Shown here one piece after another: positions 1 to 64,000 of a stretch of 64,000 nt of DNA; within the stretch, counting starts at the first letter, position 1, and each line of letters begins with the position of its first letter. The position numbers and the translations under genes were made by a program. The notes beneath the pieces were generated by a model. The model was given only the letters and a program-made list of their open reading frames with translations. It was not told the origin of the DNA and made no database searches. Source of the DNA: Phycisphaerae bacterium (GTDB lineage: Bacteria; Planctomycetota; Phycisphaerae; UBA1845; UTPLA1); NCBI GenBank assembly GCA_023150615.1, contig JAKLKO010000012.1, positions 1 to 64,000 of the forward strand, given 5' to 3'.

Positions 1-180
1 GTGGATCGTCGCTTCCCCGTTCAGGATGGGACGAAGGCTGAGCTGTATTGCTGGCTTGCATGGCAGCGCGAACCTGGTATGTCGTTCGGAATGGCCCTGA
101 AGGCCCATTTCTTCCGCCACGACAGTGAGGTGGCACTGCGTTTCGTCAACTGGTTCAAAACACTGTTTCGGCTCTCGTAG
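1..180 (+). CDS. C-terminal fragment of a DUF3226-like protein (cut by window edge)
   Basis: An open frame enters from the left edge and ends at TAG 178-180, giving 59 residues with no internal stop. It contains a Trp-Leu-Ala-Trp-Gln-x-Glu-Pro-Gly motif followed by Phe-Val-x-Trp-Phe-x-x-Leu-Phe close to the C-terminus. From memory, DUF3226 (Toprim-like) proteins end in this way. The real start lies outside the window, so full length and function cannot be judged. The GTG at position 1 is only an in-frame codon. Family assignment is recalled, not searched. The structured non-coding block follows directly after the stop. Confidence 0.55.
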   Translation: MDRRFPVQDGTKAELYCWLAWQREPGMSFGMALKAHFFRHDSEVALRFVNWFKTLFRLS

Positions 181-615
181 CCCCGGAGGAAATCTGGTGA
201 TCGAACGCCGCGCCTCGTGCCGCGGTTGGCCCTCAGCCTTGCCCCTCTGGACCCGGCCTCCGTGGGCAGGTCGACAGACCTCCCGGGGCAAGACGCGTGA
301 CCTTCGCTCCATCTACCCGTCGCATCTACGCCCGTCCTACGGAATCGCTTCGGACTTCGAGTCTTTTGGCCCTCTCGTCCGCCAGACGGTCGCCTCCTAT
401 GCGCTTCGTGTTCCTCGGGCCGGAGCTTTGCCTGCCGCTTCCTTCCCACGCCGCCTCACAGCGACGCGGTTGCGGTTCAGCTAGGGGTACCCGCGATCAG
501 GGCTCCCAGAGGACTTACACCTCCAAGTCATCGCGCCATGCCCGGGCGCACAACGAAGAGGCCTTCCGGAGTGACCCGGAAGGCCTCTGAGCGTGTACGC
601 AATCGATTCGAGAGA
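181..615. other. Structured non-coding block, candidate RNA or repeat element
   Basis: No convincing gene lies in this 435-base stretch; the short open frames have Arg/Pro/Ser-rich composition typical of GC-rich noise. It shows nested pairing: 238-245 pairs perfectly with 285-292, and inside that 264-266 with 282-284 and 268-272 with 277-281, closing a GACA loop. My recollection is that similar GC-rich tracts recur in many unrelated bacterial genomes and are often annotated as short hypothetical proteins, but I cannot verify this here. The right end carries the hairpin listed separately. It could be an unrecognised structured RNA, a mobile-element remnant or a repeat. Confidence 0.4.
557..588 (-). 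terminator. Perfect 13-bp hairpin downstream of PEP-CTERM gene 1
   Basis: Bases 557-569 and 576-588 are exact reverse complements, with a 6-base loop. On the minus strand the hairpin begins 27 bases after the stop of the PEP-CTERM gene and is followed by a short T-rich stretch (TTCGTT). It resembles a factor-independent terminator, although the U tract is weak. Confidence 0.65.
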
Positions 616-1584
616 CTACTTGCGGCGTCGGATCGCCACCAGCCCGCCGAGGGCCAGCAGGGCCATCGTCGTCGGCTCGGGGACGTTCGTGTCCAACGTC
701 AGCTTGATCGTGCCGAACGCCGTGGACGCGCTCGACGCACCGAAATTGCCGGCATACGTCGTGTTGAACCCGCCGACGGCGATGTAGTAGGTCCCGGCCC
801 CGAGGTTGCCGAGCGACGGCTGATATGTGCCGGCGCCGGCGCCATAGTGCAGCTCGCTCGTGTAGACGCCGCCGCCGAAGTTCGCGTCGTCGTTCGACGC
901 AAGGACGCCGCCCAGCGAGCTGTAGAGACCGATCTCGGTGTCATCCTCGGCGAACGCACCCATCGACAGGTCCGAGCCGAAGGTGTTGATGTTCAGGTAC
1001 TGCCCGATGCCCCCGTTCACACCGCCGGCCGGGACGGTGAACTTATACCAGAGGATTTCGCCCGCCGCGAGGGCCCGCATGTCCATCGTCATGCCCGGGG
1101 TGAGCGTGCCGAGGTCGATCGCCACCGGCGCCGTCGGCGTGTCCATGCCGATCGTGATGCGGATGTTGTTCCAGTTCGCCGACGAGCCGCCGAACGTCTG
1201 GAGCGTCAGGAAGTAGAGCGGATTCCCGGCCGTCCACGGCGTGTCCATAAAGCCGTTCCAGACGAGCGTTACCGGATTGCCGTTGCTCGCGCTGTTCGGC
1301 GCCGGACCCGGATCGGCGTAGTACGTCGTCGCCGGGTAGGCCGTATCGCCGAAGGCCCAGATGCCTTCGTCCGACCACGGATCGCCCGCGATCGCGCTCC
1401 AGTCGACCATGACCGAATAGCTGGTGTACACGCCCGCCGGCACCGGCGCCGTGTTCAGCAGCGTACTTGTCACCGTGCTCGTCACCACCTGGTTGAACGA
1501 TGGGAACGAATAGGCGGCGAAGGCCGGACTGGCCAGCGCCGCGACGGCCAACGCTGCAAACGAGATTTTTGCGACACGCTTCAT
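616..1584 (-). CDS. PEP-CTERM sorting domain protein
   Basis: This 322-residue secreted protein has an N-terminal signal peptide (about residues 1-23, ending Ala-Phe-Ala). Its last 22 residues form a PEP-CTERM tail: Val-Pro-Glu-Pro-Thr-Thr, a hydrophobic helix, then Arg-Arg-Arg-Lys. In this family the tail is recognised and removed by an exosortase during export; no exosortase gene is in the window. A segment near residues 255-285, with Gly-Ala-Gly-Thr-Tyr-Tyr-Ile-Ala-Val-Gly-Gly, resembles the beta-rich repeats seen in pre-peptidase C-terminal-like domains. The ATG at 1584 follows a GGAGGA Shine-Dalgarno. The substrate or surface role is unknown. Confidence 0.9.
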   Translation of the reverse strand: MKRVAKISFAALAVAALASPAFAAYSFPSFNQVVTSTVTSTLLNTAPVPAGVYTSYSVMVDWSAIAGDPWSDEGIWAFGDTAYPATTYYADPGPAPNSASNGNPVTLVWNGFMDTPWTAGNPLYFLTLQTFGGSSANWNNIRITIGMDTPTAPVAIDLGTLTPGMTMDMRALAAGEILWYKFTVPAGGVNGGIGQYLNINTFGSDLSMGAFAEDDTEIGLYSSLGGVLASNDDANFGGGVYTSELHYGAGAGTYQPSLGNLGAGTYYIAVGGFNTTYAGNFGASSASTAFGTIKLTLDTNVPEPTTMALLALGGLVAIRRRK

Positions 1585-1718
1585 CTGTTTCCTCCTTCAG
1601 TTGCCCCACGCGACGGGCACGCAACCGCGCTTCGCGGCACACATGCTTCTTCTGGCGGAGTTCACGCTTCCTGAGAATCGTAGACGGGGTCGCTTCCCTC
1701 GAACTCCAACTAGTCACC

Positions 1719-1748
1719 AGAGTACTCGAAACGACGTAAGAAAGTCAA
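1719..1748 (-). promoter_or_regulatory. Candidate promoter of PEP-CTERM gene 1
   Basis: Minus-strand TTGACT (rc of 1743-1748) and TACTCT (rc of 1719-1724) are separated by 18 bases. The surrounding string CATTGACTTTC, followed by 15 bases and TAC, recurs identically upstream of the second PEP-CTERM gene. That recurrence supports a real shared element more than the individual box scores do. Confidence 0.5.
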
Positions 1749-1859
1749 TGATACTCGGGCGGTCGTGCCGCGAATCCGCGGGCGGCACGTCTAAGAAGAT
1801 GGATCGCTCCGTTTTTCGATCCCGTGAACGATCGTCTGACATTCGGGGGTAAAACGGCC

Positions 1860-1889
1860 GCGGGCGGCTCCATTCCGGAAGCCGCCCGC
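1860..1889 (-). terminator. Rho-independent terminator of PEP-CTERM gene 2
   Basis: Bases 1860-1869 and 1880-1889 form a perfect 10-bp GC-rich stem with a 10-base loop. Read on the minus strand it lies about 66 bases after the stop of the upstream gene and is followed by GGCCGTTTTA, which includes a short T run. Confidence 0.7.
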
Positions 1890-1955
1890 AGAACAATTGC
1901 TTCGCTTCTTTGCCTGGGAGGAAAGAAACCCTTTTCCGCCCTCCGTGAAAACTCT

Positions 1956-2801
1956 CTAGCGCCGTCGGCGGATCGCAACCAGCCCGCCCAAGGCGAGCAG
2001 GGCCATCGTCGTCGGCTCAGGTATCGCGGACGTATTGATCGAGAGGCCGCCATAGACCGTGGCGCTTCCTCCCGGGGCAAGGTTCAGATTCCACTGATAC
2101 GCGCCGGTGAAGTCGAACGGACCCTGCGGCAGCCCTGTATTGTCGAGGTTGTCGACCAACGCATCGACCATCCTCACGCGGACCGCGCCTGCTGCCGTCG
2201 TACTCCACGGATCGACTTCCCACGCGTTGGCATTCGGGCCGAAGAACTCGGTCGAAATGGCGCCTTCCGAAATGCCCATCCGGTTCGTTGCGAGCAGGAC
2301 GGCGCTATCCCCGCTCGCCGTACCCAACACGTCGTAGTCGGCGTAGTTGAAGAGCGAGACCGCCAGCGGTGCCACCGTCGAAAGGTTTGTCACGACCATC
2401 GTCGCGGTGACGCGGGCCATCGTAGTGCCGGCGCCATCCATGTCGTCAATGTCGTATCGCAGGGTCGCGCTCATCAGGCCCGCGCCCGCGACGTTCGTCC
2501 ACGAGAGCGTCGCGATGTCGCCCACGTAGGTCTGCGAGAAACCCTGGCCCGCCGCGCTGCTGAACGACGACTCGCGGGTCGCGCCCGGCAGGCGGAACCA
2601 CCACCAGGTTCCGAACATCTGGTCGCCTGACGCCGAGGCCGACGCACTGAAGTGCGCGCTGCTCGTTCCGGTCGTCGATGTCGAGCTGGTCGGTATCGTC
2701 GTGAATCGGAACCACGCGTTCCCGGCCGTGATGTTCCCCTGCGCGAAGACGGACGAAGCCATCCCGAGCACCAGAGCCACTACCAACAGTTTGCGAAGCA
2801 T
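1956..2801 (-). CDS. PEP-CTERM sorting domain protein
   Basis: This 281-residue secreted protein has a signal peptide at about residues 1-20 and a C-terminal PEP-CTERM tail: Ile-Pro-Glu-Pro-Thr-Thr, then the same Met-Ala-Leu-Leu helix as its neighbour, then four Arg. The open frame extends 34 codons further upstream, but ATG 2801 is chosen because it opens the signal peptide and follows GGGAGGAAAGG. The mature part is Ser/Thr/Gly-rich with no domain I can name. Apart from signal and tail it is not obviously homologous to PEP-CTERM gene 1. The shared promoter motif suggests the two are co-regulated. Confidence 0.88.
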   Translation of the reverse strand: MLRKLLVVALVLGMASSVFAQGNITAGNAWFRFTTIPTSSTSTTGTSSAHFSASASASGDQMFGTWWWFRLPGATRESSFSSAAGQGFSQTYVGDIATLSWTNVAGAGLMSATLRYDIDDMDGAGTTMARVTATMVVTNLSTVAPLAVSLFNYADYDVLGTASGDSAVLLATNRMGISEGAISTEFFGPNANAWEVDPWSTTAAGAVRVRMVDALVDNLDNTGLPQGPFDFTGAYQWNLNLAPGGSATVYGGLSINTSAIPEPTTMALLALGGLVAIRRRR

Positions 2802-2992
2802 TGACCTTTCCTCCCTCAGACTCGATCGATGTCGCGGGCACCGCGCATCCGATCGGTGTACCCGAATGTTCCTTCTCCGCGGCAGATCGCCGCTCCGAAT
2901 CACACGTTCTGGAGTGCTGGGACGCTTCTCTCCGGCATCCGAGCGCGCAGATGGCTGGAAGGGTTCCGCCTCCTCCGCTACTCCAAGATCGC

Positions 2993-3022
2993 ATGGTATC
3001 GGAAATCGACCCCGAAAGTCAA
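2993..3022 (-). promoter_or_regulatory. Candidate promoter of PEP-CTERM gene 2
   Basis: Minus-strand TTGACT (rc of 3017-3022) and TACCAT (rc of 2993-2998) are separated by 18 bases. CATTGACTTTC, 15 bases and TAC match the arrangement upstream of PEP-CTERM gene 1 exactly. The predicted leader is about 190 nucleotides. Confidence 0.5.
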
Positions 3023-3203
3023 TGGGCTTGTACGGCGCGGCCGGAACCAGGGATCGGGTTGTAGATGTGTTCCTAATCTATTATTTGACAGCATTTTACG
3101 ACCTTCGTAGTGCCGGAGGCTGGGATCTGCCATTCTCCAGGACCGAAAATGGGTGAAAACCACTATCGCGAGACAGCGAAACGTCAAACCTCGCCACTCA
3201 AAT

Positions 3204-3251
3204 CGCCGCCGAGCGACTGATCACGAGACTCGCTCAGGTCGTTCGGCGGCG
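3204..3251. other. Imperfect inverted repeat upstream of nuoH
   Basis: Bases 3204-3217 and 3238-3251 are complementary at 13 of 14 positions, the exception being a G-T pair. The pairing continues inward (CTGA 3217-3220 with TCAG 3234-3237) across a bulge. No T run follows on either strand, so it is not an obvious terminator. It could be a leader hairpin or protein site. Confidence 0.4.
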
Positions 3252-3438
3252 AGCCTCTCGGCGATCCGGCACAAGGGTCCGCCATCCGCGTCGGAACCTC
3301 GGCTCGCCAGGAGCCTCTCCCTTGCGCGCCGCAACACGCCGAACACCCTCATTGACCCGCGAACCAGGAGTCCATCCCAAGTCCCGCTCGCCGCCCCCAT
3401 TTGTATTCGTGAAATCCGGCACTAAGCTATTCGCGACG

Positions 3439-4692
3439 ATGACCGCGATGGTTCAGGATATCCTCGGGTCCCAGCTTGGCTTGAGTCTCTGTTTCATCGC
3501 GGTCTCGATCCTCGTCATCCTCACCGCCGTCGCCTACTGCATCTACTTCGAACGCAAGATCGCCGCATGGACGCAGGATCGCTACGGCCCGAACCGCGTC
3601 GGCCCCCTCGGCCTGCTCCAGCCCGTCGCCGACGGGATCAAGTTCATCCTGAAGGAGGACTTCGTTCCCGGGCGTGTCGATCGGGTGCTCTTTCACGTCG
3701 CGCCGATGGTGGCGTTCATCGTTGCAATGATCGGGTTTGTCGTGCTGCCGTTCGGAGGTCGGATCCGCTGGCCGTGGATGGAGGAAGGCACCGAACTGCT
3801 GCTTCAGGGCGCGAGCATCGACATCGGCCTGCTCTACCTGCTGGCGGTCGGATCGATGGCCGTATACGGCGTGGTGCTTGGCGGCTGGTCGAGCAACAAC
3901 AAGTACGCGTTCTACGGGGCGATGCGGGCCGCGGCGCAGATGCTGTCGTACGAGATCCCGATGGGACTGGCGCTGCTGACGGTCATCCTTGCGACCGGCG
4001 CGCTGCGGCTGGAGTCAATCGTCGATGCGCAGGTCGCGCATGCATGGAACCTCCTGCTGCATCCGGTCGCATTCCTCATGCTGCTGACGACGGCGCTGGC
4101 CGAGACGAACCGCGCGCCGTTCGATCTCGCCGAGGCGGAGCAGGAGCTGGTCGGCGGCTACCACACGGAATACACGTCGATGAAGTTCGCGCTGTTCTAC
4201 CTCGGCGAATACGCGCACATCATCACGGCATCGGGCCTTCTGGCGACCGTGTTCCTCGGGGGCTGGGAACCGGTGCCGTTCACGCGGCTGCTGGCCGGCA
4301 CGACGTGGGGCGGATGGCTGCACTGGATCGCGTCATCGACGTCGCCGCTGGCGGGTTTGGTTCGGCTCGGCGTGTTCGGCGGCAAGATCGCCTTCTTCGT
4401 GTTCGTGTTCATGTGGGTGCGGTGGAGCCTGCCGCGCTTCCGCTTCGACCAGCTCATGCGTCTGGCGTGGAAGGGCCTCGTGCCGGTGGGCATGGGCATG
4501 CTGGCCGTGCAGGGCTGGTTGCTGTACCGCGGGACACCGGTGCACTGGTCGGCGCCCGTGGCCGAGGTCCTGTTGCTGGTCATCGCCGGCGCGGTGAACG
4601 TCGCGAGCGGGCGCGAGATCACCGGCCGGCAGGCGAGCCTGCTCCGCGCGGCGTCGGTGCGCGGTGAGGTCGGCGGGACGCCGGCCCGCTGA
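3439..4692 (+). CDS. nuoH: NADH-quinone oxidoreductase subunit H
   Basis: NuoH is the membrane subunit of complex I that forms the quinone-binding cavity with NuoB and NuoD. About 417 residues with many hydrophobic helices are predicted. Diagnostic motifs are Tyr-Phe-Glu-Arg-Lys (36-40), Gly-Pro-Asn-Arg-Val-Gly-Pro-Leu-Gly-Leu-Leu-Gln-Pro (50-62), and the Glu-Thr-Asn-Arg-Ala-Pro-Phe-Asp-Leu-Ala-Glu-Ala-Glu stretch near 221-235. It is longer than the roughly 325-residue E. coli protein, mainly through a C-terminal extension with another hydrophobic segment. The start is uncertain: ATG 3439 or 3448, neither with a clear Shine-Dalgarno; the frame is open upstream to 3322. It is the first gene of the nuoHIJKLMN operon. 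Confidence 0.95.
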   Translation: MTAMVQDILGSQLGLSLCFIAVSILVILTAVAYCIYFERKIAAWTQDRYGPNRVGPLGLLQPVADGIKFILKEDFVPGRVDRVLFHVAPMVAFIVAMIGFVVLPFGGRIRWPWMEEGTELLLQGASIDIGLLYLLAVGSMAVYGVVLGGWSSNNKYAFYGAMRAAAQMLSYEIPMGLALLTVILATGALRLESIVDAQVAHAWNLLLHPVAFLMLLTTALAETNRAPFDLAEAEQELVGGYHTEYTSMKFALFYLGEYAHIITASGLLATVFLGGWEPVPFTRLLAGTTWGGWLHWIASSTSPLAGLVRLGVFGGKIAFFVFVFMWVRWSLPRFRFDQLMRLAWKGLVPVGMGMLAVQGWLLYRGTPVHWSAPVAEVLLLVIAGAVNVASGREITGRQASLLRAASVRGEVGGTPAR

Positions 4693-4711
4693 GCGAGGTG
4701 CGACGAACGAC

Positions 4712-5266
4712 ATGCCATCGAGAAACTGGAGAGAGACCGACATCGTCGTCGTGGACCAGCCGGAGTTGACGCTCTCCGAGCGGCTCTATCTCCCGCAGAT
4801 CTTCGGCGGCATGCGGACGACGCTGCGGCACATGTTCTCCAAGGCGATGCGCGACCGGACGGTCGTGCAGTACCCGGAACAGAAGCGGCCGATGCGAATC
4901 GAAAACTACCGCGGCGTGCACCGGCTGAACCGCGACGAACAGGGCCGCGTGGCGTGCGTGGCATGCTTCATGTGCGAGACGGCCTGTCCGGCGCACTGCA
5001 TCCACATCGAGGGCGCGCCGTCGCCGTGGCCGGACCGCGAGAAGTACCCGATCCAGTTCGACATCGACGAGTTGCGCTGCATCTACTGCGGCATGTGCGA
5101 AGAGGCGTGCCCGGTGGACGCGATCGAGCTGACGCCGGAATTCCGGCTGGTCGGGCAATCGCGCGAGGAGATGATCTTCGACAAGGAGAAGCTGCTGATG
5201 GTCTTCGACCAGACGCGACATCTCAAGCCGCGGAAGAACCCGCCCATCACCGGCTATGCCGGATGA
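4712..5266 (+). CDS. nuoI: NADH-quinone oxidoreductase subunit I
   Basis: NuoI is the ferredoxin-like subunit carrying clusters N6a and N6b, which pass electrons toward N2 in NuoB. At 184 residues it shows two four-cysteine motifs: Cys82, 85, 88, 92 and Cys123, 126, 129, 133, each ending Cys-Pro. ATG 4712 is 20 bases after the nuoH stop and follows GAGGTG. In-frame codons exist further upstream but overlap nuoH. It is the only peripheral-arm subunit encoded in this operon. Confidence 0.96.
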   Translation: MPSRNWRETDIVVVDQPELTLSERLYLPQIFGGMRTTLRHMFSKAMRDRTVVQYPEQKRPMRIENYRGVHRLNRDEQGRVACVACFMCETACPAHCIHIEGAPSPWPDREKYPIQFDIDELRCIYCGMCEEACPVDAIELTPEFRLVGQSREEMIFDKEKLLMVFDQTRHLKPRKNPPITGYAG

Positions 5267-5356
5267 CGGCGCGGGACGATTCGGCGCTTCGGCGGCGCGG
5301 CCGGGCGCAACGGGCGAGACCGGCGCGGGTCTCGGGACGGACAGAGTGGAACGATC

Positions 5357-6112
5357 GTGACGTCCGGCGGATGGGTTTATGTGACGTATACGGTGGCGGC
5401 GCTCGGCGCGCTGGCGCTGTATCTTGCGCTGCCGCGCGGCCGCGCGTCGCATCGCACCGCCGGCTTCGTCTTCGGTGTCGCGTCCATGGCCGGCCTGCTG
5501 ACCGTGTTGCGATACGGCCTGGGCGACCCGGCGGCGTCCAATCTCTATTTCCTGATTCTCTCGTTCCTGACCGTCGGCGGTGCGGTGCGGGTCGTGACGC
5601 ATCCCAAGCCGGTCTATTCCGCGCTCTATTTCGTCATGGTCGTTCTGGCGACGGCCGCGCTGGCGGTGCTCGCCGGTGCGGAGTTCCTCGCCGCCGCCCT
5701 CGTGATTGTCTACGCCGGCGCGATCCTCGTGACGTACGTCTTTGTCATCATGCTCGCGCAGCAATCGGAAAGCGCGGCCGGCGCGCTGACGTATGACACG
5801 ACGGCCCGCGAGCCGGGATGGTCGGTCGTCGCGGGATTCGTGCTGGTCGCGACGCTCGCGGGCGTGATCCTCGAGCGGCCCTGGCCGGCGGCCGAGGGCG
5901 AAGCGGGCGTCGCCGCGTCGAACGCCCTGTCGATCGGGCGCGAGGTGCTGACGCGCTACGCGGTGTCACTGGAGCTGGCGGGCGTGCTGCTGCTCGTTGC
6001 GATGATCGGAGCGCTGGCCATCGCGCGCAAGCCGGTACCGACTGATGAAGTGCCGCCGCCGGACGAGACGGCGCCGCCGGGCGAGACCGGTCGGCGCGTC
6101 CGACCGTTCTAG
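5357..6112 (+). CDS. nuoJ: NADH-quinone oxidoreductase subunit J
   Basis: NuoJ is a polytopic membrane subunit of complex I. The 251-residue product has about five hydrophobic helices and the family stretch around Leu-Ala-Ala-Ala-Leu-Val-Ile-Val-Tyr-Ala-Gly-Ala-Ile (about residues 113-125). It continues with a Pro/Glu-rich hydrophilic tail that makes it longer than the E. coli protein. The GTG at 5357 is taken as start, since no better candidate lies between it and the nuoI stop 90 bases upstream. The Shine-Dalgarno is weak, so the start is the least certain of the operon. Confidence 0.92.
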   Translation: MTSGGWVYVTYTVAALGALALYLALPRGRASHRTAGFVFGVASMAGLLTVLRYGLGDPAASNLYFLILSFLTVGGAVRVVTHPKPVYSALYFVMVVLATAALAVLAGAEFLAAALVIVYAGAILVTYVFVIMLAQQSESAAGALTYDTTAREPGWSVVAGFVLVATLAGVILERPWPAAEGEAGVAASNALSIGREVLTRYAVSLELAGVLLLVAMIGALAIARKPVPTDEVPPPDETAPPGETGRRVRPF

Positions 6113-6135
6113 GCGAGGCGAACGGGAGCCATCGA

Positions 6136-6438
6136 ATGCCGTACGCGGTGCCCTTCATGATGCTCGGCGCGGTGCTGTTCGGGATCGGCCTGGTCGGCTT
6201 CCTGACGCGCCGCAACCTGATCATCATGTTCCTCTGCACCGAAGTCATGTTTCAGGGCGTGCTGCTGAACCTGATCGCCATGGGCCTGCGGCACGGCAAC
6301 CTGCAGGGCCAGGGATTCGGCCTGTTCGTGCTTGTGGTCGCGGCGGTCGAGGCCGGCCTGGGTCTGGCGATCGTCGTCCTGCTCTATCGGCGGCGCGGAA
6401 CGCTGGACGCTGAGTCGTGGCGAACGATGAGAGGATGA
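6136..6438 (+). CDS. nuoK: NADH-quinone oxidoreductase subunit K
   Basis: NuoK is a small antiporter-like subunit (MrpC homologue) with three transmembrane helices. The 100-residue length matches the family exactly. Acidic residues inside the membrane are visible: Glu in Cys-Thr-Glu-Val-Met-Phe (helix 2) and Glu in Ala-Ala-Val-Glu-Ala (helix 3), both conserved proton-path positions. ATG 6136 lies 23 bases after nuoJ. The next gene begins 10 bases after its stop. Confidence 0.96.
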   Translation: MPYAVPFMMLGAVLFGIGLVGFLTRRNLIIMFLCTEVMFQGVLLNLIAMGLRHGNLQGQGFGLFVLVVAAVEAGLGLAIVVLLYRRRGTLDAESWRTMRG

Positions 6439-6448
6439 GCGCGGACGC

Positions 6449-8401
6449 GTGACGGGTGACGTAACACAATTGGCCGTCTGGATCCTGCTGGCGCCTCTGA
6501 TGGGGTCCATCCTGATCGGCATGATCGGACTCCGCGGGCTGCGCGACCGCGCGCACTGGCTCGCCATCCTCGGGGTCGCGGCGGCGCTCGTCGCGGCCGT
6601 GATGTTGTTCAACGACCTGCGCGCCATTCCGAACGCCGAGCGCGCGGCCGCGTTCGAGAAGTCGCACGTCGTCTACGACTGGTTCCGGGCCGACGCCCCG
6701 ACGGGCGGTCGCGGCTGGTTCCCGGTGGAATTTCGCATCGATTCGCTGACGAGCGTCATGCTGCTGACCGTGCTCTCGGTCTCGCTGCTCGTCATCGTCT
6801 ATTCCGTCGGCTACATGCGCGATCATCACGGCCAGGGGGAGCGCGGCTACGAACGGTTCTTCGCCTTCCTTGCGCTCTTCGTCTTCTCGATGTGCGCGCT
6901 GGTGCTGGCCGGGAACTTCCTTCTGCTCTACCTCGGCTGGGAACTCGTCGGCCTTTGCAGTTACCTGCTGATCGGCTTCTACTATCAGAAGCCCAGCGCG
7001 GCCGCCGCGGCGAAGAAGGCGTTCCTGGTCAATCGCGTCGGCGATTTCGGGTTCGGGCTTGGCATCCTGCTGATCTACTGGCGCTGCGGCGACCTGAGCT
7101 ACACCTACGTGTTCTCCGACGCGGGCCGCGCCGCGCTCGACGGTTACGAGACGATCGTGGCGCTGCTGCTCTTCTGCGGCGCGGTGGGCAAGAGCGCGCA
7201 GCTCCCGCTGCACGTCTGGCTGCCCGACGCGATGGAAGGCCCGACGCCGGTCAGCGCGCTCATTCACGCCGCGACGATGGTCACCGCCGGTGTCTACATG
7301 GTCGCCCGCTGCGGCGCGATCTTCACGGCCTCGCCGACGGCCATGGCGGTCGTGGCGATCATCGGCGGCGCGACGGCGCTGTTCGCCGCGACGATCGCCC
7401 TCACGCAGTTCGACATGAAGCGCATCCTCGCGTATTCGACCATCAGCCAGTTGGGCTACATGTTCCTCGGCCTGGGCGTGCACGCGCCCGCGTCGGCCAT
7501 CTTCCACCTCTTCACGCACGCATATTTCAAGGCGCTGCTGTTCCTCGGCGCGGGCAGCGTCATGCACGCCATGGCCGGCGAAATCGACATCCGCCGATTC
7601 GGCGGTCTGGCGCGCGGGCTGAAGATCACCGCCGCGACGTTCTGGATCGGCGGCCTGGCGCTGGCCGGGTTCCCGCTGTTTTCGGGCTTCTGGAGCAAGG
7701 ACGAGATCATCCACGCGGCGCTGAATCACGCGCCGATCCTCGGCGGGCTTGCGCTGCTGACGGCGCTGCTGACGGCCTTCTACACCTTCCGCATGATCTT
7801 CCTGGCGTTCCACGGTCCGCAGCGATTGCCGCCCGGCGTCGAGCACGCGCACGAGTCGGTCGCCTGGATGACGGTCCCGCTGCTACTGCTGTCGATCGGC
7901 GCGATCGGGGCGGGGGGCGTGGCCATGGCGTCGGGGGACTTCAACATCCACGCGTGGCTGGGACCGGTCGTCGCCCCGCACGGGGAATGGTCGGGCGCGG
8001 AATCGCACGCCGGCGGCGAGGACCTCACGCTGATGATCGTCTCCGGTGCGCTGTCGATCGTCGGGACCATCGCGGCGTGGTACGTCTATCGCCGGCGGCC
8101 GGCGATCGCGACGGTGGTGCCGATCCTGCTGCCCGGACCGCATCAACTGCTGTATCAGAAGTACTACGTCGACGAGTTGTACGATGCGCTGATCGTCTCG
8201 CCGCTGCGCCGACTGGGGCGTTTCTGCTTCGGCATGGACCGATACGTCATCAACACGCTGTTGTGGCTGATCACAGCGGTGCCGCGATCCATCGGCTTCA
8301 TGCTCAAGGAGACGATGCAGGTCGGAGCGATCCAGGGCTATGCAATGGGCATGGCGGTCGGCGTGCTGCTCATCGTCTGGGTCGTGCTGGCAGGATCGTA
8401 G
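6449..8401 (+). CDS. nuoL: NADH-quinone oxidoreductase subunit L
   Basis: NuoL is the distal antiporter-like proton-pumping subunit of complex I. It is 650 residues and very hydrophobic. It shows the proton_antipo_M signature (His-Val-Trp-Leu-Pro-Asp-Ala-Met-Glu-Gly-Pro-Thr-Pro-Val-Ser-Ala, about 253-268), the conserved Trp-Glu-Leu-Val-Gly motif near 165 and Phe-Trp-Ser-Lys-Asp-Glu near 411. A C-terminal region with the amphipathic lateral helix and terminal membrane helix is present. The start is GTG 6449, 10 bases after the nuoK stop. Tight spacing argues for one transcript. Confidence 0.96.
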   Translation: MTGDVTQLAVWILLAPLMGSILIGMIGLRGLRDRAHWLAILGVAAALVAAVMLFNDLRAIPNAERAAAFEKSHVVYDWFRADAPTGGRGWFPVEFRIDSLTSVMLLTVLSVSLLVIVYSVGYMRDHHGQGERGYERFFAFLALFVFSMCALVLAGNFLLLYLGWELVGLCSYLLIGFYYQKPSAAAAAKKAFLVNRVGDFGFGLGILLIYWRCGDLSYTYVFSDAGRAALDGYETIVALLLFCGAVGKSAQLPLHVWLPDAMEGPTPVSALIHAATMVTAGVYMVARCGAIFTASPTAMAVVAIIGGATALFAATIALTQFDMKRILAYSTISQLGYMFLGLGVHAPASAIFHLFTHAYFKALLFLGAGSVMHAMAGEIDIRRFGGLARGLKITAATFWIGGLALAGFPLFSGFWSKDEIIHAALNHAPILGGLALLTALLTAFYTFRMIFLAFHGPQRLPPGVEHAHESVAWMTVPLLLLSIGAIGAGGVAMASGDFNIHAWLGPVVAPHGEWSGAESHAGGEDLTLMIVSGALSIVGTIAAWYVYRRRPAIATVVPILLPGPHQLLYQKYYVDELYDALIVSPLRRLGRFCFGMDRYVINTLLWLITAVPRSIGFMLKETMQVGAIQGYAMGMAVGVLLIVWVVLAGS

Positions 8402-8417
8402 GGAGTCGAGCGGACGC

Positions 8418-10190
8418 ATGGGCTTTCTCGCGCAGCACATCCTGTCGGTCATCATCTTCTTCCCGATCGCCGCCGCGATCGGACTCCTGTTGATGCCCGC
8501 GTCGGACCCGCGCGCGATCCGCCGCAATGCGTTTCTCGCATCGCTCGCGACGCTCGTGTTCGCAATCGTGGCAACCGTCTATTACGTCGATCAGCAGCGC
8601 GGCCCGCAGGGCTTTCACGGGCTCGCGCTCGCCGAGCGCTGCCAGTGGATCAGCGATCCGCTGCCGTACAACCTCGGGGGCGATCGGCCGGCGAAGCTGC
8701 AAGTTCAGTATTACGTCGCGCTCGACGGCATCAGCCTGCCGCTGTTGCTGCTGACGGCGCTGCTGACGCCGCTGGCGATCTGGTCGAGCTTCGAGAGCAT
8801 CCGCGAGCGCGTCAGGGAATACTACGCGCTGCTCCTGCTGCTGCACGGCGCGATGCTGGGCGTGTTCTGCGCGCGAGACCTGCTGCTGTTCTACGTCTTC
8901 TTCGAGTTCACGCTCATCCCGCTCTACCTGATCATCGGCATCTGGGGCGGCTCGCAGCGGCGCCGCGCGGCCGACATGTTCTTCCTCTACACGCTCGCCG
9001 GCAGCGTGCTCACCTTCGCCGCCGTGCTTTACCTCGGCTGGCAGGCGTTCGCAAACGTCCGCGACCCGGCGGATGGCGCGCGCGTGCTGACCTTCGAGCT
9101 GGAACGGTTGTACCAACTCGCCGCCGAAGGCCACCTGACGCCAAGCGTACAGTCGATCCTCTTCCTCGCGCTGTTCGCCGGGTTCGCGATCAAGGTGCCT
9201 CTGTTCCCGTTCCATACGTGGCTGCCGCTGGCGCACACGGAAGCGCCGACGGCCGGCTCGGCGATCCTGGCGGGCGTGCTGCTGAAGCTCGGCACGTACG
9301 GGTTCCTGCGGCTGAGCCTGCCGATGCTGCCCGTGGCGTCCGTGACGTTTGCACCGTGGATCGCCGTGCTGGCGATCATCGGAATCCTGTACGGCGCGCT
9401 GGCGGCGTGGGTGCAGACGGACATCAAGAAGCTCGTCGCGTACTCGTCCGTGTCGCACCTGGGATTCTGCCTGCTCGGCATGTTCAGCCTGAAGATGTCG
9501 GGCCTGACCGGCTCGCTGCTTTACATGGTGAATCACGGACTGTCGACCGGCGCGCTGTTTCTTCTCGTCGGGATGATTTACGACCGCTACCACACGCGCG
9601 AGATGGCCGAGCTTGGCGGCCTGGCGCGACGGATGCCCGTCTTCGCGTTCTTCCTGATCTTTTTCACGCTGTCGAGCATCGGCCTGCCCGGACTGAACGG
9701 GTTCATCGGCGAGTTCCTCGTGCTGCTCGGAGCGTTCACGTCGCACAGCACGGCCGGAGGGACGCCGCCCGGACCGCTCGGCGTCTGGTACGCCGTGCCG
9801 GCCGCGCTGGGCATCGTGCTGGGCGCGATCTACATGCTGCATCTGTGCCGCGCCGTGCTATTCGGACCGCTCCGCGAGCCGCGCGGGTCGCAGGGCCACG
9901 CGGCCGATGCGCACGGGACGACGCTGCCGGCGGACCTGACGCTGCGGGAGACCGCGCTGCTCGCACCGCTGGCGGCGTGCTGCCTGTGGCTGGGCGTCGC
10001 GCCGAAGCCGCTGTTCAACGTCATGCAGCCGCCCGTGCAATCGCAGGTGCTCGCGCGAATGCGGCCGGCAATGACGGCGACGCTCGCCGGCAATCGCCCG
10101 GCGTCGCCGCGTGTCACGGATGCCGATCCGAAATCAATACGGACTCGCGCCGTCCAAGCGAACCCGTCGGCCCGAACGGAGGGTCGTTGA
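8418..10190 (+). CDS. nuoM: NADH-quinone oxidoreductase subunit M
   Basis: NuoM is an antiporter-like proton-pumping subunit. The 590-residue product carries the Phe-His-Thr-Trp-Leu-Pro-Leu-Ala-His-Thr-Glu-Ala-Pro-Thr signature of NuoM (about residues 265-278), a membrane-embedded Glu in Phe-Phe-Glu-Phe-Thr-Leu-Ile-Pro, and the Lys-Lys-Leu-Val-Ala-Tyr-Ser-Ser motif. It is longer than E. coli NuoM (about 509), with a hydrophilic Arg/Pro-rich C-terminal tail. ATG 8418 is 17 bases after nuoL; 26 additional in-frame upstream codons overlap nuoL and are rejected. The stop abuts the nuoN start. Confidence 0.95.
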   Translation: MGFLAQHILSVIIFFPIAAAIGLLLMPASDPRAIRRNAFLASLATLVFAIVATVYYVDQQRGPQGFHGLALAERCQWISDPLPYNLGGDRPAKLQVQYYVALDGISLPLLLLTALLTPLAIWSSFESIRERVREYYALLLLLHGAMLGVFCARDLLLFYVFFEFTLIPLYLIIGIWGGSQRRRAADMFFLYTLAGSVLTFAAVLYLGWQAFANVRDPADGARVLTFELERLYQLAAEGHLTPSVQSILFLALFAGFAIKVPLFPFHTWLPLAHTEAPTAGSAILAGVLLKLGTYGFLRLSLPMLPVASVTFAPWIAVLAIIGILYGALAAWVQTDIKKLVAYSSVSHLGFCLLGMFSLKMSGLTGSLLYMVNHGLSTGALFLLVGMIYDRYHTREMAELGGLARRMPVFAFFLIFFTLSSIGLPGLNGFIGEFLVLLGAFTSHSTAGGTPPGPLGVWYAVPAALGIVLGAIYMLHLCRAVLFGPLREPRGSQGHAADAHGTTLPADLTLRETALLAPLAACCLWLGVAPKPLFNVMQPPVQSQVLARMRPAMTATLAGNRPASPRVTDADPKSIRTRAVQANPSARTEGR

Positions 10191-11801
10191 GTGTCGGTGC
10201 ACCCGATGATCTCGATGCTCGCGCCGGAGCTGGTGCTCATCGTGGCGGCGTCGCTGCTGCTGATCGTCGGACACTCGCGGCGTGCGTTCGTCCTCGACAG
10301 CCTGCCCGCCCTGACCCTGATCGCCCTCGGCGTCGCGCTCTGGCTGGCGATCGGCCGGCCGGGCGGCGGGATCCGATCAACGCACTCGCTTCAGATCGAC
10401 GCGCTGGTCTACTACGCGCGATGGATCACGCTGTGCGTCGGCGTGCTCATCGTGCTCGTCAACCGGCACGTGCCGGCCGCGCGCGAACGCGGCGAGTATT
10501 TCGCACTGATGCTCTTTTCGCTGGCTGGCATCAGCCTCGTCGCCGTCGCCGATGACATGATCCTGCTCTTCTTGGCGCTCGAGCTGGTCAGCGTTCCGAC
10601 TTACGTGCTGATCGGCCTGTCGCGGACCGACGTCCGCGCCCAGGAAGCGACCGGCAAGTACTTCTTCCTCGGCGCGTTCGCCGCCGCCTTCATGCTCTAC
10701 GGCTTCAGCTTCCTCTACGGCATCGGCGGAACGACGACGCTCTTCGGCAGCTCCGCGGCCGAGCGATCGCTCGCACAACTCCTCGTTGATCAGCCGGCGC
10801 TCCGCTCCGACCCGCTCACGATGGTCGGCCTGATGCTCGTCCTCGCGGGGATCGCCTTCAAGCTCGCCGCCGTGCCGCTGCACTACTACGTGGCCGACGT
10901 CTATCACGGCGCGGCGTCACCCGTTGCCGGCATGCTCGGATTCGTGCCGAAATTCGCCGGAATCCTCGCGCTGGTCCGCGTCGCGTCGGTCATCGACTGG
11001 CAATGGACGCCGGCGACGTTCTGGCTGCTCTGGGCGATGGCCGTCGCAACGATGTTCGTCGGCAACACGCTGGCACTCATGCAGACCAACGCCAAGCGCA
11101 TGCTCGCGTATTCCAGCGTCGCGCACTCGGGCTACATGCTCGTCGCGCTGCTGGCGGGCCCCGGATTGGCGAGCACGGCAATCGACGCGCCGACGCGAAA
11201 CGGCGTCACCGCCGCCCTGTTCTACATGGCGATCTACGGGTTGATGAACCTCGGCGCGTTCGCCGCCCTGGCCTACATCCGCTCGCCGGAGTCGGACGAA
11301 CCCGTCGATGATCTGGAGGACCTGGCCGGCGCATCGCAGCGACACCCGGCCGCGTGCCTGGCGCTGGCGGTCTGCGTGCTCAGCCTGATGGGCATCCCGC
11401 CGATGGCCGGCTTCCTCGGAAAGCTCTACGTCTTCTCGGCCGCGATCGCCGCCGCGGATTCGACGCCCCATCCGGCCGCGATGATCTGGCTGGTCGTGAT
11501 CGGCGTCGGCAACTCCGCGATCGCCGCGGCGTATTACCTTCGGATCATCGCGACGTGTTACCTGCGGCCCGCGCTCGGACCGGGCGTCGCCACGCGGTGC
11601 GACGCGCTGCGGGCCGGACTGGCGATCTGCGCCATCGGCGTCGTGGGGTTCTTCGCGTTTCCCAACGTCTTGTCACGAGAAGCCGGACGCGCCGGACAGG
11701 TCTGCGCCGCAGCGCGGAGCGAACGCACGATCGGCCAGACGGCCGCCCGGCGAACCACAGCGAGGGAATCGCCCGCCGCTAGCGCACTTCCTCGTGAATG
11801 A
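10191..11801 (+). CDS. nuoN: NADH-quinone oxidoreductase subunit N
   Basis: NuoN is the third antiporter-like subunit of complex I. It is 536 residues with many helices, the Val-Pro-Leu-His-Tyr-Tyr-Val-Ala-Asp-Val-Tyr motif (about 226-236), Lys-Arg-Met-Leu-Ala-Tyr-Ser-Ser, and Gly-Ile-Pro-Pro-Met-Ala-Gly-Phe-Leu-Gly-Lys (about 402-412). GTG 10191 directly follows the nuoM stop. The final 45 residues are hydrophilic, Arg/Ala-rich and poorly family-like. They read into the end of the convergent lipoprotein gene, overlapping it by 23 bases. It is the last gene of the operon. Confidence 0.94.
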   Translation: MSVHPMISMLAPELVLIVAASLLLIVGHSRRAFVLDSLPALTLIALGVALWLAIGRPGGGIRSTHSLQIDALVYYARWITLCVGVLIVLVNRHVPAARERGEYFALMLFSLAGISLVAVADDMILLFLALELVSVPTYVLIGLSRTDVRAQEATGKYFFLGAFAAAFMLYGFSFLYGIGGTTTLFGSSAAERSLAQLLVDQPALRSDPLTMVGLMLVLAGIAFKLAAVPLHYYVADVYHGAASPVAGMLGFVPKFAGILALVRVASVIDWQWTPATFWLLWAMAVATMFVGNTLALMQTNAKRMLAYSSVAHSGYMLVALLAGPGLASTAIDAPTRNGVTAALFYMAIYGLMNLGAFAALAYIRSPESDEPVDDLEDLAGASQRHPAACLALAVCVLSLMGIPPMAGFLGKLYVFSAAIAAADSTPHPAAMIWLVVIGVGNSAIAAAYYLRIIATCYLRPALGPGVATRCDALRAGLAICAIGVVGFFAFPNVLSREAGRAGQVCAAARSERTIGQTAARRTTARESPAASALPRE

Positions 11802-12678
11802 CCACGCCGTCTTCGTCCTCGACTTGCCAGACGACCTGGTTCTGGCGGGCGTCGGTGCTCGCCGCACGATCGAGGACGGTGATGATGATGTTCCCGCCCT
11901 TGAGGTACTCGAAGTCGCGCGCGAGGCGGTCGATCAGGTCCGGATTGCGCAGGACCCAGCGCGGCCGGCTCGACACGCGGGCGTTGCAAAGCGTGCCCTG
12001 CGTCCGCAGCGACGTCGCGCGGCAGATTGAACCGGCGACGTAGACAAAGCCGCCCTGGGCGCAGATGTCGCTCGTTGAGACGCACGAACTCACCGTCGTG
12101 CAGTGGAACAAAGACGGGCTGGCGTCGTCGCCGAGGAGGATGACGGTCGGCAGCGGAACAGCCGTGCTGCCGTCGAGCGGCGCGTCGGCGACGGGGACTT
12201 CCTCGCCGACGACCCGCGCCGGGAGCGTCCCGGTGATGCGCGCCGCAAGCAGCTCCGTCCCGCTGTCGAGCAGGACGTTGTCGCAGCCAAAGGCCTTGGT
12301 GTTCTGCGCCGTGAGCATCTCGACCTCGTAGCCGAAATCGAGATAAGTGTCGCGCTGATCGTTGCAAACGAACCCGCCCGTGCCCGCGGTCGTGATGAAC
12401 ACGATGGCGTACTCGACCTGCGCGCGGCTTTCGTTGCGCAGCGTGACGTTGATCGTTTGCTGGTTGGCCGGCAGGTCGCAAACGCTCGGGAAGTCCTCGT
12501 TCCCGCCCGGCGGAGTGACGCCGCCCGGCGGACCGGGTTGCACCGTCGATCCGCCGACGAACGCGAGCACGGCGATCGGCGAGATGTTGCAGCCGCTGGC
12601 CCAGATCAGGCCGCCCGCGCCGACTGCGACGAACAGCGCGAAGGCCGTCAGCGCCTCCAGTCCCCGCTTGCTCGACAT
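11779..12678 (-). CDS. Predicted lipoprotein, tandem paralogue A
   Basis: The 299-residue product starts with a type II signal peptide ending in Ala-Ser-Gly-Cys (lipidation Cys30), so it is probably anchored to a membrane facing the periplasm. A Pro/Gly-rich linker (about 45-60) is followed by a Cys-containing beta-rich region. It shares many short blocks with the neighbouring gene at 12740-13663: Ser-Pro-Ile-Ala-Val-Leu just after the lipid Cys, Leu-Arg-Asn-Glu-Ser, Gly-Gly-Phe-Val-Cys, a Pro-Leu-Asp-Gly block, and Arg-Thr-Gln-Gly-Thr. It is not related to anything I recognise. No function is assigned. Confidence 0.82.
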   Translation of the reverse strand: MSSKRGLEALTAFALFVAVGAGGLIWASGCNISPIAVLAFVGGSTVQPGPPGGVTPPGGNEDFPSVCDLPANQQTINVTLRNESRAQVEYAIVFITTAGTGGFVCNDQRDTYLDFGYEVEMLTAQNTKAFGCDNVLLDSGTELLAARITGTLPARVVGEEVPVADAPLDGSTAVPLPTVILLGDDASPSLFHCTTVSSCVSTSDICAQGGFVYVAGSICRATSLRTQGTLCNARVSSRPRWVLRNPDLIDRLARDFEYLKGGNIIITVLDRAASTDARQNQVVWQVEDEDGVVIHEEVR

Positions 12679-12739
12679 GCGATGCTCTCCGAAAGTTCCG
12701 CGCGGCCGCGACGGCGAACGCGGCCCGGCGCCGTGCCTG

Positions 12740-13663
12740 TTATCGCTGCTCCAGGTGAATGTCGGCGAGGTTCGGAATCGGTCCGATGACGCGCCACACC
12801 GCCTTGTTCTGGCTCGGGTTGGCGTTGAATACGCGGTCCAGCACGGACGCGGCGATGCTCGCGCCGGCGACGTACTCGAACGGCCGCGCGTTGGTGTCGG
12901 CCGAGCTTGGGTTCAGCAATCGCCACTCGGGTCGAGGCGTCGCGCCGACCTGCTGACAGATCGTGCCCTGCGTGCGCGAGGACTGCACGTCGTCGATCTG
13001 CACCCCGAGCGCGTTCGTGTAGGTGAACCCGCCCTGCGTGCAGATGTTGTTCCCCTGGCAGATGAACAGCGGATCACCGTCGCCGAGCACGATCACCTCC
13101 GGCACCGGGATCGCGTTCACGCCGTCGAGCGGCGGATTCGCAACCGGCGCGCCGGTCGGCGTGCCGCTCAGGTTCGGCCCGATCTGACCGACCACCGTCA
13201 GCCCGAGCAGTTCATCGCCGCCGCGGAAACCGTTCGCGGCGCTGAGCGCAATCGTGTCGCAGCCGATCGCCGTCGTGTTCCCGGGGCCCGAGAGCGCGAT
13301 CGGCGCATAGCCCGCGGCGATATACACCGGCCGATCCGTCGCGCAGACGAACCCGCCGTTGCCCGACGATACAAGGAATGTGACGCTGAAGGCGACGTTC
13401 TGTACGCTCTCGTTGCGGAGCTGGAAGAAAATGCTGGACCGCGCATCGGTCAGATCGCAGGTCGAGTTCACCGGCGTCGGCGGCGCAGGACCCGGCGGGA
13501 CCGTTCCGCCACCCTGCGGAAACGAGTTCTGGTTCTGATTGACGAAGTTCAAGACGGCGATCGGACTGACGCGACCGCAGCCGAACGCCACGAACAGTGC
13601 GACCGCGGCCACCGCCATGACCGGCGCCGCCGCGAGCGACCCTCGAATCCCTCGATTCACCAT
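12740..13663 (-). CDS. Predicted lipoprotein, tandem paralogue B
   Basis: The 307-residue product has a signal peptide ending Ala-Phe-Gly-Cys (Cys29). It aligns along its whole length with the downstream neighbour: Ser-Pro-Ile-Ala-Val-Leu, Leu-Arg-Asn-Glu-Ser, Gly-Gly-Phe-Val-Cys, Cys-x-Gln-Gly-Gly-Phe, Arg-Thr-Gln-Gly-Thr-Ile-Cys, and a C-terminal Val-Leu-Asp-Arg...Val-Trp block. The frame is open 24 codons further upstream; ATG 13663 is preferred because it opens the signal peptide and follows GGAG. Several paired Cys are conserved between the two, suggesting disulfides. Function is unknown; probably a duplicated surface or periplasmic lipoprotein. Confidence 0.82.
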   Translation of the reverse strand: MVNRGIRGSLAAAPVMAVAAVALFVAFGCGRVSPIAVLNFVNQNQNSFPQGGGTVPPGPAPPTPVNSTCDLTDARSSIFFQLRNESVQNVAFSVTFLVSSGNGGFVCATDRPVYIAAGYAPIALSGPGNTTAIGCDTIALSAANGFRGGDELLGLTVVGQIGPNLSGTPTGAPVANPPLDGVNAIPVPEVIVLGDGDPLFICQGNNICTQGGFTYTNALGVQIDDVQSSRTQGTICQQVGATPRPEWRLLNPSSADTNARPFEYVAGASIAASVLDRVFNANPSQNKAVWRVIGPIPNLADIHLEQR

Positions 13664-14112
13664 GATGGCCGAACTCCAGTGCGGCGTACGCGCCCGGTCG
13701 CCGTTCCGTTCAGGTCGATGAAGCATCGTTCGCATGACATCGTCACGACCGCCGGGGAGGCACCGGTCTGCGGTCTCAAGCTAGCGGGAGGAGCCCACGG
13801 GTCGAGAACGTCGGTCGATTCCAAAGTCCGTTCGCGTCGGCCGGTTCTCTCTCCATACGATATTACCCAGAATCTCACGCCCGAGCAAGCCGACGATCCG
13901 GCCGATTCCCACCCTGATAGATCGACAAATCGTGCGGGTTTCGCGAATTGCAGGACCCGCAAAGTCCGCAGCCGCAACGACCACAAGTCCTTGCGGCTCC
14001 GCGGTTTTGCGATAGACTTCGTCGCCGAATCGCCCGGAATCTCGATCGCGACACCCCTCAGACCGGCCCAGACGCCCCCACGCGGAGCGTCCGAACGGAG
14101 GATCGCGTACCG
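13664..14112. other. Intergenic region between lipoprotein B and pgsA
   Basis: These 449 bases separate divergent genes and must hold both promoters. A more AT-rich patch around 13850-13875 (CCATACGATATTAC) is the likeliest promoter core, but I could not pair it with a good -35 element. No coding frame with a ribosome binding site, and no clear terminator, was seen. Confidence 0.45.
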
Positions 14113-14751
14113 GTGACCAGCGTCATCGCACGCCAGAACTGGCCGAACCGCATCTCCGCCGGGCGAATCCTGCTGGTGGTTCCGTTCGTCGTCTGCCTGC
14201 TGTCGATCGACGAGTCGGACCGATCGTGGCTTCGGCACGTCGCCGTCGCCATATTCGCGGTCATGGCCGTGAGCGACTGGCTGGATGGCTTCCTCGCCCG
14301 GAGGTTCCAGGCGGAGACGTTTCTGGGGAAGTTCCTCGATCCGATCGGCGACAAGCTGCTGATCAGCGCCTCGCTCGTAATCCTGGCCGCGACCGGCGTG
14401 GCCGGTGCATCGTCCGGCGGCGAGCCGCTCTGCGTCCCCGCGTGGGTCGTCGTCGCGAGCCTGTCGAAGGACATGATCGTCCTGTTCGGCTTTTCCGTCA
14501 TCTACATGGTTACCGGACGCATCTACATCGAGGTCCGCCGGCTCGGGAAGTGGTGCACCCTGGTACAATTGCTCCTCGTGCTGGCCATGCTCATCGCACC
14601 GGATTTGCCCGAGAACGCCCGGCGACTGCCCGAAGTCCTGTGGACCGCTGCGGCCGGACTGTCCGCTGCGGCTCTGCTAGACTATGTGCGCATCGGCTTC
14701 CGCTTTCTGTCGGCGCATCCGCCTGCGCCGCCGCGAGACACGCCGTCATGA
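14113..14751 (+). CDS. pgsA: CDP-alcohol phosphatidyltransferase (PgsA-like)
   Basis: This integral membrane enzyme probably transfers a phosphatidyl group from CDP-diacylglycerol to glycerol-3-phosphate, the first step to phosphatidylglycerol. The 212-residue product has the complete CDP-alcohol phosphotransferase signature: Asp58-Gly59-x2-Ala62-Arg63-x8-Gly72-x3-Asp76-x3-Asp80. These residues bind two metals and the CDP moiety. About five to six hydrophobic helices are visible. GTG 14113 is chosen because GGAGG lies about 11 bases upstream and the family N-terminus (Trp-Pro-Asn-x-Ile-Ser-x-x-Arg) begins there. Its stop overlaps the ribBA start by four bases (ATGA), implying translational coupling. 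The precise acceptor alcohol is inferred. Confidence 0.85.
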   Translation: MTSVIARQNWPNRISAGRILLVVPFVVCLLSIDESDRSWLRHVAVAIFAVMAVSDWLDGFLARRFQAETFLGKFLDPIGDKLLISASLVILAATGVAGASSGGEPLCVPAWVVVASLSKDMIVLFGFSVIYMVTGRIYIEVRRLGKWCTLVQLLLVLAMLIAPDLPENARRLPEVLWTAAAGLSAAALLDYVRIGFRFLSAHPPAPPRDTPS

Positions 14752-15998
14752 GCAACGCCTCTCCGTTCAGCCCCATACCCGAAATCCTCGACGAACTTCG
14801 CGCCGGAAAGCTCATCATCCTGGTCGACGACGAGGACCGCGAGAATGAGGGTGATCTCGTCTGCGCAGCCGAGAAGATCACGCCCGAACACGTCAACTTC
14901 ATGCTGACCCACGGCCGCGGCACCCTCTGCCTGACGTTGACCGGCGACCAATGCCGGCGACTGAACCTGACGCCGCAAACGACCCACAACACCACGCGGT
15001 TCCACACCGCGTTCACCGTGACGATCGACGCCCATCCGCGCTTCGGCGTCACGACCGGCGTTTCGGCCGCCGACCGCGCGGCGACCATCCGCGTGGCCGT
15101 TGCCGATGGCACACGACCGGAAGACCTGATCCGACCGGGTCACGTCAATCCGCTCGAGGCCCGTGATGGCGGCGTGCTGGTCCGCGCGGGCCAGACCGAG
15201 GGCTCGGTCGATCTCGCGCGGCTGGCCGGTCTTCTGCCGGCGGGCGTGCTGATCGAGATCCTGAACGAAGACGGCACGATGGCCCGCGTGCCGCAGTTGG
15301 CCGACTTCAGCCGGCGGTTCGGGATCAAGATGTGCACGGTCGCGTCGCTGATCGAATATCGCCTGCAGCGCGAGTCGCTCGTGCAGCGGCTGGAAGAAGT
15401 CGACCTCAAGACGCGCTGGGGCGAGTTCCACCTCATCGCCTATCGCACGCCGACGGAGCGCGACCCGCAATTGGCGCTGACCGTCGGCGGCATCGGCGCC
15501 CGTGACGCCCTTGGGCGCGTGCCGACGATCGACGAACCCGTGCTCGTCCGCGTGCACAGCGAGTGCCTGACCGGCGACGTCTTCGGCTCCATGCGTTGCG
15601 AGTGCGGCGAGCAGCTCCACGACGCGATGCGAATCCTCCAGGAGGCCGGCCGAGGCGTGCTCGTCTATCTGCGGCAGGAAGGCCGCGGCATCGGCCTGAT
15701 CAACAAGCTCCGCGCCTACCGGCTCCAGGACACCGGCCTCGACACAGTCGAGGCCAACGAGCGGCTCGGCCTGCCGGCGGACAAGCGCGACTACGGCGTC
15801 GGCGCGCAGATCCTCCGTGACCTCGGCATCCGACGCATCCGCGTGCTGACCAACAACCCGAAGAAAGTCTCGCGACTCGAAGTCTACGGCCTCGAAGTCG
15901 TCGAGCAGCGACCGATCGAGATCGAACCCAACGACGTCAACCGGCGCTATCTCGAGACCAAGCGGACCAAGCTCGGTCACACGCTGAAGCGCCCCTGA
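14748..15998 (+). CDS. ribBA: Bifunctional 3,4-dihydroxy-2-butanone-4-phosphate synthase / GTP cyclohydrolase II
   Basis: This cytoplasmic enzyme supplies both precursors of riboflavin. At 416 residues it has the normal fused length. The N-terminal RibB domain (about 1-205) shows Asp-Asp-Glu-Asp-Arg-Glu-Asn-Glu-Gly-Asp (27-36), which holds metal and substrate. The C-terminal RibA domain carries the zinc motif in His-Ser-Glu-Cys-Leu-Thr-Gly-Asp-Val-Phe-Gly-Ser-Met-Arg-Cys-Glu-Cys, and the Arg-Gln-Glu-Gly-Arg-Gly-Ile-Gly-Leu catalytic stretch. It overlaps pgsA by four bases. No FMN riboswitch was recognised upstream, consistent with its internal operon position. Confidence 0.95.
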   Translation: MSNASPFSPIPEILDELRAGKLIILVDDEDRENEGDLVCAAEKITPEHVNFMLTHGRGTLCLTLTGDQCRRLNLTPQTTHNTTRFHTAFTVTIDAHPRFGVTTGVSAADRAATIRVAVADGTRPEDLIRPGHVNPLEARDGGVLVRAGQTEGSVDLARLAGLLPAGVLIEILNEDGTMARVPQLADFSRRFGIKMCTVASLIEYRLQRESLVQRLEEVDLKTRWGEFHLIAYRTPTERDPQLALTVGGIGARDALGRVPTIDEPVLVRVHSECLTGDVFGSMRCECGEQLHDAMRILQEAGRGVLVYLRQEGRGIGLINKLRAYRLQDTGLDTVEANERLGLPADKRDYGVGAQILRDLGIRRIRVLTNNPKKVSRLEVYGLEVVEQRPIEIEPNDVNRRYLETKRTKLGHTLKRP

Positions 15999-16012
15999 CG
16001 GGATGACTGTCG

Positions 16013-16627
16013 ATGGCCTCCCCCGCGCCGATCCGGCCCGCCGACGCTTGTTGCGTCGTCCCGTTTGAGCCGCGTTTCGCCGGCGACGTGGCGAGTTGGG
16101 CCACCGACGACACGACCACACGCTGGCTCGCACCTGGGACCCCACCGCCGCTGACCCGCGAGAAGGTGGCCGACTGGGCCTGCGCGGACGGCGATCGCTA
16201 CGTCATGCTCGACATCCTTCGTGAGCGACCGCTCGGCTACGCCGAGCTGAACCCGTTTCGTCCGGCCCGCGACCAGTACTGGCTCGGGCACGTCGTGCTC
16301 GCGCCGACCAGCCGCGGACGCGGTCTCGGGACACGATTCACGGCCGCGCTGCTCGATCGCGCGTTTCGCCAGCTCTTCGCCACGCGCGTGCTGCTGCTCG
16401 TGTTCCCCGACAACGTGGTCGCGCGGCGCTGTTACGAACGGGTGGGCTTCCGGCCGGACGGCGAGGAGCAGCGATTCTTCGAGCATTGCGCGCGCGACTA
16501 TCGGTTTCTGCGGATGGCGCTCGATGCGCGGCGATATCGCGAATTACGGGCGCGCCAGGTGCTGCCCGCCAACGCGCTCCTCTTCGGCCGCGCGGGGCCG
16601 ACCCTCGGCGCTGCGGCCGTCGTCTAA
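16013..16627 (+). CDS. GNAT family N-acetyltransferase
   Basis: The 204-residue product contains the acetyl-CoA binding motif Arg-Gly-Arg-Gly-Leu-Gly-Thr (about 102-108). It is followed by an alpha helix, a hydrophobic strand and an Asn-x-x-Ala-Arg-Arg-Cys-Tyr-Glu-Arg-Val-Gly-Phe block (about 138-150), the usual C-terminal half of GNAT proteins. It probably acetylates an amine, but the substrate cannot be read from sequence. It starts 14 bases after ribBA and may be co-transcribed. The last 28 codons overlap the convergent large secreted protein by 84 bases. Confidence 0.85.
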   Translation: MASPAPIRPADACCVVPFEPRFAGDVASWATDDTTTRWLAPGTPPPLTREKVADWACADGDRYVMLDILRERPLGYAELNPFRPARDQYWLGHVVLAPTSRGRGLGTRFTAALLDRAFRQLFATRVLLLVFPDNVVARRCYERVGFRPDGEEQRFFEHCARDYRFLRMALDARRYRELRARQVLPANALLFGRAGPTLGAAAVV

Positions 16628-19336
16628 GGGCGCCTCATCGACCCGAATGTCGTGGTGGTAGGCCGACAGACCGTCGGCACGCCGGATCGACACGCGGACG
16701 ATCTTGCCGCGGAGCGCTGCTGCGTCCGGCAGTACGTCCTCGATCACGGTCGTTCGGCCCGGCTCCAATCCGGCGATTTGCCGCATCTGTCGCGGATGGT
16801 GCGGCGAGATGATGACGCTCGTGAGATCGGCGGGCGCCGACCCGCGGTTTGCAATCCGCTGCTGAATGATGAATCCCTCGTCGCGCCACAACGCGAAGAC
16901 GCTCACGTCGATACCCACGAGGCGCACTTCGGCCCGCAGCGCCGCGCTGATCCGCTCCGAACCCGACCCTTCAACGATGATCCTCACCGGAAACTCGTAG
17001 TGGCCGCCCGTCGCGCTTCGCGGTACGTCGAACGACAGTTCGGCGGCGAACCGGCCATTCGAATCGAGCGCGAACGGAAATTCGCGCGGCCCGACCTGCC
17101 AGCCCGGCAGCGGCGCAACACGAATTCGTCCTCGCACGCCCGCGTCCGTCGGCGACGAGACGACCAACGTCCGCTTCACGCCGCTGGTCGCGGTCTCGAA
17201 CGGCCCGCCAACCAATGACACACCGGCCAGCAGGCGCAACCGCCGCGCATCCCCGAACGTCACGAACGTCGGCGCGGTCCCGATTCGCACGCAGTGCAGC
17301 CCGTCCGACTCGGCCGGCGAAGACGACCGGCCCCACAGGTCGAACTGCCGCACCGAATCACCAAGCGGCAGGCACAGTTCGGTCGCGCCGCCGATCGCAT
17401 CCGTCCATAGCGCCAGGATCGAGCCGTGCGAGGTCGAATCTCGAAACAGGTACGCCTCGACGTCACCCGCGAAGTCGAGAGGCCCCTGCGGGATCGCGCG
17501 ACCGATCAGCGCAGAGAGCGTCCGGAGGACCAGCGCCGCCTCGTCCGGCACGAGCGGCCGGTCGGTGGCGACGGCCTCCCGCCACGGAGCGGCCACGAAG
17601 ACGCGCTGCGATCCGGATTGCCGCGCGACGATCATCGTCTTCGCCAGCGCCGCGTACCGATCCGCGTGATCGGCGTGCCGCGGCGAAGCCTCGGCGATCG
17701 ACGCCCACACGGCGGATCGTCCAAGATCGCTGAACGGTCGAAACGCGTCGACCAAGGCCCGCGTCGCGAGCCGCGATTCAACACTCAGGTCAACGACGTC
17801 GATCAGGGCCGACTCCGTCGCGGGCAGCCGCCGGATCGGCCAGGGCACGCTGAGAGTCGCCGGCCGTGCCAGGCGGCGGACTTCTCGACTGACGTTGTCG
17901 ATCGCCTGTCGGCGGAGTTCCCCGTCCTCGTCGGCCACATCGGCGGACGACGCCTCGCCGATCTGCCAGACATCCACACGACCGGAGAGCCGAACGAGCG
18001 GCAGCGCAAGATACGCCCGCCATCGGTCCGGTGGTTCGGCAAGCAATGCGTGCAGATCGCGCGCGCCGCGCGGAAATCGCGCCGCGAGCGACGCGGGCGG
18101 CGCTTCGAGCACGCCGACGACCTGCGCACCCTGCTCGCGAATCGTACTGATGAAGTCGTCGGCGACATCATCGCCATAGACGATCTCGTCGTCGCCGCTG
18201 TTCGATCGCCAGACGGGGATCTTCACCGCACCGATGCCGAGCCAGCGCACAAGCTCCAACGCCGCCCGCTTCGATGCATGCGGCCGCGAACCGTCGAGTG
18301 TCAACCCGATGAACGAACCCCCGTGCTGCGGCTCCGGCAGATCGGGCGACACCCGCAGAAAGACCCGCTCGTGACGCGACAGCTCGTCATTCTCCGATCG
18401 CACCGTCAGGACCGCGCGATACCAGCCGACCGGCGGATTCCCAAGCGCGACGTCCTCCCCCGGATCGCGCGCATCGCCGGCGCGGATGCGGCGCGTCAAC
18501 ACGCGTGTCCCGCGCGCATCAAAGACATCGAGCCGCGCCTGAAGATCGGCGGGATGAACGTCCGCGAGGCGCACATGGATCGACGCCGGCTCGTCGCTCA
18601 ACCGAATCAGCGAATCGTCCGTCGCCCCGAACGCGATCTGCGGCAAGCGCTCGATGCGGAGGTCATCGAACCAGCAACCGCCGTTCACGTCGTGACGGAT
18701 AATCTCCCGTGCACCCGAATCGACCGCGCCGCGCGCCTCGGGCTGCGTCACGGCCAGCGTCAACCCGACCCAGCGAGCTTCCCGCTCGCCGGACGGCAGA
18801 ACGACGTCCAGTCGAGTCCATCCCGACCCCGCCTCCGCATCGTTGACCGCGCGGCTGACCCGCGACGTGGCTTCCAGCGCTCGCAGCGCGCGGTCGAGAT
18901 AGACAGCGCTCAGTTGGGCCCGCGCGTGAACGAGGTTGCGCGTTCGCACCCACGCGCTGATGCGGTAGCTGCTTTCCGGGTGAACGGGGATGCCGCGCGT
19001 CGCGTAGCGCGTCGCGATACTCCCGCCGGACACCGGCAGCCAGATGCTCGGCGGCGCATCGTGACCGAAGTGCTTGTCGAAGCGCACCCGAAGGAACGGC
19101 GGATAGCCGGAGGCCGCGAACGGCTCCCAGTTCATCGGCGTTGGTTCGAAGTTGCCGAGCGGCTCCTCGTCGAAATCGAAGTGTTTGACGACCCGCTGAA
19201 GGATGCGGCTTGACGACATCGCGTCCGGTGTCGATGGCCCCCAAGCCGGCGCGGCAGCACCCGGTATCAGCCAACCCGACAGCAGCAGCCCGCCGCGGAA
19301 CGCCGGGCCCAGGCAGCTCGAACGCGATCGCGCCAT
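16544..19336 (-). CDS. Large secreted protein with carbohydrate-binding-like and glycosidase-like regions
   Basis: The 930-residue product begins with a signal-peptide-like stretch (about residues 8-32). Residues about 40-215 look like a jelly-roll carbohydrate-binding module (Gly-Cys-Trp-Phe-Asp-Asp-Leu-Arg-Ile near its end). The middle (about 320-600) alternates strands and helices as in a TIM barrel, with Phe-Ile-Gly-Leu-Thr-Leu-Asp-Gly and Val-Lys-Ile-Pro-Val-Trp at positions where family-A glycosidases carry active-site strands. The C-terminal part is beta-rich. I cannot identify catalytic acids with confidence. ATG 19336 is preferred; 35 extra upstream codons would cover the divergent promoter region. 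The glycoside link is an inference. Confidence 0.75.
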   Translation of the reverse strand: MARSRSSCLGPAFRGGLLLSGWLIPGAAAPAWGPSTPDAMSSSRILQRVVKHFDFDEEPLGNFEPTPMNWEPFAASGYPPFLRVRFDKHFGHDAPPSIWLPVSGGSIATRYATRGIPVHPESSYRISAWVRTRNLVHARAQLSAVYLDRALRALEATSRVSRAVNDAEAGSGWTRLDVVLPSGEREARWVGLTLAVTQPEARGAVDSGAREIIRHDVNGGCWFDDLRIERLPQIAFGATDDSLIRLSDEPASIHVRLADVHPADLQARLDVFDARGTRVLTRRIRAGDARDPGEDVALGNPPVGWYRAVLTVRSENDELSRHERVFLRVSPDLPEPQHGGSFIGLTLDGSRPHASKRAALELVRWLGIGAVKIPVWRSNSGDDEIVYGDDVADDFISTIREQGAQVVGVLEAPPASLAARFPRGARDLHALLAEPPDRWRAYLALPLVRLSGRVDVWQIGEASSADVADEDGELRRQAIDNVSREVRRLARPATLSVPWPIRRLPATESALIDVVDLSVESRLATRALVDAFRPFSDLGRSAVWASIAEASPRHADHADRYAALAKTMIVARQSGSQRVFVAAPWREAVATDRPLVPDEAALVLRTLSALIGRAIPQGPLDFAGDVEAYLFRDSTSHGSILALWTDAIGGATELCLPLGDSVRQFDLWGRSSSPAESDGLHCVRIGTAPTFVTFGDARRLRLLAGVSLVGGPFETATSGVKRTLVVSSPTDAGVRGRIRVAPLPGWQVGPREFPFALDSNGRFAAELSFDVPRSATGGHYEFPVRIIVEGSGSERISAALRAEVRLVGIDVSVFALWRDEGFIIQQRIANRGSAPADLTSVIISPHHPRQMRQIAGLEPGRTTVIEDVLPDAAALRGKIVRVSIRRADGLSAYHHDIRVDEAPLDDGRSAEGRPRAAEEERVGGQHLARP

Positions 19337-19484
19337 CCTCGATCTATCGGGCGTCGACGCGGACGCGCTGAGGCCGGCCGAGCGCAGAACCTGCGTGCGA
19401 TCGGCGGTTGTGTACGTCCGAAATCGCGCCGAACTCGCCACCGTGAACGCGCCCGGACGATCTCAAGCAAGTGAGGACCTGCCC

Positions 19485-19778
19485 ATGACTCCGCAAACGG
19501 CGATCGGCGCGCCGCGAAGACGACGCTGCCTGCGCTGGCTATCGCTGGCAAGCCTGCTCACCGCGACCGCGTTCGACGGCTGCTGGGCCAGCGCGATCGC
19601 GCTGCGCTTCCGCGAGGGCTATGCACCCGGGTTCATCGAGGGTTTCACCACGGCCGTCCTGACACCCGGCGATTGGGAGGTTGGACTCCGCCGCTCATGG
19701 GCCGCGCTGTTCGAGGGGCTGGGCGCGATCGTCACGCCGCGCGGCGGCGGCTCTACGTCCGGAAACAGCAACCGCTAG
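19485..19778 (+). CDS. Small secreted or membrane-anchored protein of unknown function
   Basis: This 97-residue product has an Arg-rich N-terminus (Arg-Arg-Arg-Arg) followed by a hydrophobic segment (about residues 17-34), fitting a signal peptide or single membrane anchor. It continues with Phe-Arg-Glu-Gly-Tyr-Ala-Pro-Gly-Phe-Ile-Glu-Gly-Phe. ATG 19485 follows GTGAGGA at a good distance; the frame is open far upstream but that part overlaps the divergent gene. I do not recognise the family. It faces the large secreted protein across a 148-base divergent region. Confidence 0.65.
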   Translation: MTPQTAIGAPRRRRCLRWLSLASLLTATAFDGCWASAIALRFREGYAPGFIEGFTTAVLTPGDWEVGLRRSWAALFEGLGAIVTPRGGGSTSGNSNR

Positions 19779-20228
19779 CACGAAAGCCAGCGCGCGGCGT
19801 CTTGCGCGAGCGACGGGCAGAACACTCCATACACGAGTTTATTAGTCACTAATTTGTCCCGCTACCGGCTCACCTGTCGCATCAGAAATAATCTGAATCG
19901 ACTCCGCGGAGGATCGGCCACGGTGCGACGGCCGACTGCCCGACGCGGCAACAAGATCGTCCATAAAGTCGCAGGCCACCTGCAGTAACGGGCGAAACGA
20001 AAGGGGATTCCGCGATTTGAGATTAGCACAAGTCGTTGTGGCGAATGCTGTTGTGAACGAACTCGATGCGTTTACCGCCGGATTCAGTGTGAACGTAACG
20101 CCCGGTTGTCCGTATAACTCCAATAGAGAGAGGGTGAGCCCGGGCTGCAGGCCCGTCGGCGTGGCGCTGAACGTACGCGATCGTAAAATCACGCGTTTGG
20201 TGCAACGGCAAAACAGGAACGCAGTGCG
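19779..20228. other. Intergenic region upstream of the sigma factor gene
   Basis: These 450 bases are less GC-rich than the surroundings. On the minus strand about 124 codons stay open between roughly 20215 and 19842, but no start codon with a ribosome binding site was found, so no gene is called. On the plus strand TATAAC near 20112 and TAAAAT near 20181 are possible -10 elements for the sigma factor gene; neither has a convincing -35. Function of the rest is unknown. Confidence 0.4.
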
Positions 20229-21062
20229 ATGAGACGCGTGGTCACCAAAACCAGCAAGAGCAAGCGGATCGCCGGCTGGCTCCATCCGCCGCCCTACATC
20301 ATGAACCGCGAGTTCAAGCGGCGGCACATCGAGCGCGAGCTCTTCGAGGACTGGACCGATCCACCCTGGATGCCCGGCCGGATCGACCCGGCGGACGAGG
20401 TCCGGATCTTCAAGCAGTTCCACTACTGCGCGTACAAGCTGAGCGTTCTCTATAAGACGGCCGTGACGTCGTATCGTCCGTCGATCCACAAGGAGTACGC
20501 GCGCTGGGTCGAGCGCTATCACTCGCTTCGGCAGCGTCTGATCGACGCCAACCTCGGCCTGGTCTATGACCTGATCGGCCGCAGCCGGTTCAGCACACTG
20601 GACCGGGACGAGATGGTGAGCGAGGGCATGATGGCGCTGCTTCGCTCGGTCGACACGTTCGATCCGTGGCGCGGCTATCGCTTCAGCACCTACGCGTGCA
20701 ATGCGATTCTGCGGGCGTTTTCGCGCGCCGCGATGCGCGATTCGCGGCGCCGGTCGCTGCTGACCGTGCCGTACGATCCCGAGTTCGAGAAGAGCGACCT
20801 GCCGCGGATCCGCTCGGAGGACCGCGAGGGGCTCTACGTCGAGCGTCTCGATTCGATCCTCCGGCACAACGACGCCGAGCTGACAAGCGTCGAGCGGTCG
20901 GTGCTGGCCAAGCGCTTCCCGGAAGAGCACAACGACCGAATGACGCTCGACCGCATCGGTCGCGAGATGCGCGTCAGCAAGGAGCGCGTGCGCCAGATCC
21001 AGCTCTCGGCGCTCAATAAGCTCCGACGCGCGATCGAGACGGACGAGGTCCTCAGCGGCTGA
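20229..21062 (+). CDS. RNA polymerase sigma-70 family factor
   Basis: This 277-residue sigma factor has a region 1.2-like segment (Asp-Glu-Val-Arg-Ile-Phe-Lys-Gln-Phe..., about 56-75), region 2 (Leu-Ile-Asp-Ala-Asn-Leu-Gly-Leu-Val-Tyr to Arg-Phe-Ser-Thr-Tyr-Ala, about 105-165) and region 4 with an HTH (Leu-Asp-Arg-Ile-Gly-Arg-Glu-Met-Arg-Val-Ser-Lys-Glu-Arg-Val-Arg-Gln-Ile, about 240-257). A proper region 3 is hard to see: only about 70 residues separate regions 2 and 4. It is shorter than RpoD but is not an ordinary ECF factor. ATG 20229 follows AGGAA. No anti-sigma gene is adjacent. Confidence 0.88.
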   Translation: MRRVVTKTSKSKRIAGWLHPPPYIMNREFKRRHIERELFEDWTDPPWMPGRIDPADEVRIFKQFHYCAYKLSVLYKTAVTSYRPSIHKEYARWVERYHSLRQRLIDANLGLVYDLIGRSRFSTLDRDEMVSEGMMALLRSVDTFDPWRGYRFSTYACNAILRAFSRAAMRDSRRRSLLTVPYDPEFEKSDLPRIRSEDREGLYVERLDSILRHNDAELTSVERSVLAKRFPEEHNDRMTLDRIGREMRVSKERVRQIQLSALNKLRRAIETDEVLSG

Positions 21063-21093
21063 CGTCCGCAGGTTTCAACCCCCAAACGCGTTC

Positions 21094-21127
21094 GCGGGCC
21101 GCTCGTCGCAAGCGATGGGCGGCCCGC
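21094..21127 (+). terminator. Hairpin downstream of the sigma factor gene
   Basis: Bases 21094-21102 and 21119-21127 pair perfectly. Inside, 21104-21109 pairs with 21112-21117 with one G-T pair, giving an almost fully paired stem. It begins 31 bases after the sigma gene stop. Only TT follows directly, so termination may be weak or factor-assisted. Confidence 0.55.
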
Positions 21128-21345
21128 TTCATGAGTGCGCCGCACGCCGGCCCGTCCGTCGCGCCGATACGCACGGTCCCACGCACGCCTTTTGTGCGTT
21201 CGCGCCAAACACAACGACGCCGCCGACCTCGAGAAGCGACCTTCGCCCCCGAAACAGGATTTGTTGCGAGATTCCCGAGACGGGCGTCAGCAGTATTCGG
21301 AAACGGCAGAGGTTGTGCGCAAATCCTGAAATCCACCGATGTTGC

Positions 21346-21374
21346 TTGACGACTACAATATCTTGGGTTATTTT
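21346..21374 (+). promoter_or_regulatory. nrdJ promoter
   Basis: TTGACG at 21346-21351 and TATTTT at 21369-21374 are separated by exactly 17 bases, fitting a sigma-70 promoter. It lies in an AT-rich island about 225 bases before the nrdJ start. The spacer is occupied by the first NrdR-like box. Confidence 0.6.
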
Positions 21375-21399
21375 TTGGTTTGTCCTCAATTAGTTGTAG
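21353..21399 (+). promoter_or_regulatory. Paired NrdR-like boxes at the nrdJ promoter
   Basis: Box 1 (21353-21368) contains CAA-TATC-TTG and box 2 (21384-21399) contains CAA-TTAG-TTG. The two cores are offset by 31 bases, about three helical turns. As I recall it, the NrdR consensus has a CAATATATTG-type core, and sites occur as pairs about 31 bases apart over ribonucleotide reductase promoters. By my count box 1 matches a 16-base consensus at 12 positions and box 2 at 9. The placement between -35 and -10 and just beyond -10 fits repression. Confidence 0.55.
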
Positions 21400-21607
21400 A
21401 GGACAGACCGAAGTATCAAGCAACTTGGACATCGGGTCGCCGCCTGGCGGTGACCCACCAAACGGCGAAGCGGACGGCAACCCACAACCCAACGCCTCAT
21501 CTCGGATTGCACAGGACGGCGATTCCGATGCGGCGATTTTCCGAACGCGGCTCCGACCGGAGTCTGCGGCGGGTGGGTTTTCGGTTTTTCGGGCGGAGTA
21601 CGTGGCG

Positions 21608-24292
21608 ATGATCGTAACGATGGATCGAAACGTGGCGGAGGGCGACGGAGTCGCCGAAGGTCTCGAACACTTCACCGAGAACGCACTGAAGGTCTTGCGT
21701 GCGCGCTACCTGAAGAAAAACGAAAAGGGGGGCTGCGTCGAGACCCCGGAGGACCTCTTCCGGCGCGTCGCACGGACCATCGCTGCCATTGAGACGCAAT
21801 ACGGCGCTTCGGAGGCGCGTCGCGCCGAGTGGGAGCAGCGATATTACGACCTGATGGTCAGCCAGGCGTTCATGCCGAACAGCCCGACGCTCATGAACGC
21901 CGGGCGCGAAATGGGCATGCTCTCGGCCTGCTTCGTGCTGCCGGTCGAGGACTCCATCGAGGGCATCTTCGACTCGATCAAGCACACCGCGCTGATCCAG
22001 AAGGCCGGCGGCGGCACGGGCTTTGCGTTCGATGCGCTGCGCCCCACGGGCGACTTCATCCAGTCGAGCGGCGGCACGACAAGCGGCCCGATCAGCTTCT
22101 GGCGCGCCTTCAGCGAGGCGACCAACGCCATTCAGCAGGGGGCGTTCCGCCGCGGCGCGAACATGGGGATGATGAACATCCATCACCCCGACATCCTCAA
22201 GTTCGTCCACGCGAAGCAGGACCTTTCGCAGTTCACGAATTACAACATCTCGGTCAAGGTGACCGACGAGTGGATGGAGCAGTTCCTCCGCGATCCAGAC
22301 GGCCCGCACATCGTCGTCAATCCGCGCAACCGCAAACGCTTCGTCCTGCCGAAGTCGTTGAAGATCTGGGAATACACCGTCAAGGACCTGCCCGCGTACG
22401 ATCCGAACGCGCTGCCGGCCGAACCGCTCTTCACCCGGCGGGACCTCTGGAACATCATCGTCGATCACGCCTGGCAGACCGGCGAGCCGGGGGTCGTCTT
22501 CATCGATCGCATCAACGAGGCGAACCCGACGCCGCACATCGGCCGCATCGAGGCCACGAACCCCTGCGGCGAGCAGCCGCTGCTGCCCTACGAAGCGTGC
22601 AATCTCGGCAGCATCAACCTGGGCGTGTTCGTCCGCTATCCGTGCACGCCGCACGCCGAGGTGGACTGGGAGGCGCTGCGGATCACGGTGCACGAGTCGA
22701 CGCGATTCCTCGACAATGTGATCGACGCGAACAACTACCCCCTGCCGCAAATCGACGCCATCTGCAAGGCAAATCGCAAGATCGGCCTGGGGATCATGGG
22801 CTTCGCCGACGCCCTGTACAAGCTGAATGTGCGCTACAACTCGCCGGAGGGCGTCGCCTGGGGCGAGCGCTTCATGAAGTACGTCAACGACGAGAGTCAC
22901 CGCTGCTCGGAGCTGCTTGCGGCCGAGCGCGGCGCGTTCCCGAACTGGCGCGGAAGCCGCTGGGACACGGAGTTCCACCGCCCGATGCGGAATGCCTGCG
23001 TCACGACGGTCGCGCCGACGGGAACGATCAGCATCATCGCCAACTGCTCCGGCGGCATCGAGCCCATGTTCAGCCTGGCGTTTTTCCGCAACGTGCTCAA
23101 AGGCCAGACCGAGGGTAAGGCGCCGCTGGTTGAGGTGAACGAGACGTTTGCACGAGTGGCCCGCGAACGCGGGTTCCTAAGCGAGGGTTTGATGGATCAG
23201 ATCGCCAGGGATGGCACCCTCGCTCATATTCCTGGCGTCCCCGACGACGTGCGGCACGTGTTCGTCTGCGCGCACGACATCGAGCCCGAGTGGCACGTGC
23301 GCATGCAGGCCGCCTTCCAGAAGCACTGCGACTCGAGCATCAGCAAGACGATCAACTTCCCGCACGAGGCGACCCGCGCCGACGTCGAGAAGATCTACCG
23401 CCTGGCCTACGACCTGCGCTGCAAGGGCGTCACCGTCTATCGCGACGGCTGCCGCGCCAGCCAGCCCATGGCCTTGGCCGATTCGGAAAAAAAGCCGGCG
23501 CAGGCCGGCGCGACGGCGTCCGCGTCCAACACCGCGCCGAACTCCGGCGAGGATGAAAATACCGGCCCGCGCATCACGACGGAGACGAACTTGTTCGGCG
23601 AACGAATCACGGAAATCCCGCCCCCGATTACGCTGGAGCCCGCGCCCCTCCCTGCGCTGGTCTCGGGCGTGCGCGTGCGGCAGATGACTCCGTTCGGCAA
23701 CATGCACGTGAACATCACGGTCGATCCGAAGCAGCAGCGCGAACTCGAAGTCTTCGCGCAGCTCGGCAAGGGCGGTGACCTGGCCAACAGCGATCTCGAG
23801 GCGATCTGCCGCATGATCAGCCTCTGGCTCCGCTCCGGCGGGGCGCTCTCGCTGGTCATTCAGCAGCTCTCCGGCATCGGATCGTCCCTCCAGATCCCCA
23901 CGCGTTCCGGTCGGATCATGTCCCTGGGCGACGGACTGGCCCAGGCCCTGAAGCGATACCAGCGGGCCAAGGAGCGCTACGGCATGAAGGCCCTGCTTCT
24001 GGGAGACGTCGATCCGGCGGAACTGGAGAGCGCCAGCCTGGTGAAGCCATCGGGCAATGGCGACAAGTCGCACGGTGTGGAGCACGGCGGGCGCGCCACC
24101 GCTGCCACAACGGCCCCGGGTTCTTCCTCCTCAGCCCCGAAGGGCGCGGACGGCGCGGCCGCGCCCTCATCGGGTCGCTTCAGCGACTGGATCGTGTCGG
24201 GCTACAAGGTGAAGTGTCCGGAGTGCGGCGACGATCTGGACCTCGGCGAAGGTTGCAAGAAGTGCCACAACTGCGGCTGGGCGCAGTGTTGA
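21608..24292 (+). CDS. nrdJ: Adenosylcobalamin-dependent (class II) ribonucleoside reductase
   Basis: NrdJ reduces ribonucleotides to deoxyribonucleotides using a radical generated from coenzyme B12. The 894-residue product carries the active-site block Asn318-Pro-Cys320-Gly-Glu322-Gln, Ala-Cys-Asn-Leu-Gly-Ser-Ile-Asn-Leu, and the phosphate-binding Ala-Pro-Thr-Gly-Thr-Ile-Ser stretch. A C-terminal Cys-rich tail (Cys-Pro-Glu-Cys ... Cys-His-Asn-Cys ... Cys) probably binds zinc and shuttles disulfide electrons. An Ala/Ser/Gly-rich linker precedes that tail. ATG 21608 is chosen over far-upstream in-frame codons because GGCGGAG lies about 10 bases upstream; ATG 21620 is an alternative. Class II enzymes work with or without oxygen. 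Confidence 0.95.
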   Translation: MIVTMDRNVAEGDGVAEGLEHFTENALKVLRARYLKKNEKGGCVETPEDLFRRVARTIAAIETQYGASEARRAEWEQRYYDLMVSQAFMPNSPTLMNAGREMGMLSACFVLPVEDSIEGIFDSIKHTALIQKAGGGTGFAFDALRPTGDFIQSSGGTTSGPISFWRAFSEATNAIQQGAFRRGANMGMMNIHHPDILKFVHAKQDLSQFTNYNISVKVTDEWMEQFLRDPDGPHIVVNPRNRKRFVLPKSLKIWEYTVKDLPAYDPNALPAEPLFTRRDLWNIIVDHAWQTGEPGVVFIDRINEANPTPHIGRIEATNPCGEQPLLPYEACNLGSINLGVFVRYPCTPHAEVDWEALRITVHESTRFLDNVIDANNYPLPQIDAICKANRKIGLGIMGFADALYKLNVRYNSPEGVAWGERFMKYVNDESHRCSELLAAERGAFPNWRGSRWDTEFHRPMRNACVTTVAPTGTISIIANCSGGIEPMFSLAFFRNVLKGQTEGKAPLVEVNETFARVARERGFLSEGLMDQIARDGTLAHIPGVPDDVRHVFVCAHDIEPEWHVRMQAAFQKHCDSSISKTINFPHEATRADVEKIYRLAYDLRCKGVTVYRDGCRASQPMALADSEKKPAQAGATASASNTAPNSGEDENTGPRITTETNLFGERITEIPPPITLEPAPLPALVSGVRVRQMTPFGNMHVNITVDPKQQRELEVFAQLGKGGDLANSDLEAICRMISLWLRSGGALSLVIQQLSGIGSSLQIPTRSGRIMSLGDGLAQALKRYQRAKERYGMKALLLGDVDPAELESASLVKPSGNGDKSHGVEHGGRATAATTAPGSSSSAPKGADGAAAPSSGRFSDWIVSGYKVKCPECGDDLDLGEGCKKCHNCGWAQC

Positions 24293-24302
24293 GTTCATTC
24301 GC

Positions 24303-24326
24303 GCCGCCGGACTCCGGTCCGGCGGC
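24303..24326 (+). terminator. Hairpin just after nrdJ
   Basis: Bases 24303-24312 and 24317-24326 form a perfect 10-bp GC-rich stem with a four-base loop, 11 bases after the nrdJ stop. No T run follows, so it may act as an RNA-stabilising stem in front of the stronger terminator at 24400. Confidence 0.5.
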
Positions 24327-24399
24327 CGGTCCGTTTCGGAGGCAGGTGGTCGGCGGTCTGTTCCCTTGAGGGTTGAGAGGCCGGCTTCTTTCCCCTCCG

Positions 24400-24444
24400 G
24401 AAAGCACCGGTTGGCCCCCAGTGGACCTCCGGTGCTTTCTTTTT
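24400..24444 (+). terminator. Rho-independent terminator of nrdJ
   Basis: The 11-bp stem 24400-24410 with 24429-24439 is perfect and is followed immediately by five T (24440-24444). This is the clearest intrinsic terminator in the window and closes the nrdJ transcription unit. Confidence 0.85.
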
Positions 24445-24534
24445 GCGCCGCGTCAACGCGTGCTCGTCAACACCGCCGCTCGTAGCTCGCACGGCCGAAT
24501 AGCGATCGCGACCCTCGCGGCGTAGGATGTCGGC

Positions 24535-25437
24535 ATGCTCTCAAACCCCGGACGACGACTCCGCGACCTCTTCTCCGCCGACGTCGTGCCGATGCCCGGC
24601 GCGTTTAACGCCCTCTGTGCCCGGGCGATCGAACGGGCCGGATTCCCGGCCGTGTACATCTCAGGCGCCGGGCTCTCGAACGCCGTATTCGGGCTGCCCG
24701 ACGTCGGACTGTTCACGCTCACCGAGGCGGCCGCCCACGCGCGGGCGATCTGCGCCGCGGTGAACGTGCCGGTCCTCGCGGACGCGGATACCGGGTTCGG
24801 CGAGGCGATCAATGCGGCGCGAACGGTCGTCGAGCTGGAGCGCTGCGGCCTGGCCGGCATCCACGTCGAAGACCAGGTGCTGCCGAAGAAGTGCGGCCAT
24901 CTGGACGGCAAGGAAGTCGTCCCGCCCGAGGCGATGGTCGAGAAGCTGCGGGCGGCGATCGCCGCGCGGCTTCGCGCGGACTTCGTCGTCATCGCACGGA
25001 CGGATGCACGGGCCATCGAAGGTTTCGACCGCGCTGTCGATCGCGCCAAGCGCTACCTCGACGCCGGTGCGGACGGGATATTCCCGGAGGCGTTGCAATC
25101 GGCCGAGGAATTCGAGCGCTTCGCCCGCGCGCTGCACGGCTGCGGCGCGACGTCGTCGCCGGGCGCGCCGCCGGTGCTCATCGCCAACATGACCGAGTTC
25201 GGCAAGTCCCCGCTGCTTCCGCTCAGCCAGCTCGCCTCGCTGGGCTATCGCATCGTCATCTACCCGCAGACCGCGTTGCGCGTTGCATTCAGCGCCATCA
25301 CCGCGGTGCTCGCCGATCTCAAGGCGACGGGCACACAGACCGTGTGGCTCGATCGCATGCAGACGCGGGCCGCGCTCTACGAACTGCTTGACTACGATGG
25401 ATTGAACCGGATCGACCGCGCTGCGACCGGCGGCTGA
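24535..25437 (+). CDS. prpB: Methylisocitrate lyase
   Basis: This cytoplasmic enzyme of the isocitrate lyase superfamily splits 2-methylisocitrate into pyruvate and succinate in the methylcitrate cycle of propionate use. The 300-residue product has family length, the Tyr-Ile-Ser-Gly-Ala-Gly-Leu-Ser-Asn start of the barrel, Asp-Ala-Asp-Thr-Gly-Phe-Gly (metal binding), Val-Glu-Asp-Gln, and the catalytic loop Lys-Lys-Cys-Gly-His. Other superfamily members such as phosphonopyruvate hydrolase lack that Lys-Lys-Cys-Gly-His loop. No prpC or prpD is next to it. AGGA lies about 9 bases before ATG 24535. Confidence 0.9.
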   Translation: MLSNPGRRLRDLFSADVVPMPGAFNALCARAIERAGFPAVYISGAGLSNAVFGLPDVGLFTLTEAAAHARAICAAVNVPVLADADTGFGEAINAARTVVELERCGLAGIHVEDQVLPKKCGHLDGKEVVPPEAMVEKLRAAIAARLRADFVVIARTDARAIEGFDRAVDRAKRYLDAGADGIFPEALQSAEEFERFARALHGCGATSSPGAPPVLIANMTEFGKSPLLPLSQLASLGYRIVIYPQTALRVAFSAITAVLADLKATGTQTVWLDRMQTRAALYELLDYDGLNRIDRAATGG

Positions 25438-25445
25438 GCTCCACC

Positions 25446-25643
25446 TCAGTTGTGCGGACGCTGGGCGAGCACGGCGGCCAGCAGGAGGTGACGCAGCCGC
25501 TCATCGCTCTGCGCCGCAAGATAGTCGCCGGTGAAGTCGAGCCGGAATCGCGCCGGGAACGACTGGATCGCCTCCGTCAACTCGATCCGATCGAGTTGCG
25601 TGATCTGCCGCACGACCTCGTCAATCGGTCTCGACCACCACAT
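25446..25643 (-). CDS. Small conserved-looking protein of unknown function
   Basis: This 65-residue soluble protein starts Met-Trp-Trp-Ser-Arg-Pro-Ile-Asp-Glu-Val-Val and ends in an Arg-Leu-Arg-His-Leu-Leu-Leu-Ala-Ala helix. The composition is balanced and protein-like, unlike the surrounding noise frames. The start at 25643 is preferred; the frame stays open to 25685, which would overlap the upstream gene by 14 bases. No domain is recognised. It lies 28 bases after the 126-residue neighbour and may be coupled to it. Confidence 0.5.
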   Translation of the reverse strand: MWWSRPIDEVVRQITQLDRIELTEAIQSFPARFRLDFTGDYLAAQSDERLRHLLLAAVLAQRPHN

Positions 25644-25671
25644 GCCGGCACTCCGCGCTCGCGCGGGCCGA

Positions 25672-26052
25672 TCAGGCCCACACATCCAGCCATTGCCCTA
25701 CCCGCATATCGATCGGCGTCGCCACCTCGATTAGCTCGACGCACTCGACCTGCGTTTTCTGCGCACGGTACGGCCACGGCCGCGGCGCCGGAGGCATTGG
25801 TTCGACCTCCGCGTCCGACCGCTCAGTCCCGTTTGTCGCCGGAACCGGCCGCTGAACAAGCGTTTTCGCGGCCGCCGATACCGCCGGCGACCAGGCCCAG
25901 ACCGGCCGGCGCAACCACGGGATGAACTCGATGTATGGCCGCAGCGGCCGGCAGTACCAGGACTGCACCGGGCCGCAGGCATTCGGTACGTGTCCGCCGC
26001 CGTTCACGCCAAGCTTCCCCCTCCGGACCGCGGACACGGCCATGTCGGGCAC
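25672..26052 (-). CDS. Hypothetical protein
   Basis: This 126-residue frame has a Pro/Trp-rich middle (Phe-Ile-Pro-Trp-Leu-Arg-Arg-Pro-Val-Trp) and a well-formed C-terminus (Glu-Cys-Val-Glu-Leu-Ile-Glu-Val-Ala-Thr-Pro-Ile-Asp-Met-Arg-Val-Gly-Gln-Trp-Leu). The C-terminal half looks like real protein sequence; the N-terminal half is less convincing and no ribosome binding site supports ATG 26052, so the true start may be further in. No family is recognised. Confidence 0.4.
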   Translation of the reverse strand: MPDMAVSAVRRGKLGVNGGGHVPNACGPVQSWYCRPLRPYIEFIPWLRRPVWAWSPAVSAAAKTLVQRPVPATNGTERSDAEVEPMPPAPRPWPYRAQKTQVECVELIEVATPIDMRVGQWLDVWA

Positions 26053-26305
26053 GCGTCGAACGCGGTTCGAATCGCTTGACGCGACGGGCAGGCGTCATGC
26101 CGCAACCGGCGGCGACGGCGCTAAGAACCATCACAGGATCGACGATGCGAGGGGATGGGTTGCACACGCGGGATTCTCGGACGCGCGCGGAAACACGATC
26201 GGACGCGTGGTATCGACGCGTTGCGATGCGGCAACATGAAGCCGAAGCGGTGTGTGGATAAATCGACGTTGACGAGTCGGTGGAGGCGGACCGGGAGGGT
26301 CGCCG

Positions 26306-26851
26306 TTATCTGGCGACGCGTTCCTCGTTCGCGACGACCTTTTCCGCCAGGCGGCGGTACGCCGCCACGAGGTCCTTGCAGAGCAGGTCGATCCGCTGCC
26401 GAAGTTCGCGGCGATCGCGCAGGACGCGGCTGGAGATCGATCGCAGCCGCTTTTGGCGAATCTGGTCGCGCCGCGCTTGTTCGCCCGCCGACAGCGTGAT
26501 TCCGACCAGTTCGTCGAGGCGGATCCAGTCCACGGGCCGAACGAGCACGTCGATCACCCCGATTCGAAGCGCGCCGAGCACGCGCTCGGCGACGAGCCGG
26601 TCCTCGATGAGCAGTGTCGGCTGACCGGCGCCCGTGTGTTCTCGCATGAACTCGAGCACGTCCGAATCGGCGAGGCGCCCGTCGACGATCGTGAGGTCAA
26701 ACGTCCTCTCGGACGTCACGCGCTGCGCCTCGCGCGCCGACGATGCGCGGCGGACCTCGGCCTGATACGACTCGCCCAGGGCGTCGCCGATATCGGCGAA
26801 CAACTCGACGTCGTCGGTGATCACCAGAATGGCCGGCTCATGCGAGTGCAT
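26306..26851 (-). CDS. Receiver-domain protein with C-terminal coiled coil
   Basis: The 181-residue product has a response-regulator receiver fold at about 8-120: an acidic pair Asp13-Asp14 and a candidate phospho-acceptor Asp57 in Thr-Ile-Val-Asp-Gly-Arg-Leu. The conserved Lys near the end of receivers is replaced by Arg (Val-Leu-Val-Arg-Pro-Val), so signalling may be altered. Residues about 125-180 are rich in Arg/Glu/Leu heptads and look like a coiled coil, not a DNA-binding output domain. GGAAG precedes ATG 26851. It is the third gene of the minus-strand signalling cluster, 268 bases after the kinase. Confidence 0.75.
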   Translation of the reverse strand: MHSHEPAILVITDDVELFADIGDALGESYQAEVRRASSAREAQRVTSERTFDLTIVDGRLADSDVLEFMREHTGAGQPTLLIEDRLVAERVLGALRIGVIDVLVRPVDWIRLDELVGITLSAGEQARRDQIRQKRLRSISSRVLRDRRELRQRIDLLCKDLVAAYRRLAEKVVANEERVAR

Positions 26852-27119
26852 ACACGTCTTCCTGCGCCGGCCGGAGCCGGGTGCAATTCAAAGTGGCAGG
26901 CGGGCGCTTCAGCCACGAGAGCGAGGGAGGAAGGGAAAGGCCTACGCCACCCGCCTGGCCCGGGAATTCCTTCACCGTCCGTTTCGCCGTTGAAAGGGCG
27001 GAATCCGCGCCGGAACCGCGCCGTTCAACTTGAATCTTGCGGAACCCCACACGCTGGATGTCCCCCAACCGACGGTCCCAGGACCGTCACCCCCATCCTG
27101 ACGTCCGCGGCGCCGGCGA

Positions 27120-29354
27120 TCAGGCCGGCGCGACGGACGGGAGCATCATTCGCACGATCGTGCCGGAACCCGGCGCGCTGCGCAGTTGCAGGCGTCCGCC
27201 GTTGAGTCGCACCCAACGAAGGACGCGCGCCAGCCCCAGGCCACGTCCGCGCCCGGCGGGCCGGAACGAGAAGAACGGATCGCACGCCCGCCGCTCCACA
27301 TCCGGCGTCATCCCGCGACCATTGTCGATCACGTCGATGACGACCAGTTCATCGGTCGGGTGTCGCCAGGTCTTGATCGTCAAGATGCGCCGTTCGGCGT
27401 CGGTCGCCTCGAGTGCGTTGCGGATAATCTCGTCGAGGGCGCGGTGGAGCTGGGCGGCGTCGGCCCAGACCGTCCGCGGCGAGTCGTCCGATAGCTCCAG
27501 TCGGAATTCGGCGTCGTCGAGCGCCTCGGCGTTGATCCACGATTCACGGACCGTCGCGAGGAAATCGCACAGGTCGATCGACTCCGGATGCGGCACGCCG
27601 GGATCGGCCGCCTCGACGAACTCCTCGAGCGTGCGGCTGCACGCGTGGGCGTTTTCGACAATCTCGGCGAGCGCTGCTCGGACGCGATCGTCCGTCGCGC
27701 GGTCGAGCAGTTGCTGCGCCCGGCCGGACACGATCGCCAGCGACGTGTTCAGCTCGTGCGATGCGCCCGACGCCATCTCGAGCAGGGCGCGATGCAGTGC
27801 GTCATGTCCCGCGTCCGCATCGTCCGTCGGTCGCACGGCGTGCGAGAGCAGGGCCTCCTCGTGACGCCGGTCGATTGCGCGCTGCGACGCCGCGTCGAGC
27901 GCGTGCGCCAGAAGCGTCCACAGGGCCGCGCCGCCGTGAGCGCGATCCGCCAGACGTGCCCGCGCGGACTCGTCGGCGCCGATCAGGACCGCACCGATGA
28001 AGCGCTCGCCTCGAACGAGCGGGATCATGAACCGCACGTCCGCGCCAAGCTCGGTGCGGTGACGTTCCGCCAGATACCGCCACGCCCGACCGAGCGGTTG
28101 CAGCCGACGGCCGTGCGATGCCTCAAACGCAGCGGCTTGCTCCTGCGACTCAATCTCCGAGTCGACATCAGCGACGGGAACGACTGCACCGCGCGACGCC
28201 GCGGAGGTCGACGCGCCGACGTCGTACCAGTGCCGATCCGACGACGATGCGAACATCAACGCGGCCGGCACATCCAGTGCGATTCGCACAGCCGCTGCCC
28301 CGGCCATGCACACATCACGCGGCCCCGGTTGCGGCGGAAGGGCAGCAAAAAACGTCTGGCTGGCGTCGAGCAGTTGCGTCGCGTGCGACAACGCAGCAGA
28401 GAGTGAGGTCACTTCGTCGCGCCAGCGTGTCGCCGAATTCGCGGCCCGCTCGAGCGTGAGGACGTAGCGCGGCGCATCCTCCAGCTCTGCCAATCCGACG
28501 ATCGGATCGAGAACGCCGGTTTCGCACTCCGCTTCCGGGAGCGCCGTCTCGCATTCTCCTGCCGCAATCCCCAGGCGCGCGGCTTGTGTGAGAAACTCCG
28601 CACCCGCGTCCGTCGACGCTGACGGCAGCGCCGCGTCCGCGCATCGCCGCGCCAGCGACCGCGCCACGCTCAGCACCTCCAGCAAATCACGACTCTCGAT
28701 CGCCGCCGGAACGCGCTCGATCGGCGCATCGAAAAAGCGAATCGCATCGACGATCGCGGGCGCAAGGCCCCAGCGTTCCGCAAGATGCCGACCCGCGCCG
28801 GGGCGATCGACTCCGAGCGAATGACGCAGGATCTCATCCGCGTCGAGTTGTCGCTCGTTCGCCTCGCGCAGCCCGCGGGCCAGGCTCCGCGGCGCGCAGG
28901 CCGCCAGCGCAATCGAACCCAACTCGTTCAACAGGCCCGCGCCGAAGGCGACGTGCGGCCGCGAATACCCGATCGCCGCCGCGAGTCGCTCCGCGACGCT
29001 CCCGACGAGCAGGCCGCGCCGCCAGAATTCCGCGCGATCGAACACGGCCTGGTCCGACGCATCGCGCCGGCCGAACGTCCAGATCACGCCCGCGGCGGCG
29101 ACGGCGCGACGCAACAGCGATGGATCGAGCCGTCGCAACCGCTCGAGCGGATCATCGCCGGGCCACGTCGCGGCGACTCGCGCCAGCATTGCGGCGTTCG
29201 CCGCCGCGCGCTCGAGAATCCGCTCCGACGGTGGCGCGGGATAGTCCCGCGCGCCGAGCATGGCGATGATGTCGGGCGCGGGCGCCGCGATCGCATCGAG
29301 CTGCGTCCGCATCCACGCGGCACGCGTCGATTCGCTGAACGGTCGTTCCCCCAT
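27120..29354 (-). CDS. HDOD-GAF sensor histidine kinase
   Basis: This 744-residue soluble kinase has no membrane helices. The HDOD domain lies at about 60-230 (Phe-Gly-Ala-Gly-Leu-Leu-Asn-Glu-Leu-Gly, His-Leu-Ala-Glu-Arg-Trp-Gly-Leu-Ala). A GAF-like domain follows at about 330-490 (Phe-Ile-Gly-Ala-Val-Leu-Ile-Gly-Ala). The dimerisation domain has the phospho-acceptor His in Gly-Ala-Ser-His-Glu-Leu-Asn (about 535). The ATPase domain shows the N box (Asp-Glu-Ile-Ile-Arg-Asn-Ala-Leu-Glu), Asp-Asn-Gly-Arg-Gly-Met and Gly-Arg-Gly-Leu-Gly-Leu. HDOD domains are linked to signalling and protein-interaction roles. It lies 53 bases after the HTH-receiver gene, its probable partner. Confidence 0.88.
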   Translation of the reverse strand: MGERPFSESTRAAWMRTQLDAIAAPAPDIIAMLGARDYPAPPSERILERAAANAAMLARVAATWPGDDPLERLRRLDPSLLRRAVAAAGVIWTFGRRDASDQAVFDRAEFWRRGLLVGSVAERLAAAIGYSRPHVAFGAGLLNELGSIALAACAPRSLARGLREANERQLDADEILRHSLGVDRPGAGRHLAERWGLAPAIVDAIRFFDAPIERVPAAIESRDLLEVLSVARSLARRCADAALPSASTDAGAEFLTQAARLGIAAGECETALPEAECETGVLDPIVGLAELEDAPRYVLTLERAANSATRWRDEVTSLSAALSHATQLLDASQTFFAALPPQPGPRDVCMAGAAAVRIALDVPAALMFASSSDRHWYDVGASTSAASRGAVVPVADVDSEIESQEQAAAFEASHGRRLQPLGRAWRYLAERHRTELGADVRFMIPLVRGERFIGAVLIGADESARARLADRAHGGAALWTLLAHALDAASQRAIDRRHEEALLSHAVRPTDDADAGHDALHRALLEMASGASHELNTSLAIVSGRAQQLLDRATDDRVRAALAEIVENAHACSRTLEEFVEAADPGVPHPESIDLCDFLATVRESWINAEALDDAEFRLELSDDSPRTVWADAAQLHRALDEIIRNALEATDAERRILTIKTWRHPTDELVVIDVIDNGRGMTPDVERRACDPFFSFRPAGRGRGLGLARVLRWVRLNGGRLQLRSAPGSGTIVRMMLPSVAPA

Positions 29355-29407
29355 GTCGAGTGTCCCCGCCGCAAGACCCGTCCGCGCCTCCGACGATCCG
29401 GGCGATT

Positions 29408-29983
29408 TCAGATCCCGAGCAGCGCGGAAACGCGCGATAGCAGATGATCGATCGAAAACGGCTTGCGGATGAACTCATCTGCGCCGGCCGCCAGGAGCTG
29501 GTCGATCTCGTTCTGACGCACCGCGCCCGAGACGATGATGATCCGCGTATGCGACAGCTCGGTGTTGGCGCGGACACGCTGACAGACGATGTTGCCGTTG
29601 ATGTCCGGGAGCATGTAGTCCAGCAGGATCAGGTCCGGGCGGAACTCGAGCGTCGCCATTCCGGCGTCGTAGCCGTTCGAGGCAGCGCGGACATCGAAGC
29701 GGCCATCGTTCTGCAGGATGTCGGTCAGCATCTCGATGATCGCGCGGTCGTCATCGACGATCAGCACGCGCCGCCGCCCGGTGTCGAGCTGATCCAGCGG
29801 GATGTTATTCGCCTTCATAAAGGCGATGAGAGATTCGCGGGGAATTCGGCGGAACTTGGAGCCGGGGACGCGGAAGCCCTGCAGCCGGCCGCTGTCGAAG
29901 CAGCGGATCACGGTCTGCTGGCTGATCTTGCAGATCTCGGCCACCTCGCCCGTCGTGTAGATCGCCTTCACGATGCGCTCCAA
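29408..29983 (-). CDS. Excisionase-type HTH fused to a receiver domain
   Basis: The 191-residue response regulator has its output domain at the N-terminus. Residues about 9-57 form an excisionase/MerR-like winged HTH (Thr-Thr-Gly-Glu-Val-Ala-Glu-Ile-Cys, Gly-Arg-Leu-Gln-Gly-Phe-Arg-Val-Pro). Residues about 72-188 are a canonical receiver: Asp77-79 acidic pocket, Asp122 phospho-acceptor in Leu-Leu-Asp-Tyr-Met-Leu-Pro-Asp, and Lys-Pro near the end. Most response regulators place the DNA-binding domain after the receiver, so the order is unusual. It heads the operon with the HDOD kinase, and a good promoter lies 43 bases upstream. Confidence 0.87.
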   Translation of the reverse strand: MERIVKAIYTTGEVAEICKISQQTVIRCFDSGRLQGFRVPGSKFRRIPRESLIAFMKANNIPLDQLDTGRRRVLIVDDDRAIIEMLTDILQNDGRFDVRAASNGYDAGMATLEFRPDLILLDYMLPDINGNIVCQRVRANTELSHTRIIIVSGAVRQNEIDQLLAAGADEFIRKPFSIDHLLSRVSALLGI

Positions 29984-30025
29984 GGGGCCTGACCAGACCG
30001 AACCCGGGTGCTCCGCGATGGCGAC

Positions 30026-30054
30026 ATTTTACCTACGTTCACCAAATTGACCAA
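30026..30054 (-). promoter_or_regulatory. Candidate promoter of the HTH-receiver/kinase operon
   Basis: On the minus strand TTGGTC (rc of 30049-30054), a 17-base spacer and TAAAAT (rc of 30026-30031) precede the HTH-receiver gene start by 42 bases. The -10 matches consensus at five of six positions and the -35 is weaker. CACCAAA and GACCAAA (plus strand, about 30041-30055) form a short direct repeat over the -35. Confidence 0.45.
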
Positions 30055-30231
30055 ATCCCGTCGCGATAGACCTTCACTTGGGGCGCTGCGTCGCACGGCG
30101 ATCGGCATCGAAACGGAGCAGGGCGTTTTTTCGTAACGTGGCGTGCGGTAGTAAGAAGCGCTGCGAGCGGGTCCGGCCATCGAAACCCGACCCCCGCGTC
30201 CGAATCTCGCGCCCGCGGCCCAGCGCGGAAC

Positions 30232-30585
30232 TCAGCGCGAGCAGTCCTTCGGTGCGGGAATCAGGCAGATGAACTCCAGCGGCGTCGGCCCGGTGTTCAC
30301 GAACTGGTGCAGCTCGTTTGGCGGGACCCAGATGACGTCGCCGGCCCTGAACCGCCGCGCACCCTGCTCGCTCTTGGCCTCGCCTTCCCCCTTGAGGATC
30401 AGGATCTCGTGCTCGTAGTCATGTTGGTGATGCGGCGTGTGACCGCCCGGCGCGACCTCAAAGTGCCGCATGTGAAAGTTCCCCGCGCCGTCCGCCGGAC
30501 CGACCAGCATCCGCATCTTCGTCGCCGTCGCACCGGCCAGCTCGACCGGCTTCTGCTCGATGTTCTGGATTGCTTCGACCTTCAT
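30232..30585 (-). CDS. Cupin domain protein
   Basis: This 117-residue single-domain cupin has the metal-binding motif Gly48-His49 ... His53-x-His55-Asp-Tyr-Glu-His59-Glu and the second motif Pro-Pro-Asn-Glu-Leu-His-Gln-Phe, so a mononuclear metal centre is likely. The reaction cannot be predicted. The start at 30585 is preferred because 16 further in-frame codons upstream are Arg-rich and overlap ndk. It is the last gene of the run aminotransferase, thioredoxin-like, ndk, cupin, 28 bases after ndk. Confidence 0.83.
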   Translation of the reverse strand: MKVEAIQNIEQKPVELAGATATKMRMLVGPADGAGNFHMRHFEVAPGGHTPHHQHDYEHEILILKGEGEAKSEQGARRFRAGDVIWVPPNELHQFVNTGPTPLEFICLIPAPKDCSR

Positions 30586-30613
30586 GTCCGCACCCCGCCG
30601 CCGCGCCCGTCGA

Positions 30614-31096
30614 TTACTGCGGCGAGCCGGCACTCATGTCATAAACCCATCGATCGATCGGCCGCTCGTACCCCAGGATTTCCTCGGGTTTGAAATACAG
30701 CGAGATTTCCGCCGCCGCCGACTCCGGTGCATCGCTGCCGTGGATCAGGTTGAACGTCTTCGACAGGCCCCAATCGCCACGGATCGTGCCCGGTTCGGCA
30801 TTGAATCCGAACGTCGCGCCCATCATCTTCCGCGCCACGGCGATCGCGTTCAGCCCTTCGAGCACCAGCACGACGACCGGGCCGGACGTGACGTAGTCGA
30901 TCAGTCCCGGATAGAACGGCTTGCCCTTGTGCGGCGCGTAATGCCGCTCGGCCAGGCCGCGATCGATCTTCATCAGCTTCATCGCGACCAGCTTGAGGCC
31001 CTTCTCCTCGAACCGGGACAGGATCGTCCCGGACAATCCCCGCTGCACGGCATCCGGCTTCAGGATAATGAGCGTACGTTCCACTCTCGACTCCAT
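30614..31096 (-). CDS. ndk: Nucleoside diphosphate kinase
   Basis: Ndk transfers the terminal phosphate of ATP to other nucleoside diphosphates through a phosphohistidine. The 160-residue product shows Thr-Leu-Ile-Ile-Leu-Lys-Pro-Asp (Lys13), the Arg-Gly-Asp stretch near 106-108 and the active-site His119 in Asn-Leu-Ile-His-Gly-Ser-Asp. It is slightly longer than the usual 140-150 residues. Start ATG 31096 matches the family N-terminus; the frame is open 21 codons further. It is the third gene of the minus-strand operon. Confidence 0.95.
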   Translation of the reverse strand: MESRVERTLIILKPDAVQRGLSGTILSRFEEKGLKLVAMKLMKIDRGLAERHYAPHKGKPFYPGLIDYVTSGPVVVLVLEGLNAIAVARKMMGATFGFNAEPGTIRGDWGLSKTFNLIHGSDAPESAAAEISLYFKPEEILGYERPIDRWVYDMSAGSPQ

Positions 31097-31163
31097 GGAT
31101 CCAGCGACCGCGAGCACTTCGGGCGCCCGGCCGAATCGCGGCATTCTACGCCGAGCCAAGCCG

Positions 31164-32303
31164 TCATTCCACCGGAGTCGCCATCTCGCGCCACCCGGTG
31201 AGGAGCGACTCTCGCAGCGCGGGACCGACGTCGTCGATGATCCGCCGCAGTCGCCCTTCGCGATCGAGCATCAGCACCACCGGCAGCGAGCGAAGCCCGA
31301 AGCGCCGCGCGATCAGTCCGGATCGGCCGCGCTCGTCGCAACACAGTGCGCCCGTCACGCCCGCCGACTCGACGGCCTTCTGCGCAGCCGCGCGCGATTC
31401 ATCGAGGCTCACCAGCACGAGGGCTGCACCGTGCGGATTCAGACCGGACGGGGGCGAGGCAAGCTCCTCCAGCAGCCGGCACGACGCGATGTCCCATGAG
31501 CCGAAGAACACGACGAGGACCGGCCGACCGTGATAGCTCGTCCATTCGATCGGCATCCCGTCGACACGCTGCAGCAGCGGATCGAAGCGCGCGCCGATGA
31601 GTCGGCGCAGTCGAAACCGACCGAGGAGTGCGACGGAATTGGCGTCGGACGCGCCATCACGTTCAAGACGTTGAATCCAGCGGTCGACCGCGGCAAAATC
31701 CCGCGCGGCCATCGCCGTCTGGAGCAGCTCGTGCAGCAGGCCGATGCGCCGCGGCGAGCCCGGATGCGCCCGCAGAAACTGCTCGATGCCACGGATGCGC
31801 TTCGCTGGAGCCGACCGCTCGTCGACACCGGCGGGCCGCGCAAGGTCGACCCGCAGCCGCCAGTAGTCGACCGCCTCGGCCAGCGCCGGGCCGCACTGCG
31901 CGGTCGGCAGACGATCCAGCTCGGCCTCCAGTTCGCTGAGCGGTTCGCCCTCCAGCGTCGCCAATTCGAATCGGCAATCAAGCCGCAGCCGCAGCGCGGC
32001 GTCGCGGTCGGCCGGTGACTGCGACTCGGTCAGCAGGCCATCCAGCTCGACGACCGCATGGCGCAGCACCTCGATCCGCGCGGACATCGCCTGCAACTGC
32101 GCATCGGAAGAATCCACGCCATCGCGTCCGGGCGAAAGCGCCGGCGCATGGAGTCGTTCGATGATGGACCGAAGACGTAGGGGGCCGGCGGCCTGATCCG
32201 CGGGAGCCGCAGCCGGCGCCGGGGGCTCGGCGTGGATCGTGCCGATCGACAACAAAACGACGATCGCGAGCCGGCGCGTCGTTCTTGATAGGCGGTTGCA
32301 CAT
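31164..32303 (-). CDS. Secreted thioredoxin-like protein with a degenerate active site
   Basis: The 379-residue product has a signal peptide (about 10-25), a long helical Arg/Leu/Glu-rich region (about 35-240) and a C-terminal thioredoxin-like domain (about 260-375). In that domain Val-Leu-Val-Val-Phe-Phe-Gly-Ser-Trp-Asp-Ile-Ala-Ser-Cys-Arg corresponds to the TlpA active site, but the Cys-x-x-Cys pair is lost: Asp stands where the first Cys would be and only the second survives. The cis-Pro region (Leu-Arg-Ser-Leu-Pro-Val-Val) is kept. Redox activity is therefore doubtful. It starts 19 bases after the aminotransferase and ends 67 bases before ndk. Confidence 0.78.
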   Translation of the reverse strand: MCNRLSRTTRRLAIVVLLSIGTIHAEPPAPAAAPADQAAGPLRLRSIIERLHAPALSPGRDGVDSSDAQLQAMSARIEVLRHAVVELDGLLTESQSPADRDAALRLRLDCRFELATLEGEPLSELEAELDRLPTAQCGPALAEAVDYWRLRVDLARPAGVDERSAPAKRIRGIEQFLRAHPGSPRRIGLLHELLQTAMAARDFAAVDRWIQRLERDGASDANSVALLGRFRLRRLIGARFDPLLQRVDGMPIEWTSYHGRPVLVVFFGSWDIASCRLLEELASPPSGLNPHGAALVLVSLDESRAAAQKAVESAGVTGALCCDERGRSGLIARRFGLRSLPVVLMLDREGRLRRIIDDVGPALRESLLTGWREMATPVE

Positions 32304-32322
32304 GCCCGATGGCTCGCAGGAT

Positions 32323-33504
32323 TCAGGCGCGGCCGAGGAGTTTTTCGAGCCGATCCAGCCCCTTGTCGATGCTCTCGCGATCGGTGGCAAAGCTGAGCCG
32401 GACGTGTGCATCGGAGCCGAACGCGATGCCGGGCACCAGCGCGACGTGCGCCTCTTCCAGCACGCGGGCCGCAAAGCCGACCGAATCGTTCACGCCCAGC
32501 CGCGCGTACGTCCGTGTAACGTTCGGGAAGCAATAGAACGCCCCCGTCGGCCGCACGCACGTCACGTCACGAAGCCGCGACAACCGCTCGTGCATGTGCG
32601 CGCCGCGCTTCGCGAATTCGTCGCGCATCGAATCGACGCAGGACTGATCACCCGCAAGCGCCTCCGCCACGGCGACCTGGTTGAACGTGCACGGACCGCT
32701 CGTCGTGTGGGACTGAATCTTCACCATCGCATCGATGATCGGCCGCGGTCCAGCGGCGTATCCAACGCGCCAGCCGGTCATCGCATAGCTCTTGCTGGCC
32801 GCGTTAATCGTGACCGTGCGCTCGTACCAGTCGGGCGCGACGGCGGCGAAGCTCTTGAACTGCATCGCGCCGAAGACGAGCCGATCGTACATCTCATCGG
32901 AGATGACGATCAGGTCGTGGCCCCGAAGCGCGGCGGCGATCCGCGCTGTCTCGTCCGGCGTGTACGTGAATCCGCCGGGATTGCTGGGGCTGTTGAAGAT
33001 GAGCGCCCGCGTCCGGGGCGTGATCGCCGACCGCACCTGCTCGGGCGTAAGCTTGAAGCTGTTCTGCTCGTCGCCGCGCAGAAAAACCGGCATCGCGCCG
33101 CAGAGTCGGATCTGCTCCGGAAAACTCACCCAGTACGGGATCGGCAGCAGGACCTCGTCGCCCGGATTGACGATCGCCGCAAGCGCGAGAAAGATCGCCT
33201 CCTTGCCGCCGCACGTCATGATGACCTGCGCCGGGTCGTACGTCAGACCGTTGTCGCGGCGGAACTTCGTGCAGACGGCCTCCCGCGCCTCGACCAGCCC
33301 GAATCCCGGTTGTGCGTACTTCGTCCGGCCTTCGTCGATGGCTCGCTTCGCGACCGCCTTGATCGGTACCGGCGTGTCGAAGTCGGGTTCGCCCTGGCCG
33401 AAGGAAACGACGTCGATGCCGGACCGTCGCATGGCCGCCGCCTTCGAGGACACCGCCATGGTGGCTGAACCCGTCAGCGCGGCAGCCCGTTGGGAAATCT
33501 GCAT
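32323..33504 (-). CDS. Class I aminotransferase, aspartate aminotransferase type
   Basis: This PLP-dependent enzyme probably interconverts aspartate and oxaloacetate. At 393 residues it has family length. The PLP lysine lies in Asn-Ala-Ala-Ser-Lys-Ser-Tyr-Ala-Met-Thr-Gly-Trp-Arg-Val-Gly-Tyr, with Ser-Pro-Ser-Asn-Pro-Gly-Gly, Ile-Ser-Asp-Glu-Met-Tyr and Arg-Leu-Ser-Phe-Ala near the end (carboxylate-binding Arg). The N-terminus resembles the I-gamma subgroup (AspB/AspC of thermophiles and planctomycetes). Substrate preference cannot be fixed from sequence alone. It is the first gene of the four-gene minus-strand operon. Confidence 0.88.
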   Translation of the reverse strand: MQISQRAAALTGSATMAVSSKAAAMRRSGIDVVSFGQGEPDFDTPVPIKAVAKRAIDEGRTKYAQPGFGLVEAREAVCTKFRRDNGLTYDPAQVIMTCGGKEAIFLALAAIVNPGDEVLLPIPYWVSFPEQIRLCGAMPVFLRGDEQNSFKLTPEQVRSAITPRTRALIFNSPSNPGGFTYTPDETARIAAALRGHDLIVISDEMYDRLVFGAMQFKSFAAVAPDWYERTVTINAASKSYAMTGWRVGYAAGPRPIIDAMVKIQSHTTSGPCTFNQVAVAEALAGDQSCVDSMRDEFAKRGAHMHERLSRLRDVTCVRPTGAFYCFPNVTRTYARLGVNDSVGFAARVLEEAHVALVPGIAFGSDAHVRLSFATDRESIDKGLDRLEKLLGRA

Positions 33505-33630
33505 GGAACGTCACTCCCGCGGACCCGGCGCGGCGTTCGCGGCCCCGGCCGCCGCCCCATTCCGGCGTCGAGATCAGGGTAGAATCTAGCGTCCGGCCGG
33601 CGTTGCGACAATGATCGCGGAGGTGGCACC

Positions 33631-34020
33631 ATGAGCGCGCGCAGGGCACGCGTCCTCGACGTTGGAAACTGCGATCCCGATCACGCCATGATCCGGGGCA
33701 TGCTCGAGCGCCATTTCGACGTCGAAGTGGATCGCGTGATGTTCGTCGACGAAGCCCTCGCACGGATGCGCGAGCAGACGTACGACCTCGTGCTCGTCAA
33801 TCGCCTGATCTTCGAGGATGGCAGCGAGGGAATTCAGCTCCACCGGCAAGCCAAGGCCGAACCGGCGCTTGCGGCCGTGCCGATCATGATGATCAGCAAC
33901 TTCGAAGCGGCACAATCGGCCAGTGTGGCGGCCGGCGGAATCCCAGGCTTCGGCAAGGCCGCCGTGACGGCGCCGGAGACGAAGACCTTGCTCGCGAGAT
34001 ACCTTCCGACGCGCGCGTAG
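33631..34020 (+). CDS. Pseudo-receiver domain protein
   Basis: The 129-residue stand-alone protein has receiver-like secondary structure: Ala-Arg-Val-Leu-Asp-Val-Gly-Asn-Cys-Asp, Asp-Leu-Val-Leu-Val-Asn-Arg-Leu-Ile, Val-Pro-Ile-Met-Met-Ile-Ser-Asn, and Gly-Phe-Gly-Lys. The phospho-acceptor position is Asn57 where Asp is expected, so it probably cannot be phosphorylated in the normal way. It may act by protein contact. It starts 126 bases from the divergent aminotransferase and stands alone before an AT-rich gap. Confidence 0.75.
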   Translation: MSARRARVLDVGNCDPDHAMIRGMLERHFDVEVDRVMFVDEALARMREQTYDLVLVNRLIFEDGSEGIQLHRQAKAEPALAAVPIMMISNFEAAQSASVAAGGIPGFGKAAVTAPETKTLLARYLPTRA

Positions 34021-34088
34021 TTACGTAAAACTATTATTCTAATGAAGTTATGGACGAAATCCGGGGCAGAGAAAGCACGCACGCATGA

Positions 34089-34116
34089 TTGCGTTATGAT
34101 ATCATAGAGATATAAA
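34089..34116 (+). promoter_or_regulatory. Promoter of the SPFH operon with a palindromic operator in the spacer
   Basis: TTGCGT (34089-34094) and TATAAA (34111-34116) are separated by 16 bases. The spacer begins with the perfect 12-bp palindrome TATGATATCATA (34095-34106), placed where a bound protein would block RNA polymerase. The surrounding 34021-34120 is strikingly AT-rich for this genome. The ribbon-helix-helix protein encoded second in the operon is a natural candidate to bind it. Confidence 0.55.
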
Positions 34117-34163
34117 TCGCGTCCGTCGGATCAACCCGATCGGGCGAGGAAAGGAGACGTGCC

Positions 34164-35066
34164 GTGACCAACGAATTCGAACGCGTCTGTCGCAGCGGCT
34201 GGGTGGCTTTGGTTGTCCTGTTACTGGCCACGATCGGGACGGGTTGGGGACTGGTCGACCGAATCGCGCACGCCGTGCAGTTCGGGCATCTCGAACCGAA
34301 GTGGAGCCTGACCTGGCCGATCATCGCGTGGGCGCTGGGAATCGCCGTCATGACCATCCTGTGGGTGGGACTGTTCACACTGCAACCAAACGAGGCGGCC
34401 GTGCTGCTGCTGTTCGGCGAGTACAAGGGCACTGCGCGTCGATCGGGGTTTCACTATGCGAACCCGTTCTATTCGCGGATCAAGATCTCCCTGCGTGCTC
34501 GAACGCTCAACGGCGAGAAGCTGAAGGTGAACGACCAGCGCGGAAACCCGATCGAGATCGCCGCGGTCGTCGTCTGGCGCGTCGAGGATACGGCCAAGGC
34601 CACGTTCGACGTGGAGTCGTACCAAACGTACGTGGAGATGCAGAGCGAGACGGCGGTACGGCACCTGGCGAGCGCGTACCCGTACGACAGCACGGACGAT
34701 AAGACGATTTCGCTCCGCGGAAGCATGGATGAGGTGTCCGCGGCGCTGCGCGTGGAGCTTCAGGAACGACTGGCCAAGGCGGGCGTCATCGTCGAGGAGG
34801 CGCGGCTGAGCCACCTGGCCTACGCGCCGGAGATCGCCGGCGCGATGTTGCGGCGTCAGCAGGCCGAGGCGGTCGTCGCGGCACGGACCCGGATCGTCGA
34901 AGGCGCGATCGGCATGGTGCAGACGGCGCTCGAGCATCTGGACCGCGACCGCATCGTGGAACTCGATACCGAGCGCAAGGCCGCGATGGTGAGCAACCTG
35001 CTCGTCGTCCTCTGCGGCGAGCAGGCCGCGCAGCCGGTGGTGAACACCGGATCGCTGTACACCTAG
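34164..35066 (+). CDS. SPFH/Band 7 domain membrane protein
   Basis: The 300-residue product has two N-terminal hydrophobic helices (about 13-33 and 48-68) followed by an SPFH domain (about 70-265). That domain starts [13 protein letters not shown] and contains [14 protein letters not shown]. A helical region near 225-275 follows. SPFH proteins oligomerise on membranes and organise lipid microdomains or proteases. The start is GTG 34164 with AAGGAGA at ideal spacing. The downstream partner is a small ribbon-helix-helix protein. Confidence 0.9.
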
Positions 35067-35180
35067 TCGGCACCAACGGCTGCGGCGCAACGACGGAGTC
35101 CGGACCGCCTCCGCGATTCCGTCGTCGATGCCGTCTTATCGAAGCCACCGGACGACGAGCGCCGGACATCAGCGGGACTC

Positions 35181-35375
35181 ATGGCGGAAAAGAAGTCCAT
35201 CCTGTTGCGAATCTCGCCCGAGCTTTGGGAGGGCCTGAACCGCTGGGCCCGCGATGAGCTGCGGAGCCTGAACGCTCAGATTGAGTATCTCTTGCGCGAC
35301 GCGCTTCGCCGCCGGACCGGCCGCGACCTGGATGCGTCATCGGCGGCGGAAAACGAGCCGGACCAGCCGGCGTAA
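35181..35375 (+). CDS. Arc-like ribbon-helix-helix protein
   Basis: The 64-residue product has the ribbon-helix-helix layout: a beta strand (Lys-Ser-Ile-Leu-Leu-Arg-Ile) followed by Ser-Pro-Glu-Leu-Trp-Glu-Gly-Leu helix 1 and an [11 protein letters not shown] helix 2. An acidic tail follows. Such proteins bind palindromic DNA as dimers. It lies 114 bases after the SPFH gene in the same direction; my recollection is that this pairing recurs in other bacteria, unverified here. A stem (35090-35097 with 35118-35125) sits between the two genes. Confidence 0.82.
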
Positions 35376-35387
35376 GGTCGGGGGCGG

Positions 35388-36185
35388 CTATTCGGCGGCC
35401 GGCAGGGCGAGCGTAAACGTCGCGCCGTGACCGTAGCGACTCTGGACGGTGAGCGTGCCGCCGTTTTCCTCGGCGAGCTGGCGTGAGATGGTCAGTCCGA
35501 GTCCAAGCCCGCGTCGATCGGGCCGGTCGTGGCGCGACTTCGTGGTGTAGAACGGTTCGAAAATCTCTTCGATGACGTCGGCCTTGATGCCGGGTCCGTT
35601 GTCGGCGATGTGCAGCAGGATGCGGTCGTCGGAACCGCATTCGGCGCGGATGACGAGTCGTCCGCGGCGACCGAGCATCGCCTGCCGCGCGTTGAGGATG
35701 AGGTTGAACAGGACCTGTTGGATCGAGGCGGCATGAATCCGCGCCGACATCGCGTCATCCACATCGATCGAGACGTCGATGCAGTCCTTCTCGAGATCGC
35801 GGGCGAGGCACTCGACGGCATCGACCACGAGCGGCCGGAGCCTCGTCGGCACGGGGCCCATCTGGTCGTCGCAGGCCATACCGAGGATGCGGCGGCAGAG
35901 ATCGGCGGCGCGTCGCGCGTGCTTGAGCGTCTTGTCGAGCGCGGACTGCATCAACGCCGCATCATTGGCGCGGAGGGCGTACTCGCTGTAGGCGATCACC
36001 GGCGTGATGAGGTTGTTGAACTCGTGAGCGAGGATCGCGCTCATCGTGCCCATCGCGGCGAATTTCTGGAGCCGCTGAATCTGGCGTTGCAGATCGACGA
36101 AGTGCCGCTCGAGTCCGTCGAGCTGCTTCTGTACGTCGATGCCGTGGTCCGCTAAGTTCTGTTCGGTCGATTTCGTCGGTATCAT
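35388..36185 (-). CDS. Soluble histidine kinase
   Basis: The 265-residue cytoplasmic kinase lacks membrane helices and a recognisable sensor domain. Residues about 17-45 form a coiled coil. The phospho-acceptor is His54 in Ile-Leu-Ala-His-Glu-Phe-Asn-Asn-Leu. The ATPase domain shows Leu-Ile-Leu-Asn-Ala-Arg-Gln-Ala-Met (N box), Asp-Asn-Gly-Pro-Gly-Ile, Phe-Glu-Pro-Phe-Tyr-Thr-Thr-Lys and Gly-Leu-Gly-Leu-Gly-Leu. ATG 36185 is preferred over an open frame extending to 36269, which would cover the divergent gene start. No cognate regulator is adjacent; the pseudo-receiver two genes away is a speculative partner. Confidence 0.88.
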   Translation of the reverse strand: MIPTKSTEQNLADHGIDVQKQLDGLERHFVDLQRQIQRLQKFAAMGTMSAILAHEFNNLITPVIAYSEYALRANDAALMQSALDKTLKHARRAADLCRRILGMACDDQMGPVPTRLRPLVVDAVECLARDLEKDCIDVSIDVDDAMSARIHAASIQQVLFNLILNARQAMLGRRGRLVIRAECGSDDRILLHIADNGPGIKADVIEEIFEPFYTTKSRHDRPDRRGLGLGLTISRQLAEENGGTLTVQSRYGHGATFTLALPAAE

Positions 36186-36254
36186 GGCGCGCTGCAAGCA
36201 GATATCGGCCGAGCCGCGGAATCTCTTGACCGCCTCGCATCGGGAACCTGCCGC

Positions 36255-36524
36255 ATGGACCTGCAACAACGACTCGACGGCCTGATCGAGGTCGCCCGCG
36301 AACTGGGAATCGACGTGCGGACGGAACCGCTCGGCGGCGAGAGCGGCGGACTCTGCGCGTTGAAGGGACGCACCGTGCTGTTCATCGACTCGTCGGCCGA
36401 CCTCGAGACGCGCTACGAAAAGACGGCCGCGGCGCTCGCCGGACTGCGCGAACTCGACGAGCGGTACCTGCGGCCCGAGATTCGCGAAGACCTCGACCGC
36501 TTCCGGAGCGCCCGCCAGTCATGA
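36255..36524 (+). CDS. Small conserved-looking protein preceding glmM
   Basis: The 89-residue soluble, acidic protein contains Leu-Lys-Gly-Arg-Thr-Val-Leu-Phe-Ile-Asp-Ser-Ser-Ala-Asp-Leu-Glu-Thr-Arg (about 36-53) and a helical C-terminus rich in Arg and Leu. I cannot assign a function. Its TGA overlaps the ATG of glmM (ATGA), so the two are translationally coupled, which implies a role related to amino-sugar or phosphosugar metabolism, or its control. Confidence 0.75.
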   Translation: MDLQQRLDGLIEVARELGIDVRTEPLGGESGGLCALKGRTVLFIDSSADLETRYEKTAAALAGLRELDERYLRPEIREDLDRFRSARQS

Positions 36525-37858
36525 GCCTAATGATGAGCATCTCCGGCATCCGCGGGATCGTCGGACAGACCCTGACGCCGACGCTCGCGGCGGAGCTGGG
36601 CCTGGCGTTCGGCACGCACCTGTCGGGCGGACGGGTCGCGATCGGCCGCGATACCCGACCCAGCGGACCGATGGTGCAGCGCGCGGTCGTCTCGGGACTG
36701 CTGGCGGCCGGCTGCGACGTGATCGACCTCGGCGTCGTGACGACGCCGGGAACGGCGCTCATGGTCGGGCGGCGTCGCGCCGCCGGCGGCGCCGTCATCA
36801 CCGCGAGTCACAACCCGATTGTCTGGAACGGAGTCAAGTTCCTTTCGTCGCAGGGATTCGCGCCGCCGTCCGACGAGGCGCAGCGGATTCTCGACCGGTT
36901 TCGCCGCAGGGAGTTTGTGCTCGCGCCCGTCGAGCGAATTGGATCGGAGCAAGTGGATGCGTCCACGCACGAGGCGCACGTCACCGCGGTACTCGCGGTC
37001 GTCGACGTCGAGGCGATCCGACGGCGACGATTCCGCGTCGTGCTCGACAGCGTCAACGGCGCGGGCGGGACCGGCGGCCGAATGCTGCTCGAGCGGCTCG
37101 GCTGCGACGTCGTTCACATCAACGCCGAGCCGAGCGGCCGATTCGCGCACACGCCCGAACCGATCGCGGAAAACCTCACGGGCCTGTGCGACGCGGTTCG
37201 AACGCACGGCGCGGCGATCGGCTTCGCGCAGGACCCCGACGCCGACCGGCTTGCGATCGTCGACGAGGCCGGTCGGTACATCGGCGAGGAATACACCCTG
37301 GCGCTGGCGGCGCGGCGGATCTTTGCGCGACAGCGCGGCCCGGCGGCGGCGAACCTCTCGACGTCGCGGATGATCGACGACCTCGCGGCGCAGGCCGGCG
37401 TCGGCTGCCGCGTGATTCGCACTCCTGTCGGCGAGGCGCACGTCGCACGGGCGATGATCGAACATCGCTGCATCGTCGGCGGCGAAGGAAACGGCGGGGT
37501 GATCCTGCCCGCGGTCATTCTCGTGCGCGACAGCTTCGTCGCGATGGCGCTCGCGCTGGAGTTGATGACGGTCGAAGACGCAACACTCGGCGCGATTGTC
37601 GACCGCATGCCGCGATACGCGATGATCAAACAGAAGTTCGAGGCCGACGCGCCGCGGATCGCCGCCTGGCTCCAGCGCGTTCGTGATCGCGTCACGGATG
37701 GCCGGATCAACGACGCGGACGGGTTGCGGATCGACTGGGAGCAGGGCTGGGTGCATGTCCGACCGTCGAACACCGAGCCGATCGCCCGCGTCATCGCCGA
37801 GGCCCGCGACACGCCAACCGCCGAGGCCCTCGCACGCCGCGTGACCGATCTGCTCTGA
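36521..37858 (+). CDS. glmM: Phosphoglucosamine mutase / phosphohexomutase
   Basis: This enzyme probably converts glucosamine-6-phosphate to glucosamine-1-phosphate for UDP-GlcNAc and peptidoglycan synthesis. The 445-residue product has the phosphoserine loop Thr94-Ala-Ser96-His-Asn-Pro99, the metal loop Asp-Pro-Asp-Ala-Asp-Arg, the sugar-specificity loop Gly-Gly-Glu-Gly-Asn-Gly-Gly and the phosphate site Arg-Pro-Ser-Asn-Thr-Glu-Pro. The sugar loop carries Asn where GlmM proteins commonly have Ser/His, so phosphomannomutase/phosphoglucomutase activity is an alternative. It begins inside the stop of the preceding small gene. Confidence 0.85.
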   Translation: MSLMMSISGIRGIVGQTLTPTLAAELGLAFGTHLSGGRVAIGRDTRPSGPMVQRAVVSGLLAAGCDVIDLGVVTTPGTALMVGRRRAAGGAVITASHNPIVWNGVKFLSSQGFAPPSDEAQRILDRFRRREFVLAPVERIGSEQVDASTHEAHVTAVLAVVDVEAIRRRRFRVVLDSVNGAGGTGGRMLLERLGCDVVHINAEPSGRFAHTPEPIAENLTGLCDAVRTHGAAIGFAQDPDADRLAIVDEAGRYIGEEYTLALAARRIFARQRGPAAANLSTSRMIDDLAAQAGVGCRVIRTPVGEAHVARAMIEHRCIVGGEGNGGVILPAVILVRDSFVAMALALELMTVEDATLGAIVDRMPRYAMIKQKFEADAPRIAAWLQRVRDRVTDGRINDADGLRIDWEQGWVHVRPSNTEPIARVIAEARDTPTAEALARRVTDLL

Positions 37859-38015
37859 TCCGCGCCCCGGTTTTTTCCCGGCAGTTTTTGCCGATCCCGC
37901 CGATCGCAACCGCCTGAGCGAGCGTAGAACCCAACGCCGATGAAACTCGATGGGCCGCGCGGCCGGGTCCGACGAATCGGACCTTGCCGCCCGCTCGACC
38001 CGGCGCAACCCCGTC

Positions 38016-39302
38016 ATGTATTCGCCGAAAGACGAAGCCCGACGCTCCGCGACGCCTCAGCCCACCGCACGAAGACGCACCGGTCATCGCCTGACGGTCT
38101 GCCACCCGGTCTGGCAACTCGGCTACGGCGGGCTGGAGCGGCAGATGTTGCAGGTTCTGCCACGGATGCCGACGGCGAACTTCTCCCACGTGCTGGTCGT
38201 CCGGGGCGACAGCCGAGAAGCGCGGCAACCGGTTCCCGACGGCCTCGTGGTCGTACCGCACGCCGGCCCGGCGCGGAATCGCCAGTGGGCGCGCCGCCTG
38301 GCGAAGGAACTTCAGGCTCAGAACGCCGACCTCGTGCACGTCCGCGGATTGGGAATGCTGCTCGACGGCGTTACCGCGGCGGGGCTCGCGGATCGACCGG
38401 TCGTGTTCAGCTTTCACGGCATTGAGTCGCTCGACGTGCGGCCGACGTGGCTGCGACGGCGGATGCTCCGCGGTGCGCTGCAGCGCTGCACGATGCGCTT
38501 CGCGGTCAGCCACGCCGCGCGCCAGCGACTGGCCGATCTGCTCGAATTCCCCACCGAGGCGATCGAGGTCCTCCCGAACGGCGTCGACACCGAGCAATTC
38601 CGGCCGGTGCGGGATCGAGCGGCGGTCCGTGCGGCACTGGAGTTGCCGCAGGATCGGCTGATCGTGCTGTCGGTGGGCAATCTCAAACGGATCAAAGGAC
38701 ACCACGTGCTGCGCGAGGCGATTCGCGGCAGCGGGATCGATCCGCGCCGCGTGACGTTCGTGCTCGTGGGCGCGGACGACGGCGGTGAGTCGCGGACCTG
38801 GGCCGCCGGGAACCTCGCGGCGTACGACATCCGCTTCGCCGGACTGCGCACGGAAGTTGAGCGCTGGTACCAGGCGGCGGACGTGTTCGTGCTGCCATCG
38901 CTGTGGGAGGGACTGTCGAACGCATTGCTGGAGGCGATGGCCAGCGGTCTGGCGATCATCGCCACCGCCGTTGGCGGAACGCCGGAAGTGATCGCGGATG
39001 AACAGAACGGATTGCTCGTGCCGTCGCAGGACGCGCCAGCGATGGCGAGTCTGTTGCGGCGATTAACGCAGGACGCGGGGCTGCGCGAGCGACTCGGCAC
39101 GGCCGCGCGGCGATCCGTTGAGCAGCGATTCGCCATCGAACGCGCCGCCACCGCATGGGCCGGCGTCTATCGCACCGCGGCCGCCGGACGACCGCCGCTG
39201 CGCCGCACGGGCCAACAGGTCGCAGCGCGCACGGCGCACGGCCCGCACGCGAGACGGTGGATGGCGCTGGCCGCGGGCGGGCGCCGTCGGGTCGAGGAGT
39301 AA
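38016..39302 (+). CDS. Glycosyltransferase family 4
   Basis: The 428-residue GT-B enzyme opens with His-Pro-Val-Trp-Gln-Leu-Gly-Tyr-Gly-Gly-Leu-Glu-Arg-Gln, a typical N-terminal Rossmann start. Its C-terminal donor site reads Phe-Val-Leu-Pro-Ser-Leu-Trp-Glu-Gly-Leu-Ser-Asn-Ala-Leu-Leu-Glu-Ala-Met-Ala. It would transfer a nucleotide sugar during surface polysaccharide assembly. ATG 38016 is chosen; ATG 37950 is in frame and possible, and neither has a good Shine-Dalgarno. It is followed 10 bases later by the ABC-2 permease, suggesting an exopolysaccharide role. Confidence 0.85.
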   Translation: MYSPKDEARRSATPQPTARRRTGHRLTVCHPVWQLGYGGLERQMLQVLPRMPTANFSHVLVVRGDSREARQPVPDGLVVVPHAGPARNRQWARRLAKELQAQNADLVHVRGLGMLLDGVTAAGLADRPVVFSFHGIESLDVRPTWLRRRMLRGALQRCTMRFAVSHAARQRLADLLEFPTEAIEVLPNGVDTEQFRPVRDRAAVRAALELPQDRLIVLSVGNLKRIKGHHVLREAIRGSGIDPRRVTFVLVGADDGGESRTWAAGNLAAYDIRFAGLRTEVERWYQAADVFVLPSLWEGLSNALLEAMASGLAIIATAVGGTPEVIADEQNGLLVPSQDAPAMASLLRRLTQDAGLRERLGTAARRSVEQRFAIERAATAWAGVYRTAAAGRPPLRRTGQQVAARTAHGPHARRWMALAAGGRRRVEE

Positions 39303-39312
39303 GCGTGCGAGC

Positions 39313-40140
39313 ATGAAGTTGCGGACATCCGCCTGGCGCGAAGTCGTTGCGTATCGCGAGCTGCTCTGGATGCTCATCTGGCGCGACGTCCGCGTGCGCT
39401 ACAAGCACACCGCGCTCGGCGCGGCGTGGGCGATACTCCCGCCGCTGCTGACGATGACCGTCTTCTCACTCGTCTTCCAGCGCACGCTCGGGCTGGAAAC
39501 GCAGACACTGACCGGCCAGTCGAGAATCCCATATCCGCTTTTCGCGATGGTCGGACTGGTGGCGTGGTCGTTTTTTGCCAATTCGCTCAATGGCGCGGTC
39601 ACGTCCCTCGTCGGCAATCGACCCCTGCTGACGAAGATCCACTTTCCGCGCGAGGTGTTCCCGATCGCGGCGGTGGGCAGCGGTCTCGTCGATTTCGTTG
39701 TGTCGTGTCTGGCGTTCGCGCTCCTCGCCGTGGTCTATCACGCGACGACCCCGTGGCGTTTCGAGCTACAGTCGACGCTCGTGCTGCTGCCGATCGTGGC
39801 GATGGTCCAACTCGTCTGGATCTGTGGTCTTTCCATGCTGCTGGCGATGGGGAACCTGTTCTATCGCGACGTCGGCTTCATCGTCCGCGCGGCGCTTCCG
39901 CTCTGGATGTTCGTGACCAATGTCGCCTACGAGCTGCGGCCGTCCGGGACGATCGCCGGATTGCTCGTCGCGGCCAATCCGATGACCGCGATCATCCGCG
40001 CCTATCGCGACTGCCTGTTCGAGGGGCGGGCGCCCGATCCGATCGGGTTCGGCTGCGCGGCGGTCTTGGGTGTCGCAACGCTCGCGCTGGCGGCGCGGTG
40101 GTTTCACCGCCTCGAATTCCGATTCGCGGAGATCGTGTAA
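39313..40140 (+). CDS. ABC-2 type polysaccharide export permease
   Basis: The 275-residue integral membrane protein has six or so hydrophobic helices. The N-terminal amphipathic segment Leu-Ile-Trp-Arg-Asp-Val-Arg-Val-Arg-Tyr-Lys-His-Thr-Ala-Leu-Gly (about 19-34) is typical of Wzm/KpsM-type permeases that export lipid-linked glycans, as is the Asn-Leu-Phe-Tyr-Arg-Asp-Val block. Such permeases need an ATPase partner; none is in this window. It follows the glycosyltransferase by 10 bases. ATG 39313 marks the family N-terminus, the frame being open far upstream inside the preceding gene. Confidence 0.87.
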   Translation: MKLRTSAWREVVAYRELLWMLIWRDVRVRYKHTALGAAWAILPPLLTMTVFSLVFQRTLGLETQTLTGQSRIPYPLFAMVGLVAWSFFANSLNGAVTSLVGNRPLLTKIHFPREVFPIAAVGSGLVDFVVSCLAFALLAVVYHATTPWRFELQSTLVLLPIVAMVQLVWICGLSMLLAMGNLFYRDVGFIVRAALPLWMFVTNVAYELRPSGTIAGLLVAANPMTAIIRAYRDCLFEGRAPDPIGFGCAAVLGVATLALAARWFHRLEFRFAEIV

Positions 40141-40152
40141 CGACCCGGGGGG

Positions 40153-41319
40153 TCAGCGCCGAGCCGCGCGCGGCGATTCGGCCAGCACCGATTCGTAGAG
40201 CCTCGCGTACTGCGGCAGCAGCCGCGGCCAACTGAAGCGCTCGCGGATGATCTGCCGCGCGCGATGTCCCATCGCCGACAGCTCGCTCGGCGTCATGGCC
40301 AGCAGTTCCCGCAGCGCCGGTCCGATCGCGCGGCGCGCCGGCGGCACGACTCGGCCCGCGTCCATGGCTGCGACCTCCGGCAGGTTGCACTGCGGCGAGA
40401 TGACAACCGGCAGTCCGGCGGCCATGGCCTCGAGGATCGAAACGCTCAGTCCTTCGCTGAGGCTCGGCTGCGCAAAGATCGACGCGCGACCGAGCGCGGC
40501 GAGCACCTGCCGGCGATCGAGCATCCCGAGAAACGTAATCCGCGAAGACTGGCCCTTCCGCGTCACCGCGGCGGTCAGCACGCGCTGCAATCCATCGGTG
40601 TCCGGACCGGCGACGACGACGTGCCACTCCTCGCCGGCGTGAGCCAGATCGAAACAGGCCTGCAACAGCGGCACAATGCCCTTCTGCACGTGAATCCGCG
40701 ACAGGAAGAGCAGCCAGCGCCTGTGCTCCAGATGCGGATGCGCGCGGATCAACTCGTCGGCCGGCGGCGGATGCTCGAACTGCTCCGGCCAGATGCCGTT
40801 GGCGATGGTCTCGATCCGCTCGTTGAAGCCAAGCCGGCGGATGTGCTCGGCTTCTCCGGGCGCGAGCGCATGCAGCCGCGCCGCGCGGCGGAGGTTTCCG
40901 TACTCGAAGAGCCAGCCGACCGGCCGCTTCTTCCACCAGCTCCGCCGCCAGGCCCACGGCATCATCATGCTGTGCGGCGTCATGAGGTACGGCACGCCGC
41001 GCCGCCGTGCCGCGCGGGCGGCCGACCAGTTCTGCCCCGTCCACAGGCCGTGCAGGTGCAGCACGTCCGTCTCATCGAGGAGCCGGCCGATCGCGCGATT
41101 GAACTCGCCGGAGCGCCCGAGCGCCGACCCGTCCGGCGCGGAGAATGTCAGCACCTCGACGCCCAGGTCCGCCGGCGGCCGGCCGTAGCGCCCGCCGGCC
41201 AGCGTGGCGATTCGGCCATCGACGCCGAGCGACTTCAGCCCAGCGGCCAGTTCGGGCACGACGCGCGCCATGCCGCCCCAGGCGGGATCGAGCGACTGTA
41301 CGACGTGGAGCACTCTCAT
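40153..41319 (-). CDS. Glycosyltransferase family 4
   Basis: The 388-residue GT-B enzyme begins Met-Arg-Val-Leu-His-Val-Val-Gln-Ser-Leu-Asp-Pro-Ala-Trp-Gly-Gly, the acceptor-side Rossmann motif. Its donor site is Gln-Pro-Ser-Leu-Ser-Glu-Gly-Leu-Ser-Val-Ser-Ile-Leu-Glu-Ala-Met-Ala-Ala-Gly. ATG 41319 is taken because it opens the conserved strand; the frame extends 38 further codons without family similarity. It is convergent with the export permease (12 bases apart) and divergent from asparagine synthase, all within the surface-polysaccharide block. Confidence 0.88.
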   Translation of the reverse strand: MRVLHVVQSLDPAWGGMARVVPELAAGLKSLGVDGRIATLAGGRYGRPPADLGVEVLTFSAPDGSALGRSGEFNRAIGRLLDETDVLHLHGLWTGQNWSAARAARRRGVPYLMTPHSMMMPWAWRRSWWKKRPVGWLFEYGNLRRAARLHALAPGEAEHIRRLGFNERIETIANGIWPEQFEHPPPADELIRAHPHLEHRRWLLFLSRIHVQKGIVPLLQACFDLAHAGEEWHVVVAGPDTDGLQRVLTAAVTRKGQSSRITFLGMLDRRQVLAALGRASIFAQPSLSEGLSVSILEAMAAGLPVVISPQCNLPEVAAMDAGRVVPPARRAIGPALRELLAMTPSELSAMGHRARQIIRERFSWPRLLPQYARLYESVLAESPRAARR

Positions 41320-41419
41320 TGAGACACCGGCTCGGCACTTTACGAAGTTCGGGCCGAAAAGCCAACTCGCCGCGCGCGCCGTTTTACCTTCGCGCGCCGA
41401 AACGTCTATCATCGCGCGA

Positions 41420-43375
41420 ATGTGTGGGATCACCGGCTACGTTCGACCCGCCGGCCTGCTCGATCCGGACGTGCTGGATCGAATGACGGCATCGCTGCAT
41501 CACCGCGGACCGGACGGCCGGCACGTCTGGACCGACGTGCCGGCGGGCGCGGCCCTCGGACACACGCGCCTCAAGGTCATCGATCTGAGCGCGGCGGCCG
41601 ACCAGCCGATGGTCGCCGACGGACCGCTCGCGCTGGTCTACAACGGGGAGATCTACAACTTCGCGGCGCTGCGCGCGGAACTGGTCGCGGCGGGCGCGTC
41701 GTTCCAATCCACCGGCGACACGGCCGTGCTGTTCGCGCTGTGCCGGCGCGATCCGGCGTGCGAGTTCCTTACGCGGCTCAACGGCATGTTCGCCTTCGCG
41801 TTGTGGGACGGACGCACGCGAACGCTGACACTGGCCCGCGATCGAACGGGCGTCAAGCCGCTGCTCTACTCCGAATTCGACGGCGGCATCGCCTTCGCGT
41901 CCGAGATGCGCGGGCTCCGGCCGATCCTGCGCGACCTGTCGATCGACGCCCACGCCGTCATCCAGCTCCTGACGCTTGGGTTCATCGTCGCGCCGCGCAC
42001 GATCTTCCGCGAGGTCCGAAAGCTCGCGCCGGGATGCGTGGCACGCTGGCATGACGGGCGCACCCGCGTCGAGCGCTGGGTCCCGCCCCCCGCCGCAGCG
42101 ACCATCCGCGATTACGAAGAAGCGCGGCAGCGGCTGCGCGACACGGTGCGGCGGGCCGTCGTGGATCGACTGACGGCCGACGTGCCGGTCGGCGTATTCC
42201 TGTCCGGCGGCATCGACTCCTCAATCGTGACCGCCATGGCCGCGATCCACGGCGGCCGGCGGATCCGCACGTATTCTGTTGGGTTTCCCAACGACCCGGC
42301 GTTCGACGAGACGCGCTTCGCACAGGCCGTCGCGGAGCGATACGCGACCGATCACACGGTGCTGCCGCTGTCGCTGAACGAGATTCGCGAGGCGATTCCT
42401 GACGTGTTGGAGCACCTCAGCGAGCCGTTCGCCGACAGTTCGGCGCTGCCGACCTACCTGCTGAGCCGGCTGACGCGGCGACACGTGACGGTGTCGCTGT
42501 CGGGCGATGGCGCGGACGAGCTGTTCGCCGGGTACCGGCGATACGCCGCGGCGCGGCTCGTCGAGCGGATTGGCTGGCTTGCGAAGACGCCGCTCTACCG
42601 GCCGGCGCGGGCGATCATCGAGCGTGTTCCGACAAAGCGCGAGACGCCGATCGGATCGCGGATCAGCCAGCTCAAGCGAGCCGTTCGCGGCATCGACGCC
42701 GATCGCCGCCGCCGGTATGCGAACTGGATGCGGATCACGGACGACCGCACGCTTCGAACGCTGGCGGACGGCGACGGCCTGCCCGCGCACGTCGCGGCGA
42801 TCGAGGCCTGCCTCTGGGAGCACCGCGGCGAACCGCGCGAATCGGACGATCTCAACGCGCACCTTCACACCGAATGGACGACGTCGCTGCCCGATGACAT
42901 GCTGACGAAGGTCGACCTGATGAGCATGGCCGTCGGCTTGGAGGTGCGGTCGCCGTTTCTCGATTACCGCGTCGCCGAACTGGTCGCGCCGCTGCCGTCG
43001 GAGTGGAAGCTGCGGGGTCTGCGCAAGAAGCACCTGCTCATCGACGCGTTCCGCGACGAGCTGCCGACGCTGCTGCACGATCGGCCGAAGCAGGGCTTCG
43101 AGGTGCCTGTCGGACCGTGGCTGCGCGGCCCGCTGTACGACTGGGCGCGGTCATTGATTTGCGAGGACGCGGGGCTCATGGACGGCGTGCTGTCGCGCCG
43201 CGGCGCGCTTCGCCTGCTCGACGCGCATCGCGGCGGGCGGGGCGACTACACATCAACGCTCTGGGCGCTGGCGGCGCTGCTCGACTGGCATCGGCGCCAC
43301 GCGCCGTCGGTGAAAAACGTCTGCGACGATCCGGGTGACTACTCGCGGCGGGCCGACAGGATCGTCACGTCCTGA
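41420..43375 (+). CDS. asnB: Asparagine synthase (glutamine-hydrolysing)
   Basis: The 651-residue enzyme has an N-terminal glutaminase domain with nucleophile Cys2 (Met-Cys-Gly-Ile-Thr-Gly), Val-Tyr-Asn-Gly-Glu-Ile-Tyr-Asn and Ser-Thr-Gly-Asp-Thr. The ATP-dependent synthetase domain has the PP-loop Val-Phe-Leu-Ser-Gly-Gly-Ile-Asp-Ser-Ser near residue 260. Given the neighbouring glycosyltransferases it may amidate a sugar or polysaccharide, as amidotransferases in surface clusters often do, and not only make asparagine. Processing of Met1 is required, so ATG 41420 is well fixed. The 3' end overlaps the convergent lipoprotein by 37 bases. Confidence 0.92.
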   Translation: MCGITGYVRPAGLLDPDVLDRMTASLHHRGPDGRHVWTDVPAGAALGHTRLKVIDLSAAADQPMVADGPLALVYNGEIYNFAALRAELVAAGASFQSTGDTAVLFALCRRDPACEFLTRLNGMFAFALWDGRTRTLTLARDRTGVKPLLYSEFDGGIAFASEMRGLRPILRDLSIDAHAVIQLLTLGFIVAPRTIFREVRKLAPGCVARWHDGRTRVERWVPPPAAATIRDYEEARQRLRDTVRRAVVDRLTADVPVGVFLSGGIDSSIVTAMAAIHGGRRIRTYSVGFPNDPAFDETRFAQAVAERYATDHTVLPLSLNEIREAIPDVLEHLSEPFADSSALPTYLLSRLTRRHVTVSLSGDGADELFAGYRRYAAARLVERIGWLAKTPLYRPARAIIERVPTKRETPIGSRISQLKRAVRGIDADRRRRYANWMRITDDRTLRTLADGDGLPAHVAAIEACLWEHRGEPRESDDLNAHLHTEWTTSLPDDMLTKVDLMSMAVGLEVRSPFLDYRVAELVAPLPSEWKLRGLRKKHLLIDAFRDELPTLLHDRPKQGFEVPVGPWLRGPLYDWARSLICEDAGLMDGVLSRRGALRLLDAHRGGRGDYTSTLWALAALLDWHRRHAPSVKNVCDDPGDYSRRADRIVTS

Positions 43376-45057
43376 ACCGGCACATCCTGGAACGTCGTCG
43401 TCGAACCATCCAGCAGGCGCACGAGGAACGAGCTGGTCTGAACGTCGGAGATGAGATCGACGACGTCGAGGCCCTGGACCACGCGACCGAACACGGTGAA
43501 CGGCGGCGGCCCGTTGTCGAGGTTGGGGTTGTCGATGACGTTGATGAACCACTGCGACGAGCCGGAATTCGCGTTTTGGCCGCGCAGCGCCAGCGCGATC
43601 GTGCCGCGGATGTTCGAGAGCCCGTTGTTAGCCTCGCTGTTGATCGGCGGCAGCCCGGCGACTTCCTCCAGCCGCGGCGAATTGCCGAAGCCGAGACTGC
43701 GGAACGCGCCGGCCTGAATGACGAAATCTGGTTGCGGCACGCGGTGAAACACGATCCCGTCGTAACGCTCTTCGTCGACGTAGCGCAGGAAGTTCGCGAC
43801 GTGATTCGGGGCGCGCTGTGGATCGAGTTCGAGCACGATGTCGCCGAGCGACGTGTTCAGTCGCACGCGATTGGCGGTCACGACGCGGAAGGCGGCGTTC
43901 CGCGTCGCCTCGGCCCCGCCGGGATTGCGCACCACCACGTTCCAGTCGCCCAGGGCCGCGTTGGCGAGATTGAACGAGCACGTGATCTGCGTGTCGCTGA
44001 CGACGTTGACGTTGGAGGCCGTGATGTCCGTCTGACCCGTCCGCGTCAGGCGCACGGCGGCGCCGACGGCGAAGTTGAGACCGGCCAGATCGGTGATGTT
44101 GACGGTGGTGTTGACGACGCCGTTGACGGGCGTGATGGAGAGGATGAACGGCAGGGTGCCGCGCAGGTCGAGGTCCTGCGTGCTCGACGCGAGACCGCCG
44201 AGATTGTCGGTGACGGTGAGCGTTACCGAGTATTCGCCCGGATTGGCATAGACGTGCTGCACGTTCATGCCCGTCGCCGTGCCGCCATCGCCGAAGTTCC
44301 ACGAGTACGTGTCGATCGTCCCGTCGGTATCCATGCTCGGACTGCCGTCGAACGCGACCGTGAGCAATTGCGGCGCCTCGGGACCGTTCGGCGTAAAGTC
44401 GAAGTCTGCGGTGGGGCGCGTGTTGGCGGCGACGAGCCGCTGCGTCATTCCCGTGCCCCCGCGGTTATCGGTGACGGTCAGGCGAACGTTGAATCGGCCG
44501 CTGGTGGCGTAGGCGTGGTCGATCGTGACGCCGGTGCCGGTAAGGCCGTCGCCGAAATCCCACTCGTACATGACGACAGAGCCGTCGGGATCGCTGCTTT
44601 GAGCGGCGTCGAACCGTACGGCGCGCGGCAGGAATCCGCCCATGCCGTCGGAAATATCGTTGTTGATGAACTGCGCGATCGGGTTCGCGTTCGGGCCCAC
44701 GACGTCGATGGTCAACTCGCCGATCGCCACCAGTCCGCGCGTGTTAAACAGGTACGCGCGAACGGTGAACTCGCCGCTTCGCACGAAGTCGTGCGTGACG
44801 ATGCGGCCGGTATCGCGCGTCATGTTGATGAGCGAGCTTCCGTCGCCGAACTCCCAGTTGATGCGGATCGTCTCGGGATAAAGATTCAAGTCGACCGACA
44901 GCGTCACGGTCAGCGAGCCGGGGATGTTCTGGATGACCGTAATCCGCGGATCCTGCCGCAGGCCCGGGTTGCCGAGGTCGATCGGACAGCCGCCCTGACC
45001 CATCGAAAAGGCCAGCAGCGTCAGACACGCAACGGTACGAAGTCGTCGAATCCACAT
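43339..45057 (-). CDS. Lipoprotein with PKD repeats, IPT domain and C-terminal cyclophilin
   Basis: The 572-residue product has a lipoprotein signal ending Gly-Gly-Cys (Cys24). Three PKD-type domains follow (about 35-120, 125-210, 213-298), marked by Trp-Glu-Phe-Gly-Asp-Gly, Trp-Asp-Phe-Gly-Asp-Gly and Trp-Asn-Phe-Gly-Asp-Gly. An IPT/TIG-like domain (about 300-395) is next. The C-terminus (about 398-565) is a cyclophilin peptidyl-prolyl isomerase: Phe-His-Arg-Val, Phe-Val-Ile-Gln-Ala-Gly, and Ser-Ser-Gln-Trp-Phe-Ile-Asn. The catalytic Arg is present. It would act on proteins at the cell surface or periplasm. The domain combination is unusual. Confidence 0.88.
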   Translation of the reverse strand: MWIRRLRTVACLTLLAFSMGQGGCPIDLGNPGLRQDPRITVIQNIPGSLTVTLSVDLNLYPETIRINWEFGDGSSLINMTRDTGRIVTHDFVRSGEFTVRAYLFNTRGLVAIGELTIDVVGPNANPIAQFINNDISDGMGGFLPRAVRFDAAQSSDPDGSVVMYEWDFGDGLTGTGVTIDHAYATSGRFNVRLTVTDNRGGTGMTQRLVAANTRPTADFDFTPNGPEAPQLLTVAFDGSPSMDTDGTIDTYSWNFGDGGTATGMNVQHVYANPGEYSVTLTVTDNLGGLASSTQDLDLRGTLPFILSITPVNGVVNTTVNITDLAGLNFAVGAAVRLTRTGQTDITASNVNVVSDTQITCSFNLANAALGDWNVVVRNPGGAEATRNAAFRVVTANRVRLNTSLGDIVLELDPQRAPNHVANFLRYVDEERYDGIVFHRVPQPDFVIQAGAFRSLGFGNSPRLEEVAGLPPINSEANNGLSNIRGTIALALRGQNANSGSSQWFINVIDNPNLDNGPPPFTVFGRVVQGLDVVDLISDVQTSSFLVRLLDGSTTTFQDVPVQDVTILSARRE

Positions 45058-45242
45058 GCCGAGCAGGCCCCCCGACGGTCGTCGCCTTATGATTTCGGCG
45101 ATCTGAAGATAGCGGATCGATCCAATTGCGAGGAGTCCCGGTATTCTATGGCCGAAGGTGCGCGACAGTCACGCACAAGGTCCGATAGGCCACGAACGCA
45201 GTTCGGCGAGTCGCCGCCGCACAACCGGCTCCGAACCGTGAC

Positions 45243-47408
45243 ATGACGGACGCTCTAGACGCCTCCTCCCCGATCGACCGCAACCTCTCGGCTCGCCCTG
45301 CGGCTCGGCCCGAGTGGCCGTATCTGGCGGGCGTGGCGGCCCTTGCGCTCGCCACGTACGTTCCGGTCGTGCGGGCCGGGTTCGTGTTCTGGGACGATCC
45401 GGCCAACATCGTCGACAACCCGCACATCCGTGCGATCACGCCGCAGACGCTCGCCTGGATGTGGAGCGCTCGGCACCTCGGCGTGTACGAACCGCTGAGC
45501 TGGATGCTTAAGGCCGCGACCTACGCCATCGCGGGCCCGGCCGCCTGGGCGTATCACCTCGTCTCGTGGTTCCTACATGCCGCGAACGCCGCGCTCGTGT
45601 TCCTGATCGCATCGCGGCTCGTCGAATTCGCGCGGCGCACAATACCCGGCACGCCGCGCGTCGACCGCGCGTCGGACCACGAGATCGCCGCCTTGGCCGC
45701 TGTTGTGTTCGCCGTTCATCCGCTTCGCGCGGAATGCGTCGCGTGGGCCAGCGCGCAGTCGTATCTGCTCGCAGCCGCGTTTGCGCTGCTGGCCATCAGG
45801 GCATACGTCCGCGCATGTGAGACGCAGCCGGCGGATCGCCGCTGGATGGCGCTCGCGTTCGTCGCGTACGCGGGATCGCTGCTCTCGAAGACCGCAGCCG
45901 TTCCGCTGCCGCTAATCCTCCTCGTGCTGGACGTCTATCCGCTCCGCCGGATCGGCGGCGATGCGGGATGGTGGAGTCGCGCAACCCGGCCGGTCTGGGT
46001 TGAGAAGCTGATCTTTGCCATTCCCGCCGCGGCGACCGCGTGGCTCGTGGCCACGACGCCGGTGACGAGCGTCATCGATCCATCGAAGTTCTCGTGGACC
46101 GCGCGGCCGGCGTTCGCCGCGTACGGGGTCGTGTTCTACATCTGGAAGACGCTCTGGCCCGCGGCGCTCTCGCCGTTCTACCCTGTGCCCGAGCCGTTTC
46201 ATTGGAGCGCGCGGTTCGTCGCGTTTCTCGTGCTTGCGATCGTCCTGACTGCGGCTGCGATCGCATGTCACCGACGCTGGCCGGCGCTGACCGCCGCGTG
46301 GGCGGCCTACCTCATCTGGCTTGCGCCGGTCTCGGGACTCGTGCGGCACGGCGATCAGCTCGCCGCGGACCGATACGCCTACCTCGCGACGATCGGGCCG
46401 CTCATGGTGCTGGCCGCCGCCGTAACCCGACTGCGACCGATGATGCTCCGCCGGGGCATCGCGGCGACCGCTTGCGTGGTGCTCGCCGCGCTGGCCTGGC
46501 GGCAATGCGGCATCTGGGCCGATTCGGTCCGGCTCTGGTCGCGCGCGGTCGCCGTCGATCCCGGCAACTGGCTCGCGCACAACAACCTCGCCAACGCGCT
46601 GCTCGCCGGCGGCGACGACGCCGCCGCCCAACGGCACGTCGAGCACACGCTTCGCCTGCGCCCGGACTACCCGGACGCGCTGTGTACGCGGGCCGTGCTC
46701 GCGGAGCGCGCCGGCCGGATCGACGCCGCCATCACCGACTATCGGCGCGCGATCGAGCTTGTTCCTTTTCACCCCGCGTCGATCAACCTCAGCGGCGTGC
46801 TGCGAGACCTCGGCCGGGTCGACGAGGCGATTGCCGTCGCGGAGGCGGGCGTGCGGGCCGATCCCGCGATGCACGATCTGAAGAGCAATCTCGCGCTCAT
46901 GCTGCTGGATCGCGGCGAGGCCGCGCGGGCCGAGGCGCTGCTCCGCGAACTGGTGGCGGCGGTCCCGCACGAACCTCGCTATCGCTTCAACCTCGCGATC
47001 GTCTTTGCAGCGCACGGTCGCTCGCGCGAGGCGATCGAGCAACTCGAGGTCGTCGTCCGCTCGCGGCCCAACGATACGCGCGCGGCGAATAAACTGGCGT
47101 GGATCCTGGCGACGGCGCCGGACGACGCCGTGCGCGATCCTGCACGTGCGATCCGCATCTCAGCGGCGCTCTGCGAATCGCTCCAGTATCAGAACGCTGA
47201 CGCGCTCGACACGTTTGCGGCAGCCCTCGCAGCGACCGGCGCGTTCGACGAGGCCGTGCGCCGCGCTGAGCAGGCGATCCAGTTCGCGCGGCAGCGCGGC
47301 GATGCGCGACTCGAAGCGCGAATCGCCGAGCGACTCGCGGGCTACCGGCGCCGCAGCCCATTTCGCGACCGACCGCCGCTCATGCCTCGACCGTACACGA
47401 GTCCGTAG
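45243..47408 (+). CDS. TMTC-like membrane protein with C-terminal TPRs
   Basis: The 721-residue product has about ten hydrophobic helices in its first 430 residues. An acidic Phe-Trp-Asp-Asp-Pro motif in the first loop (about 49-53) is the arrangement of GT-C glycosyltransferases, including the TMTC O-mannosyltransferases. From about 440 to 690 there are about six tetratricopeptide repeats (for example Asn-Leu-Ala-Asn-Ala-Leu-Leu-Ala-Gly-Gly-Asp-Asp-Ala-Ala-Ala). It probably transfers a sugar from a lipid carrier to proteins on the outer face of the membrane. Donor and acceptor cannot be stated. No Shine-Dalgarno is obvious before ATG 45243. Confidence 0.8.
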   Translation: MTDALDASSPIDRNLSARPAARPEWPYLAGVAALALATYVPVVRAGFVFWDDPANIVDNPHIRAITPQTLAWMWSARHLGVYEPLSWMLKAATYAIAGPAAWAYHLVSWFLHAANAALVFLIASRLVEFARRTIPGTPRVDRASDHEIAALAAVVFAVHPLRAECVAWASAQSYLLAAAFALLAIRAYVRACETQPADRRWMALAFVAYAGSLLSKTAAVPLPLILLVLDVYPLRRIGGDAGWWSRATRPVWVEKLIFAIPAAATAWLVATTPVTSVIDPSKFSWTARPAFAAYGVVFYIWKTLWPAALSPFYPVPEPFHWSARFVAFLVLAIVLTAAAIACHRRWPALTAAWAAYLIWLAPVSGLVRHGDQLAADRYAYLATIGPLMVLAAAVTRLRPMMLRRGIAATACVVLAALAWRQCGIWADSVRLWSRAVAVDPGNWLAHNNLANALLAGGDDAAAQRHVEHTLRLRPDYPDALCTRAVLAERAGRIDAAITDYRRAIELVPFHPASINLSGVLRDLGRVDEAIAVAEAGVRADPAMHDLKSNLALMLLDRGEAARAEALLRELVAAVPHEPRYRFNLAIVFAAHGRSREAIEQLEVVVRSRPNDTRAANKLAWILATAPDDAVRDPARAIRISAALCESLQYQNADALDTFAAALAATGAFDEAVRRAEQAIQFARQRGDARLEARIAERLAGYRRRSPFRDRPPLMPRPYTSP

Positions 47409-47612
47409 TCGGTCCGGACCGACCGAACGGCGACACGCGGCAGGCACGACACACACGCCGTTTGAGCCGATACGGCGGTCCGTTATTAGGTAGAAACCCG
47501 TATGCTGACGGTGCGTGTCGGCAACGATCGCGTGTGCTACGTGCGACGCTAGCCCGACGGCCGTTGCTGCGGGCGCCTACTACAATGCCTTCGGTCCAGA
47601 CGAGCCGAACGG

Positions 47613-48317
47613 ATGTGTCAACAAACCGCGAAGATCGACTTTGACAAACCCATCGCGATCTTCCCACTCCCCAATTGTGTCCTGCTCCCGCGCGCCATCC
47701 TCCCGCTACACATTTTCGAGCCACGTTATCGTGAAATGGTCGGCGATTCCCTGACCGATCAGGGGCTTGTCGCGATGGCCCTGCTCAGGCCGGGCTACGA
47801 GGAGAAGTACTACACGCACTCCGCGCCGATCGATCCGATCGTGTGCGTCGGGTCGATCGTGCGGCACGAATCGATCACGGAGGGACGGTACAACATCCTG
47901 CTGCAAGGGCGCGTGCGGGCCACCGTCGTGCGGGAGGACCGGGAGCGTCCCTACCGGCGCGGCATTCTTGCGCCGCAGACAACCGCGGACTGCGGGAACG
48001 GAGAACTCACGACCATCCGCCAGCGGTTGCTGCGTGTACTCGAGAGTCCGTCGCTGCGGCAGATTGCAGCGCAATCACACTGGCCCGACCTGCTGCACTC
48101 GTCCGAGCTGCCGATCAGCGACGCGGTCGATTTCCTCGCGAGCCTCGTGGCGTGCAACGTTGATTGCGCACGGCGCTTCCTGTTGGAGATGGACGTCGCG
48201 CGCCGCGCGGACCTGCTCGTGAAGGAACTGAGCGAATTCGTCTGCCGCATTTCGACTGCCCGATCGCGACCGGCCGAGCGGAGTCACTCCTGGCCGCGAA
48301 GCACCGCGGTGAACTGA
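47613..48317 (+). CDS. Lon N-terminal domain (LON substrate-binding) protein
   Basis: The 234-residue cytoplasmic protein is a stand-alone version of the Lon protease N-terminal domain. It opens with Ile-Ala-Ile-Phe-Pro-Leu-Pro-Asn-Cys-Val-Leu-Leu-Pro then Leu-Pro-Leu-His-Ile-Phe-Glu-Pro-Arg-Tyr-Arg-Glu-Met (about 14-42), the family signature. A helical region follows (about 135-215). It lacks the ATPase and protease domains. The C-terminal 20 residues are Arg/Ser-rich and may be poorly conserved. ATG 47613 is the first start before the signature; no strong ribosome binding site is visible. Confidence 0.87.
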   Translation: MCQQTAKIDFDKPIAIFPLPNCVLLPRAILPLHIFEPRYREMVGDSLTDQGLVAMALLRPGYEEKYYTHSAPIDPIVCVGSIVRHESITEGRYNILLQGRVRATVVREDRERPYRRGILAPQTTADCGNGELTTIRQRLLRVLESPSLRQIAAQSHWPDLLHSSELPISDAVDFLASLVACNVDCARRFLLEMDVARRADLLVKELSEFVCRISTARSRPAERSHSWPRSTAVN

Positions 48318-48550
48318 ACGCGTCCGAGATTCGCCTTTCCTCCCCAATCCCGCGCAATTCTGCGCATCCAAGTGGGCGTACGGGTTTCCGACGATGATCA
48401 CGGTCCATAATCGCGGCCGTGCCGTCGCTCGTCGTCAATGTGCGCCGGTTGCCGTCCGCTCGCCGTGCGGGACCGCGTCCGGATTCGCTGGCATTCGACT
48501 TGCAACGACCCAGTTCAGACCGCCGATCGCGGTCCAGGAGGGAATCGACG

Positions 48551-48763
48551 ATGCAGCTTCTCGCAACGGCGTGCTCGGCCTGCGGCGTGTTGTCCGTCAT
48601 GCTGGGCGGCGCGTTTCACTTGCTGTCCGGCCGCGTCTATCTCGACGAATTCGCCTGGCTGCCAGCGCACCAGTGGATCATGGGTCACCCGCAGCAGGCG
48701 ATCTTCCTCGGATTGGCGGCGCTCGTCGCCGGGCTCACGATGAAGACATCGATCCACGATTGA
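48551..48763 (+). CDS. Small two-helix membrane protein
   Basis: The 70-residue product contains two hydrophobic segments (about 3-21 and 46-63) joined by a loop with Trp, Pro and His residues. GGAGGG lies at ideal distance before ATG 48551, which is the best evidence that it is translated; the frame is open 44 codons upstream but without support. No family is recognised. It is convergent with mmsA, 19 bases apart. Confidence 0.7.
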   Translation: MQLLATACSACGVLSVMLGGAFHLLSGRVYLDEFAWLPAHQWIMGHPQQAIFLGLAALVAGLTMKTSIHD

Positions 48764-48782
48764 CCGGGGCGGGGCACGCGAC

Positions 48783-50294
48783 TCAGCCGCGACTGACGAC
48801 GAACTCGCCGCCGGCCATGCCCGACTCGTGCCAGCGGGTCATGATGACCTTCTCCTGCGTATAGAAGCGCACGGCCTCCGGACCCTGAATGTGCAGATCG
48901 CCGAAGAACGACGCGTTCCAGCCGGTGAATGAGAACAGGGCCATCGGCGCCGGCACGCCGACGTTGATGCCGATCATCCCGGCGTTGAATCGGTGCTTGA
49001 ACTGCCGCGCCGCGTAGCCGCTGCGAGTGTAGATCACGGCCCCGTTGCCGAACGGGCAGCGATCGGCGATCTCCACCGCCTCGTCGAGACTTCCGACGCG
49101 CAGCACCGACAGCACCGGACCAAAGATCTCCTCCTCCGCCACGAACATCCCCGGCCGGACGTGGTCGATGATCGTCGGGCCGAGATAGAAACCCTGCGGC
49201 GCATCGGGGACGCGCACGCCGCGGCCGTCACGGGCGAGCGTCGCGCCTTCCTGCCGGCCCTTCTCGATGCACAGCGATACGCGCTCGAGGTGCTCCTTCG
49301 TGATCAGCGGGCCCATGTCGACCGCGGCGTCCGTGTCGGTCCGTCCGACCTTCATGCGGTTCGCCGAATCAACCAGCCCGCGCACCAGTGGCTCGGCCGC
49401 CGCGCCCACCGGAAGCGCCAGGCTCCCGGCCATGCAGCGCTCGCCGGCGCAGCCGAACGCCGACGATTGCACGGCGGCGACGGTCTTCTCGATGTCCGCG
49501 TCGGGCATGATGATCAGGTGGTTCTTAGCGCCACCGTTGGCCTGCACACGCTTCCCGTGGGCCGTGCCGGTCGTGTAGATGTGATGCGCGACGCGCGTGG
49601 AGCCGACGAAGGAGATCGCGCGGACAAGCGGGTGCGTGAGCAGGGCATCGACGCATTCGCGATCGCCGTGCACGATCGAGATCACGCCCTTCGGAAGTCC
49701 GGCCTCGAGCAGTAGTTCGACGATGCGGATGGCCGACAGCGGCACGCGCTCGGAGGGCTTGAGGATGAAGGTATTTCCGCAGGTGACGGCGATCGGAAAC
49801 ATCCACATCGGCACCATGGCGGGGAAGTTGAACGGCGTGATGCCGACGCACACGCCGACCGGATGGAGATAGGTCTCGCAGTCCACGTCTGCGGCGAGGT
49901 TCTGAAGCGTGCGGCCCTGAATCATGTTCGGGATGCCGCACGCGAACTCGACGACCTCGATGCCGCGTCGCATCGAGGCCCGCGACTCCTCCAGCGTCTT
50001 GCCGTGCTCGCGCGTGATCAGCCGCGCGACGTCCTCCAGGTTCTCCTCCAGCAACTGCTTGTAGCGGAACATGATCCGGGCGCGCTCGACGACCGGCGTC
50101 TCGCGCCACGCCGCAAACGCGGCGTGCGCCGCACGCACGGCCCGGTCCACCTCGCTGGAATCGCAGAACGGCACCCGCGCGATGACCTCGCCGAGCGAGG
50201 GATTGTGAATCAGACCGAAGCGACTTGAGCCCGACTCGACCCATTCGCCCCCGATTAGCAGCTTGCAGGTGGAGATTGCGCCTGTCGCGATCAT
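48783..50294 (-). CDS. mmsA: Methylmalonate-semialdehyde dehydrogenase (CoA-acylating)
   Basis: This NAD-dependent aldehyde dehydrogenase converts (methyl)malonate semialdehyde to propionyl-CoA or acetyl-CoA in valine, inositol and thymine breakdown. The 503-residue product has the ALDH fold: Ile-Thr-Pro-Phe-Asn-Phe-Pro-Ala-Met-Val (about 141-150), Leu-Lys-Pro-Ser-Glu-Arg, Phe-Val-Gly-Ser-Thr, and catalytic Cys in Gly-Glu-Arg-Cys-Met-Ala. That last motif is typical of the MMSDH subgroup, which lacks the usual catalytic Glu. ATG 50294 follows GGAGGA. It is divergent from the TetR gene. The product propionyl-CoA could feed the methylcitrate route that includes PrpB. Confidence 0.92.
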   Translation of the reverse strand: MIATGAISTCKLLIGGEWVESGSSRFGLIHNPSLGEVIARVPFCDSSEVDRAVRAAHAAFAAWRETPVVERARIMFRYKQLLEENLEDVARLITREHGKTLEESRASMRRGIEVVEFACGIPNMIQGRTLQNLAADVDCETYLHPVGVCVGITPFNFPAMVPMWMFPIAVTCGNTFILKPSERVPLSAIRIVELLLEAGLPKGVISIVHGDRECVDALLTHPLVRAISFVGSTRVAHHIYTTGTAHGKRVQANGGAKNHLIIMPDADIEKTVAAVQSSAFGCAGERCMAGSLALPVGAAAEPLVRGLVDSANRMKVGRTDTDAAVDMGPLITKEHLERVSLCIEKGRQEGATLARDGRGVRVPDAPQGFYLGPTIIDHVRPGMFVAEEEIFGPVLSVLRVGSLDEAVEIADRCPFGNGAVIYTRSGYAARQFKHRFNAGMIGINVGVPAPMALFSFTGWNASFFGDLHIQGPEAVRFYTQEKVIMTRWHESGMAGGEFVVSRG

Positions 50295-50415
50295 GTGAAA
50301 TCCTCCATCTCGGCAGGACCGGCCGGGCATGTTATCCCGGTGGACGCCGAGCGTCGATCCACCGGCGGCGGCAGGAGTTCCGCGCAGTGGCCACGGGATT
50401 CCGTCGGATGGCCAC

Positions 50416-50444
50416 TTGAAGCGAATGCGATCGGATTACATAAT
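50416..50444 (+). promoter_or_regulatory. Promoter of the tetR-paaABCD operon
   Basis: TTGAAG (50416-50421) and CATAAT (50439-50444) are separated by 17 bases. The palindromic operator begins three bases downstream, around the expected transcription start. The leader is short, with the TetR start at 50473. Confidence 0.6.
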
Positions 50445-50446
50445 CT

Positions 50447-50464
50447 CTAACAAACGCTTGTTAG
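50447..50464 (+). promoter_or_regulatory. Palindromic operator, probably for the adjacent TetR regulator
   Basis: The arms CTAACAA (50447-50453) and TTGTTAG (50458-50464) are perfect inverted repeats around ACGC. The site overlaps the predicted start point, the usual arrangement for TetR autorepression. Size and symmetry fit a TetR dimer site. Confidence 0.65.
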
Positions 50465-50472
50465 GTGCGCCG

Positions 50473-51060
50473 ATGACGACAGCCACGACCGACCGACGCG
50501 ATCAGATCATGCAGGTCGCCGCGCACCTGTTTCGCGAACGCGGCTTTCACGCCACCAGCGTCCGCGAGATCGCCGACGCGGTCGGACTCCAGGGCGGGAG
50601 TCTCTATGCCCACGTCGACAGCAAGGACGATCTGCTCTGGGAGATCGTCAACCGCTCCGCCGATCGCTTCTTCGAGGCCCTGTCGCCGGTGCTGAACTCC
50701 GATCTCGACATCCTCCACAAGCTCCGCGACGCCATCACGACACACGTCGGCGTGATCACCGCCGACCTCGACGCGGCCGCGGTCTACACGACGGAGTGGC
50801 GGCACCTTCCGCCGGACCGACAATCGCAGATCGCAGAGCGCCGCGATGAATACGAGAGCCGGTTCCGCTCGCTCGTGCGGCAGGGGATCCGCGAGGGTTT
50901 CCTCTCGCCGGTCGATGAGGCGTACGCCACGCTCTTCATCCTCTCGACGCTGAACTACCTCTATCTTTGGTACCGGCCGGGCGGCCGGATGAGTTCCGAG
51001 GCGGTGGCGCGCCTGCTGGCCGACTTCATCTTCGACGGACTGCGTCGGCGGACGACGTAG
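50473..51060 (+). CDS. TetR family transcriptional regulator
   Basis: The 195-residue product has the N-terminal TetR HTH (about 9-55): Ala-Ala-His-Leu-Phe-Arg-Glu-Arg-Gly-Phe-His-Ala-Thr-Ser-Val-Arg-Glu-Ile-Ala. A helical ligand-binding domain follows. The N-terminal type resembles regulators of fatty-acid or aromatic acyl-CoA catabolism, where an acyl-CoA releases DNA; the ligand is inferred only. ATG 50473 sits 8 bases after the operator. It starts the operon with paaABCD, 18 bases before paaA, and is divergent from mmsA, which may share the control. Confidence 0.9.
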   Translation: MTTATTDRRDQIMQVAAHLFRERGFHATSVREIADAVGLQGGSLYAHVDSKDDLLWEIVNRSADRFFEALSPVLNSDLDILHKLRDAITTHVGVITADLDAAAVYTTEWRHLPPDRQSQIAERRDEYESRFRSLVRQGIREGFLSPVDEAYATLFILSTLNYLYLWYRPGGRMSSEAVARLLADFIFDGLRRRTT

Positions 51061-51078
51061 CGGACAGGAGTTCGATGC

Positions 51079-52074
51079 ATGGTGCAATTCAACCAGCCGC
51101 GCAACGACCGACCGGGCGATCCCGGGTACGAACAGCATCTGGCCGCGTTCGAGGCGCGCCTGGCGCGGGGTGATCGCGTCGAGCCGGGCGACTGGATGCC
51201 GAACGACTACCGGCATCAGCTCATCCGCCTGATTCACGTGCACGCGAACAGCGAGATCTGCGGCGCGCTGCCGGAAGGCGGCTGGATTCCGCACGCACCG
51301 ACGTTCAAGCGGAAGCTGGCGCTCTGTGCCAAGGTGCAGGACGAGGTCGGTCACGCGCAACTGCTGTACCGCGCGTGCGAGACGCTCGGCAAATCGCGCG
51401 AGGAGATGATCGAGGAACTGCTCAGCGGCAAGGCGAAATTCTCGAACGTCTTCCATTATCACGCGCAGACCTGGGCCGACGTCGCCGTCATCGCCTGGCT
51501 GATCGACGCGGCCGCGATCGTCAACCAGACCATGATGGCCGAAGGTTCGTACGGCCCGTACGCCCGGGCGCTGAAGCGTATCTGCTACGAAGAGGCGTTT
51601 CACCTGACGCACGGCTACGACATGTGCATCACGCTCGCGACGGGCAGCAAGCTGCAGCGAGCGATGTTGCAGGATGCGCTGAATCGCTGGTGGACGCCGA
51701 TTATGATGTTCCACGGCCCGTCCGACAAGGAATCGAAGCACACACAGCTCCTGATGCGCTGGCGGATCAAGCTCAAGACGAACGACCAGCAGCGGCAGTA
51801 CTTCCTGAAGAAGTACCTGCCGAAGATCTTCAATCTCGGGCTGACCGTGCCCGACCCCGAGCTGCGCTACGATGAGCAGACGAAAGAGTGGCGCTACACC
51901 GAGCCGGACTGGGAGGAATTCAAGTCCGTTGTGAACGGCAACGGGCCGGCCAGCGCCCTGCGATTGCAGGCGCGCCGCATGGCGCACGAGGAAGGCCGCT
52001 GGGTCCGGGAGGCCCTCGCCGCCGCCGCGTCTGGCCGGACCGTGCCGATGTCCGGCGCCGTCAGGGTGAACTGA
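51079..52074 (+). CDS. paaA: 1,2-phenylacetyl-CoA epoxidase, catalytic subunit PaaA
   Basis: PaaA is the diiron catalytic subunit of a multicomponent monooxygenase that epoxidises the phenyl ring of phenylacetyl-CoA. The 331-residue product shows two iron-ligand motifs: Gln-Asp-Glu-Val-Gly-His (about 90-95) and Cys-Tyr-Glu-Glu-Ala-Phe-His (about 173-179). It is the usual family length. AGGAG precedes ATG 51079; another ATG at 51075 is out of frame. It follows the TetR gene by 18 bases, so both are on one transcript. Confidence 0.93.
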
Positions 52075-52108
52075 GCGCCATGCGCCGGGGGCGATCGGAG
52101 CGGAGCCG

Positions 52109-52411
52109 ATGACCGACACACAGTGGCGAGTCTACGAGGTCTTTCACCAACAGGCCCGCGGCGAGCCGCACGTTCACGTCGGATCGGTTCACGCCCCGGA
52201 CCCGGAGACCGCCCTGCTCATGGCCAAGGAGCAGTTCGGCCGACGTCAGGCGTGCGTCAACATGTGGGTCGTGCCGCAGGAGGCGATCAGCGCGACGTCC
52301 TACGAAGACGCCGATCTGTTCCAGCACACGACCGACAAGAGCTACCGCGAGCCGTTCGGATACGAGACGACCAAGCGGGCCCGCGCGATCGGGGATCCGC
52401 AGGAGCTGTAG
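52109..52411 (+). CDS. paaB: 1,2-phenylacetyl-CoA epoxidase, subunit PaaB
   Basis: PaaB is a small structural subunit of the PaaABCE complex. The 100-residue product matches the family: Trp-Arg-Val-Tyr-Glu-Val-Phe at the N-terminus, His-Val-Gly-Ser-Val-His-Ala-Pro-Asp (about 23-31), and Ala-Lys-Glu-Gln-Phe-Gly-Arg-Arg. ATG 52109 follows GGAG, 34 bases after paaA. Its stop directly touches the paaC start. Confidence 0.93.
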   Translation: MTDTQWRVYEVFHQQARGEPHVHVGSVHAPDPETALLMAKEQFGRRQACVNMWVVPQEAISATSYEDADLFQHTTDKSYREPFGYETTKRARAIGDPQEL

Positions 52412-53197
52412 ATGAGCCGCGCGCTTTTCCAACCGAAGCTCGCCGACGACTGGCAGACCGCCGTCGCGGACCTGCTCGTGCGGCTGGCCGACGATGAGCT
52501 CGTGATCGGCCACCGCAACTCGGAATGGACCGGTCTGGCGCCGATACTCGAGGCCGACATCGCGTTCTCCTCGATGGCGCAGGACGAGATCGGCCACGCG
52601 CTGGCGTACTATCGTCTGCTGCACGAACTCGGCTATCCCGACCCCGACACGATGGCGTTCCTGCGAGAGCCGCAGGACTTCCGCTGCGCCTCGCTCGTCT
52701 CAATTCCGAAGGGCGATTGGTCCGTGTCGATCGTGCGGCAGTTCCTCTACGACACGGCGGAAACCGTTCGACTCGAGGCGCTGTGCGACAGCGCGTACGA
52801 ACCGCTGGCGTCGCTCGCCCGGAAGCTGCGCACCGAAGAGAAGTACCACCTGCTGCACGGCAAGACGTGGCTCCACCGTCTGGGCGACGCGACCGACGAG
52901 AGTCACCGACGGGTGCAGACCGCGCTCGACCTGCTCTGGCCGCACGCCCTCGGGTTGTTCGAGCCGACGCGCTGGGACCGGACGCTGGCGAACGAGCGGA
53001 TTCAGCCGTCGGAGCCGACGCTCGCGCAGGAGTGGCGCGCGAGGGTCGAGCCGCTGCTGACGGACGCGTCGCTGGTCGCGCCGGAGGGCGTCGAGCCGCT
53101 GTTCGGTGGCCGCGTCGGACGTCACCCGCCGTCGCTGGCGGAGCTGATCGCCGCGATGCAGAAGGTGTTTCGACTCGATCCCGGCGCGCAGTGGTAA
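52412..53197 (+). CDS. paaC: 1,2-phenylacetyl-CoA epoxidase, subunit PaaC
   Basis: PaaC is a ferritin-like subunit related to PaaA that supports the catalytic subunit without doing catalysis in the characterised E. coli complex. The 261-residue product retains Gln-Asp-Glu-Ile-Gly-His (about 55-60) and Thr-Glu-Glu-Lys-Tyr-His (about 140-145). Whether it holds metal here cannot be told. ATG 52412 is directly after the paaB stop with AGGAG upstream inside paaB. Confidence 0.93.
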   Translation: MSRALFQPKLADDWQTAVADLLVRLADDELVIGHRNSEWTGLAPILEADIAFSSMAQDEIGHALAYYRLLHELGYPDPDTMAFLREPQDFRCASLVSIPKGDWSVSIVRQFLYDTAETVRLEALCDSAYEPLASLARKLRTEEKYHLLHGKTWLHRLGDATDESHRRVQTALDLLWPHALGLFEPTRWDRTLANERIQPSEPTLAQEWRARVEPLLTDASLVAPEGVEPLFGGRVGRHPPSLAELIAAMQKVFRLDPGAQW

Positions 53198-53207
53198 GGA
53201 ACGACGC

Positions 53208-53711
53208 ATGTCCGCGACCGACGCACGCGACGACCTTCGACCCGTCTGGGAAGCGCTTCAACAGGTGAAGGACCCGGAGATCCCGGTCATCTCGGTCGTC
53301 GAGCTGGGCCTGATCGAGAGCATTCGCCGCGAAGAGGATCGCATCGTCGTGCGGATGCTGCCGACGTTCGTCGGATGCCCGGCGCTGGAACTGCTCCAGA
53401 ACCAGATTCGCCTCGCCGTGATGCAGACCGGCTGCGCCAACGTCGACGTGCGCGTGACGTACGACCCGCCCTGGACGACCGAACGCATCAGCGATGAGGG
53501 CCTGCGGAAGCTGAAGGATTTCGGCCTCGCCCCGCCGAGTCGAGGCGCGACCGATGCCCCGTTCGAGTCAAACTTCCACCGCGTGCCCTGCCCGCTGTGC
53601 GGATCGCGGGAGACCCGGCTCGAATCAATCTTCGGCCCCACGCTCTGCCGCGCGATCCACTACTGCAACGTCTGCCAGCAATCGTTCGAGCAGTTCAAGC
53701 CGGTCGCGTGA
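53208..53711 (+). CDS. paaD: PaaD-type maturation protein (MIP18/DUF59 fold with zinc ribbon)
   Basis: PaaD helps assemble the metal centre or maturation of the PaaABC(E) complex. The 167-residue product has the MIP18 domain at about 8-95 (Val-Lys-Asp-Pro-Glu-Ile-Pro-Val-Ile-Ser-Val-Val-Glu-Leu-Gly-Leu, Pro-Thr-Phe-Val-Gly-Cys-Pro-Ala). A C-terminal zinc ribbon follows (Cys-Pro-Leu-Cys ... Cys-Asn-Val-Cys). It starts 10 bases after paaC and ends the operon: no paaE reductase follows. A convergent gene begins beyond. Confidence 0.92.
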   Translation: MSATDARDDLRPVWEALQQVKDPEIPVISVVELGLIESIRREEDRIVVRMLPTFVGCPALELLQNQIRLAVMQTGCANVDVRVTYDPPWTTERISDEGLRKLKDFGLAPPSRGATDAPFESNFHRVPCPLCGSRETRLESIFGPTLCRAIHYCNVCQQSFEQFKPVA

Positions 53712-53736
53712 CCGCCCCCGCCCCCGGGACCGAGCC

Positions 53737-53994
53737 TCAGTTCTGATTCCCGGGAGGCAAACCGCCCGATTTGAAGAATCCGCCGAGGCTTCGGCGCGGA
53801 AAACCGGGCGACACGCGGCGCTCCGGCGATGGTGCGGGTAGCGGCGTCGCTCGTTTCGGCGGCGACGCGGCGCGCTTCGCCGGTGGCGATGCCGGATGCG
53901 GACGGCGCAGCGCGGCCGATGGGGCCGGCTTTGACGCGGGCTTCGGAGGCGCGGCGGGCGGCGCTTCGATCCACGTGAACCGCCGCGCGAACAT
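53737..53994 (-). CDS. Small Pro/Ala-rich protein following the FadF-like gene
   Basis: A frame of 85 residues starts Met-Phe-Ala-Arg-Arg-Phe-Thr-Trp-Ile-Glu-Ala and is then strongly Pro/Ala/Lys/Ser-rich, ending Gly-Gly-Phe-Phe-Lys-Ser-Gly-Gly. The N-terminal ten residues look protein-like and the distance to the upstream gene is only 17 bases. The low-complexity remainder and the absence of a ribosome binding site make the call uncertain. It lies between convergent paaD and the FadF-like gene. Confidence 0.38.
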   Translation of the reverse strand: MFARRFTWIEAPPAAPPKPASKPAPSAALRRPHPASPPAKRAASPPKRATPLPAPSPERRVSPGFPRRSLGGFFKSGGLPPGNQN

Positions 53995-54011
53995 CCGCGG
54001 CGAGGCAGTGC

Positions 54012-56036
54012 TCAGTCCGCCGTGCTGACCGACTCCAAGAGCAACTCGGCGATGTCCTGTTGCGCGACCGACTCGCGGCCTTTCGCCGCCAGTCCGTCGA
54101 TGAGCATCCGCTGACAGAACGGACACGCCGAGGCGACGCGGTCCGGCCGCGTGTCAAGCAATTGCTCGGTGCGCGCGAGGTTGACTCGCTGATCGACGGG
54201 CCGCCTCCGATTGCCGTGCTCCTCCTCCTTGAACATCTGCGCCCCGCCCGCGCCGCAGCACATGCCCCGGTCGAGCGCTTGCGCCGGTTCGAGCACGACC
54301 AAGCCCGGAATCGCGCGCAGCACCTCGCGCGGCGGGTCGTACACGTCGTTGTAGCGGCCGAGATAGCACGAGTCGTGAAACGCGACGCGCTGATCGATCC
54401 GCTTTTTCGGCGTCAGCCGCCCCTCGCGGACGAGTTGCGAAAGCAGCTCGGAGTGATGGATCACCTCGTAGTTCCCGCCGAAGTCCGGGTACTCGTTGCG
54501 CAGCGTGTTGAAGCAGTGCGGACAGCTCGTCACGATCCGCCGGACGCCTGCCGCGTTCAGCGTCTCGACGTTCGCCTGCGCCAGCATCTGGAACAGGAAT
54601 TCGTTGCCCGCGCGGCGCGCCGGATCGCCCGTGCACGTCTCGGCCGGACCGAGAATGGCGAAATTCACGCCGGCCGCCTTCAGCAGCTGCGCGGTCGCCC
54701 TCGCGATCTTTCGCGCGCGGTCATCAAAACTCGCCGAGCAGCCGACCCAGAACAGGATCTCCGCCCCCGGGTTCTGATCGATCGTGGGGATGTCCAACCC
54801 CGCGGCCCACGCCGCGCGGTCCGACGCAGGAAAACTCCACGGGTTCCCGTTCGATTCCATGCCGCGGAAGGCGTTCTGAAGCTCGGGCGGAAACTCGGAC
54901 TTCTCCATGACCAGATGGCGCCGCAGGTCCACAATCTTGTCGACGTAGGTGATGAACACCGGGCATTCGGTCTCGCACGCGCGGCAGGTCGTGCAAGCCC
55001 AGACGACCTCCGGCTCGAGCACGTTTCCGACGAGGTCGATCTGCTGGCGCGGGCCGTCGGTGGCGAGAAACTCCCGCTGACGGCGGTAGAGGTGATCGCG
55101 CAGATCGAGCGTGAGGTGTTTCGGCGACAGTCGCTTGCCGGTGCTCGTCGCCGGACACACGTCGCTGCATCGCCCGCACTCGGTGCAGGTGTACAGATCG
55201 AGGATCGCCTTCCACGAGAACTGCTCGACGCGCTGGATGCCCAGCGTCTCCCCGCGCTCGATCTTTCCTTCCATGTCGGCGATCGGGCGCAATCGCCCGC
55301 GGGGCGTCAGATCGGAGAAGAATACGTTAGGAATCGCCGTGATGACGTGGAAGTGCTTGCTGATCGGCAACAGGTTGAGAAACAGCAGCACGAGCGTGCC
55401 GTGCGTCCAGAACCCGGCGTGGCGAAGTACGCCGACGGCTGAATCCGACAGGCCGGTGAACGCGAAGGCGACGATCGAGCCGGCCGGCTCGACGGCGTGG
55501 AATTGGACCGACGCGCCCTCCGCGCGGGTCCGTCGTACGATCTCCGCGCCGTCATAGACGAGGTCCGCCGCCATCATCGTGGAGATGATCAGCAGGATCA
55601 GGATGCCCTCGAACCCGCGCGACATCCGCCACGGCCGCGCGATCAACCGGTAATAGAAAAAAACCAGCGTGCCGAGGATCACGAGCACGACGAAAACGTC
55701 CTTCAGCACGGAGTAGGCCATGCCGAGCGGCTGGTCGATCGCCAGCAGCGGCAGGTCAAACGTCTCGCGAAAGCCGCGGCCCCAGAGGATCAGCGTGCGG
55801 AGCAGGAGGACGACGAATCCGACGAAGATGAACTGATGCGCGATTCCGGCCCACCAGTAGCGCCGCATCCGCTTCTGGGCGAACGCGTACTCGTACGTCC
55901 GCCGCAGCCGCTCGCCGATGCGGTCCCAGCGGACCTCCGCCGCCCCGACGCGCATCAGCCGCCAGCGGCGATCCGCCTGTACCAGAAACCACCCCCAGAA
56001 ACCGACGAGCAGCAGCGCCTGAACGAGCGGATTCAT
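54012..56036 (-). CDS. FadF-like membrane Fe-S oxidoreductase (heterodisulfide reductase-related)
   Basis: The 674-residue product has about six membrane helices in its first 260 residues. Two ferredoxin-type motifs follow at about 290-380 (Cys-Thr-Glu-Cys-Gly-Arg-Cys-Ser-Asp-Val-Cys-Pro and Cys-Thr-Thr-Cys-Arg-Ala-Cys-Glu-Thr-Glu-Cys-Pro). Two CCG domains complete it, the second with Cys-Cys-Gly-Ala-Gly-Gly-Ala. Proteins of this type are thought to carry electrons from ETF and acyl-CoA dehydrogenases to menaquinone. ATG 56036 opens the first helix. Its position beside paaABCD and mmsA suggests acyl-CoA oxidation. It is not PaaE: no plant-type ferredoxin or FAD reductase domain is visible. 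Confidence 0.85.
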   Translation of the reverse strand: MNPLVQALLLVGFWGWFLVQADRRWRLMRVGAAEVRWDRIGERLRRTYEYAFAQKRMRRYWWAGIAHQFIFVGFVVLLLRTLILWGRGFRETFDLPLLAIDQPLGMAYSVLKDVFVVLVILGTLVFFYYRLIARPWRMSRGFEGILILLIISTMMAADLVYDGAEIVRRTRAEGASVQFHAVEPAGSIVAFAFTGLSDSAVGVLRHAGFWTHGTLVLLFLNLLPISKHFHVITAIPNVFFSDLTPRGRLRPIADMEGKIERGETLGIQRVEQFSWKAILDLYTCTECGRCSDVCPATSTGKRLSPKHLTLDLRDHLYRRQREFLATDGPRQQIDLVGNVLEPEVVWACTTCRACETECPVFITYVDKIVDLRRHLVMEKSEFPPELQNAFRGMESNGNPWSFPASDRAAWAAGLDIPTIDQNPGAEILFWVGCSASFDDRARKIARATAQLLKAAGVNFAILGPAETCTGDPARRAGNEFLFQMLAQANVETLNAAGVRRIVTSCPHCFNTLRNEYPDFGGNYEVIHHSELLSQLVREGRLTPKKRIDQRVAFHDSCYLGRYNDVYDPPREVLRAIPGLVVLEPAQALDRGMCCGAGGAQMFKEEEHGNRRRPVDQRVNLARTEQLLDTRPDRVASACPFCQRMLIDGLAAKGRESVAQQDIAELLLESVSTAD

Positions 56037-56150
56037 GCGACCTCGCGTCCGGATTCGGCGATCGCCGGATCGGCCGCGATGCCGTCCGACGTTTCCGCAT
56101 CGTATGGTGATCACCAGCTGCGGGCAACGGCCGCGACGCTTGCGCCGCTA

Positions 56151-57296
56151 CTACGGAGACGTCTGGAGCGGCGGTCCGTTCAGGCGACCGGCCGCGCGCT
56201 CCGACTCGTAGCGCTTTCGCAACTCGGGGTCCTCGATCCGGAGCCGCGCCTGCTGCAACAACTCGATCGAAAGACGGTCCATCGCCTCAGCCACCTTCCG
56301 CGCGCGGACGGCGGCCGCCAGCGACTCGCGCACGTCGTCGAACCGAGCCGCCTGCGCCGGAACCCGCCGCTCGAGCTTCAGTACGTGGTACTCGCCGTCG
56401 TAGTGGATCGGCACGCTGACCTGCCCCGGCTCGAGCTTGAACGCCGCCTCGCGGAGCGTGGCCGGAAAGCGCTCGTCGTTCGCGCTGAACGGCGGGAGGA
56501 GTCCGCCCTCCGGCGCGGTTACGCGATTCTGGCTGTAGAGCGCCGCCAGCCCCGCGAAATCGGCCCCCGACTCGATCTTCGGCCGCAGCGTGTCGTAGTC
56601 GCGCGGTGCGCGGAGCTGGATATGGCGAATCTCGACCTTCTCCCCGTATTGCCGCTGGAACTCCGCCCGCAAGTCGTCCTCGTCGACGCCGACCCGCGCA
56701 TCGGCCAGTCGCCGCAGATAGGCCTGCCGCGTCATGGCGAGATCAAGTTCCTCGCGCGACACGCCCGTCCGCTTGAGCCAAAGCTCGATCAGTTCCGCCC
56801 GCCGGACGGACGTCAGCGTCTCCGGCCCGTTTCCATTGAGGTGCGCGGAGCGGATCGTCTCGTCGTACTCGTGCTCGATGTCGGCCCTCGAAACGTGGAT
56901 TCCCTTTCGCTTCGCGGCCTGGCGCGCGACCTCCAGCAGGATGTGCTGTTGCAGCACATTCAGGCCGTAGCCGCGGATGAGCGTGTCAAGGACCGCGCGG
57001 CGCTCGATCGGGTAGCCATTAACGAACGCAATTGGTTCGATGGGCGGTGGAGGCGGGACCGGCTTGGTCGCTTGCGCGATGGCCGGTTGTTCCTCGCCGT
57101 CCGCGGACGGTCGGGTCGTTGGCGAAGCCTGGGCCGGCGCTTCGGCCGTCTGCGTCGCTGCGAACCGCGCATCGTTGCGCTGCCACGCATCGGTCACTGT
57201 GCGATCGGACGTGCGCGACATCTCACACGCCGCGGAGAGGAGCAGCACCGACGTTCCCAACAACAAGATGTCTGCGATCGGAATACAGCTTCGCAC
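56151..57296 (-). CDS. Parvulin-type peptidyl-prolyl isomerase lipoprotein
   Basis: The 381-residue product has a lipoprotein signal ending Ser-Ala-Ala-Cys (Cys24), a Pro/Thr-rich linker and a SurA/PrsA-like helical region (about 85-210). A parvulin domain follows at about 215-320: Ile-Arg-His-Ile-Gln-Leu-Arg-Ala, Gly-Ala-Asp-Phe-Ala-Gly-Leu-Ala, Gly-Gly-Leu-Leu-Pro. The C-terminal helix is charged. It probably helps secreted or outer-membrane proteins fold. It lies 9 bases after nif3 in the pabB operon. Confidence 0.86.
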   Translation of the reverse strand: MRSCIPIADILLLGTSVLLLSAACEMSRTSDRTVTDAWQRNDARFAATQTAEAPAQASPTTRPSADGEEQPAIAQATKPVPPPPPIEPIAFVNGYPIERRAVLDTLIRGYGLNVLQQHILLEVARQAAKRKGIHVSRADIEHEYDETIRSAHLNGNGPETLTSVRRAELIELWLKRTGVSREELDLAMTRQAYLRRLADARVGVDEDDLRAEFQRQYGEKVEIRHIQLRAPRDYDTLRPKIESGADFAGLAALYSQNRVTAPEGGLLPPFSANDERFPATLREAAFKLEPGQVSVPIHYDGEYHVLKLERRVPAQAARFDDVRESLAAAVRARKVAEAMDRLSIELLQQARLRIEDPELRKRYESERAAGRLNGPPLQTSP

Positions 57297-57305
57297 GATC
57301 GATCC

Positions 57306-58460
57306 TCACGCCGCGCGGAACGGATCCGCGTCGCGGCGGGACAGTTGCAGCGAAACGCCCGGCAGCAACTTCGACAGCCGCCGCGCAAAAGCCTCCAGAC
57401 CCGGCCGCTCGCTGGCCCAGTGCCCCAGTGCGATCGCGACGACGCCGGCGCGCTCGTACCGCCGCGCATCATGATGCCGGATCTCACCCGTGACGACCGC
57501 GTCGCCCGCGCGGCACGTTTCGCCGTCCATCTCGAACGGGAGCGATCCGGCGGAACCGACGCACACAAGCACGCGCTCGACCTGCGTCTTCGGCCCGCCG
57601 ACAATCAGCACGTTTGCGGCGCGCGTTGCGCGCTTCAGGCGCCGTGCCAGATCGCCGGCGCGTATGGCCCGCGGCAGGGCGCCGAGTCGCCCCTGACCAG
57701 TCTCCCGCGAGGGAATCGCCTCCAGCGGGAACAGATCGATCGCCGGCACTTCGTACGGATGCGCGGCGCGGATCGCCGTGACGATCGCAGACATGCGCGA
57801 GCGCGGCGCGACCGCCTCCAGCCGGATTTCGTCTACGCGCTCCAATCGGCCCCGGCGGCCTACCGCCGGATCGGTCGACTCGGTACCGAAAAACGTGCCC
57901 TGGCCCGGACTGCGGAAGCTGCAATGCGTGTAGTCGCCGATTCGGCCGGCGCCGTTCTCGAAGATTGCCCCGGCGACGCGATCGACCGCGTTCGCGGGCA
58001 CGAAGACGACCACCTTGCACTCCGGCTCGGCCAACGCCGGCGCAAACGTGAAAGGCCGCGTCCGCTTTGCGCCGCACATTGCGGCGATCGTGTCGTTCAT
58101 GCCGCCGTCGGCGGCGTCCAGCGCCGTGTGCGGCGAATAGACGGCGATCCGCCGGGACAGCACCTCAGCCGCGAGTCCCTCGGTTGAGTCGCGCCCGACG
58201 CGCAGCGACTTGATCGCACGGAAGATCGGCGGGTGATAACTGACGATCGCGCCGACCCGTCGCCCAACCGCCTCGTCGAGAGCATCGGGCGTCAAATCGA
58301 TCGTCAGCAGGGCGCTGCGGAGCCGCCAGCCCGGATCGCCCGCAAGCAGCCCGACGTTATCCCACTCGGCCGCGAGCCGCGTCGGGGCGATCGACTCGAT
58401 GGCCGTGACGAGGTCTCGGACGCACATCGCGCGCTTGGCCGCGGCCGGCTTCCTAGGCAT
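57306..58460 (-). CDS. Nif3-like dinuclear metal protein (GTP cyclohydrolase I type 2 family)
   Basis: The 384-residue product is of the long (YqfO) type: a Nif3 domain split by a PII-like insert (about 130-240, with Ala-His-Pro-Tyr-Glu-Val-Pro-Ala-Ile-Asp). Metal-binding motifs are Ser-Tyr-His-Pro-Pro-Ile-Phe (about 70) and Gly-Glu-Ile-Arg-His-His-Asp-Ala plus Leu-Gly-His-Trp near the C-terminus. The biochemical role of the family remains unclear. ATG 58460 overlaps the pabC stop by eight bases, indicating coupling. Confidence 0.9.
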   Translation of the reverse strand: MPRKPAAAKRAMCVRDLVTAIESIAPTRLAAEWDNVGLLAGDPGWRLRSALLTIDLTPDALDEAVGRRVGAIVSYHPPIFRAIKSLRVGRDSTEGLAAEVLSRRIAVYSPHTALDAADGGMNDTIAAMCGAKRTRPFTFAPALAEPECKVVVFVPANAVDRVAGAIFENGAGRIGDYTHCSFRSPGQGTFFGTESTDPAVGRRGRLERVDEIRLEAVAPRSRMSAIVTAIRAAHPYEVPAIDLFPLEAIPSRETGQGRLGALPRAIRAGDLARRLKRATRAANVLIVGGPKTQVERVLVCVGSAGSLPFEMDGETCRAGDAVVTGEIRHHDARRYERAGVVAIALGHWASERPGLEAFARRLSKLLPGVSLQLSRRDADPFRAA

Positions 58461-59325
58461 CGGGCGGACACTCCTTCCACACGACGTCTCGATAGCCTTC
58501 GTGCAGCCGCCGCGTGACGTCGCCGACCTTTTCGTCGCCGACGGCATGACGTTCGATGCGGCAGACCGGCATGACCTCCATGATGCTGTTGGTGAGGAAA
58601 ACCTGGTCGGCCTCGAGCAGGTGGTTGATCGTCAGCGGTTGTTCGAGCGCCGTGATTCGCAACGCGGCGCAGACCTCGAGCACGACGGCGCGTGCGATGC
58701 CGGGCAGCAGGGGCGTATCGACCGGCGGCGTCAGGACCGTCTCGTCTCGGACGACAAAGATGTTGCTGATCGACCCCTCCGCCAGGTGGTTGTCGGTGGT
58801 AAACCAGATCGCTTCTCCGCAGTGCTTGCGATGCGCCTCGCGCAGTGCGAGCAGGCGGCTGAAGTACGAGACCGTTTTGTGCCCGACGGTCGGATCGTCC
58901 TTGTGTTGCTTGAACGAACTGACGCAGACTGTCATGCCGCGCCGGTAGAACTCCGGCGGATACGACTCCGCCTGCTGCGCGGTGATCAGCACTGTCGGCG
59001 AGGGCGAGTCGCCCGCGGCGGCGCGAACGCTGCCCGGCGTGATCGTGATCCGCAGCCGCGCATCGCCCAGCCCGCTCGCGCGGAGCAACCGCCGAACGGC
59101 GTCGTCGATCTCGCCATCCTCTGACGGCATCGGCAACGCGAGCCGCTCGGCCGATCGGCGCATCCGCGCCAGATGCGCTGGCAGGCGAAACGGCTTGCCG
59201 TGATAAGTCCGCAACGTGGTGAAAAGCCCGGCGCCGTGCGAGATGCCCCCGTCAAACGCGCTCAGCCGCGCATCGTCCGCCGCCACGATCTCGCCGTTGA
59301 CATAGACGTGCTCGATGCGGCTCAC
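58453..59325 (-). CDS. pabC: Aminodeoxychorismate lyase / class IV aminotransferase
   Basis: This PLP enzyme probably releases pyruvate from 4-amino-4-deoxychorismate to make p-aminobenzoate for folate. The 290-residue product has class IV features: Phe-Asp-Gly-Gly-Ile-Ser-His-Gly-Ala-Gly-Leu-Phe-Thr-Thr near the N-terminus, PLP lysine in Gly-His-Lys-Thr-Val-Ser-Tyr, and Glu-Gly-Ser-Ile-Ser-Asn-Ile-Phe. Class IV members also include branched-chain and D-amino acid aminotransferases; the upstream pabB tips the call. It starts with GTG inside the pabB stop (GTGA). Confidence 0.82.
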   Translation of the reverse strand: MSRIEHVYVNGEIVAADDARLSAFDGGISHGAGLFTTLRTYHGKPFRLPAHLARMRRSAERLALPMPSEDGEIDDAVRRLLRASGLGDARLRITITPGSVRAAAGDSPSPTVLITAQQAESYPPEFYRRGMTVCVSSFKQHKDDPTVGHKTVSYFSRLLALREAHRKHCGEAIWFTTDNHLAEGSISNIFVVRDETVLTPPVDTPLLPGIARAVVLEVCAALRITALEQPLTINHLLEADQVFLTNSIMEVMPVCRIERHAVGDEKVGDVTRRLHEGYRDVVWKECPPDA

Positions 59326-60809
59326 GGGGCGCCGACCTCCTCCCGAGTTGCGTCCGCTTCGCGGTCGCAGAACGGCATCGTCTCGCCACCGTTCGCATCA
59401 TTCAGCACCGCGAGCATCGCCGCTGCCTTGGCCAGCGTTTCCTCGTACTCCCGCTGCGGATCGGAGTCCGCGACGATCCCCGCGCCGACCGAGGCGTGCA
59501 GTCCCGCCGGTCCACTGACCAGCGTGCGGATCGGCAGGTTCAGCATCGCCGATCCATCCAGTCCGATGTAGCCGAGCGCGCCGCAGTACGGGCCGCGCGG
59601 CGAGCGCTCCAACTCGTCGATGATCTGCATCGCGCGGACCTTCGGCGCACCGGTCACCGAGCCGCCCGGAAAGACCGCCCGGAGCAGATCGACAACGTCG
59701 CAACCATCGCGCAACTCGCCGCGGACCGCCGCGACGCGATGAAAGACCGTCGGCAATGCCTCAATCGAACCGGCGTCCTCGACGCGGACGGACCCGTATC
59801 GACAGACCCGCCCGAGATCGTTCCGCTCAAGATCGACGATCATCGCCAGCTCGGCCGCGTCCTTCGCGCTCGCCGACAGCTCGGCCCACGCCGCCGCATC
59901 AAGACGCGGATCGCCGCTCCGCGCCCGCGTGCCCTTGATCGGCCGCGTGCGAACCAGGCCCTCGCGCAGATCCAGCAGCAACTCGGGCGATGACGAGATG
60001 ACGTGCCGACCTTCGCCGCACGGCACAAACGCGGCGAAGCTCGCCGGATTCGCGCGGCACAACCGCTCATAGACGGCGACCGGATCCGACGCCGGCGCGG
60101 CGCTGAATCGTTGCGCGAGATTGACCTGGAAGATGTCTCCGGCCGCGATGTACTCCAGCGCGGCGCGGACGCGCGCCATGAATTCCGCGCGGCTGAAGTC
60201 GGATCGCCACTCGGGCGCGGCAGATCGAACGCGGCGCGACGGAACGCCGCTTCCTCGACTTTCCATTGCCGCCTTCGCGAACGCCACCAGCTCGTCGCAG
60301 CGAGCGGCAGGCGAACGCTCGACGCCTTTCACCTCCGCCGCGACGGCCCACCAGCGATCCGCCTCCGCGTCCCGGACGATCAGACCGTCGTACAGTCCCC
60401 ACGACGACAGCGGAAACCGGTCGAGCAGCCGGCTCGGACGGGCCCGCAGTTCCAGCACCCCGCCCGCCTCGTAGGCCAGAAATCCAACCCAACCGCCGAT
60501 AAAAGGTACGTCCGGACAAGGCTCGAACCGTCGGGCCGGCCGCACCAGCCCGGCCAGCGTCGAAAACGCGTCCTCGATGCGATCCGGCGGGTGCGGCAGG
60601 TTCTGGACGACCCTGACCGGCGTATGGCCGAAGAAACTAAAGCGATTGTCCGTCGACCCGTGACCGAGCGATTCCAGCGCGAATCCACCCGGCGCACGAA
60701 GGACCGCGCGACGAAGCCGGTCGCGATCGACCGGCAGTTCGATCGGCCGGGCCGCCGTCGAGATCGGACGCGAGTGATTCCGATGCCAGTCCAGCCACGC
60801 TCTCTGCAT
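59322..60809 (-). CDS. pabB: Aminodeoxychorismate synthase component I
   Basis: PabB aminates chorismate to 4-amino-4-deoxychorismate with ammonia from a glutaminase. The 495-residue product carries the chorismate-binding domain (about 220-480): Gly-Asp-Ile-Phe-Gln-Val-Asn-Leu-Ala-Gln-Arg, Pro-Ile-Lys-Gly-Thr-Arg, and Asp-Leu-Glu-Arg-Asn-Asp-Leu-Gly. The Lys in Pro-Ile-Lys-Gly-Thr distinguishes PabB from anthranilate synthase, which has Ala there. Start ATG 60809 is preferred over upstream in-frame codons. It heads the operon; the glutaminase partner PabA is not in the window. Confidence 0.9.
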   Translation of the reverse strand: MQRAWLDWHRNHSRPISTAARPIELPVDRDRLRRAVLRAPGGFALESLGHGSTDNRFSFFGHTPVRVVQNLPHPPDRIEDAFSTLAGLVRPARRFEPCPDVPFIGGWVGFLAYEAGGVLELRARPSRLLDRFPLSSWGLYDGLIVRDAEADRWWAVAAEVKGVERSPAARCDELVAFAKAAMESRGSGVPSRRVRSAAPEWRSDFSRAEFMARVRAALEYIAAGDIFQVNLAQRFSAAPASDPVAVYERLCRANPASFAAFVPCGEGRHVISSSPELLLDLREGLVRTRPIKGTRARSGDPRLDAAAWAELSASAKDAAELAMIVDLERNDLGRVCRYGSVRVEDAGSIEALPTVFHRVAAVRGELRDGCDVVDLLRAVFPGGSVTGAPKVRAMQIIDELERSPRGPYCGALGYIGLDGSAMLNLPIRTLVSGPAGLHASVGAGIVADSDPQREYEETLAKAAAMLAVLNDANGGETMPFCDREADATREEVGAP

Positions 60810-60862
60810 TTCGCCGGCCAGTATAGCGTGGCGGGGCGAGTTGGCGGTCCGGCGGCGGCCGC

Positions 60863-60890
60863 TTGTCACGTCGGCGTGATTTCCTATAAT
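60863..60890 (+). promoter_or_regulatory. Promoter of the anchored hypothetical and HTH-membrane operon
   Basis: TTGTCA (60863-60868), a 16-base spacer and a perfect TATAAT (60885-60890) lie about 95 bases before the first ATG. It overlaps no coding sequence and sits in the divergent gap after pabB. Confidence 0.6.
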
Positions 60891-60985
60891 CTACCGGGGT
60901 TGGAGCATGCCGGCGGCACCATCGACCCGCCTGCCGGTCGGTGGGGCGACCAGACGACGTTCCTGGGGACTTGCGAGGGCCCGCC

Positions 60986-61507
60986 ATGACGCACGAAGGC
61001 GCACGCGCCGAGACCGAACGGATCGTGTACGTAATGCCGCGACAAACGGCCAACTGGATCATCGCCACGGCGCTGAGCGTCATCGCCACCGTCCTCGTCG
61101 TGCGCGGTGGCGGACCGATCCCCGACAACGCGGCCTTCGCGCAGAACACCCTCGTCGGCTCGCGCGGGCTTCACGCCTTCACCGGACAGCTCGACAAGAA
61201 CACCTACGGCCTGTTCATGATGGACGTCGACGCGGGAACGGTCTGGGTCTACGAGTACGTGCCGCTCAAGCGCCGGCTGAAGCTCGTCGCCGCGCGATCG
61301 TTCGCGTACGACCGTTACCTCGAAAACTACAACGGCGACGAGGAAACGTCGCCGGCCATCATCGAACAACTGATCAAGCGTCAGCGCGAAGCCAAGGCCC
61401 GCGCCGCGGAGCTCGGCGCCGCCGACGATTCGGACGCGGCCACGGCCGCTCCGGGCGATGACGCCGGGAAAGAGCCGCCCGCGGGCGCGCGACCACCGCG
61501 ACCGTAG
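60986..61507 (+). CDS. Membrane-anchored hypothetical protein
   Basis: The 173-residue product has one N-terminal membrane helix (about 22-42). A soluble segment follows with Gly-Leu-Phe-Met-Met-Asp-Val-Asp-Ala-Gly-Thr-Val-Trp-Val-Tyr-Glu-Tyr (about 76-92), as if it formed a small beta-rich module. It ends in an acidic Ala/Asp/Pro-rich tail. I do not recognise the family. ATG 60986 follows GCGAGGGC. It is separated by 27 bases from the HTH-membrane gene and probably shares its promoter. Confidence 0.65.
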   Translation: MTHEGARAETERIVYVMPRQTANWIIATALSVIATVLVVRGGGPIPDNAAFAQNTLVGSRGLHAFTGQLDKNTYGLFMMDVDAGTVWVYEYVPLKRRLKLVAARSFAYDRYLENYNGDEETSPAIIEQLIKRQREAKARAAELGAADDSDAATAAPGDDAGKEPPAGARPPRP

Positions 61508-61534
61508 GCAGGGACGCATTGCGGAGTGCCGACC

Positions 61535-62734
61535 ATGGCCAAAGACTTCTACACCAAGGACGAAGCCGCGGACGTGCTGGGCATGGGCCCGGCCGACGTC
61601 GATCGACTGGTCTCCGAAGGCCGCCTGCGCGCCGAGGAGCAGGACGGCGAGACGGTCTTCCGCATCGAGGACGTCGAACGCATCGTCGCCAACGAAGGCA
61701 GTTCCATCGTCGACCTCGACCTCGACGCCGACAAGACGGGCGAGGCCGCTCCGGCCGATCTCTCGCTCTCCGATCCCACGTCCGACATCGACCTGCTCGG
61801 ACTGGATGGCTCCGGCATCGACCTCGACATCGGCCCGTCGCCGGTCGTCGAACTGACCGAGTCCGCACCGCCGGCGAAGAAGCCCGCGACGCCCGCGAAG
61901 GCCCCGCCAAAGCCCGCACCACCGGCCGCGAAGGGCGCCGCGCCAGTTGAAGAACCGTCCGACATCGCACTGGCCGATTCGAGCGGCATCGACCTCGCGG
62001 CGCTGGACGAGGCAGCCCGCGACACCGGACTGTCCGCGTCCGACGTCATCGCACTCGACGAGGCCATCGACGAACCGCGCAAGAGCAAGGGCGACACCGC
62101 CATCGGCAACCTCGGCATCCAGGTCTTCGACGACGCCGACCTCCAGATTGAATCCGATCCGATGGCCAAGACGCACATCACCGCGCCGGCCGATCAGGAG
62201 ATGGCGCTCGAGTCGATCGGCAGCGGTAGCGGCCTGCTCGACCTGACGCGCGAGAGTGACGATACGAGCCTCGGCGCCGAACTCCTCGACGTCATCTCAC
62301 CGTCCGAGGCATCGGAGACCGAGACGCAGGCCGAGACGATCGAGAGCGACACCGGAACGCTCGAGGCCGAGGCCGTCGAGACCGGGACCGAATCGTACTA
62401 CGACTCCAGTTCGGTGCAGACGGCCGAAGAGGTCGACGCCGAGCCGGCGATGGCCATGGCCGGAGCGGAGTCGCTGGTGGCTGATCCTTCCGCGCCGGCG
62501 TTCACGGGCGTGGCGTTCGTGGCGACGCTCACGTTGCTCGTGACGGCCCTGGCCGCCATCAGCCAGGTGCAGGGCATCTGGCCCGACCTGCTGAGCGTGG
62601 TCGACGCGGGGATGAACCTTTACATCTTCGCCGGGGGATTGCTTGGTTTGGTCGGCATCGCGTGGCTGATCGGCTGGATGGTCGGCCGCTCCGGTGCGAA
62701 AAAGACCGCGGCGATCAAGCGGGCCGAGACGTAA
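61535..62734 (+). CDS. N-terminal excisionase-like HTH protein with two C-terminal membrane helices
   Basis: The 399-residue product begins with an HTH of the excisionase/MerR type at about 4-50 (Tyr-Thr-Lys-Asp-Glu-Ala-Ala-Asp-Val-Leu-Gly-Met, Gly-Arg-Leu-Arg-Ala-Glu-Glu). About 270 residues of very acidic, Asp/Glu/Ser/Ala-rich low-complexity sequence follow, with repeated Gly-Ile-Asp-Leu and Leu-Asp-Leu clusters. Two hydrophobic helices lie near the C-terminus (about 323-345 and 360-385). The HTH would therefore be held at the membrane by a long flexible linker. Start ATG 61535 is preferred to GTG 61526 on ribosome-binding-site spacing. Function unknown; the HTH may bind DNA or protein. Confidence 0.78.
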   Translation: MAKDFYTKDEAADVLGMGPADVDRLVSEGRLRAEEQDGETVFRIEDVERIVANEGSSIVDLDLDADKTGEAAPADLSLSDPTSDIDLLGLDGSGIDLDIGPSPVVELTESAPPAKKPATPAKAPPKPAPPAAKGAAPVEEPSDIALADSSGIDLAALDEAARDTGLSASDVIALDEAIDEPRKSKGDTAIGNLGIQVFDDADLQIESDPMAKTHITAPADQEMALESIGSGSGLLDLTRESDDTSLGAELLDVISPSEASETETQAETIESDTGTLEAEAVETGTESYYDSSSVQTAEEVDAEPAMAMAGAESLVADPSAPAFTGVAFVATLTLLVTALAAISQVQGIWPDLLSVVDAGMNLYIFAGGLLGLVGIAWLIGWMVGRSGAKKTAAIKRAET

Positions 62735-62797
62735 GCCGGCGGCCGGACATCCACACGCCGGCGGTTCGCTCGAACGAACCCTCTCAATGTGTTTCGC

Positions 62798-63511
62798 TCA
62801 ATCCCGGCGACCACCGAGCAGGCCGGAGCGATAAAGGTAGTACACAAGCTGCATGACGGCCGTCAGCGTTGCCGCGACGTACGTGAGCGCCGCCGCGTTG
62901 AGCACGCGGGCGACCGGCTCCAGTTCCTGCTCGCTGACGATGCCGCAATCGACCAGCACGGCCCGGGCGCGACGGCTGGCATCGAATTCGACCGGCAGGT
63001 TGACGACCTGAAAAACGACCACGGTGGCGAAAAGCGCGATCCCGATGTAGAGCACGTACACGCCCAGCGCTCCGAACGCGTACATGCCGATGATCCCGAG
63101 CGTGATGAACAGCACCGACAGCCGGCTGCCGGTCGCCGCAAGCGGTACCAGACCCGTCCGCAGCTTCAGCGCGGCGTAGCCCTGCGCCTTCTGCAACGCG
63201 TGGCCGACTTCGTGCGCCGCAATGCCGACCGCCGCCAGCGAACGCCCGTGATAGACGCCCTGGCTGAGATGCACGACCTCGTTCGCCGGATCGTAATGGT
63301 CGCTCAGGACGCCTTCGGCCATGTCCACACCGACATGATCCAGCCCGTTCGCCGCGAGGATCCGCCGCGCGGCCTCCGCGCCGGTCAGGCCGCGGCGCGT
63401 CGTGTACCGGTCCGCCTCGGCGTAGGTGGACTTGACGCGGAACTGCGCCCAAAGCGCCAGGAGGATCGCCGGCGCGACGAACACGAAGTAGACGGGATCA
63501 AAGTAGAGCAT
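62798..63511 (-). CDS. YugP-type membrane zinc metallopeptidase
   Basis: The 237-residue product has an N-terminal membrane helix, a soluble segment and two to three C-terminal helices. The zinc motif His-Glu-Val-Gly-His (about 100-104) is followed by Ala-Leu-Gln-Lys-Ala, and a downstream Val-Glu-Phe-Asp-Ala-Ser stretch supplies the probable third ligand. The family (DUF2227-like/YugP, Pfam Zn_peptidase_2) is widespread; its substrates are unknown. The gene is convergent with the HTH-membrane gene. Confidence 0.88.
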   Translation of the reverse strand: MLYFDPVYFVFVAPAILLALWAQFRVKSTYAEADRYTTRRGLTGAEAARRILAANGLDHVGVDMAEGVLSDHYDPANEVVHLSQGVYHGRSLAAVGIAAHEVGHALQKAQGYAALKLRTGLVPLAATGSRLSVLFITLGIIGMYAFGALGVYVLYIGIALFATVVVFQVVNLPVEFDASRRARAVLVDCGIVSEQELEPVARVLNAAALTYVAATLTAVMQLVYYLYRSGLLGGRRD

Positions 63512-63645
63512 GATGCGATCAACTCCTCATAAACCAGGCCATTCATCATCGCGATGCGCCGCGCTCAGTCATGCCCCGAGCGGGCTTCGCGCGATCGCAC
63601 CGAGATCATAGTCTGCCGACCGCCCTCCCGCGGACGGCCGCCGGC

Positions 63646-64000
63646 TCAGAGCCGCAGGTAGTCCTGCTTCAGCTCCAGCACATGACCCGACGGATCGTTG
63701 ACGTACAACCGCGTCTCGGTGCGACTCAGTCCGTTCACGCGCTGCACCGCACGTCCGGCCCGACGAAAACGCACCTCGGCCTGCTCAAGATCATCGACCG
63801 CCAGTACGCACCGCCGATAGTGAGGGTGAACCTGCGGCGCATCGCACGCACACAGATCGAGCCGCAGTCTCGGGCGCCCGAACGAGAGCCGCTCCGGGTC
63901 GCGACCATCGTCGAGCCGCCGCATCCCGAGCAGGGTCCCGTAGAACTCGACCAGCTCGTTCGTCAGTCCTCGCCGGACGTCGATCGTCACGTGCTCGACG
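63646..64000 (-). CDS. VOC (glyoxalase/bleomycin resistance) superfamily protein, 5' end cut off
   Basis: About 118 residues are visible. The frame stays open to the window edge, reading Val-Glu-His-Val-Thr-Ile-Asp-Val, the usual first strand of VOC proteins, so the start lies beyond 64000 and the internal GTG at 63990 is not the real one. Other motifs are Glu-Phe-Tyr-Gly-Thr-Leu-Leu-Gly-Met and the C-terminal Val-Asn-Asp-Pro-Ser-Gly-His-Val-Leu-Glu-Leu. The metal-ligand His and Glu are present. Reaction unknown. Confidence 0.75.
   Translation of the reverse strand, partial: VEHVTIDVRRGLTNELVEFYGTLLGMRRLDDGRDPERLSFGRPRLRLDLCACDAPQVHPHYRRCVLAVDDLEQAEVRFRRAGRAVQRVNGLSRTETRLYVNDPSGHVLELKQDYLRL

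Follow-up and report, generated by a model that had tools for sequence, protein, structure and literature searches.

The membrane half of a respiratory complex I, encoded apart from the rest of the enzyme, raises the question of which enzyme it belongs to. In the window (the whole stretch of DNA analysed, bases 1-64000 of contig C3), seven genes, nuoHIJKLMN, stand without nuoA to nuoG. The first-pass annotation had proposed either that the remaining subunits are encoded elsewhere, or that this is a reduced complex drawing its electrons from another donor, such as ferredoxin. Sequence comparisons indicate that the operon very probably encodes the membrane half of a complex I of the ordinary, NADH-oxidising type whose genes are dispersed, the other subunits being encoded at three further loci. 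The first proposal was borne out, and the second was not upheld for the window operon.

The nuoHIJKLMN operon

Pfam models identified the seven open reading frames as NuoH, a 4Fe-4S dicluster protein (NuoI), NuoJ, NuoK, and three PF00361 proteins (L, M, and N), and the best NCBIfam models were, in gene order, NuoH, NuoI, J, K, L, M, and N (Table 1). The genes are co-directional, with spacings of at most 90 bases. In our reading, the ATG at 4712 is a likelier start for nuoI than the longest-ORF start at 4664, and the start listed for nuoM is likewise favoured over that of its longest ORF. The coordinates of the first-pass annotation hold, its gene content, nuoH to nuoN including nuoI, with neither nuoA nor nuoB-G, was confirmed by these models, and searches of the genome for NuoA, B, C, D, E, F, and G gave no match on C3. 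A nuoA hidden upstream of nuoH was considered; none was found there, and the gene sits on contig C16.

Table 1. Genes of the window operon and the stretch preceding it.
Feature	Position	Strand	Supporting evidence
intergenic stretch upstream of nuoH	2802..3438		no nuo gene
nuoH	3439..4692 (start 3439 or 3448)	+	PF00146 4.8e-115; placed by NuoH tree
nuoI	4712..5266	+	TIGR01971 119.1 bits (cut-off 113.05); two 4Fe-4S clusters, cysteines 8/8
nuoJ	5357..6112	+	PF00499 1.4e-31
nuoK	6136..6438	+	PF00420 4.4e-26
nuoL	6449..8401	+	PF00361; TIGR01974 671.6 bits (cut-off 407.5)
nuoM	8418..10190	+	PF00361; TIGR01972 551.3 bits (cut-off 263.8)
nuoN	10191..11801	+	PF00361 2.6e-59; TIGR01770 328.9 bits, slightly below cut-off 332.6

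The 3.4 kb upstream of nuoH hold two minus-strand genes for proteins with PEP-CTERM sorting signals (616-1584 and 1956-2903). The gap of 637 gene-free bases described earlier agrees with our reading if the nearer of these begins at the methionine of MLRKLL, at base 2801. A promoter scan of positions 2700-3600 returned a single sigma-70-like match, on the minus strand, and no match on the plus strand. Downstream of nuoN are two minus-strand genes without a Pfam match, and the window genome and its relative G010 have genes downstream of nuoN in common.

The remaining subunits of the canonical set

The window genome (G000; 4,103,135 bases in 70 contigs, completeness 99.62%, contamination 2.04) encodes all of the missing subunits. 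The genes nuoA, nuoB, and nuoC are adjacent on the minus strand of C16 (31242-32716, with nuoA at 32369-32716), nuoD stands alone on C15 (17547-18797; NuoD match 6.2e-105), and nuoG, nuoF, and nuoE all lie on C69, within 66069-76539. On that contig, the nuoG match is at 66393 on the plus strand (the gene is L014 2070-3740), and the matches for nuoF (73932-74444, 2.5e-46) and nuoE (76027-76449) are on the minus strand. By our selection of reading frames, one other gene separates nuoF from nuoE, and several separate nuoG from nuoF. The search for a nuoABCDEFG operon, suggested at the outset, thus recovered all seven genes, distributed over three contigs rather than gathered in a single operon, and nuoE, nuoF, and nuoG were found once each, NuoE and NuoG having no second copy in the genome. 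A second, weak PF01512 match (59.2 bits, on C6) is, in our reading, RnfC-like. The third PF01058 match of the genome, on C4, was not counted as NuoB because it adjoins a [NiFe] hydrogenase large subunit; the region (L017, G000:C4:4000-18000) carries the large-subunit gene together with apparent maturation genes.

Several neighbours of these loci were also noted. After the solitary nuoD comes a gene for a NorB-type nitric oxide reductase (L004 9833-12172). The gene between nuoE and nuoF (L014 10632-11900) encodes a 422-residue, membrane-protein-like product with only a sub-threshold EpsG match; it occupies this position in five of the six relatives in which the nuoE-nuoF stretch was read (G010, G013, G002, G014, and G005, but not G008), and is present in multiple copies in G002 and G005. 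An 806-residue protein with a weak methyltransferase or spermine-synthase-like match is encoded near nuoE on C69 (L014 13817-16237) and, in G010, between nuoD and nuoE (L120 5811-8099), a placement that is perhaps the trace of an older D-x-E-y-F order.

Conserved residues and family scores

The subunits were compared with those of the E. coli nuoA-N operon (NC_000913.3), using E. coli residue numbers that we take to mark the ligand and channel positions. All cluster cysteines were kept in NuoI (8/8), NuoB (4/4), NuoE (4/4), and NuoF (4/4), as were the 12 of 12 ligands in NuoG. Channel residues were kept in NuoH (5/5), NuoK (2/2), NuoL (7/7), and NuoN (5/5), and at four of five positions in NuoM, where the position of K173 is occupied by Met. 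In NuoJ, two of the three residues tried were kept, with E55 replaced by Leu. Departures from E. coli also occur at three of six further positions in NuoF and at two of the four compared in NuoD. Scored against their best NCBIfam models, NuoG (387.5, cut-off 470.05) and NuoE (135, cut-off 142.4) fall below threshold, and NuoF exceeds one cut-off (459.2 against 389) and falls short of another (529.1 against 558.65).

A second complex I set

The genome encodes a second set of complex I genes on C22 (approximately 230,146-243,888; L005 6147-18206 and L015 710-2389), in one direction and in the order I-A-B-C-D-H-J-K-L-M-N, interrupted after D by a sulfotransferase-family gene. Its NuoL is a protein of 857 residues with histidine-rich stretches. 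It has no E, F, or G gene beside it, and the searches of the genome for these three subunits gave no match on C22. Complexes of 11 subunits without NuoEFG occur in other bacteria, according to PMC11238625. The gene content of C22 is the make-up of such a complex, whereas the window set differs in that E, F, and G are present in the genome; the idea of another electron donor fits the C22 locus better than the window operon.

The window proteins share 41-88% identity with the canonical loci of relatives, compared with 27-45% for window H, J, L, and M against four second-set loci (tblastn). In a tree of 23 NuoH sequences (the window, E. coli, four second-set, and 17 canonical), a branch (100/99) separates the four second-set rows from all others, and the window sequence pairs with that of G010 (100/99). 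A clade of rows from family f1, to which the window genome belongs, is weak (62/27), and E. coli is a long branch that may be joined falsely to the second set, as the tool itself warned. The tree sets the window NuoH apart from the second NuoH type of its own genome and places it with the canonical type. That type lies in an A-to-N cluster in G034, G017, G023, and G031, and likewise at loci L045 and L050-L053; of five tree rows labelled as intact operons, four carry A to N, and in G038 just A to I remain together. Relatives in which NuoF shares a cluster with the canonical NuoH type include G034, G023, and G037.

Dispersal of nuo genes among relatives

Gene layouts were compared by eye in 26 genomes, 14 of family f1 (among them the window genome) and 12 from elsewhere in the order, chosen from 41 with fifteen omitted. 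Within f1, nuoB and nuoC are together in 14/14 genomes, and nuoA accompanies them in 11/14 (a contig end may explain its absence in G015). nuoD is more than 20 kb from nuoB and nuoC, or on another contig, in all 14, and equally far from the canonical nuoH in 13 of the 13 genomes where nuoH was found, though contig ends could hide linkage in some fragmented genomes such as G006. nuoE and nuoF lie within 5 kb of each other in 12/14, and D, E, and F form a group in 5/14. The HIJKLMN block is contiguous in 10 of the 11 f1 relatives read (G006 and G011 were not among these, and G001 has only H and I there). nuoG adjoins nuoH in 10 of the 12 genomes where both were found. Since the two exceptions, the window genome and G010, pair in the NuoH tree, the separation of nuoHIJKLMN from nuoG was probably a single event common to both. 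Outside f1, A to I form one cluster in nine of 12 same-order genomes, the exceptions being G019, G022 (67% complete), and G029. The scatter is more than mere fragmentation, since ABC, D, and GHI also lie far apart in G002 and G013, each of which is a single contig.

The wider class was sampled with 120 genomes of at least 90% completeness, searched with the window genome's own NuoH and NuoD. Among the matches listed, a canonical NuoD (at least 58% identity) was paired with NuoH in at least 68 of the 120; the other 52 were left uncounted, with one protein missing or only more distant NuoD matches among those listed. Of these 68, by the matches listed, 17 have nuoD and nuoH no more than 20 kb apart, 10 have them on one contig at a distance of approximately 128 kb or more, and 41 have them on different contigs, a class in which fragmentation may hide linkage and to which G040 does not belong, its nuoD being cut by a contig end. 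Two genomes, G060 and G076, have two near-equal NuoH matches, of which the one with higher identity was used; the genes are apart either way. Four of the 68 genomes consist of a single contig (G002, G013, G064, and G076), and nuoD and nuoH are apart in each of them; in G014, also a single contig, they are separated by 163 kb. Gene order was read in 19 of the 80 named loci found by NuoH. Five of the 19 (L045 and L050-L053) are A-to-N clusters, several others are truncated where a contig ends, and near nuoH in the complete genome CP054190.1 (L048) only G, H, and I are present. A literature search, within the collection and terms used, found no description of scattered nuo genes in Phycisphaerae.

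Which enzyme does the operon serve?

Each part of a canonical complex I has its counterpart in the window genome: the membrane arm (H and J-N in the window, A on C16), the quinone module (B, C, D, and I, with the NuoB and NuoI cluster cysteines complete), and the NADH module (E, F, and G, with cluster ligands kept, NuoE and NuoG scoring under the NCBIfam cut-offs). Because the other subunits are encoded in the genome, no reduced or new enzyme needs to be invoked, and the layout is largely common to close relatives. An alternative in which the operon encodes the core of a smaller, NuoEFG-free complex fed by ferredoxin or another donor would account for the lack of adjacent nuoA-G and has precedent in the 11-subunit forms mentioned above. 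It is nevertheless highly improbable, since the genome holds single E, F, and G genes, together with nuoABC and nuoD beyond the C22 copies; the counterparts of the operon lie within nuoA-N clusters in several relatives, and the set that lacks adjacent E/F/G is that of C22. With A-G found elsewhere in the genome, this alternative was rejected for the window operon.

There is similarly very little to recommend the view that the gap is an artefact of assembly or binning, in which a normal nuoA-N operon was broken at contig ends or mixed from two organisms. The window does start at a contig end, the assembly is fragmented, and some gaps in fragmented relatives may have arisen in this way. The loci, however, lie inside their contigs: joining the contigs by their closest ends would leave nuoH approximately 21 kb from nuoD, the nearest, 35 kb from the nuoABC locus, and 70 kb from the nuo genes of C69. 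The examined stretches of C3, C15, C16, and C69 agree in composition (GC 0.657-0.679, tetranucleotide correlation at least 0.985), and similar scatter occurs in single-contig relatives. This explanation was discarded on the basis of those relatives and of the positions inside contigs. A further idea, which we regard as a long shot, is that a single unlinked NuoEFG is shared, docking on both the scattered canonical complex and the C22 complex, such that the cell would alternate a single NADH module between two engines, each reducing quinone and pumping protons, and the genes would be unlinked as a reflection of this sharing.

In the favoured reading, that of a dispersed but ordinary complex I, the operon would supply the membrane arm (without NuoA) and NuoI of a canonical 14-subunit NADH:quinone oxidoreductase, and its products would assemble with the seven subunits from nuoABC, nuoD, and nuoG/F/E. 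NuoF would accept electrons from NADH for transfer to quinone, with NuoH, L, M, and N coupling this transfer to proton pumping. The separation of the genes would be a rearrangement within the lineage, in which the subunits were retained. We infer assembly, NADH use, and proton pumping from homology and conserved residues, and the joining of the products in one complex in the same way, because the loci are unlinked.

Comparison with known systems and implications

Every subunit type of the E. coli enzyme is also present in the window genome, with the cluster ligands and most of the checked channel residues kept. The E. coli genes form one operon, whereas those of the window genome occupy four contigs; nuoC and nuoD are separate genes, unlike in E. 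coli, and NuoG has 556 residues compared with 908. Cyanobacteria offer a parallel in layout. PMC6337551 describes dispersed ndh genes in Synechococcus CS-601, with ndhCKJ, ndhH, ndhAIGE, and ndhB apart; with the ndh letters matched to the nuo letters used here, the break points are very similar, A-B-C being together, D alone, and H-I-J-K together. Cyanobacterial NDH-1 lacks NuoEFG, according to PMC9414918, whereas the window genome has E, F, and G, and its L, M, and N stay with H-K. Two complex I sets per genome, as found here, are described for Rhodobacter sphaeroides (operons IA and IE; PMC4859585) and for Kuenenia (two sets of 14 subunits; PMC7709395); unlike in those accounts, one set is scattered here and the other has no adjacent E/F/G.

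The frequent lack of clustering of complex I genes in this planctomycete class calls for caution in annotation based on operons or score cut-offs. Since NuoE and NuoG score below their cut-offs and the genes are unclustered, pathway-completeness calls can report an NADH dehydrogenase as missing when it is present. PMC11266412 reports that NADH dehydrogenase was predicted to be missing from most Phycisphaerales genomes, with nuoF and nuoG unannotated, and that most genomes of the order UBA1845 had a complete complex I annotation. Family f1 represents a graded series of operon break-up, and is useful for asking how the stoichiometry of 14 subunits is achieved without one operon.
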